A stretch of 39,512 nt of DNA, from assembly GCA_945830575.1 (NCBI GenBank), contig CALZZE010000024.1:1-39512 (forward strand), in the 5' to 3' direction. The position numbers were made by a program, and so were the translations under genes. This stretch comes from an uncultured Subdoligranulum sp. Lineage in GTDB: Bacteria; Bacillota; Clostridia; Oscillospirales; Ruminococcaceae. Below are positions 1-39,512 of this stretch, one piece after another. Within the stretch, counting starts at the first letter, position 1, and every line of letters starts with the position of its first letter. The notes under the pieces are model-generated. The model did no database searches, was not told the origin of the DNA, and worked only from the letters and a program-made list of their open reading frames with translations.

Positions 1-171
1 TTGTCGAAAAACCTCAATTTGCGTTTGTAGGGGGCGGCGTCCTCGACGCCCCGTGATGCGTTGCCAAACAAGAGACATCGTTGTAAGGCCACCTTTTTCG
101 GGCGGGACATGTCCCGCCCCTACGAATGATGGCAAGGTTTCTCGTTGTGATTGGACTTTTTTGACAGTCTG
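1..171. repeat. MITE-like intergenic repeat, copy 1 (left end cut by window edge)
   Basis: The window opens about five bases inside this element, which ends with TTTTTTGACAGTCTG at 157-171. It shares its whole plan with copies at 17442-17644 and 21597-21811: a left hairpin beginning GTAGGGG, a core containing TTGCCAAAC and CATCGTTGTAAGG, a right hairpin ending CCCCTACGAATGA, then a nearly invariant tail containing TTTCTCGTTGTGATTGGAC. No reading frame of interest is present. The right end lies two bases from the palindrome at 174-197. Non-autonomous mobility is inferred from copy 2, which has a target duplication. Confidence 0.85.
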
Positions 172-173
172 AA

Positions 174-207
174 GTGCCTGCCCCGCGGGGCAGGCACCTC
201 TTTTTTT
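174..207 (+). terminator. Palindromic hairpin with T-run
   Basis: A perfect 24-base palindrome (174-197, half-site GTGCCTGCCCCG) is followed on the plus strand by CTC and seven T (201-207). It would stop rightward transcription. The leftward AAA+ gene ends at 206, so the same hairpin probably also ended that operon, but on the minus strand only TT follows before repeat copy 1 begins. The repeat may have cut into the original T-tract. Confidence 0.6.
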
Positions 208-2260
208 ATTCGTCCAGTTCAAAATCACCGGGGAGCAGCGCGGCAAGGTCGGCGTCCGGGTCGGCCACAAGGCGCTTGGACTGGTTCAAAATCGCCTTTT
301 CCAGCGTGTTGCGGGCCATCCGTCCGTTTCCGTTGGTGGCGGCGTCCTCCGCCTGCTTGCGGGCGTAGTAGGCCGTCAGCGGCATCTGGCAGGCCGCGTC
401 CAGCGTGTAGCCCTTGGATTTGGCAATACTCAGCGTAATATCGTATAATTCCTCACCGGTATAGTCCGGAAACTCGATCTGGTTGGGGAACCGGCTGGCA
501 AGGCCGGAGTTGGAGGACAAAAACACCTGCATCTCGTGGGTGTAGCCCGCCAGAATCACCACCAGCTCGTCCCGGTGGTCCTCGATGCCCTTCACCAGTG
601 TGTCGATGGCCTCCAGACCAAAGCTGTCCTCACCGCCTCGGTAAAGGGCGTAGGCCTCGTCAATGAACAGCACGCCGCCCAGAGCGCTCTGGATGACGGA
701 ATTGGTCAGCGGCGCGGTGTGGCCCACATAGCGGCCCACCAGATCGGCGCGGGTGACCTCCACCAGCTGGCCGCCCTTGAGTGCCCCGATGGCCTTGAGA
801 TACTTGGACAAAATGCGGGCGATGGTGGTCTTGCCGGTGCCGGGGTTGCCGGTGAAGATCATGTGCATGTTCAGCTCCACCGCCTTGAGGCCCTGCGCCT
901 TGCGGCGCTGCTGGGCGTGCACATTTTTGGCGATGCCGCGCACATATTCCTTGATTTCGGCAAGGCCCACGATGCTGTCCAGTTCGGCCTCCACGGCCTG
1001 CACGTCCCCGCGGTACTGCCGGGGCAGCAGCGCCAGCAGGTCAAAGGCCTCGCCGCCGCCCACCGCCGCCAGCAGGCGGCCGTTCTCCACACGCAGAGCG
1101 GTCTCGGTGCCCGGGGCGGGGGCCGGGTCGGCGTCCAGCACGTACTCCGCCAGCGCCCGGTACACGCAGTCCACGTAATCCCGCATGGCCTGCATCCCGC
1201 TGGTCTTGCCGTACTGCGCCGCCAGCAGGTCCCGCACATCCGCGCCCATGCGCAGCGTCAGGCCGCACTGTTTGCGCACCTTCTGGGCCAGATCATTCAG
1301 CTCCCGCGCCGCGATGGCGCTCAGCGCCTCCGGCGTGAAGGCCTCGGTGCGGCAGATGTCCCCCGAAAGCGCGTCCACGAACCGGGCGCCGAACCGCTCG
1401 GCCAGCGCACTCTCGTCTTTATTGGAGAAAAACACGAAATACTTGCCCGCCGCCTGCAATTCTCCGATGGCCCCCGGCGCGAGGGCGGTGCCCACGTCCA
1501 CCAGAATGCCCCGCTGCAGCACGTAGCGGCTGTTCAGCGGCAGGCGGCCGTCGATGGCAAGGTCGGCCAGCATGGTCAGGTAGCTGGCGGCGCAGCCCTC
1601 GTAGCGGTCAAAGGCCAGCACCTCCGCATCGGACTGCAAAGCCGCGTACAGGTCCTGCAAAAACAGCTTTTCCTGCGCGGGGCCGGGGTACAGCGACAGG
1701 TCGATGGTCTCCACCCGGTCGGAGCGCAGCAGCCCGCGGGCGGCCATCTCCTCCACCACGCAGGTGAGGGCGTAGTGCCGCCCCGTGCCGCCGGGGCCGC
1801 AGAGCAGCATCAGGTTGCGGGCGCGGGAGGCATCGCTGCCGCTGCCCATCACAAAGGGGCGGCGGAATGCCTTGACCACGGCCCCCACAAAGGCGTCCTG
1901 CCCCAGCACCTGCGCGCGCACCTTGTCCGCCAGCCCGTCAAAGCTGCCGGTGGGCGCGGGGGCGGGGTTCACCGGCTGGGCGGTGGTGCCGCCCAGCAAG
2001 CCGTCCTGCCGCAGAGACCGGGTGAGGTCGCTGCTCATTTTGCGCACGTTCTCGGCGGTGGCAGCCCCGGCCCGCTGCACCGCGTCCAGTGCGTCGGCGG
2101 CGTGTTTCTGCCGTTTCTGAGCCGCGGCCATGGCGTCCAGCTGGGCCTGCATCTGGCTCACCGCATCGCTGGCGGCGGCCGCCTGCTCCGGCGTGGCGGC
2201 GTATTTGCCGCCGCCCATCAGGCTTTTGACCCAGTTGTCGTAGTCCTTTTCAAGGCTCAT
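206..2260 (-). CDS. Double AAA+ ATPase, CbxX/SpoVK-type C-terminal domain
   Basis: This 684-residue protein has an Ala/Gln-rich helical N-terminus (about 1-85) and two AAA+ modules. The first (about 110-370) resembles a ClpA/B-type domain but its P-loop reads GPGGTGR (155-161): the Walker A lysine is arginine, so it may not hydrolyse ATP. The second (about 430-670) is an intact CbxX/CfqX (SpoVK, EccA-like) module with GNPGTGKTT (471-479) and LFIDEA (531-536). The ATG at 2260 follows AAAGGAG and overlaps the end of the upstream gene by 11 bases, so the three leftward genes are co-transcribed. Family members remodel protein complexes. The substrate here is unknown; the Cys-tail membrane protein encoded just upstream is a reasonable guess. 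Confidence 0.85.
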   Translation of the reverse strand: MSLEKDYDNWVKSLMGGGKYAATPEQAAAASDAVSQMQAQLDAMAAAQKRQKHAADALDAVQRAGAATAENVRKMSSDLTRSLRQDGLLGGTTAQPVNPAPAPTGSFDGLADKVRAQVLGQDAFVGAVVKAFRRPFVMGSGSDASRARNLMLLCGPGGTGRHYALTCVVEEMAARGLLRSDRVETIDLSLYPGPAQEKLFLQDLYAALQSDAEVLAFDRYEGCAASYLTMLADLAIDGRLPLNSRYVLQRGILVDVGTALAPGAIGELQAAGKYFVFFSNKDESALAERFGARFVDALSGDICRTEAFTPEALSAIAARELNDLAQKVRKQCGLTLRMGADVRDLLAAQYGKTSGMQAMRDYVDCVYRALAEYVLDADPAPAPGTETALRVENGRLLAAVGGGEAFDLLALLPRQYRGDVQAVEAELDSIVGLAEIKEYVRGIAKNVHAQQRRKAQGLKAVELNMHMIFTGNPGTGKTTIARILSKYLKAIGALKGGQLVEVTRADLVGRYVGHTAPLTNSVIQSALGGVLFIDEAYALYRGGEDSFGLEAIDTLVKGIEDHRDELVVILAGYTHEMQVFLSSNSGLASRFPNQIEFPDYTGEELYDITLSIAKSKGYTLDAACQMPLTAYYARKQAEDAATNGNGRMARNTLEKAILNQSKRLVADPDADLAALLPGDFELDE

Positions 2261-3368
2261 GTGGCGTCTCCTTTGTTTTGAGCGTTACCTTATAAATATC
2301 CTTGGCGCTGCAGCCCGCCCGGCCGCCGCCGGCACAGGCGCAGGCGCAGGCACAGCTGGAGGCACACGCGCAGCTGGACACGCAGGCGCAGCTGCTGTGA
2401 TTCTCGCTGCGGCCGGTGCCGCCGCCCCGCGTCTTGCCGCCGCCTGCCCGAAACTGGGCGGGCGGGTCCACTTTATGGTAGCCCTTGGGCGGGGGCAGCG
2501 TGCGGGCCAGCCGCACCGTTTCGGACCCGTTGGAGTACCAGTACCAGTCGTCCGGGTCGATGTCCTCGCCGAAGCCGCCGCCCCACGGGGCGCTGCGGCG
2601 CATGATGAGCAGCAGCACAATGGCTGCAAAAATCAGCATGATAAAGACGAACAGCAGATAGAACATCAGCACGTCGGTGCCATCCTGACCCGCGCCGGGC
2701 ACATCGGCGGCGGTGAGGGCGTTCTCCTCCGCAAAGCCGCCCGCGTTGGTCACCGGCACCGTCACGTGAACGGTGCCGCCCTGCCCGTGCCCCAGCGGGC
2801 CGAATTCCCAGGTCAGGTACTCCCCGTCCGTGCCGGTGTTGTCCGCCACAAAGCCCTCGCCGGTTTTCCAGCGCACCACCATGCGCTGCACCACCAGATC
2901 ATCGAACCAGCCCGGCGTGAAGGCAAAGCTGGCGGTGCCGTCGTCGTTGCGGGTGAACAGGTGGCTCTGGTGTACCGTGAAGGCGAACTGCACCCGGCTC
3001 TGCCCACCGTTTTTGGCGCAGACCGCCGGGGAATAATACCGGCTGCCGAACTGCACCTTGGCGAAAACGCCGCCTTCCTCCAGCAGCGAGATGCGGGAGA
3101 TGGTGGAGGTGAGGGCGGTCAGTTCGTCCGCGTGGCGGTTGGCAAGGCCGATTTTGACCCAGGAAAGGTACTCGTCCTCCTCCCCGGCCAGCACCTGCCA
3201 GTCAATTTCATAGGTAATGTCAGCGCTGCCGTCGGGGCGCAGCTCCACCGTGATGAGGTATTCCTCGATGGAGTCGTAGTCTCCCTCGTCCGCGTGGGCC
3301 GCCAGCGGCAGCACCGCCAGCAGGCAGAGCAGCAGCGCTGCCGTCAGCAGTTTGCAAAATCGTTTCAC
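2250..3368 (-). CDS. Secreted-membrane protein with Cys-rich C-terminal tail
   Basis: The 372-residue product has a signal peptide (about 1-26, ending AHA), an extracellular beta-rich region (about 30-225) recalling the DUF2207-like membrane proteins of Firmicutes, one transmembrane helix (about 233-257), a Trp/Tyr-rich segment, then a tail with nine cysteines mostly spaced CAC or CACAC, followed by GGGRAGC. By topology the tail lies in the cytoplasm. The GTG start at 3368 overlaps the stop of the radical SAM gene in a GTGA junction, which implies translational coupling. Cys-rich tails of this style occur on other uncharacterised clostridial membrane proteins (from memory). Modification of the tail by the neighbouring radical SAM enzyme is inference. 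Confidence 0.8.
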   Translation of the reverse strand: MKRFCKLLTAALLLCLLAVLPLAAHADEGDYDSIEEYLITVELRPDGSADITYEIDWQVLAGEEDEYLSWVKIGLANRHADELTALTSTISRISLLEEGGVFAKVQFGSRYYSPAVCAKNGGQSRVQFAFTVHQSHLFTRNDDGTASFAFTPGWFDDLVVQRMVVRWKTGEGFVADNTGTDGEYLTWEFGPLGHGQGGTVHVTVPVTNAGGFAEENALTAADVPGAGQDGTDVLMFYLLFVFIMLIFAAIVLLLIMRRSAPWGGGFGEDIDPDDWYWYSNGSETVRLARTLPPPKGYHKVDPPAQFRAGGGKTRGGGTGRSENHSSCACVSSCACASSCACACACAGGGRAGCSAKDIYKVTLKTKETPHEP

Positions 3369-4771
3369 AGGCAGCCCTCCCCTCTCAGCGGCGTGTCGCC
3401 CAGCTGGCAGCGGGGCAGCATGGCGGCGCTCTCCTCCCGGATGGCGCGGCAGGCGGGGCTGTCCCAGATTTTATGCCACGGGCTTTGCAGCAGATTGCCC
3501 AGCCCCGGCTCCCGCAGCCAGCTCTGGCAGGGCAGCACGGTGCCATCCGGCCCCACCGCCATGTTGGACAGGCAGGCCCCGCAGGTGGGCACCTGCTGCA
3601 CGCCCAACGCCCGCAGCGTCTGTTCGCTGAGCCAGCCCGGGCTGGTGAAGGCGATCTCCGCCCCGTGGCCGTCCGCCCACGCCAGCGCCAGACGCAGCGC
3701 GTCGGTGAGGCGCTCCGGCGACAGCCGGGTGGCTTTGGACGGCTCCCCCGCCGCGCCGCCGGTGGGGATCAGGCCGGAGCAGCTGAAATACCGCACGCCC
3801 AGACTGTGGGCAAATTCCACGGTATCCCGATAATTTTCATTCAGGCTGCACAGCGGCGTGTTGATGCTCACGTTCAGCCCCGCGGCCACCGCGTTGCGGA
3901 TGCCGTTGACGGTGTCGGTAAAGCCCGCCGTGCCCACCAGCGTGTTGTGGGTGGCTTCATCGGCGGAATACAGCGTCACCTGCACGCTGTCCAGACTGGC
4001 TTCGAACAGCTCCTTGCACAGCATGCTGGTGAGCATCCGGCCGTTGGTGTTCAGCCGGGTGACGAACCACCGGGCGGACTTGACCAGATCCACCAGATCC
4101 CGGCGCAGCGTGGGCTCGCCGCCGGTGAAGGTCAGCTGGCTGACCCCCATGGTGCGGCATTTCTGGATGATGGCCAGCCATTGGTCGGTGTCCAGTTCGG
4201 GGGCCTCGGCCAGCGGCTGGTTGGCGGCGTAGCAGTGCAGGCATTTCTGGTTGCAGTGCCACGCGCCGTCCTTCATCATGGAGCTGAGCATCAGGTCCAT
4301 CCGATGGGGGCCGACCATCTCGGGGGCGTAGGCGCCCAGACTGAGGGGCTGCACCTGCACGGGGGGCTGCTCGCCCCTCGCCACCGCCTTGAGCGCGTGG
4401 AGCAGCAGCTCCAGATCCGCCTCGATCTGGATGGCCGGGGTGGTGCGGTACACCCGGTTGGCCTCCGCCACCGCCTGACGGCTGATGCCGGTCCACTCCC
4501 GCTCACCGACCTCCTTGCCCTCGAAGGGCTGGAGCGCCTCCATCAGGCAGACCAGCAGAATGGCCCAGCTGACGTTGAGGGGCAGCACATCCTGCCCGTT
4601 GAGCACCGCCAGAAACGGCGTGCGCCGGGCCGGACGGCGGCAGGGGGCGATGTGGATGCGCAGCACGCCCCGGCCGCCGGGGTCCAGCGTGATGTGGCGC
4701 ACCTCCGACAGATGCCGGTGGAGAAACATCCGCTCGCTGTAAGACAAAAATTTCAAGGGTGTCTGTTCCAT
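3365..4771 (-). CDS. Radical SAM/SPASM-type protein
   Basis: This 468-residue enzyme has an N-terminal domain of about 150 residues, then a radical SAM barrel with the cluster motif CNQKCLHC (C173, C177, C180) and the SAM-binding segment FTGGEPTLR. The C-terminal part has CGAC, then PDGTVLPCQSW, then further cysteines, as in SPASM domains that hold extra Fe-S clusters. SPASM proteins commonly modify peptides or proteins (thioether, C-C bonds). ATG at 4771 is preferred because GGGAGG lies 10 bases upstream; the TTG at 4774 is an alternative. It is the first gene of a leftward operon driven by the promoter at 4810-4838. The N-terminal domain could be a peptide-recognition element, which is unproven. 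Confidence 0.85.
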   Translation of the reverse strand: MEQTPLKFLSYSERMFLHRHLSEVRHITLDPGGRGVLRIHIAPCRRPARRTPFLAVLNGQDVLPLNVSWAILLVCLMEALQPFEGKEVGEREWTGISRQAVAEANRVYRTTPAIQIEADLELLLHALKAVARGEQPPVQVQPLSLGAYAPEMVGPHRMDLMLSSMMKDGAWHCNQKCLHCYAANQPLAEAPELDTDQWLAIIQKCRTMGVSQLTFTGGEPTLRRDLVDLVKSARWFVTRLNTNGRMLTSMLCKELFEASLDSVQVTLYSADEATHNTLVGTAGFTDTVNGIRNAVAAGLNVSINTPLCSLNENYRDTVEFAHSLGVRYFSCSGLIPTGGAAGEPSKATRLSPERLTDALRLALAWADGHGAEIAFTSPGWLSEQTLRALGVQQVPTCGACLSNMAVGPDGTVLPCQSWLREPGLGNLLQSPWHKIWDSPACRAIREESAAMLPRCQLGDTPLRGEGCL

Positions 4772-4809
4772 CAAGGGCAAACCTCCCGATTATTTCGATA
4801 ATTATACAT

Positions 4810-4838
4810 AGTATACCACACTGTCATAGAAATGACAA
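4810..4838 (-). promoter_or_regulatory. Sigma-A promoter of the radical SAM operon with inverted repeat
   Basis: On the minus strand TTGTCA (4833-4838) and TATACT (4810-4815) are separated by 17 bases. The inverted repeat TGTCAT-AGAA-ATGACA (4822-4837) covers the -35 box and spacer, so a repressor bound there could block the promoter. A second palindrome, TGTCGCGACA (4854-4863), lies between this promoter and the divergent citrate synthase promoter. Confidence 0.7.
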
Positions 4839-4886
4839 TATTTTATCTTGTGTTGTCGCGACAGGTCGTGTTCACAAAAAGTTTGT

Positions 4887-4916
4887 TTGACGGGATGTAT
4901 AGAAATGGAATATAAT
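4887..4916 (+). promoter_or_regulatory. Sigma-A promoter of citrate synthase
   Basis: TTGACG (4887-4892) and a perfect TATAAT (4911-4916) are spaced by 18 bases. Transcription should begin near 4923 and give a leader of about 95 bases before the ATG at 5018. Confidence 0.8.
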
Positions 4917-4953
4917 ACAAATTGTAAGTATGTCGTACCCTGATCGTACCTTT

Positions 4954-4994
4954 CAGGAAAGGCCGGCCTTCTGACCGTGCCTTTTCTGTTTTTT
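4954..4994 (+). terminator. Probable transcription attenuator in the citrate synthase leader
   Basis: CAGGAAAGGC (4954-4963) pairs with GCCTTTTCTG (4979-4988) through ten positions including one G-U pair, and six T follow (4989-4994). This has the form of an intrinsic terminator placed between the promoter and the start codon. A competing palindrome, AAGGCCGGCCTT (4959-4970), would disrupt it. A 14-codon frame (ATG 4930 to TGA 4974) ends inside the loop but has no good ribosome site. Confidence 0.6.
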
Positions 4995-5017
4995 CACCGC
5001 AGGAAAGGAGCCGCGCC

Positions 5018-6376
5018 ATGAGTGATTACGCCGCCATCGAGCAGGAAGCCCGCATCTTTACCGAAGAATGTGAACGCAACAACCGAATTCCGCCGGAGTT
5101 GTTCGGGCAGTATAATATCAAGCGCGGCCTGCGGGACAAGGATGGCAAGGGCGTTCTGGCGGGGCTGACCAACATCTCCCGCATCGACGCCTTTGAGGAG
5201 CGGGACGGCCAGAAGGTCCCCTGCCCCGGCAAGCTGTGGTACCGGGGGTACAATGTGTACGACCTCATCCGGGGGCTGCGGGGCAAGCGGTTCGCCTACG
5301 AGGAGGCGGCGTATCTGCTGCTGCTGGGAGAGCTGCCCACCGAGGAGCAGTTGCGCACCTTCAGCGGAACGCTGGAAAAATGCCGGGACCTGCCCACCAA
5401 CTTCACCCGGGACGTCATCATGAAGGCCCCCAGCAAGGATCTGATGAACTCGCTGACCCGCAGCGTGCTGACGCTGGCCAGCTACGATGACTCCATCGGG
5501 GAGAACGATTTGCAGACCCAGCTGGAGCAGTGCATCAAACTCATCAGCGTGTTCCCCATGCTGGCGGTGTACGGTTACCACGCCTACAACTACTATGTGA
5601 ACAACGGCAGCATGTATATCCACCGGCCGGAGCCGGAGCTTTCCACCGCCGAGAACCTGCTGCAGATGCTGCGCCCCGACCGCAAATACACCCCGCTGGA
5701 GGCCCACGTGCTGGACATTGCGCTGCTTTTGCACATGGAACACGGCGGCGGCAACAACTCCACCTTCACCACGCGGGTGGTGTCCTCCTCCGGGTCGGAC
5801 ACCTATTCCGTGATGGCGGCGGCGCTGTCCAGCCTGAAAGGCCCCAAGCACGGCGGCGCGAATATCAAGGTCATGGAGATGATGGACAATATCCGTGCGA
5901 ATGTCAAAGACCCCAGCGACGAGGACGAGATGCGGGCCTACCTTGGCAAAATCGTGGACAGGGAGGCCTTTGACCGCAAGGGGCTGATCTACGGCATGGG
6001 CCATGCGGTGTATTCGCTGTCCGACCCCCGCGCCGTGGTGTTCAAGGGATTCGTTCAGCAGCTGGCCGAGGCCAAGGGCCGCAAGCAGGATTTCGACTTC
6101 TACAACACCGTGGAGCGGCTGGCGCCCCAGGTCATTGCGGAAAAACGCCATATTTACAAGGGCGTTTCCACCAATGTGGACTTTTATTCCGGGTTTGTGT
6201 ACCATATGCTGGACATTCCGGTGGAGCTGTACACCCCCATGTTCGCCATCGCCCGGGTGGTGGGCTGGAGCGCCCACCGCATGGAGGAACTGGTGAATGT
6301 GGACAAGATCATCCGTCCCGCATACCAGAGCGTGATGGAGCTGCGGGACTATATCCCGTTGGAGGAACGGGGCTGA
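5018..6376 (+). CDS. gltA: Citrate synthase
   Basis: This enzyme condenses acetyl-CoA and oxaloacetate to citrate, the entry step of the oxidative TCA branch, which anaerobes use for 2-oxoglutarate and glutamate synthesis. The 452-residue product carries the catalytic triad in family context: H278 in GPKHGGAN, H329 in GMGHAVYS and D388 in NVDFYSG. The length is near that of type I bacterial citrate synthases. The ATG is preceded by GAAAGGAG. It stands alone downstream of the promoter at 4887-4916 and the attenuator at 4954-4994. No aconitase or isocitrate dehydrogenase gene is in view. Methylcitrate synthase is a less likely alternative, since no prp genes are adjacent. No clear terminator is seen after the stop. 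Confidence 0.95.
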   Translation: MSDYAAIEQEARIFTEECERNNRIPPELFGQYNIKRGLRDKDGKGVLAGLTNISRIDAFEERDGQKVPCPGKLWYRGYNVYDLIRGLRGKRFAYEEAAYLLLLGELPTEEQLRTFSGTLEKCRDLPTNFTRDVIMKAPSKDLMNSLTRSVLTLASYDDSIGENDLQTQLEQCIKLISVFPMLAVYGYHAYNYYVNNGSMYIHRPEPELSTAENLLQMLRPDRKYTPLEAHVLDIALLLHMEHGGGNNSTFTTRVVSSSGSDTYSVMAAALSSLKGPKHGGANIKVMEMMDNIRANVKDPSDEDEMRAYLGKIVDREAFDRKGLIYGMGHAVYSLSDPRAVVFKGFVQQLAEAKGRKQDFDFYNTVERLAPQVIAEKRHIYKGVSTNVDFYSGFVYHMLDIPVELYTPMFAIARVVGWSAHRMEELVNVDKIIRPAYQSVMELRDYIPLEERG

Positions 6377-6437
6377 ACCGGACAGTTTGGAAGTACCGTA
6401 CAAAAATTGCACAATTCACAAAATTTGTCATGGAAAC

Positions 6438-6479
6438 TTTCAATAAATCATTGAAAACTGCCGAATGTTCCGCTATACT
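6438..6479 (+). promoter_or_regulatory. Promoter of the ATP synthase operon with overlapping inverted repeat
   Basis: TTGAAA (6451-6456) and TATACT (6474-6479) are spaced by 17 bases, with the first gene starting at 6516. The inverted repeat TTTCAAT-AAATC-ATTGAAA (6438-6456) ends within the -35 box and is a candidate operator. Confidence 0.75.
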
Positions 6480-6515
6480 GAAATATAGTATTCACGCAAA
6501 AGGAGCGATACAGCT

Positions 6516-6767
6516 TTGAACGAACTGTACAAAGCGCTGGAGCAGCTTGTGTGGGTCGGTCAGCTGGGCTTTTCGCTGCTGTTCCCGCTGGTGTGCGCAC
6601 TGGGCGGCTGCTGGTGGCTCACCCGGCAGGGCGTGGGCGGCTGGGTCTGGGTGCCCGGGCTGCTGCTGGGTCTGGCTGTGGGCGCCTCCACCTTCGCAGG
6701 CTTCGCAAGGCGCTGGCTTCGGCAGGCCAGACAGGAACCGAAACCACCGGGCTTCAACAAACACTGA
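6516..6767 (+). CDS. AtpZ/AtpI-like small membrane protein
   Basis: The 83-residue protein has two hydrophobic helices (about 14-35 and 42-65) and a basic C-terminal tail. Its position as first gene of the atp operon matches AtpZ/AtpI-family proteins, which assist assembly of the Fo rotor or conduct Mg2+ in some bacteria. The start is TTG at 6516, chosen because AAAAGGAG lies at the right distance upstream and no ATG is available. Family assignment rests on size, topology and position rather than a clear motif. Confidence 0.65.
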   Translation: MNELYKALEQLVWVGQLGFSLLFPLVCALGGCWWLTRQGVGGWVWVPGLLLGLAVGASTFAGFARRWLRQARQEPKPPGFNKH

Positions 6768-6787
6768 CGTAAGGAAGATTCTCATCC

Positions 6788-7189
6788 ATGAAACTGCAAC
6801 CGGCCTCCAAAAAGGAGCTAACCTTCATCGCAAAGGGCACCGTCATCTGCACGCTGGTGATGCTGGCGGTCTTTCTGGTCTTATCCGTCACGGGGGTGTA
6901 TCCCTTCTCGTGGCGGGTGCCGCTGGCCGCGGCAGGCGGCTGCGCGGTGGCTGTCGCCAACTTTTACCTGCTGTGCCTGACGGTGCAGAGCGCCGCCGGC
7001 ATGGACGACCAGAAGGCCCTGAAAGCCAAGGTGCAGGCCAGCTACAACGGCCGCCTGCTCATGCAGGGGCTTTGGTGTCTGGTCAGCTATCTGGCACCCT
7101 GTTTCAACGTGGCGGCGGGGGTCATTCCGCTGCTGTTCCCCAACATCCTCATCTATCTCCGGCAGGCTGCCGGTAAAAACAAAACGTAA
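6788..7189 (+). CDS. atpI: ATP synthase subunit I-like membrane protein
   Basis: This 133-residue protein has four predicted hydrophobic helices (about 14-34, 42-66, 87-104 and 106-124), the layout of the AtpI/subunit I family that helps build or stabilise the c-ring. It lies 20 bases after the small AtpZ-like gene and 19 bases before atpB. The ATG at 6788 follows AAGGAAG. No catalytic motif is expected. Sequence conservation in this family is low, so the gene symbol depends mainly on position. Confidence 0.75.
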   Translation: MKLQPASKKELTFIAKGTVICTLVMLAVFLVLSVTGVYPFSWRVPLAAAGGCAVAVANFYLLCLTVQSAAGMDDQKALKAKVQASYNGRLLMQGLWCLVSYLAPCFNVAAGVIPLLFPNILIYLRQAAGKNKT

Positions 7190-7208
7190 GGAGAGGTGAC
7201 GAACCGCT

Positions 7209-8096
7209 ATGGATGTCAGCATCAATGGCGCAAAGATCCTTGCCACACTGGAAAACGTGCCCCTGCTTGGCACCGTCCACATTACCCAGACGCTGGTCGT
7301 CAGCGGGGTGATCTTCGTTCTCATCGCCGCACTGGCGGTGTGGCTCGGTTCCGGGCTGAAGGTCACCGGCATTTCCCGCAAGCAGGCGGTGGCGGAAATG
7401 CTGTACACCAGCCTGGTGGATTTTGTCCACGGCAACATGGGCACCGAATTTGACCGCTACATTCCGCTGGTGGGCACCATTTTCATCACCAGCATCATTT
7501 CCAACCTCATCAGCCTGCTGGGCATCTGGAGCCCCACCGCTGACCTGATGACCGAGCTGGGCTGGGCGCTGGTGGTCTTTGTACTCATCACCTACCACAA
7601 AATCAAATCCAACGGCTTTGGCGGATATCTGAAAAGCTATCTGGACCCCATCTTCCTGATGGCGCCCATCAACGTGATTTCCGAGCTGTTCACCCCCATC
7701 TCGATGGCCTGCCGTCACTTTGGCAACATCCTGTCGGGCACCGTCATCAGCGGCCTTCTGTACGCCGCTCTGGCCACCGCCAGCTACGCGCTGTTCGGCG
7801 CGCTGGGCAAGAGCCTTGTGGCCTGCGCGGTGGTGCTGGTGTTGGGCGCGGCGCTGTTCGCCTCCGGCAAAAAAGACGGCAAGACCGCCAAAAAGTTCCT
7901 TGGCATCGTGCTCATCGTGGTGGGCGCGCTGGGGGCGCTCACCAACCTGCTGCCCATGCTGAACAGCTTCCCGTGGCTGGTCGTGGGCCTGCCCGCCATC
8001 ACCAGCTTCTATTTTGACTGGTTCACCGGCGTCATTCAGGCCTTCATCTTCTGCACCCTGACGACCATCTTCATCAAGCAGGCCGCGGGTGACTGA
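7209..8096 (+). CDS. atpB: F-type ATP synthase subunit a
   Basis: Subunit a forms the ion half-channels beside the c-ring. The 295-residue product has the essential arginine in ACRHFGNILSGTVISG (R169), matching the RLFGN-type motif of the family, and about six transmembrane helices. It is longer than many bacterial a subunits because of a lysine-rich loop (about 219-230, GKKDGKTAKKF) between hydrophobic segments. The ATG at 7209 follows GGAGAGGTG. The gene is followed by a small hairpin at 8116-8132 before atpE. Confidence 0.95.
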   Translation: MDVSINGAKILATLENVPLLGTVHITQTLVVSGVIFVLIAALAVWLGSGLKVTGISRKQAVAEMLYTSLVDFVHGNMGTEFDRYIPLVGTIFITSIISNLISLLGIWSPTADLMTELGWALVVFVLITYHKIKSNGFGGYLKSYLDPIFLMAPINVISELFTPISMACRHFGNILSGTVISGLLYAALATASYALFGALGKSLVACAVVLVLGAALFASGKKDGKTAKKFLGIVLIVVGALGALTNLLPMLNSFPWLVVGLPAITSFYFDWFTGVIQAFIFCTLTTIFIKQAAGD

Positions 8097-8115
8097 TCTT
8101 TCCTTTCGCGTCATA

Positions 8116-8132
8116 AGGCCCGCTGCGGGCTT
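8116..8132 (+). other. Intercistronic hairpin between atpB and atpE
   Basis: AAGGCCCG-CTG-CGGGCTTT forms a short stem with weak T following. In many atp operons the c subunit needs far more synthesis than a, and hairpins at this junction can protect or partly separate the mRNA. That role is inference here. The gap (8097-8176) also carries a strong TTAGGAGGA ribosome site for atpE. Confidence 0.45.
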
Positions 8133-8164
8133 TGTGCAAATAAATGTGTATTATTATTTTTTAG

Positions 8165-8458
<294 letters not shown>

Positions 8459-8503
8459 ACTCCCGCGTGTTTCCCCATTATTTTCTGAAAGGAGGAACCG
8501 GGA

Positions 8504-9013
8504 TTGTCTACTGTGTATCAATCGCTGGTGGCGGTGGAGCCGATCACCCTCATCGCCACCATCTGCAACCTGCTTATCCAGATGTTCATCGTCAAGACGT
8601 TCTTTCTGGACAAGGTAAAGGCGGTTCTGGACCAGCGCCGCAAGGCCGCTGACGAGGAAATTCAGGCCGCCCAGACCGCCCGCGAGCAGGCGCAGGCCAT
8701 GAAAGCCGAGTATGAGCAGAACATGGCCGACGCCAAGGCCAAGGCCAACGAGATCGTTGCCAGCGCACAGAAAACGGCCACGCTGCGCAGCGAGGAGCTG
8801 ATCGGTGAGGCTCGCGCCCAGGCCGCGCAGCTCAAGCAGAAGGCCGAGGAGGACATCGCCCAGGAGAAAAAGAAGGCCGTCAACGATTTGAAGAACGAAA
8901 TTGGCGGCATTGCGATGGAAATTGCCTCCAAGGTGGTGGAGCGTGAAATCAGTGAGCGCGACCATCAGGCCCTGATCGACGAATTTATCGAGAATGTGGG
9001 TGATGCCTCGTGA
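8504..9013 (+). CDS. atpF: F-type ATP synthase subunit b
   Basis: The 169-residue peripheral stalk subunit has one N-terminal transmembrane helix (about 9-28) and a long charged coiled coil rich in Ala, Lys, Glu and Gln (about 35-150). The TTG start at 8504 is supported by AAAGGAGGA about eight bases upstream. Its stop overlaps the GTG start of atpH in a GTGA junction, as is common for the b-delta pair, so translation is coupled. Confidence 0.93.
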   Translation: MSTVYQSLVAVEPITLIATICNLLIQMFIVKTFFLDKVKAVLDQRRKAADEEIQAAQTAREQAQAMKAEYEQNMADAKAKANEIVASAQKTATLRSEELIGEARAQAAQLKQKAEEDIAQEKKKAVNDLKNEIGGIAMEIASKVVEREISERDHQALIDEFIENVGDAS

Positions 9014-9549
9014 CCGAACTGGCAAAGCTGTACGGCGAGAGCCTGTATGACCTGGCAGCGGAGGAAGCGCTGGAAGTCCGCATTCTGGAGGAGCTGGACG
9101 GCGCGGCCGCCTGCATCAAGGCGGAGCCGGACTATCTGCGTCTGCTGTCCACCCCTTCGGTGCCCAAGGAGGAGCGCTGCGGCCTGCTGGACGAGGCGTT
9201 CGGCGGCGGCGTGCACCCTTATGTTGTGAATTTCCTCAAGCTGCTGTGCCGGGAGGGCGCCCTGCGGGAGCTGCCCGGCTGTGCCTCGGCCTACCGCAAG
9301 CGGTACAACAAGGCCCACGGCATTCTGGAAGTGACCGCTGTGTCCGCTGTGGCGCTGCCTGCCGAAAAACAGGCGAAGCTGCGCGAAAAACTGGCGGCCA
9401 TGACCGGCAAGACCATTGACCTGACCGTCAAGGTAGACCCCTCTGTGCTGGGCGGTCTGCGTCTGGATCTGGACGGGACCCGGCTGGACGGCACCGTCCG
9501 CCGCCGTCTGGACGCCATCCGCACAGACATCGGCAGCGCCGTCCTGTAA
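9010..9549 (+). CDS. atpH: F-type ATP synthase subunit delta
   Basis: The 179-residue subunit joins the F1 head to the b stalk. It has the helical N-terminal domain (about 1-105) and the typical C-terminal segment in which VDPSVLGGLRLDLDG (about 136-150) matches the conserved D-x-S-x-x-GG pattern of the family. The start is GTG at 9010, overlapping the atpF stop. Downstream, 72 bases carrying a hairpin and heptamer repeats separate it from atpA, unusually far for this operon. Confidence 0.92.
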   Translation: MTELAKLYGESLYDLAAEEALEVRILEELDGAAACIKAEPDYLRLLSTPSVPKEERCGLLDEAFGGGVHPYVVNFLKLLCREGALRELPGCASAYRKRYNKAHGILEVTAVSAVALPAEKQAKLREKLAAMTGKTIDLTVKVDPSVLGGLRLDLDGTRLDGTVRRRLDAIRTDIGSAVL

Positions 9550-9550
9550 G

Positions 9551-9607
9551 GGAATCAGGACAGGCAGGAACATTCCCTGCCCTCAACTCCTGATTCCTCA
9601 TTCCTAA
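9551..9607. repeat. Hairpin plus degenerate heptamer repeat between atpH and atpA
   Basis: GGAATCAGGA (9551-9560) pairs with TCCTGATTCC (9588-9597), with an inner GGCAGG/CCTGCC stem. Heptamers of the form TTCCTNA follow to about 9607. A related heptamer tract at 27759-27797 also follows a GAATCAGGA segment. The tract leaves atpA without an obvious Shine-Dalgarno site. Confidence 0.65.
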
Positions 9608-9621
9608 CTAAATTAGAATGT

Positions 9622-11157
9622 GTGGTGAACCAAACCGTGCAATTAAAACCCGAACAGATCTCCAAGATCATCCGTGCGCAGATCAAGCACTATTCCAACG
9701 CCATCGAGCAGAGCGAGACCGGCACCGTCATCATGGTGGGTGACGGCATCGCCCGTGCCTCCGGGCTGGAGAACTGCATGGCCGGCGAGCTGGTGCAGTT
9801 TGAAAACGGGGAATTCGGCATGGCGCAGAACCTGGAGGAGAACTCCGTTTCCATCGTTCTGCTCGGCTCCGACGAGGGCATCAAGGAAGGCGGCCCCGTC
9901 AAGCGCACCGGCAAGGTGGTCTCCGTGCCCGTTGGCGAGGCCATGATCGGCCGCGTCGTCAACGCGCTGGGCCAGCCCATCGACGGCAAAGGCCCCATCG
10001 AGACCAGCGACTTCCGCCCCATCGAAAGCCCCGCCCCCGGCATCATCGACCGGCAGCCCGTCAAGGAACCGCTGCAGACCGGCATCAAGGCCATCGACTC
10101 CATGATCCCCATCGGACGCGGCCAGCGCGAGCTCATCATCGGTGACCGCCAGACCGGCAAGACGACCATTGCCACCGATACCATCATCAACCAGAAGGGC
10201 AAGGACGTCATCTGCATCTACGTGGCCATCGGCCAGAAGCGCTCCACCGTGGCCAGTCTGGTGGAAAACCTGACCCGCAACGGCGCCATGGATTACACCA
10301 TCGTGGTGGCCGCCACCGCGTCGGAGCTTTCTCCGCTGCAATACATCGCCCCCTATTCCGGCTGCGCCATGGGCGAGTATTTCATGGCGCAGGGCAAGCA
10401 TGTGCTCATCATCTACGATGACCTGTCCAAGCATGCCGTGGCCTACCGCGCCCTGTCGCTGCTCATCCGCCGTCCCCCGGGACGCGAGGCTTACCCCGGC
10501 GACGTGTTCTACCTGCACAGCCGCCTTTTGGAGCGTGCCGCCAAGCTGTCCAACGAGAACGGCGGCGGCTCCCTCACCGCGCTGCCCATCATCGAGACAC
10601 AGGCCGGTGACGTGTCCGCCTATATCCCCACCAATGTCATTTCCATCACCGACGGCCAGATTTATCTGGAGACCGAGCTGTTCCACGCCGGCGTCATGCC
10701 CGCTGTGAACCCTGGTATCTCGGTGTCCCGCGTGGGCGGCAACGCCCAGATCAAGGCGATGAAAAAGGTCGCCGGTACGCTGAAGCTCATCTACTCCCAG
10801 TACCGCGAGCTGCAGGGCTTTGCCCAGTTCGGCTCCGATCTGGACGCCGACACCAAGGCCCGTCTGGCACAGGGCGAGCGCATCGTGGAGGTGCTCAAGC
10901 AGGACCGCAACTCCCCCGTCCCGGTGGAAAAGCAGGTGGCCATTCTGTACGCCACCACCCACGACTTCCTCAAGGACGTGGCGGTGAAGGACATCGCTGA
11001 ATATGAACAGAGCCTGTATGAATTCCTGGACGCCAACGCCGCCGCAGCCGCTGTGATGGACACCATCCGCACCACCGGCAAGCTGGAGAAGGACACCGAG
11101 GAGGCTCTCAGGGCCGCGCTCACCGAGTTCGGTCAGGACTTCGCAAAAACCCGATAA
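9622..11157 (+). CDS. atpA: F-type ATP synthase subunit alpha
   Basis: The 511-residue non-catalytic nucleotide-binding subunit of F1 has the P-loop GDRQTGKT (174-181) and the family signature [14 protein letters not shown] near residue 365. Start selection is uncertain: GTG at 9622 is followed directly by a second GTG at 9625, and neither has a good ribosome site because the heptamer repeat tract lies immediately upstream. Translation may depend on coupling or on an unusual leader. Length and N-terminus ([14 protein letters not shown]) agree with the family. Confidence 0.97.
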
Positions 11158-11172
11158 AAGGAGGCACCCCGC

Positions 11173-12027
11173 ATGGCATCCATGAAGGATATCAAGCTGC
11201 GCATCAAAAGCGTAGAAAGCACCATGCAGATCACCAAGGCAATGGAGCTGGTGGCCTCCTCCAAGCTGCGCCGCGCCAAGGAGCGTGTGGAGCACAGCCG
11301 CCCCTATTTTGAGACGCTGTACCGCACTTTGTACGATATCGCTGCCGCGAACACCGAGTTTCAAAGCCCCTATCTGACCAAACGGGAGCAGAAAAAGGTC
11401 TGCTACATCGTCATTGCCGGCGACCGAGGTCTGGCGGGCGGCTACAACTCCAACATGTTCAAGGCGGTGGCCGCCGATGCCGAGGGCAAGGACTACTGCG
11501 TGCTGCCCATCGGCAAAAAGGCGGTGGAGTATTACCAGCACCGGGGCGTGCCGTTGGTGACGGACGCCTTCGGCATCGTGGGAGACCTGTCGGTGAGCGA
11601 CAGCTTTGAAATTTCCCGCATGGTGTGCGAAAAGTTTCTCAAGGGCGAATTTGACGCCATCAAAATCGGGTTCACCCAGTTTGTGTCCATGCTGACCCAG
11701 ACCGCCACCGTGCTGCCGGTGCTGCCCTACGACGCGCCCCGCCCCGAACGGGGCAAGGCCCGCCGGGAACTGATTCTGTACGAGCCGAACAGTGAGGCGG
11801 TGTTTGACGCCATCATCCCGGAATATCTGGCCGGTGTGGTGTACGGCGCCATGTGTGAGAGCGTTGCCAGCGAGCTGGGCGCCCGCCGCACCGCCATGGA
11901 CAGCGCCACCAAGAACGCAGGCGAGATGATCTCCAGCCTGAACCTGTACTACAACCGTGCCCGTCAGGCCGCCATCACGCAGGAGATCACCGAGATCGTG
12001 GCCGGCGCGGACGGAGCGAATGGGTAA
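11173..12027 (+). CDS. atpG: F-type ATP synthase subunit gamma
   Basis: The 284-residue central rotor shaft has the conserved N-terminal helix (IKLRIKSVESTMQITKAMEL), which inserts in the alpha-beta hexamer, and the matching C-terminal helix (MDSATKNAGEMI). ITGDRGL-type sequence appears as IAGDRGLAGGYN near residue 80. The ATG at 11173 follows AAAAGGAGG and lies 15 bases after atpA. The gene order alpha-gamma-beta-epsilon is canonical. Confidence 0.96.
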   Translation: MASMKDIKLRIKSVESTMQITKAMELVASSKLRRAKERVEHSRPYFETLYRTLYDIAAANTEFQSPYLTKREQKKVCYIVIAGDRGLAGGYNSNMFKAVAADAEGKDYCVLPIGKKAVEYYQHRGVPLVTDAFGIVGDLSVSDSFEISRMVCEKFLKGEFDAIKIGFTQFVSMLTQTATVLPVLPYDAPRPERGKARRELILYEPNSEAVFDAIIPEYLAGVVYGAMCESVASELGARRTAMDSATKNAGEMISSLNLYYNRARQAAITQEITEIVAGADGANG

Positions 12028-13440
<1,413 letters not shown>

Positions 13441-13452
13441 GGGGGGCTGTGT

Positions 13453-13857
13453 ATGGCAACCTTTTCCCTCAAGGTCGTGACGCCGGACGGCTGCGTCTTT
13501 GACGGCGCGGCGGTACGCCTTGTCTGCCGCACCATCACCGGCGATGTGGCCATTCTGGCCCGCCACAGCGACTACTGCACCGCCCTCGGCATGGGGGAGG
13601 CGCACATCGTGCTGGAGGATGGCAGTACCCGCAAGGCGGCCTGCATCGGCGGGATGCTCAGTGTGATGAACGGCTGCTGCCATGTGGTCGCCACCACATG
13701 GGAATGGGCGGACGAGATCGACGCCGAACGCGCTGCGGCCAGCAAGGCCCGCGCCGAGGCCATCCTTGCCCAGAAGAATCTGGACGAGCGGGAGATGGAG
13801 CTGGCGCAGGCCCGCCTGAAACGGGCGCTGGTGCGCACCTCCGTGGCCGGAAAATAA
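13453..13857 (+). CDS. atpC: F-type ATP synthase subunit epsilon
   Basis: The 134-residue subunit has the N-terminal beta-sandwich (about 1-85), starting with FSLKVVTPDG, and a C-terminal helical hairpin rich in Ala, Glu and Arg (about 88-134). It couples the gamma shaft to the c-ring and can inhibit ATP hydrolysis. It is the last gene of the operon, 12 bases after atpD, and is followed at once by a strong terminator. Confidence 0.93.
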   Translation: MATFSLKVVTPDGCVFDGAAVRLVCRTITGDVAILARHSDYCTALGMGEAHIVLEDGSTRKAACIGGMLSVMNGCCHVVATTWEWADEIDAERAAASKARAEAILAQKNLDEREMELAQARLKRALVRTSVAGK

Positions 13858-13864
13858 AAAAGCA

Positions 13865-13904
13865 GCCCCGCGGCTTTGCCGCGGGGCCTTTCTGTTATTA
13901 TTTG
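13865..13904. terminator. Bidirectional terminator after atpC
   Basis: GCCCCGCGGC (13865-13874) and GCCGCGGGGC (13878-13887) form a perfect ten-pair stem. A T-rich tail follows on the plus strand, and A-rich sequence precedes it (T-rich on the minus strand). It serves both atpC and the convergent lectin-like gene. Confidence 0.85.
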
Positions 13905-13907
13905 TTG

Positions 13908-14489
13908 TTACTTGTTCTTGCTGGTGCGCCGTGCGCCCTTGCCGCTGGCCTTTTTCTCGGTCTGCTTGCGGGTGGTCTTGGGGGCGGCGGGGGCGGCGGG
14001 CTTGACCTCCGGCAGCTCCTTTTGCAGCAGGCGGTCCGGCACCGGGTCGATCTTCCACAGCTGGTTCTCCCCGAATACGTCAGTCCAGATCTGGGCCTGA
14101 GTGCCGTTTTCCACCCGCATGCCTACCAGATCGATGACCTTGTCCGCCAATGTATTGCGCAGCTTGACCCGGCCATTGTCGGCGGGCACGACCTGCCAGC
14201 GCTGGCCCTTGCCGGTGGTGGGCGCCCACTGATGCACCCAGGTGCCGTTGGCCACGCCGGACATGGCCAGATCCATCACCTTGCCGGTGAACCGGTTCTT
14301 GATGCGGTACTCGCCCTCGCCGGCTTCCTCAAAAGTCCACTGCTGCCATGGCTGGCCTTCATAACTCCACAAACGGACCGACGCGCCATTCTCGGTGTTG
14401 AAATCAGCCACCTCCAGCACACGGCCATTGATGGCCGCGATGGTGTAATAGGCCCCCTGCCGGATGACGGTTTGAGCAGATTTCTTCAT
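13908..14489 (-). CDS. Ricin-type beta-trefoil lectin-like protein, no signal peptide
   Basis: The 193-residue protein has three repeats of about 45 residues, each ending in the QxW motif (QQW, QRW, QLW), which defines the ricin B/CBM13 beta-trefoil. A low-complexity Pro/Ala/Lys-rich tail (about 155-193) follows. No signal peptide, lipobox or membrane segment is present, which is odd for a carbohydrate-binding fold, so it is predicted to be cytoplasmic or released by an unknown route. The ATG follows AAGGAGG. A TATAAT -10 (14535-14540, minus strand) lies upstream without a clear -35. The ligand is unknown. Confidence 0.85.
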   Translation of the reverse strand: MKKSAQTVIRQGAYYTIAAINGRVLEVADFNTENGASVRLWSYEGQPWQQWTFEEAGEGEYRIKNRFTGKVMDLAMSGVANGTWVHQWAPTTGKGQRWQVVPADNGRVKLRNTLADKVIDLVGMRVENGTQAQIWTDVFGENQLWKIDPVPDRLLQKELPEVKPAAPAAPKTTRKQTEKKASGKGARRTSKNK

Positions 14490-14626
14490 GGTATGTGCCT
14501 CCTTATGCGGCGCAACGCGGCCGCATTTTTATTTATTATAGCACAAATGCGCCGCGCTTTTTTGCCAAACTTTGGTAGTTGATTTTGGGCGCATCGCATA
14601 AATTGCAGAAATATGCTGAACAGCCC

Positions 14627-14655
14627 TTGATTTTTTGTGCATTTTATCGTATAAT
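14627..14655 (+). promoter_or_regulatory. Sigma-A promoter of the mgsA-like gene
   Basis: TTGATT (14627-14632) and TATAAT (14650-14655) are spaced by 17 bases, 36 bases before the ATG. Confidence 0.8.
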
Positions 14656-14690
14656 ACAATATTATCGGCTTTTGGAAAGGATGCGCACTG

Positions 14691-15095
14691 ATGAGGATTG
14701 CTTTGATCGCCCACGATTCACGGAAAGAATTGCTGTCGCAGTTTTGCACAGCCTATGTGCGCATTCTTTCGGAAAACGATCTGGTCGCCACCGGCGTGAC
14801 CGGCAAGATCGTCCATGACGCCACCGGCCTGCCGGTGCGGTGCCTGTATCCGGGCGGCCGCGGCGGCGCGGAGCAGATCGCCTCCATGATCGCCTGCGGC
14901 GAGGTGGACATGCTGCTGTTCTTCCGGGACCCGGTTTCCGCCAAGCCCGGTGAGCCCAACGACATCGCGCTGCTGCGCCTGTGCGACATGCACACCATCC
15001 CGGTGGCCACCAACATCGCCACCGCCGAGGTGCTCATCCACGGTCTGGAGCGGGGCGACCTCGCTTGGATCGAGCTGCGGCGCGGCCGCAAATAA
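14691..15095 (+). CDS. Methylglyoxal synthase homologue with altered active site
   Basis: The 134-residue protein matches MgsA along its whole length: ALIAHDSRK at the N-terminus (H8, D9), a phosphate-binding-type region, FFRDP (D80), and IPVATNIATAEVLI. However, the catalytic aspartate of the GGDQ motif (E. coli D71) is alanine here (A60, in GGAEQ). The active-site His and Asp of PHDPD (E. coli H98, D101) are Gly87 and Asn90 in PGEPN. The usual elimination of phosphate from dihydroxyacetone phosphate therefore looks impaired or changed. It is monocistronic, with its own promoter and terminator. It may be a regulatory or differently acting MGS-like domain protein. Confidence 0.8.
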   Translation: MRIALIAHDSRKELLSQFCTAYVRILSENDLVATGVTGKIVHDATGLPVRCLYPGGRGGAEQIASMIACGEVDMLLFFRDPVSAKPGEPNDIALLRLCDMHTIPVATNIATAEVLIHGLERGDLAWIELRRGRK

Positions 15096-15119
15096 GTCGC
15101 TGATTCAGCAAAATTTTCT

Positions 15120-15160
15120 GCGCAGTTCCCGTTTCGGGGGCTGCGCTTTTCGTTTTGTTT
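15120..15160 (+). terminator. Terminator of the mgsA-like gene
   Basis: GCGCAG (15120-15125) pairs with CTGCGC (15141-15146), with an inner CCCG/CGGG stem, followed by TTTTCGTTTTGTTT. Confidence 0.8.
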
Positions 15161-15163
15161 CCC

Positions 15164-15192
15164 TTGACATCGCATGGGGGGAAGTTTAGAAT
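15164..15192 (+). promoter_or_regulatory. Promoter of the metallophosphoesterase gene
   Basis: TTGACA (15164-15169) and TAGAAT (15187-15192) have a 17-base spacer. Confidence 0.75.
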
Positions 15193-15221
15193 AAAGGTAT
15201 TCCTTTCATGAGGTGGCGCTT

Positions 15222-16364
15222 ATGTACCCGCATTTTCTCCAATTCACCATGCCCAAGGTGGGGCAGGCCGCCGTGGCGGTGCTGCTGTACTTCTGCTTTC
15301 TGGACTCTCCCCTGCTCCAGCCCTTGCAGGGCTGGCCGCTGCTGTACTACCTCATCCCGCTGGCGGCGGTGGCGCTGCTCAGCTGGTACAGCCGGGATCC
15401 CCTCGGCTCCGGCATGGTGGCGGTGGGGTATTATGTGGCGCTCTCCTGCGCGGACTGGGCGCTGCGGTTCGCGGCAAACCGCCTTGGCGGCACCGTGCTG
15501 CGGGTGTATCATCTGGTGTCGCTGTGGGGCATCACACCGGCGCTGCTCACCATCGCCGTTCTTGTGGCGGCATGGTTCCGCGCCCGCCGCCTGTACGTGA
15601 CCACCTACCACATTACCACCGAAAAGCCGCTGCCCGGCGGGCATCTGCGGGTGGTGCAGCTCAGCGACCTGCACCCCAACCCTCGGGCGGCGCTGCACCG
15701 GGGGCGCATCCCCGAACTGCGGGAAAAGCTGGCGGCGCTGCACGCCGACATGCTGGTGTTCACCGGCGATGTGTTTGACGAGTTCACGCCCCGGGAAGAA
15801 TTTGACGCGTTTGCCTCCTTTTTTGCGGAGCCGGAGGCCCCGCTGGGCAAGTATTTCGTGTTTGGCAACCACGATCTGTTCCACCACTGGCAGGACCCCT
15901 GCTATGACCGGGCCGACCTGGAGACCGCCATGGCCGCCGCGAAGGTGCGTGTGCTGGAGGATGTGGCGGTGTACGCCGGCCAGCCGCCGGTGCGCGTGGT
16001 GGGACGCAAGGACTACATGGCTACCGATGGCCGCCGCGCCGCCGCCGGGGAACTGTGCCGCCCGGACGGCACCTTTACCGTCTGGCTGGACCACGAGCCA
16101 CGGGACCTGAAAGCCGCCGCCGCGGCGGGGGCCGACCTCATCCTGTGCGGCCACACCCACGGCGGGCAGATCTGGCCCGGCGGCGTGGCGGGGCGGATGG
16201 TGAACGAGATGAATTACGGCCGCCGGCAGGTGGGCGGTGCTGCCGCCATCACCAGCGGCGGCACCGGCACCTGGGGGTACCGCCTGCGCACGCAGGGCCG
16301 AACCGAGTTGGTCTGCGTGGAGGTGGAGAGCGTTTCCCCTGCCGCAGGTTCGACAAAAAATTGA
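15222..16364 (+). CDS. Membrane-anchored metallophosphoesterase
   Basis: The 380-residue protein has about four N-terminal hydrophobic segments (about 12-120), then a calcineurin-like phosphoesterase domain. All metal-ligand motifs are visible: SDLHP (D149, H151), GDVF (D183), GNHD (N217, H218), LDHEP (H291) and GHTHGGQ (H311, H313). The family (YkuE/YaeI-like) includes UDP-diacylglucosamine and other membrane-proximal phosphohydrolases; the substrate is not known here. ATG at 15222 is chosen because GAGGTGG lies six bases upstream; an in-frame GTG at 15213 sits inside that site. It is transcribed alone from the promoter at 15164. Confidence 0.9.
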   Translation: MYPHFLQFTMPKVGQAAVAVLLYFCFLDSPLLQPLQGWPLLYYLIPLAAVALLSWYSRDPLGSGMVAVGYYVALSCADWALRFAANRLGGTVLRVYHLVSLWGITPALLTIAVLVAAWFRARRLYVTTYHITTEKPLPGGHLRVVQLSDLHPNPRAALHRGRIPELREKLAALHADMLVFTGDVFDEFTPREEFDAFASFFAEPEAPLGKYFVFGNHDLFHHWQDPCYDRADLETAMAAAKVRVLEDVAVYAGQPPVRVVGRKDYMATDGRRAAAGELCRPDGTFTVWLDHEPRDLKAAAAAGADLILCGHTHGGQIWPGGVAGRMVNEMNYGRRQVGGAAAITSGGTGTWGYRLRTQGRTELVCVEVESVSPAAGSTKN

Positions 16365-16414
16365 CGAGCGATTTGTGCGAAATCACAAAATTGTTCGCTG
16401 CATCGAAACCGTTC

Positions 16415-16443
16415 TTGACTTTTCACTGGTCATATGGTATCGT
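16415..16443 (+). promoter_or_regulatory. Promoter of the antiterminator-PTS operon
   Basis: TTGACT (16415-16420) and TATCGT (16438-16443) have a 17-base spacer and lie just upstream of the RAT element at 16463. Confidence 0.6.
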
Positions 16444-16462
16444 TATTGTACAAAGTTATGTT

Positions 16463-16547
16463 GGATTGTTACCGGTAATGCGGGCTAAACCAACTCTGTT
16501 TCGGGTACGCGTGAGATAGGCCCCGGCAGAGGTGGTTTATTTTTTTT
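16463..16547 (+). promoter_or_regulatory. RAT antiterminator site overlapping an intrinsic terminator
   Basis: The 29 bases at 16463-16491 begin GGATTGTTACCGG and end GGCTAAACC, matching the ribonucleic antiterminator consensus of LicT/BglG-family targets. AAACCAACTCTG (16487-16498) pairs, with one mismatch, with CAGAGGTGGTTT (16527-16538), followed by AT and seven T. The two structures share AAACC and are mutually exclusive. When the antiterminator protein binds the RAT, the terminator cannot form and the operon is read. Confidence 0.85.
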
Positions 16548-16562
16548 GTGGGGGCGCGGCAG

Positions 16563-17426
16563 TTGCGGATCAAAAAAGTCATCAACAACAATATCATCTG
16601 CGCGGTGGACGAGGACGGCTCGGAACTGATTGCCACCGGGCGCGGGCTGGGATTCCAGCGGCGCACCGGCGAGCGGGTGGACGAAAGCCTTGTGCAGAAG
16701 GTCTACCGCATGGTGGATCGCGGCCGTCAGCGGCGGCTGCGGGAGCTGGTGGAGGAGATCCCGCTGGAGCATCTGGCCCTCACCGAGGAGCTGGTCTCCC
16801 TCATCCGGCAGCAGCTGGACCAGCCGCTGAATGAATCGCTGCTCATCACCATGGCGGATCACATCAGCTTTGCCATCCGCCGCCAGCAGCAGGGCATCGC
16901 CTTTGAGAACCCGCTGTGCGGTGCGGTGATGAGCTATTACCCGGCGGAGTACCGGCTGGGACGGGAGTGCCTGCGCCAGATCCGGGAGCGGCTGGGTGTG
17001 GAACTGCCGGAGAGCGAGGCGTCCTTTCTGGCGCTGCACATCGTCAACGCCGAGCTGAACACCGAGATGAGCCAGATGATGGACATCACCCGGCTCATTG
17101 AAGGGGTCATCGATGTGGTGGAGGGCTACTATGGCCGGGCGTTTGACCGGGATTCGCTGTCCTTCAGCCGGTTCGTGGTGCATCTGCGGTACTTTGCCCA
17201 GCGGCTGTTCAAGAGCCGCCAGATGCCCGATACTGCGGACGAGCACGACGTGCTGTTCCGGCAGCTCATTGCCCGCAACTGCAAGGCCCACTACGGCTGC
17301 GCCATGGCCATTGCCGCCTATGTGCGGGAACAGTGGGACCGGGAGCTGTCCGACGAGGAGATGGTCTACCTGACCATCCACCTGAAACGGGTGGCCGGGG
17401 ACGGCAGCAGTCTTTCTTTGGAATAA
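16563..17426 (+). CDS. BglG/LicT-family transcription antiterminator
   Basis: The 287-residue RNA-binding regulator has a CAT domain (1-55: IKKVINNN, then RGLGFQ) and two PRDs, each with its two phosphorylatable histidines: DHISFAI and LALHIVNAE in PRD1, VVHLRYF and TIHLKRV in PRD2. HPr and the cognate EII control activity through these histidines. TTG at 16563 gives the canonical MRIKKVINNN start; the in-frame GTG at 16548 would add five residues. It is autoregulated by the RAT at 16463-16491 and precedes a glucose-type EIICBA, so it is the GlcT-like regulator of that PTS. Its stop codon is the first three bases of the 18-bp duplication flanking repeat copy 2. Confidence 0.9.
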   Translation: MRIKKVINNNIICAVDEDGSELIATGRGLGFQRRTGERVDESLVQKVYRMVDRGRQRRLRELVEEIPLEHLALTEELVSLIRQQLDQPLNESLLITMADHISFAIRRQQQGIAFENPLCGAVMSYYPAEYRLGRECLRQIRERLGVELPESEASFLALHIVNAELNTEMSQMMDITRLIEGVIDVVEGYYGRAFDRDSLSFSRFVVHLRYFAQRLFKSRQMPDTADEHDVLFRQLIARNCKAHYGCAMAIAAYVREQWDRELSDEEMVYLTIHLKRVAGDGSSLSLE

Positions 17427-17662
17427 CACCGGTTCCGGTGTCAGACTGTCAAAAAGCCTCAATTTGCGTTATTTGTGTTTGTAGGGGGCGGCGTCCCCGA
17501 CGCCCCGTGGTACGCTGCCAAACAAGAAGCATCGTTGCAGAGGCACCTTCTGCGGGCGGGACTGCAGGGCACCCTTACGGGCTGTCCCGCCCCTACGAAT
17601 GATGACAAGGTTTCTCGTTGTGATTGGACTTTTTTGATAGTCTGTAACACCGGTTCCGGTGT
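17424..17662. mobile_element. MITE-like element copy 2 with 18-bp target duplication
   Basis: A 203-bp element (17442-17644) begins CAGACTGTCAAAAAG and ends CTTTTTTGATAGTCTG, giving imperfect terminal inverted repeats of about 14 bases. It is bounded by identical copies of TAACACCGGTTCCGGTGT (17424-17441 and 17645-17662), each an inverted repeat in itself, so the target was a hairpin-forming site. The element contains two internal hairpins. It has no coding capacity and sits inside the antiterminator-PTS operon. Confidence 0.85.
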
Positions 17663-17685
17663 TGGTTATAGTTTAGGAGGTTTCT

Positions 17686-19824
17686 ATGAAAGACAAGATT
17701 TTCGGCGTGCTGCAGCGCGTGGGGCGGTCCTTTATGCTGCCCATCGCTCTGCTGCCGGTGGCGGGTCTGCTGCTGGGTATCGGCAGCTCCTTCACCAACC
17801 CCACCATGCTGCAGGCCTACGGCCTTGACAGCATCATCTACCAGGGCTCGGCCATCTACACCGTGCTGGACATCATGAACCAGTGCGGCAGCGCCATCTT
17901 CGGCAACCTGGCCCTGCTGTTCGCCATGGGTGTTGCCATCGGCATGGCCAAAAAGGAAAAGGAAGTGGCCGCGCTGTCCGGCGCCATCGCCTACCTCGTG
18001 ATGAACACCGCCATCAGCGCCATGATCACCGCGCAGGGCGGCGTGGAGGCCATGCCCGTCAACACCACCACCTCCATGCTGGGCATCACCACCCTGCAGA
18101 TGGGCGTGTTCGGCGGCATCATCGTCGGCCTCGGCGTGGCGGCGCTGCACAACCGGTTCTATAAAATCCAGCTGCCGCAGGTGCTTTCCTTCTTCGGCGG
18201 CACACGGTTCGTTCCCATCGTCTCCACCGCCGTGTTCCTGGTGGTGGGCATCGCTATGTTCTACATCTGGCCGGTGGTTCAGAACGCCATCACGCTGCTG
18301 GGCGATCTGGTCATCCGTTCCGGCTACGTGGGCACCTGGATCTACGGCGTGACGGAACGCGCCCTCATTCCCTTCGGCCTGCATCACGTGTTCTACATTC
18401 CCTTCTGGCAGACCTCTGTGGGCGGCTCCGCCGTGGTGGACGGCGTCACCGTGCAGGGCGCGCAGAACATCTTCTTCGCAGAGCTGGCCTCCAAGAGCAC
18501 CGAGGTGTTCTCGGTGGAAGCCACCCGTTTCATGTCCGGCAAGTTCCCGCTGATGATCTTTGGCCTGCCCGGCGCGGCGCTGGCCATGTACCGCACCGCC
18601 AAGCCGGAAAAGCGTAAGGTGGTGGGCGGCCTGCTCATCTCTGCGGCGCTGACCTCCATGCTCACCGGCATCACCGAGCCGCTGGAATTCACCTTCCTGT
18701 TCGTGGCCCCCGCCATGTACGTGGTGCACTGCATCTACGCGGGCCTCGCCTACATGCTCATGCACATCCTCAACGTGGGCGTCGGCATGACCTTCTCCGG
18801 CGGCCTCATCGACCTGACGCTGTTCGGCATCATGCAGGGCAACGCCAAGACCCACTGGCTGTGGGTGGTCGTTGTGGGCATCGCCTACTTCTTCCTGTAC
18901 TACTTCACCTTCTACTTCATGATCACCAAGGGCAACCTCAAGACCCCCGGCCGTGAGGACGACGACGAGGAGACCAAGCTGTTCACCCGCTCCGACTTCA
19001 AGGCCAAGACCGGCGTCGGCCCCGATGGCTCCGGCGTGGCGGCGAGTGACCCCGTTTCCGCCCAGATTTTGCAGGGTCTCGGCGGCAAGGCCAACATCTC
19101 CGACGTGGACTGCTGCGCCACCCGTCTGCGCGTGACGGTCATCGACCCCGCCAAGGTCAGCGACGCGGTGCTGAAAGGCTCCGGCGCCTCCGGCGTGGTG
19201 CATAAGGGCAACGGCATCCAGGTCATTTACGGCCCGCAGGTGGCGGTCATCAAGTCCAATCTGGTGGACTTCATGGAGACCCCGGCGGCTGCCGCCATCG
19301 GCCCCGCCACCGAGGCTCCCGCGCCCGCCCCGGCCGCGGCCCCTGCCGCCCCCGCCGGTGACAAAAAGCAGGACGCCGTGCTGAGCGCCCCCATGGCCGG
19401 CACCATCGTGCCCATGGCCGAGGTGAAGGACGAGGCCTTTGCCTCCTGTGCGCTGGGAGAAGGCGTGGCGGTGGAACCCGCCGAGGGCAAGCTGTTTGCC
19501 CCCGCCGACGGCTCCATTGACAACGTGTTTGACACCAAGCACGCCATCGGCATGACCACCGACAGCGGCGTGGAGCTGCTGCTGCATGTGGGCATCGACA
19601 CCGTCAAGCTGGGCGGGCAGCATTTCACCGCCCACGTAGCCAACGACCAGAAGGTCAAAAAGGGCGACCTGCTGCTGAGCTTTGACATGGAGGCCATCAA
19701 GGCGGCGGGCTACCTGTGCACCACCCCCATGATCGTCTGCAACACCGATGAATACCAGTCCGTCACCCCCATCGCCACCGGCAAGGTCAAGCCCGGTCAG
19801 GCGGTGCTGGAGGTCAAAGGCTGA
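17686..19824 (+). CDS. ptsG: PTS glucose-type transporter EIICBA
   Basis: The 712-residue fusion takes up and phosphorylates a hexose, most likely glucose. Domains in order: EIIC membrane channel (about 1-415; GITEPLEF at 328-335), EIIB (about 455-530; phosphorylated Cys477 in CCATRLR), a Pro/Ala linker (about 532-557), and EIIA of the Crr type (about 565-712; active H634 in LLLHVGIDTV and H619). Sequence alone does not separate glucose from N-acetylglucosamine, but the adjoining LicT/GlcT antiterminator favours a glucose system. It has the ribosome site TTTAGGAGG and a strong terminator. No separate EIIA gene is needed. Confidence 0.92.
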   Translation: MKDKIFGVLQRVGRSFMLPIALLPVAGLLLGIGSSFTNPTMLQAYGLDSIIYQGSAIYTVLDIMNQCGSAIFGNLALLFAMGVAIGMAKKEKEVAALSGAIAYLVMNTAISAMITAQGGVEAMPVNTTTSMLGITTLQMGVFGGIIVGLGVAALHNRFYKIQLPQVLSFFGGTRFVPIVSTAVFLVVGIAMFYIWPVVQNAITLLGDLVIRSGYVGTWIYGVTERALIPFGLHHVFYIPFWQTSVGGSAVVDGVTVQGAQNIFFAELASKSTEVFSVEATRFMSGKFPLMIFGLPGAALAMYRTAKPEKRKVVGGLLISAALTSMLTGITEPLEFTFLFVAPAMYVVHCIYAGLAYMLMHILNVGVGMTFSGGLIDLTLFGIMQGNAKTHWLWVVVVGIAYFFLYYFTFYFMITKGNLKTPGREDDDEETKLFTRSDFKAKTGVGPDGSGVAASDPVSAQILQGLGGKANISDVDCCATRLRVTVIDPAKVSDAVLKGSGASGVVHKGNGIQVIYGPQVAVIKSNLVDFMETPAAAAIGPATEAPAPAPAAAPAAPAGDKKQDAVLSAPMAGTIVPMAEVKDEAFASCALGEGVAVEPAEGKLFAPADGSIDNVFDTKHAIGMTTDSGVELLLHVGIDTVKLGGQHFTAHVANDQKVKKGDLLLSFDMEAIKAAGYLCTTPMIVCNTDEYQSVTPIATGKVKPGQAVLEVKG

Positions 19825-19840
19825 GACTTCCCCCTTCCCT

Positions 19841-19871
19841 TTGCGGCACGGCTCGTCCGTGCCGCAATTTT
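19841..19871 (+). terminator. Terminator after the PTS gene
   Basis: TTGCGGCACGG (19841-19851) and CCGTGCCGCAA (19857-19867) form an 11-pair stem followed by TTTTCG. Confidence 0.85.
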
Positions 19872-19877
19872 CGTGCA

Positions 19878-19906
19878 TTGCATTTCCCGCGGCAGTCTGG
19901 TATGAT
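19878..19906 (+). promoter_or_regulatory. Promoter of the HTH-kinase pair
   Basis: TTGCAT (19878-19883) and TATGAT (19901-19906) have a 17-base spacer. Transcription from here makes ATG 19938 the first well-placed start. Confidence 0.65.
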
Positions 19907-19937
19907 AAGAATAAAAATGCAGAAAATGAGGGAAATC

Positions 19938-20366
19938 ATGCAAAAAACAACAGGCGAACTGATGGACGCGCTGCTGTCCAAGCCGGACGTGGCGCAATAT
20001 CTGGAGGAGAACCGGGGCGAACTGGCCTCCGGCTCGCTGGCGGAGCTGCTCAACCGCCTGCTGCAGACCCACGGGCTGCAAAAGGCGCAGGTGGTGGCGG
20101 CCTCTCAGCTGGAGCGCAGCTACGGCTATCACTTGTTCAGCGGTGCGCGGGCCAATCCCTCCCGGGATGTGCTGCTGTCGCTGGCGCTGGCCATGGGGCT
20201 GACGCTGGACGAGACCCAGCAGCTTCTGCGCCGGGCCGGGCAGGCCATGCTGTACCCCCGCGTGCGGCGGGACAGCGTCATCATCCGGGCGGCGGCGGAC
20301 GGCTGCACCGTGATGGAATGTAACGAGCGGCTGGAAGCACTGGGCGAAACGCCGCTGCAATGCTGA
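19938..20366 (+). CDS. HTH (XRE-like) regulator paired with a Ser/Thr kinase
   Basis: The 142-residue protein has a central helix-turn-helix-like region (about 50-110: QKAQVVAASQLERSYGYHLFSGARANPSRDVLLSLALAMGL split over several helices) of Xre type. It has no membrane segment. ATG at 19938 follows GAGGGA and lies after the promoter; earlier in-frame codons overlap the -10 region. The stop lies 11 bases before the kinase start, so the two are co-expressed. The protein may be the substrate or the DNA-binding partner of the kinase, which is inferred from adjacency only. Confidence 0.75.
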   Translation: MQKTTGELMDALLSKPDVAQYLEENRGELASGSLAELLNRLLQTHGLQKAQVVAASQLERSYGYHLFSGARANPSRDVLLSLALAMGLTLDETQQLLRRAGQAMLYPRVRRDSVIIRAAADGCTVMECNERLEALGETPLQC

Positions 20367-20377
20367 AGGAGGACGCC

Positions 20378-21457
20378 ATGGAGGATTGCCGGTTTCTGGA
20401 ACCGCTGAACGAGCGGCAGACGGTGTTTCTGGTGCGCAGCACCGAGACGGGGCGCATCCTCACCGCCCGGCAGCTGACCGCCTCCCAGACCCAGCCCTAC
20501 CGGCTGCTGGCAACCCACCCGGTGGCCCATGTGCCGCGGGTGCGGGGCATCCGGGAGGACGGGCCGGAGGAATTTCTGGTGTATTCCGATTACATCCCCG
20601 GCATCACACTGGAGCAGCGGCTGACCCGCGGCCCGCTGGCCGAGGGCACGGCGGCGGCGCTGGCCATGCAGCTGTGCGACACGCTGGAACAGCTCAACGC
20701 GCTGAACATCGTGCACCGGGACATCAAGCCGGGCAACATCATCGTCACCGAGGAGGGCGAGCCGTGGCTCATTGATTTTGACATTTCCCGGCTGGAAAAG
20801 CCCGGCCGCGGGCAGGATACCCAGATGCTGGGCACGGTGGGCTACGCCTCGCCGGAGCAGTTCGGCTTTCGCCAGACCGACTGCCGGGCCGACCTGTACG
20901 CCATGGGGGTACTGCTCAACGTGATGGTGACCGGCGGCTTTCCCAACGAAAGCCCGGCCCCCGGGCCGCTGGGCGGCGTCATTGCCCGCTGCATCCAGCT
21001 GGACCCTGCTGCGCGGTACGCCTCCCCCGGGGAACTGCGCCGCGCCCTGGCGGCGCTGCATCCTGCGCCGCACCCCGGACTGCGCCCGCCCCCGCTGCCC
21101 TCCCCTGCCGCGCTGCTGCGGCGGCTGCCGGGTGCCGCCAGCGGAGACTATGTGAAAGCCGGGTTCTCGCTGCTGTTCGTGGTGATGGCGGTGCTGGTCA
21201 TGGTGCTGACGGTGCCGCAATGGCTGCGCTCCCCGGCGGACTTCGCCATGGGGGTGTTTCTCTGGCTGACGATGGGCGGCTGGGTGGTGTTCGTGCTGGA
21301 CGGGTACGGCGTGCGCTCCCGGTTCGGTTTTTTGCAGCGGCGGCGGGGCCAGCCCGGCTACACCCGCCGGGCGATACTGGTGATGCTCTGCTGGATGATG
21401 GCGCTGCTTCTGGTGACGACTGCCGTTGTGGGCCTGCTGGGTCTGCCCCCTGTCTGA
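20378..21457 (+). CDS. Membrane Ser/Thr protein kinase (Hanks-type), atypical
   Basis: The 359-residue protein has a kinase domain (about 5-235) with the catalytic loop HRDIKPGN (113-120), metal motif DFD (133-135, in place of DFG) and GTVGYASPEQFG activation/APE segment (152-163), followed by three hydrophobic C-terminal segments (about 255-275, 285-305 and 327-351). The glycine loop is weak, and the usual VAIK lysine region reads LTARQL, so phosphate anchoring may be unusual. There are no PASTA repeats. ATG at 20378 is preferred because AAGGAGG lies just upstream; the ATG at 20360 precedes that site. A possible partner is the FHA operon at 33-39 kb. Confidence 0.85.
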   Translation: MEDCRFLEPLNERQTVFLVRSTETGRILTARQLTASQTQPYRLLATHPVAHVPRVRGIREDGPEEFLVYSDYIPGITLEQRLTRGPLAEGTAAALAMQLCDTLEQLNALNIVHRDIKPGNIIVTEEGEPWLIDFDISRLEKPGRGQDTQMLGTVGYASPEQFGFRQTDCRADLYAMGVLLNVMVTGGFPNESPAPGPLGGVIARCIQLDPAARYASPGELRRALAALHPAPHPGLRPPPLPSPAALLRRLPGAASGDYVKAGFSLLFVVMAVLVMVLTVPQWLRSPADFAMGVFLWLTMGGWVVFVLDGYGVRSRFGFLQRRRGQPGYTRRAILVMLCWMMALLLVTTAVVGLLGLPPV

Positions 21458-21558
21458 GCGTCTGTGGCCTGCCAGACCACCACTTGACTCTGAAAATCCG
21501 TTATAATACAGGAAATCGGTGCCGTGCATCCCCGCACACCGTCACCGATGCCCCACAC

Positions 21559-21595
21559 AAAAGCCCGCGCACCGGTAAGCAGTGCGCGGGCTTTT
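21559..21595. terminator. Bidirectional terminator after the kinase
   Basis: AAAAGCCCGCGCAC (21559-21572) and GTGCGCGGGCTTTT (21582-21595) pair perfectly. Repeat copy 3 begins two bases later. Confidence 0.85.
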
Positions 21596-21596
21596 C

Positions 21597-21811
21597 AGTT
21601 TGTCAAAGAACCCTGTTTTGGTCTTACAATGAACACAATAATCGGTTTGTAGGGGCGGGACAGCCCGTAAGGGTGCCCTGCAGTCCCGCCCGTTGCGCGT
21701 TGCCAAACCAGAAACATCGTTGTAAGGCTGTCTTTCGCGGTCGAGGCATGCCTCGCCTCTACGAATGAGAGCAAGGTTTCTCGTTGTGATTGGACTTTTT
21801 TGACAGTCTGT
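21597..21811. repeat. MITE-like intergenic repeat, copy 3
   Basis: It begins CAGTTTGTCAAAG and ends TTTTTTGACAGTCTG. The core and right tail match copies 1 and 2. Its left hairpin module (21649-21691) is the exact reverse complement of the right module of copy 2 (17554-17596), 43 of 43 bases. The element fills the gap between the terminator at 21559-21595 and the stop codon of the flippase gene at 21814. No target duplication is visible here. Apart from this repeat, the 355-base gap from 21458 holds only the terminator and the structured segment at 21512-21547. Confidence 0.85.
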
Positions 21812-21813
21812 CC

Positions 21814-23235
21814 TTATTTTGCTCGTTTGAGCTTGCTCAGCAGCTTTTGCAGCATGCTCCACACCTCGCGGATGTTCACCGCGATGATGAGCACCACCAG
21901 CAGCGTCACCGGGATGACCCAGTGCTCCCAGCTCATGAGCAGGTAAATTTCCGCCAGCACCAGCGCCAGATTCATGAGCAGCCATGCCGGGTGGAAGTCG
22001 ATTTCCAGCAGGCCCCGGGTGGAGTAGGCCCGCAGCAGGAACACCAGCAGCAGCGACAGGAAGCTGGCCAGCGTGACGCCCCACGGCCCCATCCACAAAA
22101 TGAACAGGTAATTCAAAATCAGGTTCAGCACCGCGCCCGCCAGCATGGTGTACAGCGAGCTGGTGGAGCGCTTATACACCACATACACGCTGTTCAAAAA
22201 CTGGTTCAGGCAGGTACACATGGAGCACAGCGTCAAAAACGGCACCAGCTTCCAGGCGTCAAAGTAGCTCTCCTTGAACACGTGCATCAGCGGCTGGCAC
22301 AGCCAGATGATGCCCGCCACGCAGCAGAACAGCACGCTGGCGTAAATGCGGAACACCTTGGAGAAAAATGCCTCCCGGTCCTCCTCCTCGGTAACGGCGG
22401 AAAGCTGCCACGCCTCGTAGAAAAAGGTCCCGATCATCGTGATAATTTGCGGCAGGAAGTATCCCGCGGACAAAAGCCCCACATAATAAGAACCGCTGTG
22501 GCCGTTGTGGCTCTCGCACATGGCCTGCACAAAGAACAGGTCCGAGGCGTTGATGATCCAGAAGCTGATGGCCGCCGGGATCATGGGCACACAGTAGAAC
22601 AGCATCTCCTTCCACAGGGCGGGGTCGAACTTTTTGGGGCGGAAGAACCGTCCGCACCGCCCCCACACAAAGACGAACACCGCCGAAACCGCGTCGGCAC
22701 AGGCGTTGGCCAGCAGAAAGCCGGTGGCGCCCATCCTGAACACCGACAGAAACAGCAGGTAAAAGCCCAGCAGGCTGGCGGTGGTCAGCACGCCGTCCAG
22801 CGCCACCAGACGGTTGAGCATCCGGGCGCGGATGAACTGGGTACACAGGGTGCGCAGGCAGCTCATGAGCACGCACAGGTACAACAGCCCCAGATACGGC
22901 GCAGCAGCGGGGATGTGCCGCAGCAGCGGCGAGGCCAGCACCATGATGCCGAAGCCCAGCAGAATGGTGACAAAGCCGTTGATAAACACACTGGCCTTGT
23001 CCTTGGTTTTATCCAGCCCGAACCGGATGACCGCGTAGCTGACGCCAAGGCTGACCATGGGGATGAGCAGGTTGGCGGACTGCTGCAGCAGGCTGGACAC
23101 GCCCATCACATCGGGGGAATCCAACGCGTAGCTCAGGTAGGGACGGATGAAAAAGCTCAGCAGCTTGGAGCTGAAATTGGAAATGGCGAACAGCAGGGTG
23201 TTGCTCACCAGCTGTTTGTATTTTCCGCTTGCCAA
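21814..23235 (-). CDS. Wzx-like polysaccharide/lipid flippase (MOP/MATE superfamily)
   Basis: The 473-residue integral membrane protein has about 12-14 hydrophobic helices spread over its length and a basic C-terminus. N-terminal NTLLFAISNFSSKLLSFFIRP is typical of oligosaccharide flippases (RfbX/Wzx, MurJ-related). Such proteins move lipid-linked glycans across the membrane. There are no glycosyltransferase neighbours, so the glycan is unknown. TTG at 23235 is preferred because GAGGTGG lies eight bases upstream; the GTG at 23247 lies within that ribosome site. Confidence 0.85.
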   Translation of the reverse strand: MASGKYKQLVSNTLLFAISNFSSKLLSFFIRPYLSYALDSPDVMGVSSLLQQSANLLIPMVSLGVSYAVIRFGLDKTKDKASVFINGFVTILLGFGIMVLASPLLRHIPAAAPYLGLLYLCVLMSCLRTLCTQFIRARMLNRLVALDGVLTTASLLGFYLLFLSVFRMGATGFLLANACADAVSAVFVFVWGRCGRFFRPKKFDPALWKEMLFYCVPMIPAAISFWIINASDLFFVQAMCESHNGHSGSYYVGLLSAGYFLPQIITMIGTFFYEAWQLSAVTEEEDREAFFSKVFRIYASVLFCCVAGIIWLCQPLMHVFKESYFDAWKLVPFLTLCSMCTCLNQFLNSVYVVYKRSTSSLYTMLAGAVLNLILNYLFILWMGPWGVTLASFLSLLLVFLLRAYSTRGLLEIDFHPAWLLMNLALVLAEIYLLMSWEHWVIPVTLLVVLIIAVNIREVWSMLQKLLSKLKRAK

Positions 23236-23255
23236 GGGGGTGTCCACCTCATTTC

Positions 23256-23430
23256 ATTATGGCAATCCCTTACAATTCACAGCTGACGCCTTACGCACCG
23301 CTCCGGCGGCTGCGGTGCACCATCTGCGTTGCAAAAATGCTCGACAATACACAAAGTATTCTCTGCGCTTTTTGCTTAGCAGCTGGCGCACCTCGCTCGC
23401 CGTATCGGCACGTAGAATTGTGCGGTCTTG
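23256..23430. other. Non-coding gap with repeat-like composition
   Basis: This stretch between the flippase and metallopeptidase genes contains the short inverted repeat GGTGC near 23312 and sequence such as CTCGACAATACACAAAGTATT unlike the surrounding genes. One minus-strand frame stays open through it but has no start or ribosome site. No second copy is seen in the window. It may be a member of a dispersed repeat family, which cannot be tested here. Confidence 0.3.
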
Positions 23431-23432
23431 CC

Positions 23433-23981
23433 TTATCGCAACAGGCTCCGGCGCTGTTGGTAGTCCGGCAGCACCCGCGCCACCGCCGCCCAGAAAGCGG
23501 GGCTGTGGTCGGGGTGCGCAAAATGACAGAACTCATGTACCACAACATATTCCTGCGCGGCGGCGGGGGTTCCCAGCAGCCGCAGGCTGAACGCCAGCGT
23601 GCCGGTTTTCAGGCTGCAGGACCCCCAGCGGGTGCGCATGTCCTTCACGGTGATTCTGGGCAGCACGCCGCCGGGGCAATCCGCCGCAAACAGCGGAAAA
23701 TACTGCCGGCACAGCGCCGTCATCTGCGCCAGCGCCTGCGCTTTGTCGGGCAGCGGGGCGGCATCCTCGGCGGCGCGTCGGGCGGCGGCGCGGCGCTGGG
23801 CATCCCGCACCCATCCGGCCCGGGATACCACAAAGGCGTCCACTGCCGCAGCGGGCACCCACCGGGACGCCGATGCCGCCACCGAGCCGTCCGCCCGCAC
23901 CCGCAGGTTGATGTTCTTCACCCGCCGCCGGGTGAGGGTATATGCAATGTCTCCCGCCACGCGGGTGGTACTGTTTGCCAT
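23433..23981 (-). CDS. YgjP/SprT-like zinc metallopeptidase domain protein
   Basis: The 182-residue cytoplasmic protein ends with HEFCHFAHPDHSPAFW, the zinc motif HExxH plus a third His and FW typical of the YgjP-like (DUF45) family. WGSCS, another conserved element of the family, lies about 35 residues upstream. The family is thought to be proteolytic, but its role is not established. ATG at 23981 is chosen because AAAAGGAG lies seven bases upstream; an ATG six codons earlier precedes that site. Confidence 0.88.
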   Translation of the reverse strand: MANSTTRVAGDIAYTLTRRRVKNINLRVRADGSVAASASRWVPAAAVDAFVVSRAGWVRDAQRRAAARRAAEDAAPLPDKAQALAQMTALCRQYFPLFAADCPGGVLPRITVKDMRTRWGSCSLKTGTLAFSLRLLGTPAAAQEYVVVHEFCHFAHPDHSPAFWAAVARVLPDYQQRRSLLR

Positions 23982-24098
23982 GGGCGTTCTCCTTTTCATC
24001 TTATTTTACACCGTTTTGCCCGTTCATGCAACACCGTACAATATTTCACATTTGTCCTATTTCGGAATCGTTTACAATTTGTTTTCCTGTTTTCCCTC

Positions 24099-24127
24099 TT
24101 GCGTTCATATTTCTGCGGCATTATACT
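24099..24127 (+). promoter_or_regulatory. Promoter of ftsH
   Basis: TTGCGT (24099-24104) and TATACT (24122-24127) have a 17-base spacer. The ribosome site AAGGAGG and ATG at 24151 follow. Confidence 0.7.
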
Positions 24128-24150
24128 GAGTAATATAAGGAGGAATCGTT

Positions 24151-26019
24151 ATGAAAGAAACACAGCAAAAACAGCCGCCCAAACATCCAAAGGCGACCTT
24201 TGCATCGGTTTACTGCGTCATTCTCATCATCGTGCTGCTGATGAACACCTTGCTGTTCCCGGCCATGGCGAAAATGAGCATCCGGACGGTGGATTACGGC
24301 ACCTTCCTGAACATGCTGGAGGAGGAAAAGCTCACCACCGTCCAGCTGGAGGAGCAGGTCATCTATTTTGTGGACAAGGACGGCGCATCCTACAAGACCA
24401 GCGCCATCCCGCAGGACTTGCAGATCGTGGACCGGCTCATCAACGCGGGGGTAAAATTCGACCGGGTCTATGAGCAGCGCACCATGCTGGACGTGGTGCT
24501 GGGCTGGGTGCTTTCGCTGCTGCCGCTGCTGCTGCTGGGCTGGTGGTTCAACCGGATGCTGCGCCGCCAGATGAACGCCGCCGGCGGCGCAGGCGGCATC
24601 AACCAGATGATGTTTGGCGGCGGGAAATCCGGCGCGAAACAGTACGTGGTGGAGGAAGGCCAGTCCATCAAGTTTGCCGACGTGGCCGGGCAGGACGAGG
24701 CCAAGGAGAGCCTGCAGGAAATCGTGGATTTCCTGCACAACCCCAAAAAGTACGAGGAGATCGGCGCGAAAATGCCCAAGGGCGCCCTGCTGGTCGGCCC
24801 TCCGGGCACCGGCAAAACGCTGCTGGCCCGCGCCGTGGCAGGCGAGGCGGAGGTGCCCTTCTTCTCCATCGCCGGTTCGGAATTTGTGGAGATGTTCGTG
24901 GGCATGGGCGCCTCCAAGGTGCGCGACCTGTTCAAGCAGGCCAGCGAAAAAGCGCCCTGCATCGTATTTATTGACGAAATTGACACCATCGGCAAAAAGC
25001 GGGATTCCGGTTCCGGCATGGGCGGCAACGACGAGCGGGAGCAGACGCTGAACCAGCTGCTCACCGAGATGGACGGCTTTGACGCCGCCAAGGGCGTGGT
25101 CATTCTGGCCGCCACCAACCGCCCCGAAACGCTGGACCCGGCGCTGCTGCGCCCCGGCCGGTTTGACCGCCGGGTGCCGGTGGAACTGCCCGACCTGCAC
25201 GGCCGGGAGGCCATCCTGCGGCTGCACGCACAGAAGGTGAAGATCGGCCCCGACTGCGACCTCAATGTCATCGCCCGCATGACGCCGGGCGCCTCCGGCG
25301 CGGAGCTGGCCAACATCGTCAACGAAGCGGCGCTGGGCGCGGTGCGCCATGGCCGCAAGGCGGTCACCCAGCCCGATTTGCAGGAGGCCGTGGACACCAT
25401 TCTGGCGGGCGCGCAGAAGAAAAATGCCATCCTGAGCGAAAAGGAAAAGTGCATCGTGGCCTATCATGAGGTGGGCCACGCGCTGGTGGCGGCCCTGCAG
25501 ACCCACTCCGCCCCGGTGCAGAAAATCACCATCGTGCCCCGCACCTCCGGCGCACTGGGCTTCACCATGCAGGTGGACGAGGGCGAGCGCACCCTCATGA
25601 CCAAGGAGGAAATGCTGGACAAAATTGCCACCTTCACCGGCGGCCGCGCCGCGGAGGAAGTGGTGTTCGGCTCGGTGACCACCGGCGCGTCCAACGACAT
25701 CGAGCAGGCCACCAAGCTGGCCCGCGCCATGGTGACCCGCTACGGCATGACCGAGGATTTCGACATGGTAGCGCTGGAAACCGTGCAGAACGCCTATCTG
25801 GGCGGCGACGCCAGTCTGGCGTGCAGTCAGGCCACCGCCGACAGGGTGGACGAAAAGGTGGTGTCCATCGTCAAGGCGCAGCACGAAAAGGCCCGCAGCC
25901 TGCTGGTGGAAAACCGCGCCAAGCTGGACGAGATCAGCAAATACCTGTACGAGCGGGAGACCATCTCCGGCGAGGAGTTCATGGACATCCTCAACCGCAA
26001 GCCGCAGCTGACCGCGTAA
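24151..26019 (+). CDS. ftsH: ATP-dependent zinc metalloprotease FtsH
   Basis: This membrane AAA+ protease degrades damaged and short-lived membrane and cytosolic proteins. The 622-residue product has two transmembrane helices (about 18-38 and 113-133), an extracytoplasmic domain between them, the Walker A GPPGTGKT (216-223), Walker B FIDEID (273-278), second region of homology RPGRFDR (334-340) and zinc site HEVGH (439-443). The zinc site reads HEVGH where HEAGH is usual, a conservative change. The C-terminal tail is short. The gene is monocistronic between its own promoter and a strong terminator, not beside tilS/hpt as in many Firmicutes. Confidence 0.97.
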
Positions 26020-26027
26020 CAAAACAC

Positions 26028-26060
26028 GACCGGGAGCCTCACGCTCCCGGTCCTTTGTTT
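26028..26060. terminator. Bidirectional terminator between ftsH and the CmpB-like gene
   Basis: GACCGGGAGC (26028-26037) and GCTCCCGGTC (26043-26052) form a ten-pair stem, with CCTTTGTTT after it on plus and GTGTTTTGTT on minus. Confidence 0.85.
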
Positions 26061-26992
26061 CAGTCCTGATTTTTCAGCTTGTCCGCCAGCCGGGCGGCCT
26101 TCTGTTTGGCCTCGCGGGCGCGGGCGCGCAGGGCGTCCACCGCCTCGCTGTGCTCCAGACTCTGCATGTCCGGGAAGGCCCGCAGCAGACGCCGCATGCC
26201 GGAACGGTCGCGGGTCATGGCGTCCAGCTTGTCCCGCAGGGTGCCGGCGTGTTCCCGCACCTCGTTCATCTGGGCGCGCCATTCCTCCACGTTGTCGCGG
26301 CTCTCCATGGCGGCCAGCGTCAGCTGGAGCTTCTGCTCGTCCAGCAGCGTGTCGGCGGTCATGGCGTTGGTGCCGATGACCTCGGTGAGCCGGTCACTGG
26401 TGCGGCGCAGTGCGGCGCGCATCTCGTCGATTTCCGTCAGGTACCGATTCAGGCCAACGGCCGCCGCGGCGGACAGCGCCACGTCCACCCCGAACACCAC
26501 CAGCAGCACCGCGTCCACGATCAGCAGCGGCACGCCGGGCAGCGGCATGGACAGCCCCGCCACCAGCGGATGCACCACCTTGACCATCAGCACACTGCCA
26601 AGCCCCCACAACAGCGAAAACTGCGGGCAGATGTAGCCGCCCAGATTGAACCGATACATGGAGTAATCCCACCAGCGGGTGTGGAACAGCTTGAACAACA
26701 CCCAGCCGCCCACCAGCTCGATGAGGGTGGTAATAAACATGCCTACGAAAAATACCAGCACCGTGTTGGCGCCCTCGCCGGTCTGCTCCGGCTTGGGCAG
26801 CAGCTGCATGGCGGACACCAGCGCCACCATGCCGAAGCCGTAAATGGGGCAGATCGGCCCGTTGAGAAAGCCCCGGTTCACCAGCTGGCGGGTGGTGACG
26901 GCCGCAAAGGCCACCTCCACGCCCCAGCCCACACAGCCGTACACAAAGAAATACAGCACCACGCGGGCCAGCAGCAGTACAGTCTCATTCAT
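26060..26992 (-). CDS. CmpB-like putative transporter-permease membrane protein with coiled coil
   Basis: The 310-residue protein has about five membrane helices (about 8-180) with the family signature VNRGFLNGPICPIYGFG and DYSMYRFNLGGYICPQFSLLWG, typical of the uncharacterised 'ABC_trans_CmpB' family. A cytoplasmic coiled-coil tail (about 185-310) rich in Arg, Glu and Ala follows. No ATPase gene accompanies it, so a transport role is unproven. The ATG at 26992 lies inside the end of trmB (eight-base overlap) and follows AGGAGG, so it is translationally coupled to trmB. Confidence 0.85.
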   Translation of the reverse strand: MNETVLLLARVVLYFFVYGCVGWGVEVAFAAVTTRQLVNRGFLNGPICPIYGFGMVALVSAMQLLPKPEQTGEGANTVLVFFVGMFITTLIELVGGWVLFKLFHTRWWDYSMYRFNLGGYICPQFSLLWGLGSVLMVKVVHPLVAGLSMPLPGVPLLIVDAVLLVVFGVDVALSAAAAVGLNRYLTEIDEMRAALRRTSDRLTEVIGTNAMTADTLLDEQKLQLTLAAMESRDNVEEWRAQMNEVREHAGTLRDKLDAMTRDRSGMRRLLRAFPDMQSLEHSEAVDALRARAREAKQKAARLADKLKNQD

Positions 26993-27713
26993 CGTCCGAA
27001 TCCTCCTGCGGGGCGCGGCGCTTCGGCTCCACCCAAGTCACCGTGCTGTCGGGGCCTTTGCGGGCGATCAGCGCCTTGATGGGGATGCCCTGCTCGCTGA
27101 ACATGCCCTCATGCTCGGTGCGCAGGTTCCAATCCGGCTCCTCGGCGTGCAGGTCAAAGGTCTGCCAGGTAATTTCAAAGCCCGCCGCTGGGAAATAGCC
27201 CAGGCTGTCCCGGAACAGGTCGTCATCATCGGTCTTGAAGTAAATTTCCGCGCCCTCGTCCATCAGACGGCGGTACTGGAGCAGCTGCCGGGGATGGGTC
27301 AGCCGGTGCTTGTTGGAGCCGGCGTTTTTGCTCCAAGGGTTGCAGAAATTGATGTAAATACGCGAAACCTTGTCCTCCGGCGCAAAGCAGGGGGTCATCC
27401 GCTCAATGTCCAGACTGGCAATGAGCACGTTGTCCGGCGCAAGGTTTTTGGCGGCGTAGGCGGCCTCCACCTTGCGCTTGGCCAGAATCAGCACCTTGTC
27501 GGTGATGTCGATGCCCAGATAGTTGACGTCCGGATGGGCCGGGGCCAGCTGGGCCAGAAAGCCACCCTTGCCGCAGCCCAGCTCCAGATGCCAGGGCTGC
27601 TCCGGGCGGGCGTACAGGCTGTGCCACTCCCCCGCGTGGGTGAGCGGCTCATGCACATGGAAATCGCAGGCCAGCAGCTCCGGCCGGGCGTAGGGCTTGA
27701 AACGCATTCGCAT
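26985..27713 (-). CDS. trmB: tRNA (guanine-N7-)-methyltransferase
   Basis: This enzyme methylates G46 in the variable loop of tRNAs using S-adenosylmethionine. The 242-residue product has the SAM motif LELGCGKGGFLAQLA (about 43-57), GIDITDK, INFCNPWSKNAGSNKHRL, where the conserved PDPWPK-type motif is NPWSK, and FKTDDDDLF. Its acidic C-terminus (SDDE) overlaps the next gene. It is in an operon with AlaX upstream, so two tRNA-related genes travel together. Confidence 0.93.
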   Translation of the reverse strand: MRMRFKPYARPELLACDFHVHEPLTHAGEWHSLYARPEQPWHLELGCGKGGFLAQLAPAHPDVNYLGIDITDKVLILAKRKVEAAYAAKNLAPDNVLIASLDIERMTPCFAPEDKVSRIYINFCNPWSKNAGSNKHRLTHPRQLLQYRRLMDEGAEIYFKTDDDDLFRDSLGYFPAAGFEITWQTFDLHAEEPDWNLRTEHEGMFSEQGIPIKALIARKGPDSTVTWVEPKRRAPQEDSDDE

Positions 27714-27758
27714 AAAAATACCTCGCTGTTTGGTTCAGAATCAGGATGCTGTCGTCCT

Positions 27759-27797
27759 TCAATTCCTAATTCCTAACTCCTAATTCCTAATTCTTCT
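27759..27797. repeat. Heptamer repeat tract (AATTCCT)n spanning the alaX 3' end
   Basis: AATTCCT/AACTCCT units are repeated about five times. On the minus strand they form the last codons and stop of the AlaX gene (…LGIRS). A GAATCAGGA segment (27739-27747) lies beside it, as in the tract at 9551-9607. Confidence 0.6.
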
Positions 27798-28903
27798 TCC
27801 AGTTTCTTCAGTCCGGGCAGTGCCGCAAAGCTGCCCTGACAGAAGTTCGGTTTGCCGCCGCCGCGGCCTTCAAAGGCGGCGTTCAGTGTGCGGCACAGCG
27901 CCTGCACGTTGTCCCCCGCCAGCGCGTAGCGGCCCTCGGGGCTGACGCACAGCGCCGGGCTTGCGCCCGCAGCGGCACAGGCCACCGCAATTTTGCGCAG
28001 ACCGTCGCCGTCCGCGCCCTCCGCCAGCTTCACGCAGGGTCTCCCCGGCGTCACAGAGGCCGCCATGGCCGCCGCCAGCGCATTCTGCAGCGCCGCCAGC
28101 CGCATTTTATCACAGCTTTGCGCCGTTTGCAAGTGCTCCACCGCCGGGGTCAGCCTGCCGGGCGCGGCGCTGAGCAGCCGTCCCGCCGCTGTGGCGTCCT
28201 CCCAGCCCTCCGCCACGGCGCGCCACGCCCGTGCGCCGCACACCACCGCCAGCCGCACGCCGCCCTTGTAATTCTGCGCCGACAAAATCTTGATAGCCCC
28301 CACCTGCCCGGTGGTGCGCAGATGGGTGCCGCAGCAGGCACAGACGTCGCCGCCCGCCTCCACGATGCGCACCGGGCCTTCCAGTTCCTTCTTGCTGCGG
28401 TAGTCCAGCCCCTCCAGCGTTTCCGGCACATGGCACCGCACCGGGGTGTCGGCCCGCACCGCCTCGTTGGCAAGACGCTCCGCCTCGCTCAGCTGGGCGG
28501 CGGTGAGCGGCAGGCTCATGTCCATGCGCACCGCCTCCTCACCGATGTGGAACCCCACATTCTCCGCGCCGTACAGCCGGTGCAGCATCCCGCTTAAAAT
28601 ATGCTCGCCGGTGTGCTGCTCCATGTGGTCCAGCCGGCGGGGCCAGTCCACCGCGCCCTCCACGGTGCCGGTGAGCGGTGCATCGGTGAGATGCACGATG
28701 ACCCCGTCCCGCAAATGCACCTCCCGCACCGCCGCGCCGCCCAGCGTGCCGGTGTCACAGGGCTGACCGCCGCCCTCGGGATAGAACGCGGTGGCGTCCA
28801 GCACCACCGCCCAGCCGCCCTTGCAGGGCTGGCAGTCCACCACCTGAGCGGAAAAATTTTGCAGAAATGCATCTTCTTCATACAATTTTTGCGTTGAAGG
28901 CAT
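27773..28903 (-). CDS. Alanyl-tRNA editing protein (AlaX-type, long form)
   Basis: This trans-editing factor is predicted to hydrolyse mischarged Ser- or Gly-tRNA(Ala). The 376-residue product has the N-terminal barrel (FYPEGGGQPCDTG), zinc ligands HTGEH (H97, H101) and CGTH (C191, H194), and a C-terminal DHHA1-like part with GGGKPNFCQG. ATG at 28903 is used; longer upstream frames run through the divergent promoter region. The last seven codons and the stop lie in a heptamer repeat, so the natural C-terminus may have been replaced. Confidence 0.9.
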   Translation of the reverse strand: MPSTQKLYEEDAFLQNFSAQVVDCQPCKGGWAVVLDATAFYPEGGGQPCDTGTLGGAAVREVHLRDGVIVHLTDAPLTGTVEGAVDWPRRLDHMEQHTGEHILSGMLHRLYGAENVGFHIGEEAVRMDMSLPLTAAQLSEAERLANEAVRADTPVRCHVPETLEGLDYRSKKELEGPVRIVEAGGDVCACCGTHLRTTGQVGAIKILSAQNYKGGVRLAVVCGARAWRAVAEGWEDATAAGRLLSAAPGRLTPAVEHLQTAQSCDKMRLAALQNALAAAMAASVTPGRPCVKLAEGADGDGLRKIAVACAAAGASPALCVSPEGRYALAGDNVQALCRTLNAAFEGRGGGKPNFCQGSFAALPGLKKLEEELGIRS

Positions 28904-28954
28904 AAAATCACCCACTTTTTTCTCAATAAAATGTATTATATCATAAAACAGGTC

Positions 28955-28983
28955 TGGAAAAAAGACAGGAAATACGATATAAT
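28955..28983 (+). promoter_or_regulatory. Promoter of the lipoprotein-malQ operon
   Basis: TGGAAA (28955-28960) and TATAAT (28978-28983) have a 17-base spacer. A divergent TATAAT on the minus strand (28935-28940) probably serves alaX. Confidence 0.6.
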
Positions 28984-29012
28984 AAAGAATCATGTAAGTT
29001 GAGGTAGTTCCC

Positions 29013-30227
29013 ATGAAACAAATTTTGCCGCTGATGGCCGCGCTGTGTCTGCTGACCGGCTGCGCCGCGCAGAGCGCGCCCAGCGTTCCCGCCTCCACCG
29101 CGCCGCCGCCCACCGCCGCGCCGCAGACGCTGACGGTGTACGCGGACGCCGCCGCTTTGCCCGCCCTGCAGGCCTATGCGGACGCCCGTGGCGTGACGCT
29201 GACCACCACACAGGACGCCGAAAGCGCCGACCTTGCGGTGCTGGACGCGCCGCCCGCCGGGGAGGGCTGGCGTGACCTTTTGGGGGACGAGCTGCTCAGC
29301 GCCGCCGCCAGCCGGGCGGGCGTGACCGAAGGCCCCTGCTATGCCCTGCCGCTGGGCGATACACTGTACGCCTACTGGGCGGACGGGGCGGCGCTCACCG
29401 CACTGCTGGGGGACAATGCTGTCACCGACCTGCAAAACGCCAGCTGGGAGGAATGGCAGGCGTTTGCCGAGGCCTTCACCGACTGGGTGCAGGACCCGGG
29501 CGCTACCAAGGTGACGCTTTCCGGCGCGGTACATTCCCTGCCGGAGACCATGCCGGAGGGTCTGACGCTGGACGGCCTGTTTTCCGCGCCGGACTTTGAC
29601 ACGGCGCTGTACACCCCCGCCCTGCTGGCGGCGGGCAGCGCCCCCACCGCTGAGACGCTGGCCGGGCCGCTGAACGGGCTGTGCAGCGCGCTGATGTTGG
29701 AGGCGGACAACACCGGCAGCACGCCGCTGTTCTGCCGCTCCACGCTGAGCGCTCTGGCGGCGGAGAGGGGCGCGGAGGGCTGCGAGGGTCTTGCGGCGGT
29801 GCCTGTCAAGACCGATCTGGTGGACAGCGACCTGTCCACCGAGGAATACAATCTGACCGGGCTTCTGAATTACCCCGTTCTGGGCTGCGCCGGGTGGCTG
29901 GCCGTGCCGGACGCCGCCGATGAGGCGGGCGCCAAGGCAGCCGCCAGCGCCATTTTATGGCTGTACAGCAGCGGCGAGGGGGAAAAAACCCTGACCGAAA
30001 CACTCTGTCTGGTGACCCCGTGGGACACCGCCTCGGATAAGACCGCGCCGGGCAAGCAGCAGATCGAACAGGTGGGTGCCGGCATCCTGCCCGCCCCGCC
30101 GGTGGACGGCGCAGCGGCCGCGGCGCTGCGTCAGGCCGAGACCGCCCTGCAAACGGCGGAAAAGCGCACCAAGTCCGACCGCACCGCTTTTGTGGAGGCC
30201 GCCGCGGCGGCTTTGGCTGAGGAATAA
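29013..30227 (+). CDS. Solute-binding-type lipoprotein, orphan
   Basis: The 404-residue protein has a lipoprotein signal (lipobox LLTGC, Cys17), a Pro/Ala/Thr linker, then a mixed alpha-beta body with Trp/Leu-rich helices and ILWLYSSGEGEKTLTE near the C-terminus, resembling sugar-binding (family 1) receptors. No permease or ATPase gene is adjacent, so it would need to use a distant transporter or act otherwise. It sits 30 bases before malQ, which suggests a link with maltodextrin. Family assignment is by overall appearance, not a decisive motif. Confidence 0.65.
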   Translation: MKQILPLMAALCLLTGCAAQSAPSVPASTAPPPTAAPQTLTVYADAAALPALQAYADARGVTLTTTQDAESADLAVLDAPPAGEGWRDLLGDELLSAAASRAGVTEGPCYALPLGDTLYAYWADGAALTALLGDNAVTDLQNASWEEWQAFAEAFTDWVQDPGATKVTLSGAVHSLPETMPEGLTLDGLFSAPDFDTALYTPALLAAGSAPTAETLAGPLNGLCSALMLEADNTGSTPLFCRSTLSALAAERGAEGCEGLAAVPVKTDLVDSDLSTEEYNLTGLLNYPVLGCAGWLAVPDAADEAGAKAAASAILWLYSSGEGEKTLTETLCLVTPWDTASDKTAPGKQQIEQVGAGILPAPPVDGAAAAALRQAETALQTAEKRTKSDRTAFVEAAAAALAEE

Positions 30228-30257
30228 CCACCGTAATGGTGTTAAAGGAGAAATGTT

Positions 30258-31814
30258 ATGGAGTTCAAGCGCAGCAGCGGCATTTTGATGCCCATTTCCA
30301 GCCTGCCGGGCGGCTACGGCATCGGTTCACTCGGCGCGCCTGCCAGACAGTTTGTGGACTTTCTGGCGGCGGCGGGGCAGAGCATCTGGCAGATTCTGCC
30401 GGTGGCCCCCACCGGCTACGCCGACAGTCCCTACCAGAGCTGTTCCGCCTTTGCGGGCAACCCCTATTTCATCGATTTGGATTTGCTGGCGGCGGACGGG
30501 CTTTTGAAAAAGTCCGATTACGCCGCACTGGACTGGGGCGGCGACCCCCACAAGGTGGACTACGGCACCATCTACAACCAGCGCTTTGCGGTGCTGCGCG
30601 TGGCCTATGAGAACTTTCTGAAACAGCGCCCTGTGCCGGGGTACGACACCCCCTACGGGGACGACTGGTATCGGTTCTGCTTTTTGTCTGACGCATGGCT
30701 GCCGGATTACTGCCTGTACATGGCCATCAAGCAGGAAAACGGCATGAAGGACTGGCAGCAGTGGCCGGAGGGGCTGCGCATGCGGGAGCCTGCCGCGCTG
30801 GAGGAGTTCCGCGCCGCCCACGCCGCCGATCTGGAATTCTGGGCCTTCCTGCAATACGAGTTCGACAAGCAGTGGCGCGCCCTGCACGCCTACGCCACCG
30901 AAAAGGGCGTGCAGATCATGGGCGACATTCCCATCTACGTGGCGGCGGATTCTGCCGACTTCTGGGCAGGCCGGGAGCTGTTCGAGACTGACGCGCAGGG
31001 TCATCCCCGCCGGGTGGCGGGCTGTCCGCCGGACTACTTTGCCGCGGACGGCCAGCTGTGGGGCAACCCGCTGTATGACTGGGAGTACCACCGGAACACC
31101 GGCTACGCCTGGTGGATCCGGCGCATCCGCCACGCGCTGTCCATCTACGACATTCTGCGCATCGACCACTTCCGCGGCTTTGACACCTACTGGGCCATCC
31201 CCTTCGGCGAGACAACGGCCCGCAGCGGCCGGTGGGAGGTCGGCCCCCGCATGGAGCTGTTCCGGGCGCTGCGCAACGCGCTGGGCGATCTGCCCATCGT
31301 GGCGGAGGACCTTGGCGAGATGTTCCCCTCGGTGCGGGAGCTGCTGGCCGCCAGCGGGTTCCCCGGCATGAAGGTGTTACAGTTTGCCATCACCGGCGAG
31401 GACAGCGTGGACCTGCCCCACAACTACCCCCGCAACTGCGTGGCGTATCCGGGCACCCACGACAACAACACGCTGAAGGGCTGGTTCGCCAAGGAGCTGA
31501 CCGCCGCGGGCCGCAAGCAGGCCACCGAGTATTTTGCGCTGACCAAAACCGAGGGCAATTTCCGGGGACTTTTGCGCGGCGTGCTGGCCAGTCCGGCGGC
31601 GCTGGCGGTGGTGCCCATGGCGGACTGGCTGGAAAAAGGCCCCGAAGCCCGCATGAACACCCCCGGCAAGGCAGACGGCAACTGGCAGTGGCGCGCTGAC
31701 GCCAAGGACTTCACCCCCGCGCTGACCGGGGAGATTCGGGAGTTGTGTGTGCGGTATTTCCGGGCAAAGCCGGTGAAAAAGGCCGCCAAAAAATCCGCCG
31801 GGAAAGCGGAGTAA
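30258..31814 (+). CDS. malQ: 4-alpha-glucanotransferase (amylomaltase, GH77)
   Basis: This enzyme transfers alpha-1,4-glucan segments in maltodextrin or glycogen metabolism. The 518-residue product shows the GH77 catalytic set: D303 in RIDHFRGFD, E350 in VAEDLG and D402 in GTHDNNT, plus the N-terminal GILMPISSLPGGYGIG and DSPYQSCSAFAGNP. Length is typical. The C-terminus ends in a lysine/alanine tail. AAAGGAG precedes the ATG. It shares a transcript with the lipoprotein upstream and probably the GGDEF-like gene downstream (33-base gap). Confidence 0.95.
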   Translation: MEFKRSSGILMPISSLPGGYGIGSLGAPARQFVDFLAAAGQSIWQILPVAPTGYADSPYQSCSAFAGNPYFIDLDLLAADGLLKKSDYAALDWGGDPHKVDYGTIYNQRFAVLRVAYENFLKQRPVPGYDTPYGDDWYRFCFLSDAWLPDYCLYMAIKQENGMKDWQQWPEGLRMREPAALEEFRAAHAADLEFWAFLQYEFDKQWRALHAYATEKGVQIMGDIPIYVAADSADFWAGRELFETDAQGHPRRVAGCPPDYFAADGQLWGNPLYDWEYHRNTGYAWWIRRIRHALSIYDILRIDHFRGFDTYWAIPFGETTARSGRWEVGPRMELFRALRNALGDLPIVAEDLGEMFPSVRELLAASGFPGMKVLQFAITGEDSVDLPHNYPRNCVAYPGTHDNNTLKGWFAKELTAAGRKQATEYFALTKTEGNFRGLLRGVLASPAALAVVPMADWLEKGPEARMNTPGKADGNWQWRADAKDFTPALTGEIRELCVRYFRAKPVKKAAKKSAGKAE

Positions 31815-31847
31815 ACCATTTGCATCTGGATTGGGGAGAGGGAAAGT

Positions 31848-32642
31848 ATGAAACAAGAGTACAACACCGAGGAATTGCTGGCGCAGATTGCCGCGCTGAA
31901 CAACCTGTTTGACGAGGTGCGGCTCATTGACCCGCAGACCGCCAGCGTGCTGGACCCGGTCACGTTACAGGCGGTGGGACAGGCGGACAACCTGCCCATC
32001 CCCGGGGAGGACGGCCGCGTGCTGCGGTATCTGGATGGCGAGGAGGATTTTGTGCTGTATCAGGCCATCACGCTGCGGATGCGTCCGCTGCTGCTGGCGG
32101 CCCGGTTCGCCTCCTACCGGCCCAGCTCCGGCGACCGCCGGGAGGCGCTGGCCCTTGACCGCACGCTGAGCCAGTGCCAGCAGGAGCTGGTGCGGGATTA
32201 CGTGACCGGCGCGTACAACCGGCGGTATCTGGACGAGGTGTTCCAGCCGCTGGCGGTGCAGAAGGCCGCCGAAGGCCCGGTGTGCGTGGTGCTGGTGCGG
32301 GTTAACGAGTACGGCGAGCTTTGCTCCAAGGAGAGCCGCGCCGCCGCCGACTGCTGCCTGAACACCGCCGCCGGCATTTTGCAGCTGGCCGTTGGCACCG
32401 ACGCCGAGCAGTGCGTGCTGGCCCGGCTGGAGGACGGCGTGTTTGCCGCCGCGGCCGTGGGCCGCACCGCCGCCGACCTGTCCGCCCTGCTGCGGGAGGC
32501 AATGGACTGCTCCCGCCGGGAGTTCAACCTGTCGCTGTCCCGCCGGGGGCATTTCACGGTGACGCTGGCCGGCGCGGACTGGGGCGAGACCGGCCGCTGG
32601 GATATGACGCTGTCGCTGGCCCAGCAGCGGCTGTTTGGTTAA
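31848..32642 (+). CDS. Degenerate GGDEF-domain protein
   Basis: The 264-residue cytoplasmic protein has an N-terminal region (1-110) that may be a sensory fold and a C-terminal domain starting DYVTGAYNRRYL (118-128), the usual entry of diguanylate cyclases (D-x-L-T-G-x-x-N-R-R). At the active-site turn, GGDEF is replaced by LARLEDGVFA (191-200), so it cannot be a standard cyclase. It could be a receptor or scaffold. The ribosome site GGGGAGAGGGAAA lies before the ATG. It ends directly before the terminator at 32661. Confidence 0.75.
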   Translation: MKQEYNTEELLAQIAALNNLFDEVRLIDPQTASVLDPVTLQAVGQADNLPIPGEDGRVLRYLDGEEDFVLYQAITLRMRPLLLAARFASYRPSSGDRREALALDRTLSQCQQELVRDYVTGAYNRRYLDEVFQPLAVQKAAEGPVCVVLVRVNEYGELCSKESRAAADCCLNTAAGILQLAVGTDAEQCVLARLEDGVFAAAAVGRTAADLSALLREAMDCSRREFNLSLSRRGHFTVTLAGADWGETGRWDMTLSLAQQRLFG

Positions 32643-32660
32643 GCTTTCACGAATAAAAGA

Positions 32661-32714
32661 CCTCCCTGCGGGTATACTGTGCTTGTACACATTACGCCGC
32701 AGGGAGGTTTTTTC
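32661..32714 (+). terminator. Terminator whose 3' arm is the ribosome site of the next gene
   Basis: CCTCCCTGCGG (32661-32671) and CCGCAGGGAGG (32697-32707) pair over 11 bases around a 25-base loop, and six T follow (32708-32713). The GGGAGG of the 3' arm is the Shine-Dalgarno site for the ATG at 32716. The loop contains TATACT (32673-32678), a possible -10 without a good -35. Confidence 0.75.
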
Positions 32715-32715
32715 T

Positions 32716-33150
32716 ATGCAGGAAACAGACAACGAAAAAATGCTGCAGGAGATCGTTCAAAACACCGAGATGGGCAAAAACACGCTGGATGAGCTGATGG
32801 GTCTGACCCACGACCAGCGGCTGAAGGACGAGATGCTGCGCCAGAAACGGGAGTACCGCCGCCTGAACCAGCAGGCCCACACCGCGCTGGACGCCATCGG
32901 CGCCGAGGCCAAAGGGCAGAGCGCCGCCGCCCGCATGAGCGTGAGCATGGGCATCCGCACCCGCACCATGCTGGACAAGTCCACCCGCAACCTTGCCACC
33001 ATGCTGGCGGAGGGCAGCGGACAGGGCGTGATGGACTGCAAGCGGGCCGAGACGGATTACCCGCAGGCCTCCCCGGGGGCGCAGAAGCTCAATCAGGAAT
33101 TGTGCGACTTCCAGACCCAGGCGGAGCAGACCTGGAGGGAGTTCCTTTAA
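32716..33150 (+). CDS. Small helical protein of unknown function
   Basis: I do not recognise this 144-residue protein. It is almost wholly helical and charged, with heptad-like stretches (about 1-50 and 115-144) and a Met/Arg-rich middle (ARMSVSMGIRTRTM). It has no signal peptide or membrane segment. A helical bundle of ferritin-like type is possible but unproven. ATG at 32716 has GGGAGG eight bases upstream; frames that run further upstream pass through the terminator hairpin. A strong terminator follows at 33157. Confidence 0.7.
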   Translation: MQETDNEKMLQEIVQNTEMGKNTLDELMGLTHDQRLKDEMLRQKREYRRLNQQAHTALDAIGAEAKGQSAAARMSVSMGIRTRTMLDKSTRNLATMLAEGSGQGVMDCKRAETDYPQASPGAQKLNQELCDFQTQAEQTWREFL

Positions 33151-33156
33151 CCAAAA

Positions 33157-33184
33157 CGCCCCCGCGCCATACGGCGCGGGGGCG
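33157..33184. terminator. Bidirectional terminator before the FHA operon's end
   Basis: CGCCCCCGCGCC (33157-33168), loop ATAC, GGCGCGGGGGCG (33173-33184): a perfect 12-pair stem. The minus-strand tail GTTTTGG ends the leftward FHA operon. Confidence 0.85.
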
Positions 33185-33195
33185 TCCTGATTTCC

Positions 33196-34029
33196 TTACG
33201 CTTTTCTGCGGTTGAAGGCGATTTGCAGCACCAGCCATGCGGCCACGATGCACACCACCGAGATGAGCGCCATCATCTGCCAGCTGTGCAGCAGATTGGG
33301 GATGGTGGCCTCGTACATGGGGCCGTCCAGCCCGGCCTTGAGCCATGCAAGGCGGCTGTTCAGGTCGGTGGAGGCGCCCAGCGCGCCCATGCCCCACCGG
33401 CAGACGATGATGGAGCTGATGTAGTTCATGGCGCCGCTGAGGCTGAACATGACGCCGCTGAACACCACCTGCCCGATCATGAGCACCAGCACCAGCAGGA
33501 TGGCGCTCTCGCTGCTTTTCAGCGAGGCGGACACCAGCAGGCCGATGGCCGAGGAGGCGAACATCATGAGCAGGATGGAAATGAAAATTTCCACGTTGGT
33601 GTCCAACAGCAGATGGTTCTGGGGGATGATGATGATGTTCACGAAGCCCAGCGCCAGGATCCCGGCCTGCACCACCTCCACCATCAGCAGCACGAACGCC
33701 TTGGACAGCACCACCGCCAGCAGGCTGACACCCACCGAGGCCTCCCGGAAAATGATTTCCCGCTCTTTGCAAATCTCCCGGTAGGAGTTCAGCGTGCCCA
33801 TGAAGGCGCAGATGGCGCTTAAAATAAACAGAATGGTGCGGCTGCCCACGTTGACCAGATTGGAGGTAAAGCACCCCGGCTCGCCCACCAGCTTGATGAC
33901 CACCACCATCAGCGGGGCCTGCAGAATCAGGCTGGCCAGCACCAGCTTGTCGTTGAGGATGAGCCGGAAGTTGCGCTGGATGAGCACCCCCAGCTGCCGC
34001 AGGAATTTCATGAATTTCACTGGCTGCAT
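33196..34029 (-). CDS. ABC-2 type transporter permease
   Basis: The 277-residue membrane protein has six hydrophobic segments (about 28-48, 65-85, 105-135, 147-167, 177-205 and 249-268) in the ABC-2 pattern. It is the membrane half of an exporter whose ATPase is the FHA-FHA-ABC protein encoded just upstream, with a 13-base overlap. It is the last gene of the five-gene operon. In mycobacterial Rv1747 the same parts are fused in one polypeptide; here they are split. The substrate is unknown, with lipids or glycolipids as candidates. Confidence 0.88.
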   Translation of the reverse strand: MQPVKFMKFLRQLGVLIQRNFRLILNDKLVLASLILQAPLMVVVIKLVGEPGCFTSNLVNVGSRTILFILSAICAFMGTLNSYREICKEREIIFREASVGVSLLAVVLSKAFVLLMVEVVQAGILALGFVNIIIIPQNHLLLDTNVEIFISILLMMFASSAIGLLVSASLKSSESAILLVLVLMIGQVVFSGVMFSLSGAMNYISSIIVCRWGMGALGASTDLNSRLAWLKAGLDGPMYEATIPNLLHSWQMMALISVVCIVAAWLVLQIAFNRRKA

Positions 34030-35540
34030 CGTTTCTCCGCCTCCTGTGCTGCGTCCGGGTAGGCCGCCACAAGGCGGTTGAACTCCGGCGTGGTAAAGTA
34101 TTTTTCCCGGTAGAATTCGATCTCCTCTTTTTTGCGGAGCTTTTCAAAGATGTCCGAGGTGAACTCCACATCAAAGTAGCTGTGCAGATGCTCCGGACTG
34201 CCGTAGTAGCACAGCACACCGCCCACACCCAAAAAGGCGATCTTGTCGCACAGGTTGATGTTGGACATGTTGTGGGTGACCATCAGCACGGTGCAGTTTT
34301 CGTGGCTGAGCTTGCGGCACAGCTCCATCATGCTGCGGTCAAGGTCGGGGGAAAGGCCGCTGGTCGGCTCGTCCAGCACCAGCAGGCGGGGGCTGGCCAG
34401 CAGCTCCATGGCGATGGACACCCGCTTTTTCTGGCCGCCGGACAGCTGGGAGATGAGGGTCTTTTCCCTGCCCTGCAGATCCACCGCCGCGATGGCGTGG
34501 GCCACGGCGGCGCTGATCTCGGCGCGGGTGGCGTCGTGGGCGATGCGCAGCTTGGCGGTGAAGGTCAGGCTCTGCTCCACCGTCAGGTTGTCGTGCATGA
34601 TGTCCTTCTGGGGCACGTAGCCCAGCACCGCGTCAAAGGCGTTGCGGTTGTCCTTGGTGTCCAGCCCGTCAAACCGCACGCTGCCGGTGGTGCAGGGCGC
34701 GGTGCCGGTGATGCAGGTGAGCAGGCTGGATTTTCCGGTGCCGGAGCCGCCCACCAGCACGGTGAAGCTGTTGGGGGTGATTTCCAGACTGGTGCCGTCC
34801 ACGATGTTCAGCGGCTTGCCGGTGTTGCGGTCCCTGACGGTCTTGACCACGTTCACCAGCTGCACCGACACGCCGGTCTTGTTCTCGTGGTAGTGGAGCA
34901 TCCCGCCGGAGAAGGCAAAAACCTGCGTGGGCACGTTGATCACATCGCCGTTTTGCAGCACCCGGCTGCGCACCCGCTGCCCCGACACATAGGTGCCGTT
35001 GGTGGAGCCGAGGTCGTTCAGCTCAAAGTGGCCGTCCTTATACACCACCTCGCAGTGGTGGCGGGACACACGGTCGCTGCCCAGCTTGATGTCGCAGTCC
35101 TCGCCGCGGCCGATGGTGACCCGGCGCTTTTTCTTGATGTCGATTTCCCGCAGCACCGCGCCGGAGGCGGCCTCCTGCCGCACACCGTCCCGCGCGGTGA
35201 CGCCGGTGTTGATCTCCTCCACCCGGAAGGTGATCTCCAGCGTTTCCAGGTCGTCGTTGGTGTTCAGGCCGATGACGTCCCCGGTCTGCAAACGGCAGAC
35301 CTCCCCGGCGTGGATGTAGCGGTTGTTGTACCAGGTGCCGCAGTCGCTGCCATCGTCGGACAGCGTCCACTCCCCGTTTTTGCAGTCCAGCGTGAACTGC
35401 CGGTCCCCCACGTTGTTGCGGCGCAGCACATAGTCGCACTGGGGGCTGCGGCCAAAGCGGTAGGGCGCTTTGGTGCTGGGCAGCGTGATGCGCTGCCGGT
35501 TGCGCTGCTCGGTAATGATGATGACCAGTTCGCTTGCCAC
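34017..35540 (-). CDS. FHA-FHA-ABC transporter ATPase
   Basis: The 507-residue protein (numbering below from GTG 35549, three codons longer) has two forkhead-associated domains and one ABC ATPase. The first FHA (about 28-105) is degenerate. The second (about 143-215) is intact: GRGEDCDIKLGS, VSRHHCEV, LGSTNGTYVSG, the phosphothreonine-binding set. The ATPase has Walker A GGSGTGKS (267-274), LSGGQ (369-373) and VLDEP (391-395), ABCG-like. This is the layout of mycobacterial Rv1747, whose FHA domains bind a kinase-phosphorylated partner. GTG at 35540 is chosen since GAGG lies eight bases upstream. Confidence 0.9.
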   Translation of the reverse strand: MASELVIIITEQRNRQRITLPSTKAPYRFGRSPQCDYVLRRNNVGDRQFTLDCKNGEWTLSDDGSDCGTWYNNRYIHAGEVCRLQTGDVIGLNTNDDLETLEITFRVEEINTGVTARDGVRQEAASGAVLREIDIKKKRRVTIGRGEDCDIKLGSDRVSRHHCEVVYKDGHFELNDLGSTNGTYVSGQRVRSRVLQNGDVINVPTQVFAFSGGMLHYHENKTGVSVQLVNVVKTVRDRNTGKPLNIVDGTSLEITPNSFTVLVGGSGTGKSSLLTCITGTAPCTTGSVRFDGLDTKDNRNAFDAVLGYVPQKDIMHDNLTVEQSLTFTAKLRIAHDATRAEISAAVAHAIAAVDLQGREKTLISQLSGGQKKRVSIAMELLASPRLLVLDEPTSGLSPDLDRSMMELCRKLSHENCTVLMVTHNMSNINLCDKIAFLGVGGVLCYYGSPEHLHSYFDVEFTSDIFEKLRKKEEIEFYREKYFTTPEFNRLVAAYPDAAQEAEKRCSQ

Positions 35541-35550
35541 GGCGCTCACC

Positions 35551-36039
35551 TCACTTTTCCCAGCGGAAGGTGCCGCAGAAAGGCACGAATTTCAGCGTGT
35601 GCTCCAGCAGGCGCAGTTCCTCGCCGCCCTGCAGGACACGCGGCTCCAGCACCGCCTTGCCCTCCAGATAGGCCAACTCCTGCGCGGTGCCGGGCAGCAG
35701 CGTGAAGCTGCCCTCCGCCGGGTCGTACACCAGCTGGGCCAGCCGGGCGGACAGCGGCGCGTCGGCGCTCAGGGTGGCGGGCTGGCCGGCGTTGTCCGCC
35801 CCCAGCAGGGTGCGGCCCACGCCCAGACGCAGGTCACGGCCTCTGGCGGGGCCGTCCAGCACCACCAGCCAGCCGGTCACAGGCCCGGCGGGCGCGCCCA
35901 CCGCCGCCGCGGCGGACGGCTCCGCCGCCGTCACAATGCCGCTGCCGCCGTCCTTTTGCAGGGCGGTGTTGCAGTAGGGGCACTCGGGAAATTTGTCGGC
36001 ATCATAAAAATGCCCTTTGTCACATTTTGTCAGTTTCAT
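35551..36039 (-). CDS. Zinc-ribbon/FHA-like small protein
   Basis: The 162-residue protein starts with KCDKGHFYDADKFPECPYC, a knuckle with C6, H10 and a CPYC pair that would bind zinc, as seen on FHA proteins of Firmicutes. After an Ala/Gly linker (about 30-55), a beta-rich domain (about 56-160) has the GRxxLGAD-like start of an FHA fold (VGRTLLGADNAG) but lacks a clear SxxH motif, so phosphopeptide binding is doubtful. It lies 18 bases after the VWA/FHA gene and directly before the FHA-ABC gene. Confidence 0.75.
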   Translation of the reverse strand: MKLTKCDKGHFYDADKFPECPYCNTALQKDGGSGIVTAAEPSAAAAVGAPAGPVTGWLVVLDGPARGRDLRLGVGRTLLGADNAGQPATLSADAPLSARLAQLVYDPAEGSFTLLPGTAQELAYLEGKAVLEPRVLQGGEELRLLEHTLKFVPFCGTFRWEK

Positions 36040-36057
36040 GGGGCAGCGTCCTCCTTT

Positions 36058-37773
36058 TTACAAAACCAGCTGGATGGTGGTACGGCCAAGGCCGATGGTA
36101 TCGTTGTTCTGCAGCCGGTGCTCCCCGGCGATGCGCTCTCCGTTCACGGTGACGGACGCCTCCCCGATGGGACATACCAGCAGGGATTCCCCCTCCACCG
36201 CCAGCACACAGTGCTGGGGCTTGACCCGTTTGTCCGGCAGGCACAGGTCACACTGGGCGGCGTCACTGCCCAGCAGCATGCTGCTCTCCACCACGCCGGA
36301 CCAGCGGTTCTCCGCGATGGAGCGCCGGGAGCGGATGAATAGCGTCACCCAGCGGCGGGGCAGCGCACCCTCCCCGACCTGCTCGGCCAGCAGATGCTCC
36401 GCCTCGGCGGCGCGCTCGGCGCTGCGGTCTTTTCTGCGGCCGGTGAACAGCAGCACCACCAGCACCAGCAGCAGCGTGCCCAGCACCAGCACCGGCAGAC
36501 GGAACCGGGCCATGTAAAAGCCCTTGTCGCGGGGCCAGTCCTGCACAGAGAACAGCGTTTCCACACCAAAATCGCTGATGTTGGCCGCCGTCAGACGGCT
36601 GGTGACCTTGTTCAGCCGCACGCCGTAGTTCCCCTCGTACAGCTCCTCGCCGGTGGTCAGCAGCGCGGTGCGGCCGTCCTGCGCCAGCTCCACCTGCGAG
36701 ATGGGCACCCGGAAATTCCAGATGTCCTCGCTGGTGATGCGGTAGCTGCCGGGGCGCTCCGCGTTTTCCACCGCCTGATTGAAGGTCACCTGCAGCTGAT
36801 TGCGGGAGACCACCTCCACCCCGGTCACGGCGGGCTTGGTGAGCCTGTGCCCCATGTACACGGTGGAGGTGCTGGTGACGGCGCTGCCCAGCTTGGGCAC
36901 CGACAGCGTCAGCTTTTCCATCTTTTCGCCGTAGGTGTCCTCGGGAAGCTCGGTCTTGATCTCCAGCGCCGTGGCAAGGGAATCCATCTTGCTCAGAACG
37001 GCGGCTCCCAGCGCCTCCGGCTCCACCGCGGTGACCCGGTCTTTGGCCATCGAGGTGAGCGACGCAAACAGTTCGGGATGCTCGGCGGTGACGTAAATGT
37101 TCAGGTCCATGTTCAGCTGCTCGGTGGCGCCGCTGGAAATGCCCGCCACCAGCGCCAGATTGGACAGCAGCTGCTCGGAATGGGTGAAGGCCAGAATCAC
37201 CTTGCGGGGGGCAAGGCTCTGGAAATTTTCGTTCACATACTTGTACACGCCGGTGGCCGCCGCGGCCATATCCATGCTACTTTTGTCCTGCTGCAGCGCT
37301 TTCAGGCCGTTGGTGACGGCGTGCTCGTCCTCGGCGGCGCCCATCACGCACTGGCCGCTGCCGCTGGCAAACAGGACGATCTGGTCGTTCTCTCCCTTAT
37401 GCTTTGCGATCTGGCGGACAACCTTTTTATACAGGGCAAAGGTTTCGCTGTCCAGCTTTTCGTTGTTGTCCACCACCACCAGATAGCAGATCGGCTCCGC
37501 CGCCTGCCCGATGATGCCGGTGGGCACCGTGCGGTCGCCCAGGTTCAGCTCCACGCCCGCCGCCTTCAGCATGGTGGGGCTGACCGAGGCGCCGGTCTGG
37601 TCGGTGGCGTACAGGAAAATGTCCATCTCAGGTACGTTCACATAGGCCTGCTCCACACGGAAACTGGCGCCGCCGATGGCGCCGGTGCTTTCCTCGGCCA
37701 GCGCGGGCGCGGCACACAGCACCGCACACAGCAGCACCGCTGCCGCCACGGCCAGCCTTCGGAGAATGTTCAT
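36058..37773 (-). CDS. Membrane protein with extracellular VWA-like and cytoplasmic FHA domains
   Basis: The 571-residue protein has a signal peptide (1-26, ending ALA), an extracellular region of about 390 residues including a VWA-like segment (CYLVVVDNNEKLDS, a degenerate DxSxS metal site), one transmembrane helix (about 427-447), and a cytoplasmic C-terminal FHA domain (about 470-571) with SDAAQCDLCLPDKRVKPQHC and NGERIAGEHRLQNNDTIGLG. It could carry an outside signal to phospho-dependent partners inside. ATG follows GGGAGG. It is second gene of the operon. Confidence 0.82.
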   Translation of the reverse strand: MNILRRLAVAAAVLLCAVLCAAPALAEESTGAIGGASFRVEQAYVNVPEMDIFLYATDQTGASVSPTMLKAAGVELNLGDRTVPTGIIGQAAEPICYLVVVDNNEKLDSETFALYKKVVRQIAKHKGENDQIVLFASGSGQCVMGAAEDEHAVTNGLKALQQDKSSMDMAAAATGVYKYVNENFQSLAPRKVILAFTHSEQLLSNLALVAGISSGATEQLNMDLNIYVTAEHPELFASLTSMAKDRVTAVEPEALGAAVLSKMDSLATALEIKTELPEDTYGEKMEKLTLSVPKLGSAVTSTSTVYMGHRLTKPAVTGVEVVSRNQLQVTFNQAVENAERPGSYRITSEDIWNFRVPISQVELAQDGRTALLTTGEELYEGNYGVRLNKVTSRLTAANISDFGVETLFSVQDWPRDKGFYMARFRLPVLVLGTLLLVLVVLLFTGRRKDRSAERAAEAEHLLAEQVGEGALPRRWVTLFIRSRRSIAENRWSGVVESSMLLGSDAAQCDLCLPDKRVKPQHCVLAVEGESLLVCPIGEASVTVNGERIAGEHRLQNNDTIGLGRTTIQLVL

Positions 37774-37794
37774 GGCGGTTCCTCCCTTCTATTT

Positions 37795-39156
37795 TCAATC
37801 CAACCGGCGCAGCGCGTTGAGCGCGCGCACCGCATTCCTTCGTCTGCGGGCCTGCTCTGCCCCGCCCCGGATGCGCCTGTCCGGCGCGGGCGGCGGTACC
37901 GCCGGGCGGCCACCCAGCGCGTTCAGCTCGTCCAGCACCCGGGCGGCGCTGTCGTCAACGGGCTCCTCGTCCTCCTCGGGGATGACCGGCAGCACCGGCA
38001 GACGCGGCGAGGCGGCGGGCACATCCCCGGGCAGCGGCGCGGCCTCCTCGTGGCGGATGGGATAGGAGAAAATTTCTCCCGGCACCTCAGACCGGGCGGT
38101 ATCCCGGTAGCCGCTGCCGTCCAGCGGCCACTCCTCATGCAGCAGCGTGAAGCCCTGATGGGGCGAGGGCGCGGTGCCGTCCGGCTCCGGCGCGTCGGGG
38201 CGCGGCGCGGCGGGCACCACCTGCGTGGGCAGCTGCTCCGGTTCCGGCTCCTGCGGCCGGGGCGGCTCCGGGCGGATCGCCCGCGGCGAAAGGTCCAGTT
38301 CCAGCGGCGGCACCTCCACAGGCTGCAGCGTCAGCGGCGGCGGGGGCAATTCCTCCTCCGGCAGCGTCTCCTTCACCCGGGTCTGGGTCTCCAGCAGCTC
38401 GCCGCCGATCTTGGCAAGATAGCCCGCCAGACTGTCCCGCCGCTGTTCCATCCGCCGCACCTGCGCCGTCAGGTCGTTGAGGCGCAGCTGGTGGGCGTTT
38501 TGTATCTCGTTGGCCTCGGCGGCAGCGGCCTCCACCAGCCGCCGCGCCTGCGCGGTGGCCTGCTCCCGGGCGCTCTGCTGCATCTGCTCCGCGGCGGTGC
38601 GGGCCTCCTCCAGCGTTTTGTCCGCCTGTGCACGGGCGTCAGCCAGCAGGCTCTGCGCCTGCGCCTGGGCGTCCTCCAGCGTCTTGCTGCGGGCAGCGTT
38701 CACCTCGTCCCGCTGCCGGTCCAGCTCGTCACCCTTGAGGCGCAGCGTGGTCTCGGCCTGCTGCACCCGGTCCTGCAAAGCGGAATTTTCTCTCGTCAGA
38801 TCGCTGTTTTTCAGTTTGAGCCGTGCGATTTGGTCATTCAGCGACCGGTTGCGCTCCTGCAAGCTGGACAGCTGACTGCCCAACTCATCGCCCCGCCGTG
38901 CGTGCCTCTCGGTGTTGCCCGCCAGCCGGGCATTCTGGGTGCTCAGCGTCTGCACCTGCCCCGCCAGCGTGCGGCAGCGCCCCTGCAAGGCCCCGTTCTC
39001 CTGCTGCACCGTGCGCAACTCCGCCTCGCTCTGGGCCAGACGCTGCTCAAAATCCGTACACAGCGCCTGCACCGCCTGCCGCACATCCTCCTGCTCATAG
39101 CCGCCAAATCTGGCCCGGCGCACGCCGCACCGCTCCAAATATTGTGTCACATCCAT
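37795..39156 (-). CDS. DivIVA-like coiled-coil protein
   Basis: The 453-residue protein has an N-terminal segment, RARFGGYEQEDVRQAVQAL, that matches the DivIVA/GpsB membrane-curvature motif in outline. A long coiled coil rich in Gln, Ala and Arg (about 30-260), a Pro/Glu-rich acidic linker (about 265-420) and a basic tail (about 425-453) follow. DivIVA-like proteins gather partners at poles or septa and are often substrates of PknB-type kinases. Placed first in an FHA operon, it may be a phosphoprotein ligand. It is transcribed from TTGATT/TATAAT at 39202-39230. Confidence 0.75.
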   Translation of the reverse strand: MDVTQYLERCGVRRARFGGYEQEDVRQAVQALCTDFEQRLAQSEAELRTVQQENGALQGRCRTLAGQVQTLSTQNARLAGNTERHARRGDELGSQLSSLQERNRSLNDQIARLKLKNSDLTRENSALQDRVQQAETTLRLKGDELDRQRDEVNAARSKTLEDAQAQAQSLLADARAQADKTLEEARTAAEQMQQSAREQATAQARRLVEAAAAEANEIQNAHQLRLNDLTAQVRRMEQRRDSLAGYLAKIGGELLETQTRVKETLPEEELPPPPLTLQPVEVPPLELDLSPRAIRPEPPRPQEPEPEQLPTQVVPAAPRPDAPEPDGTAPSPHQGFTLLHEEWPLDGSGYRDTARSEVPGEIFSYPIRHEEAAPLPGDVPAASPRLPVLPVIPEEDEEPVDDSAARVLDELNALGGRPAVPPPAPDRRIRGGAEQARRRRNAVRALNALRRLD

Positions 39157-39201
39157 GGACGCCCCGCGGTCCCCTTTCTACAATAACAGTAGTACAGTTT
39201 T

Positions 39202-39230
39202 ATTATAAGCGGCGCAACCGGCCAAATCAA
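39202..39230 (-). promoter_or_regulatory. Promoter of the FHA operon
   Basis: On the minus strand, TTGATT (39225-39230) and TATAAT (39202-39207) with 17-base spacing. Confidence 0.75.
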
Positions 39231-39276
39231 GTGTCCGTCAGCAAAATTTCCCATTTTCCGCCCTCCGCCCGTCCGC

Positions 39277-39361
39277 AAAAAAACCGCAAAAAAACCGCAA
39301 AAAAAACGCAAAAAAAACGCAAAAAAATCTGGCAAAAAAATCTTCGGAAAAAGTCAAAAAA
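39277..39361. repeat. Phased A-tracts upstream of the tRNA promoter
   Basis: Eight tracts of five to eight A (39277, 39288, 39299, 39310, 39321, 39334, 39348, 39356) are present. The first five are spaced by exactly 11 bases in CGC/CCGC context. Such phasing gives intrinsic DNA bending and an UP-element-like surface just upstream of the -35 box at 39366. Confidence 0.85.
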
Positions 39362-39365
39362 GTCC

Positions 39366-39394
39366 TTGACAAATCGCCTCCCCGGCGCTATAAT
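39366..39394 (+). promoter_or_regulatory. Consensus promoter of tRNA-Asn
   Basis: TTGACA (39366-39371) and TATAAT (39389-39394) are both perfect, with a 17-base spacer. Confidence 0.9.
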
Positions 39395-39425
39395 GAATAA
39401 GCTGATTTCAAACAGCACAACACAT

Positions 39426-39502
39426 TGCCCCATAGCTCAGTCGGTTAGAGCACCTGACTGTTAATCAGGGTGTCGTCCGTTCAAGTCGGACTGGGGCAGC
39501 CA
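39426..39502 (+). tRNA. tRNA-Asn (anticodon GTT)
   Basis: The acceptor stem TGCCCCA pairs with TGGGGCA. The D arm GCTC/GAGC, anticodon arm CCTGA-CTGTTAA-TCAGG (GTT at 39460-39462) and T arm GTCCG-TTCAAGT-CGGAC are intact. Discriminator G and CCA are encoded. More genes of a tRNA cluster may follow beyond the window. Confidence 0.97.
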
Positions 39503-39512
39503 ACAGCGGTTG

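Follow-up and report, generated by a model that had tools for sequence, protein, structure and literature searches.

A short mobile element with IS1182-type ends and the duplication of whole target hairpins in a Gemmiger genome

Introduction

A 203-bp element without a transposase gene lies between two identical 18-bp hairpins in a PTS operon of an uncultured Subdoligranulum sp. (assembly GCA_945830575.1). The element and its larger relatives insert into hairpins, mostly transcription terminators, and copy them whole, which accounts for the identical hairpins on its two sides. Throughout the element family, the target hairpin is regularly duplicated, and what is seen in the window is no accident of one target. 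Very probably, the element is a MITE that is moved in trans by a DDE transposase of the IS1182 family, whose insertion sequence (IS) is in the same genome, and the choice of target depends on a hairpin. The ends, the duplications, the hairpin dependence and an exact change from one hairpin to two in a relative can be read from the sequences themselves.

The window is the whole stretch of 39,512 nucleotides analysed here (contig CALZZE010000024.1), and its features are collected in Table 1. The genome to which it belongs is a Gemmiger assembly of 2.88 Mb in 69 contigs that is 99.89% complete, referred to as G000.

Table 1. Features of the window, with positions counted from its first letter
Feature	Positions	Strand	Basis
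Second MITE-family copy, clipped by the contig start; hairpin beyond its right end	2..171	+	Own-genome match
LicT/BglG-type antiterminator gene (CAT_RBD, PRD)	16548..17426	+	Pfam
TAA, antiterminator gene stop codon, within left hairpin copy	17424..17426	+	ORF 16548-17426
Target hairpin copy, left, TAACACCGGTTCCGGTGT	17424..17441	+	Exact 18-mer
MITE, 203 bp, no transposase gene; non-autonomous, IS1182-type ends	17442..17644	.	Own-genome matches, end and flank comparison
Terminal inverted repeat, left, CAGACTGTCAAAAA	17442..17455	+	End comparison
Terminal inverted repeat, right, CAGACTATCAAAAA on the minus strand	17631..17644	-	End comparison
Target hairpin copy, right, TAACACCGGTTCCGGTGT, identical to left	17645..17662	+	Exact 18-mer
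PTS EIIC-EIIB-EIIA transporter gene, downstream of element	17686..19824	+	Pfam
Hybrid element: left end CAGTTTGTCAAAGA of another subfamily, right end of A type	21596..21810	+	Match, end and flank comparison

Element and operon context

The original prediction, made from the letters of the window, described a MITE-like element between two identical 18-mers, and every coordinate proved exact. The two copies of TAACACCGGTTCCGGTGT start 221 bp apart, and the open reading frames that touch the 203 bp between them are short mechanical frames. The predicted inverted ends were recovered as well, with agreement at 13 of the outer 14 positions (the right terminus reads TTTTTGATAGTCTG on the forward strand) and with the refinement that the two end types of the family differ. 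In the window copy, one end is the A-type 14-mer and the other differs from it by a single base. Inverted termini, presence in multiple copies, a target duplication and ends matching those of an IS identify the 203-bp element as a MITE.

That the 18-mer is a complete, duplicated hairpin was also upheld: each copy folds whole, and the same arrangement recurs at other paired copies. The empty site, as reconstructed, has an 8-pair stem and a 2-nt loop. This hairpin is among the shortest targets, its cut offsets are unequal (+1/-1), and it passed the lenient rule for T/A-rich tracts given below with a tail, TGGTTATAGTTT, that makes a poor terminator. Hits in a terminator scan were no more numerous than in shuffles.

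Pfam matches to CAT_RBD and PRD before the element and to PTS EIIC, EIIB and EIIA after it agree with the predicted location in a PTS operon. TAA, the first three bases of the 18-mer, is the stop codon of licT as had been noted, and because the target is a small hairpin that starts at this codon, the insertion kept the licT stop; it also left the PTS gene's ribosome-binding region intact and added 221 bp. The RNA of the element with its flanking hairpins folds strongly (-113.7 kcal/mol, z -6.9), as expected from inverted repeats. The insertion may affect PTS expression. In 17 of 20 other Gemmiger licT loci, the interval between licT and the PTS gene contains, as judged by eye, an antiterminator-like sequence with a terminator, and by the same inspection the licT-PTS interval of the window has none. 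Upstream of licT, positions 16463-16548 of the window hold an antiterminator-like sequence and then a terminator-like stretch. The sole Rfam match in the window is a tRNA gene at 39426-39499.

Family copies in the same genome

Searched with the 203-bp element, G000 gave at least 44 matches (40 of 73 candidates scored), and a later search with the same element gave at least 24 among the matches listed. Stretches around 37 matches were analysed together with more around end motifs, and the resulting table of paired ends has 43 rows from 42 sources. Two recognised ends and a hairpin-type direct repeat with an overlap score of at least 11, of different sequence at each, were found in 19 of the 43 rows; another 10 have two ends with only a short or chance repeat, or with unlike hairpins on the two sides, and the remaining 14 have no end pair. 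RNAfold folds 18 of the 19 repeats as hairpins, and the AT-rich repeat of L036, despite its inverted bases, gives no such fold. Most copies combine one CAGACTGTCAAAAA end with one CAG(C/T)NTGTCGAAAA end (in L035 the two were interchanged between the end-type lists). In the hybrid element of Table 1, a 15-pair hairpin adjoins the left end only.

The hairpins of the paired copies are unrelated in sequence and the element ends are constant. Past mobility and exact ends, both claimed in the original prediction, are borne out by these own-genome copies, which share their ends and have duplicated hairpins of differing sequence; homologous copies might have had their ends elsewhere, and they have the same ends. 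Taken alone, the window copy, with identical hairpins directly adjoining its ends, would suit a different reading, in which hairpin, element and hairpin insert as one unit and the 18-mers are long ends instead of target duplications. Against such a unit, both the sequence and the length of the hairpin vary among the paired copies while the ends stay the same, and the empty sites discussed below bear on it further.

Within the genus, a search for the MITE found in other species mostly just its 30-nt internal palindrome and not its ends. A palindromic module of approximately TTTGTAGGGGGCGGCGTCCCCGACGCCCC, an internal part of the MITE, is scattered in several Gemmiger genomes (L188-L212) without MITE ends.

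Hairpins at element ends

Stretches fetched from G000 contain 71 distinct ends that match CAGNNTGTCRAARA, a count that excludes the right end of the window copy because one base has changed there. Stems with 7 or more pairs adjoin 62 of the 71 ends and stems with 6 or more adjoin 64, whereas 7 have no stem of at least 6 pairs; at 62 of the 71, the stem foot is no more than 3 nt from where the element ends. Among 3000 random positions of the window, which are mostly coding, the corresponding frequencies are 9.8% for at least 6 pairs and 3.9% for at least 7. Were the element to insert anywhere in intergenic DNA, hairpins could adjoin it merely through the abundance of terminators, as DNA beside genes is rich in them. 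However, when the position was shifted outward by 60, 80, 100 and 120 nt, stems of at least 7 pairs were found at just 4, 1, 7 and 2 of 68 ends, and the duplication itself coincides with the hairpin. The shifted controls rule out a chance association with terminators, and random intergenic insertion is hardly to be credited.

The positions of the cuts were analysed in 27 pairs, a set that excludes L027 and L036. In 24 of these, neither cut is more than 2 nt away from its stem foot, which is a further point against random insertion, and in 22 the cuts are equidistant from both feet. The exceptions are L019, unequal by 1 nt, the window copy, unequal by 2 nt, and L012, L032 and L128, at which the stem finder picked an inner or bulged stem. 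Such a placement of the cuts is expected if joining takes place at both 5' feet of the stem. Duplications range from 17 to 41 bp in paired copies and reach about 58 bp once, at an insertion between contigs C4 and C64.

A survey of terminator tracts covered 29 pairs, made up of 19 MITE copies and 10 IS. A T-rich tract follows the right hairpin in 20 of them, and by a lenient rule a T- or A-rich tract is present on the outer side in 24; most targets therefore look like intrinsic terminators. In L012, L128 and an insertion in genome G011 (contigs L089 and L110), the two hairpin copies agree in their stems and have loops in opposite orientations. Simple gap repair predicts the same orientation, and the reversal could be due to a short palindrome that flipped afterwards.

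The probable partner insertion sequence

A longer element, with CAGCTTGTCAAAAAACCT at its left end and CAGACTGTCAAAGA at its right, is entered at twelve contig ends in G000, each of which breaks off some 40-55 bp into it. Left ends are found at six contigs (C22, C45, C50, C32, C4 and C51) and right ends also number six (C10, C19, C28, C29 and, twice, C64). The same hairpin stands at the left and right ends of C45/C28, C50/C64 end, C51/C29 and C4/C64 start, the last with a target hairpin of about 58 nt; for four of the 12 contig ends no mate was found. At C51/C29 (L018, L071), the right hairpin of a MITE has itself received the IS, so that the order is hairpin, MITE, hairpin, IS, hairpin, with three copies of the hairpin in a row. 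A truncated copy on C14 (L078) preserves the start of an open reading frame, MEKWGKNARKEAVIVDLDMLVPN, of which only the first 23 codons are readable; it begins like an IS1182 transposase and closely resembles the N-terminal part of such relatives as L138. The partner is thus likely to be an IS1182-family insertion sequence located at the contig breaks of G000. The interior of the IS is absent from the assembly and PF13751 has no match in G000, so an intact transposase in this genome can only be inferred.

That this IS moves this MITE is suggested by their matching ends and by a habit shared within one genome. Another transposase, with the same end sequence and hairpin preference as the IS1182 element, might instead do so, given that MITE and IS have in common only about the outer 14-18 bp. 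Yet each of the two distinct MITE end types matches one of the two distinct IS ends (CAGCTTGTCAAAAAACCT, CAGACTGTCAAAGA) at 13 of 14 positions, and the unusual duplication is common to MITE and IS in the same genome, which makes a second transposase improbable.

The original prediction had also called for a search for full-length elements that encode a transposase, and this yielded IS1182-family relatives with similar ends. One scan of genome contigs with the N-terminal fragment of L089, from Gemmiger genome G011, returned 55 loci. Ten of these, in eight genomes (L114, L124, L127, L128, L132, L138, L141, L143, L152 and L155), have both ends and hairpin repeats of 20-41 bp; the other 45 are cut by contig ends, have no recognised end or have unlike hairpins on their two sides. 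An open frame of 469-494 aa is present in 8 of the 10 and is interrupted in L132 and L152. Proteins of four full-length relatives score 383-417 bits against NF033551 (transpos_IS1182; cut-off 270). Across 35 genomes of the genus, PF13751 matched in six, including IS1182-like subfamilies with other ends, and for the large IS1182 proteins of G008, G006, G017 and G022 no pair of CAGACTG-type ends flanked by direct repeats was found. Seven named records were also inspected; matching hairpin repeats are present in four, Javan87, YS387, YS225 (with a changed right edge) and phiJH1301-3, and no matching hairpin pair was found in an ISEfa7 copy on an Enterococcus plasmid, one unverified phage contig or a plasmid record that ends at the IS.

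In AP018533, flanking hairpins are exchanged among the IS copies L125, L126, L130 and L131. The left hairpin of L125 equals the right hairpin of L126, an exchange that would fit recombination between IS copies.

Empty and filled sites

The original prediction proposed a comparison with empty sites in related genomes, and this succeeded in part: a base-exact pair of empty and filled sites was obtained for a related phage IS, and none that is base-exact at the window locus. In the streptococcal phage Javan87 (MK448833), an IS of 1538 bp lies between two copies of the 26-bp hairpin AACCGCTCTCTTAATCGAGGGCGGTT. Javan90 (MK449010) has a single AACCGCTCTCTTAATCGAGGGCGGTT, followed by T residues, and no IS, and a comparison of 200 and 275 bp of flanking sequence shows no difference between the two phages. 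The Javan87 transposase scores 441.6 bits against NF033551 and has 44% identity to L138 over 441 aligned positions. One hairpin thus became two, to the base, in a relative of the partner IS and not in the window MITE.

At licT, the element is absent from all 20 of the other Gemmiger loci, and no base-exact empty site was found among them because the intergenic sequence is too diverged. Orthologues of six MITE sites were collected in 34 regions of other Gemmiger genomes, five of the six sites being anchored by one neighbouring gene only; at the site of L022, the match spans both neighbouring genes in three genomes. None of the 34 regions has an element end. A stem of at least 7 pairs is present in 32 of them, as exactly one stem in 19 and as two or three of differing sequence in 13, and is absent from 2. 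Because terminator sequences diverge between species, these orthologous sites speak for a hairpin that was present before insertion and not for a base-exact empty site.

Both comparisons return us to the possibility that the hairpins belong to the inserting unit. The empty Javan90 locus has the hairpin without the element, which refutes it for the phage relative, and 32 of the 34 Gemmiger regions retain a strong stem with no element end. We reject the hairpins as part of the element, and the single-unit reading is very improbable.

Mechanism

Insertion into, and duplication of, a pre-existing hairpin would proceed in three steps. The target would be chosen for an inverted repeat that can form a hairpin, in most cases that of an intrinsic terminator, and not for a fixed sequence. 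The IS1182-type transposase would then join DNA at the two 5' feet of the hairpin, and gap repair would leave one complete hairpin on each side of the element. We would expect the target to be recognised as an extruded cruciform. The inverted repeat might instead be bound as a duplex by a transposase dimer with no extrusion, and the long stagger would then reflect two independent joinings of single strands. The same duplications are expected under both models. The stem length and loop nevertheless vary widely (17-41 bp, and about 58 bp at C4/C64) and so should be hard to accommodate for a protein whose reach across the duplex is fixed, an argument by inference that leads us to regard duplex binding as rather unlikely.

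A broader proposal is that this IS1182 branch and its MITEs read the shape of DNA and not its sequence, with a terminator hairpin extruded, both of its 5' feet joined and the whole terminator copied; we see this as evenly poised between right and wrong. If it is true, the neighbouring gene keeps a terminator stem on its side after each insertion. Each insertion would also create a second target, so that hairpins would be self-multiplying landing sites, with which the nested insertions at C51/C29 fit. Copying of the whole hairpin explains how these elements land in terminators without removing them. The family offers natural material for testing the recognition of DNA structure by a DDE transposase, and its exact ends and readout of one hairpin or two are usable for an assay.

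Comparison with known systems

Most DDE elements make short target duplications of fixed length, and for the IS1182 family ISfinder gives long direct repeats of up to about 60 bp. Here the hairpin of the target itself determines how long the duplication is, whether 17-41 bp in the paired copies or about 58 bp in the single longest case. The IS1182-family elements of Oscillospirales and streptococcal phages (NF033551) resemble the window family in their CAG-starting ends, hairpin targets and whole-hairpin duplication, and differ in being IS of about 1.5 kb, whereas the window element is 203 bp without a transposase.

The IS1182 family and its preference for palindromes are already known, and palindromic targets have been reported for some of its members (PMC5678879, PMC4923244). 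In the open-access literature searched, we found no description of whole-hairpin duplication by IS1182 members, of MITE carriers or of an exact pair of empty and filled sites. MITEs and IS in REP palindromes likewise represent palindromic intergenic insertion, but in the available text of those reports the REP targets are a repeated sequence family, in contrast to the unrelated hairpin sequences here (PMC1525189, PMC8450116, PMC10969869).

Further parallels are IS1272 and TnSha1/TnSha2, IS1182-family elements of staphylococci that likewise target hairpins of no fixed sequence, some of them confirmed terminators (PMC5678879, PMC4923244). A staphylococcal phage record annotated as IS1272 has 23.5% identity to L138 over 49% of the query, and by this comparison IS1272 is a distant family member. 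IS1272 is reported to replace its target stem-loop (PMC5678879), and the hairpins targeted by TnSha1 and IS1272 are described as partly deleted and not duplicated (PMC4923244). In the accounts available, their hairpin is thus partly deleted or replaced, whereas here it is duplicated whole (PMC5678879, PMC4923244); the present elements have a hairpin on both sides, and the phage pair goes from one hairpin to two, unlike the replacement of a stem-loop. Duplication of a whole stem-loop, by joining at the 5' feet, was sketched as an alternative (PMC5678879, Fig 13, pathway b), and the present cases match that pathway as it is drawn there. Whole-hairpin duplication is therefore the counterpart of the stem-loop replacement made by IS1272.
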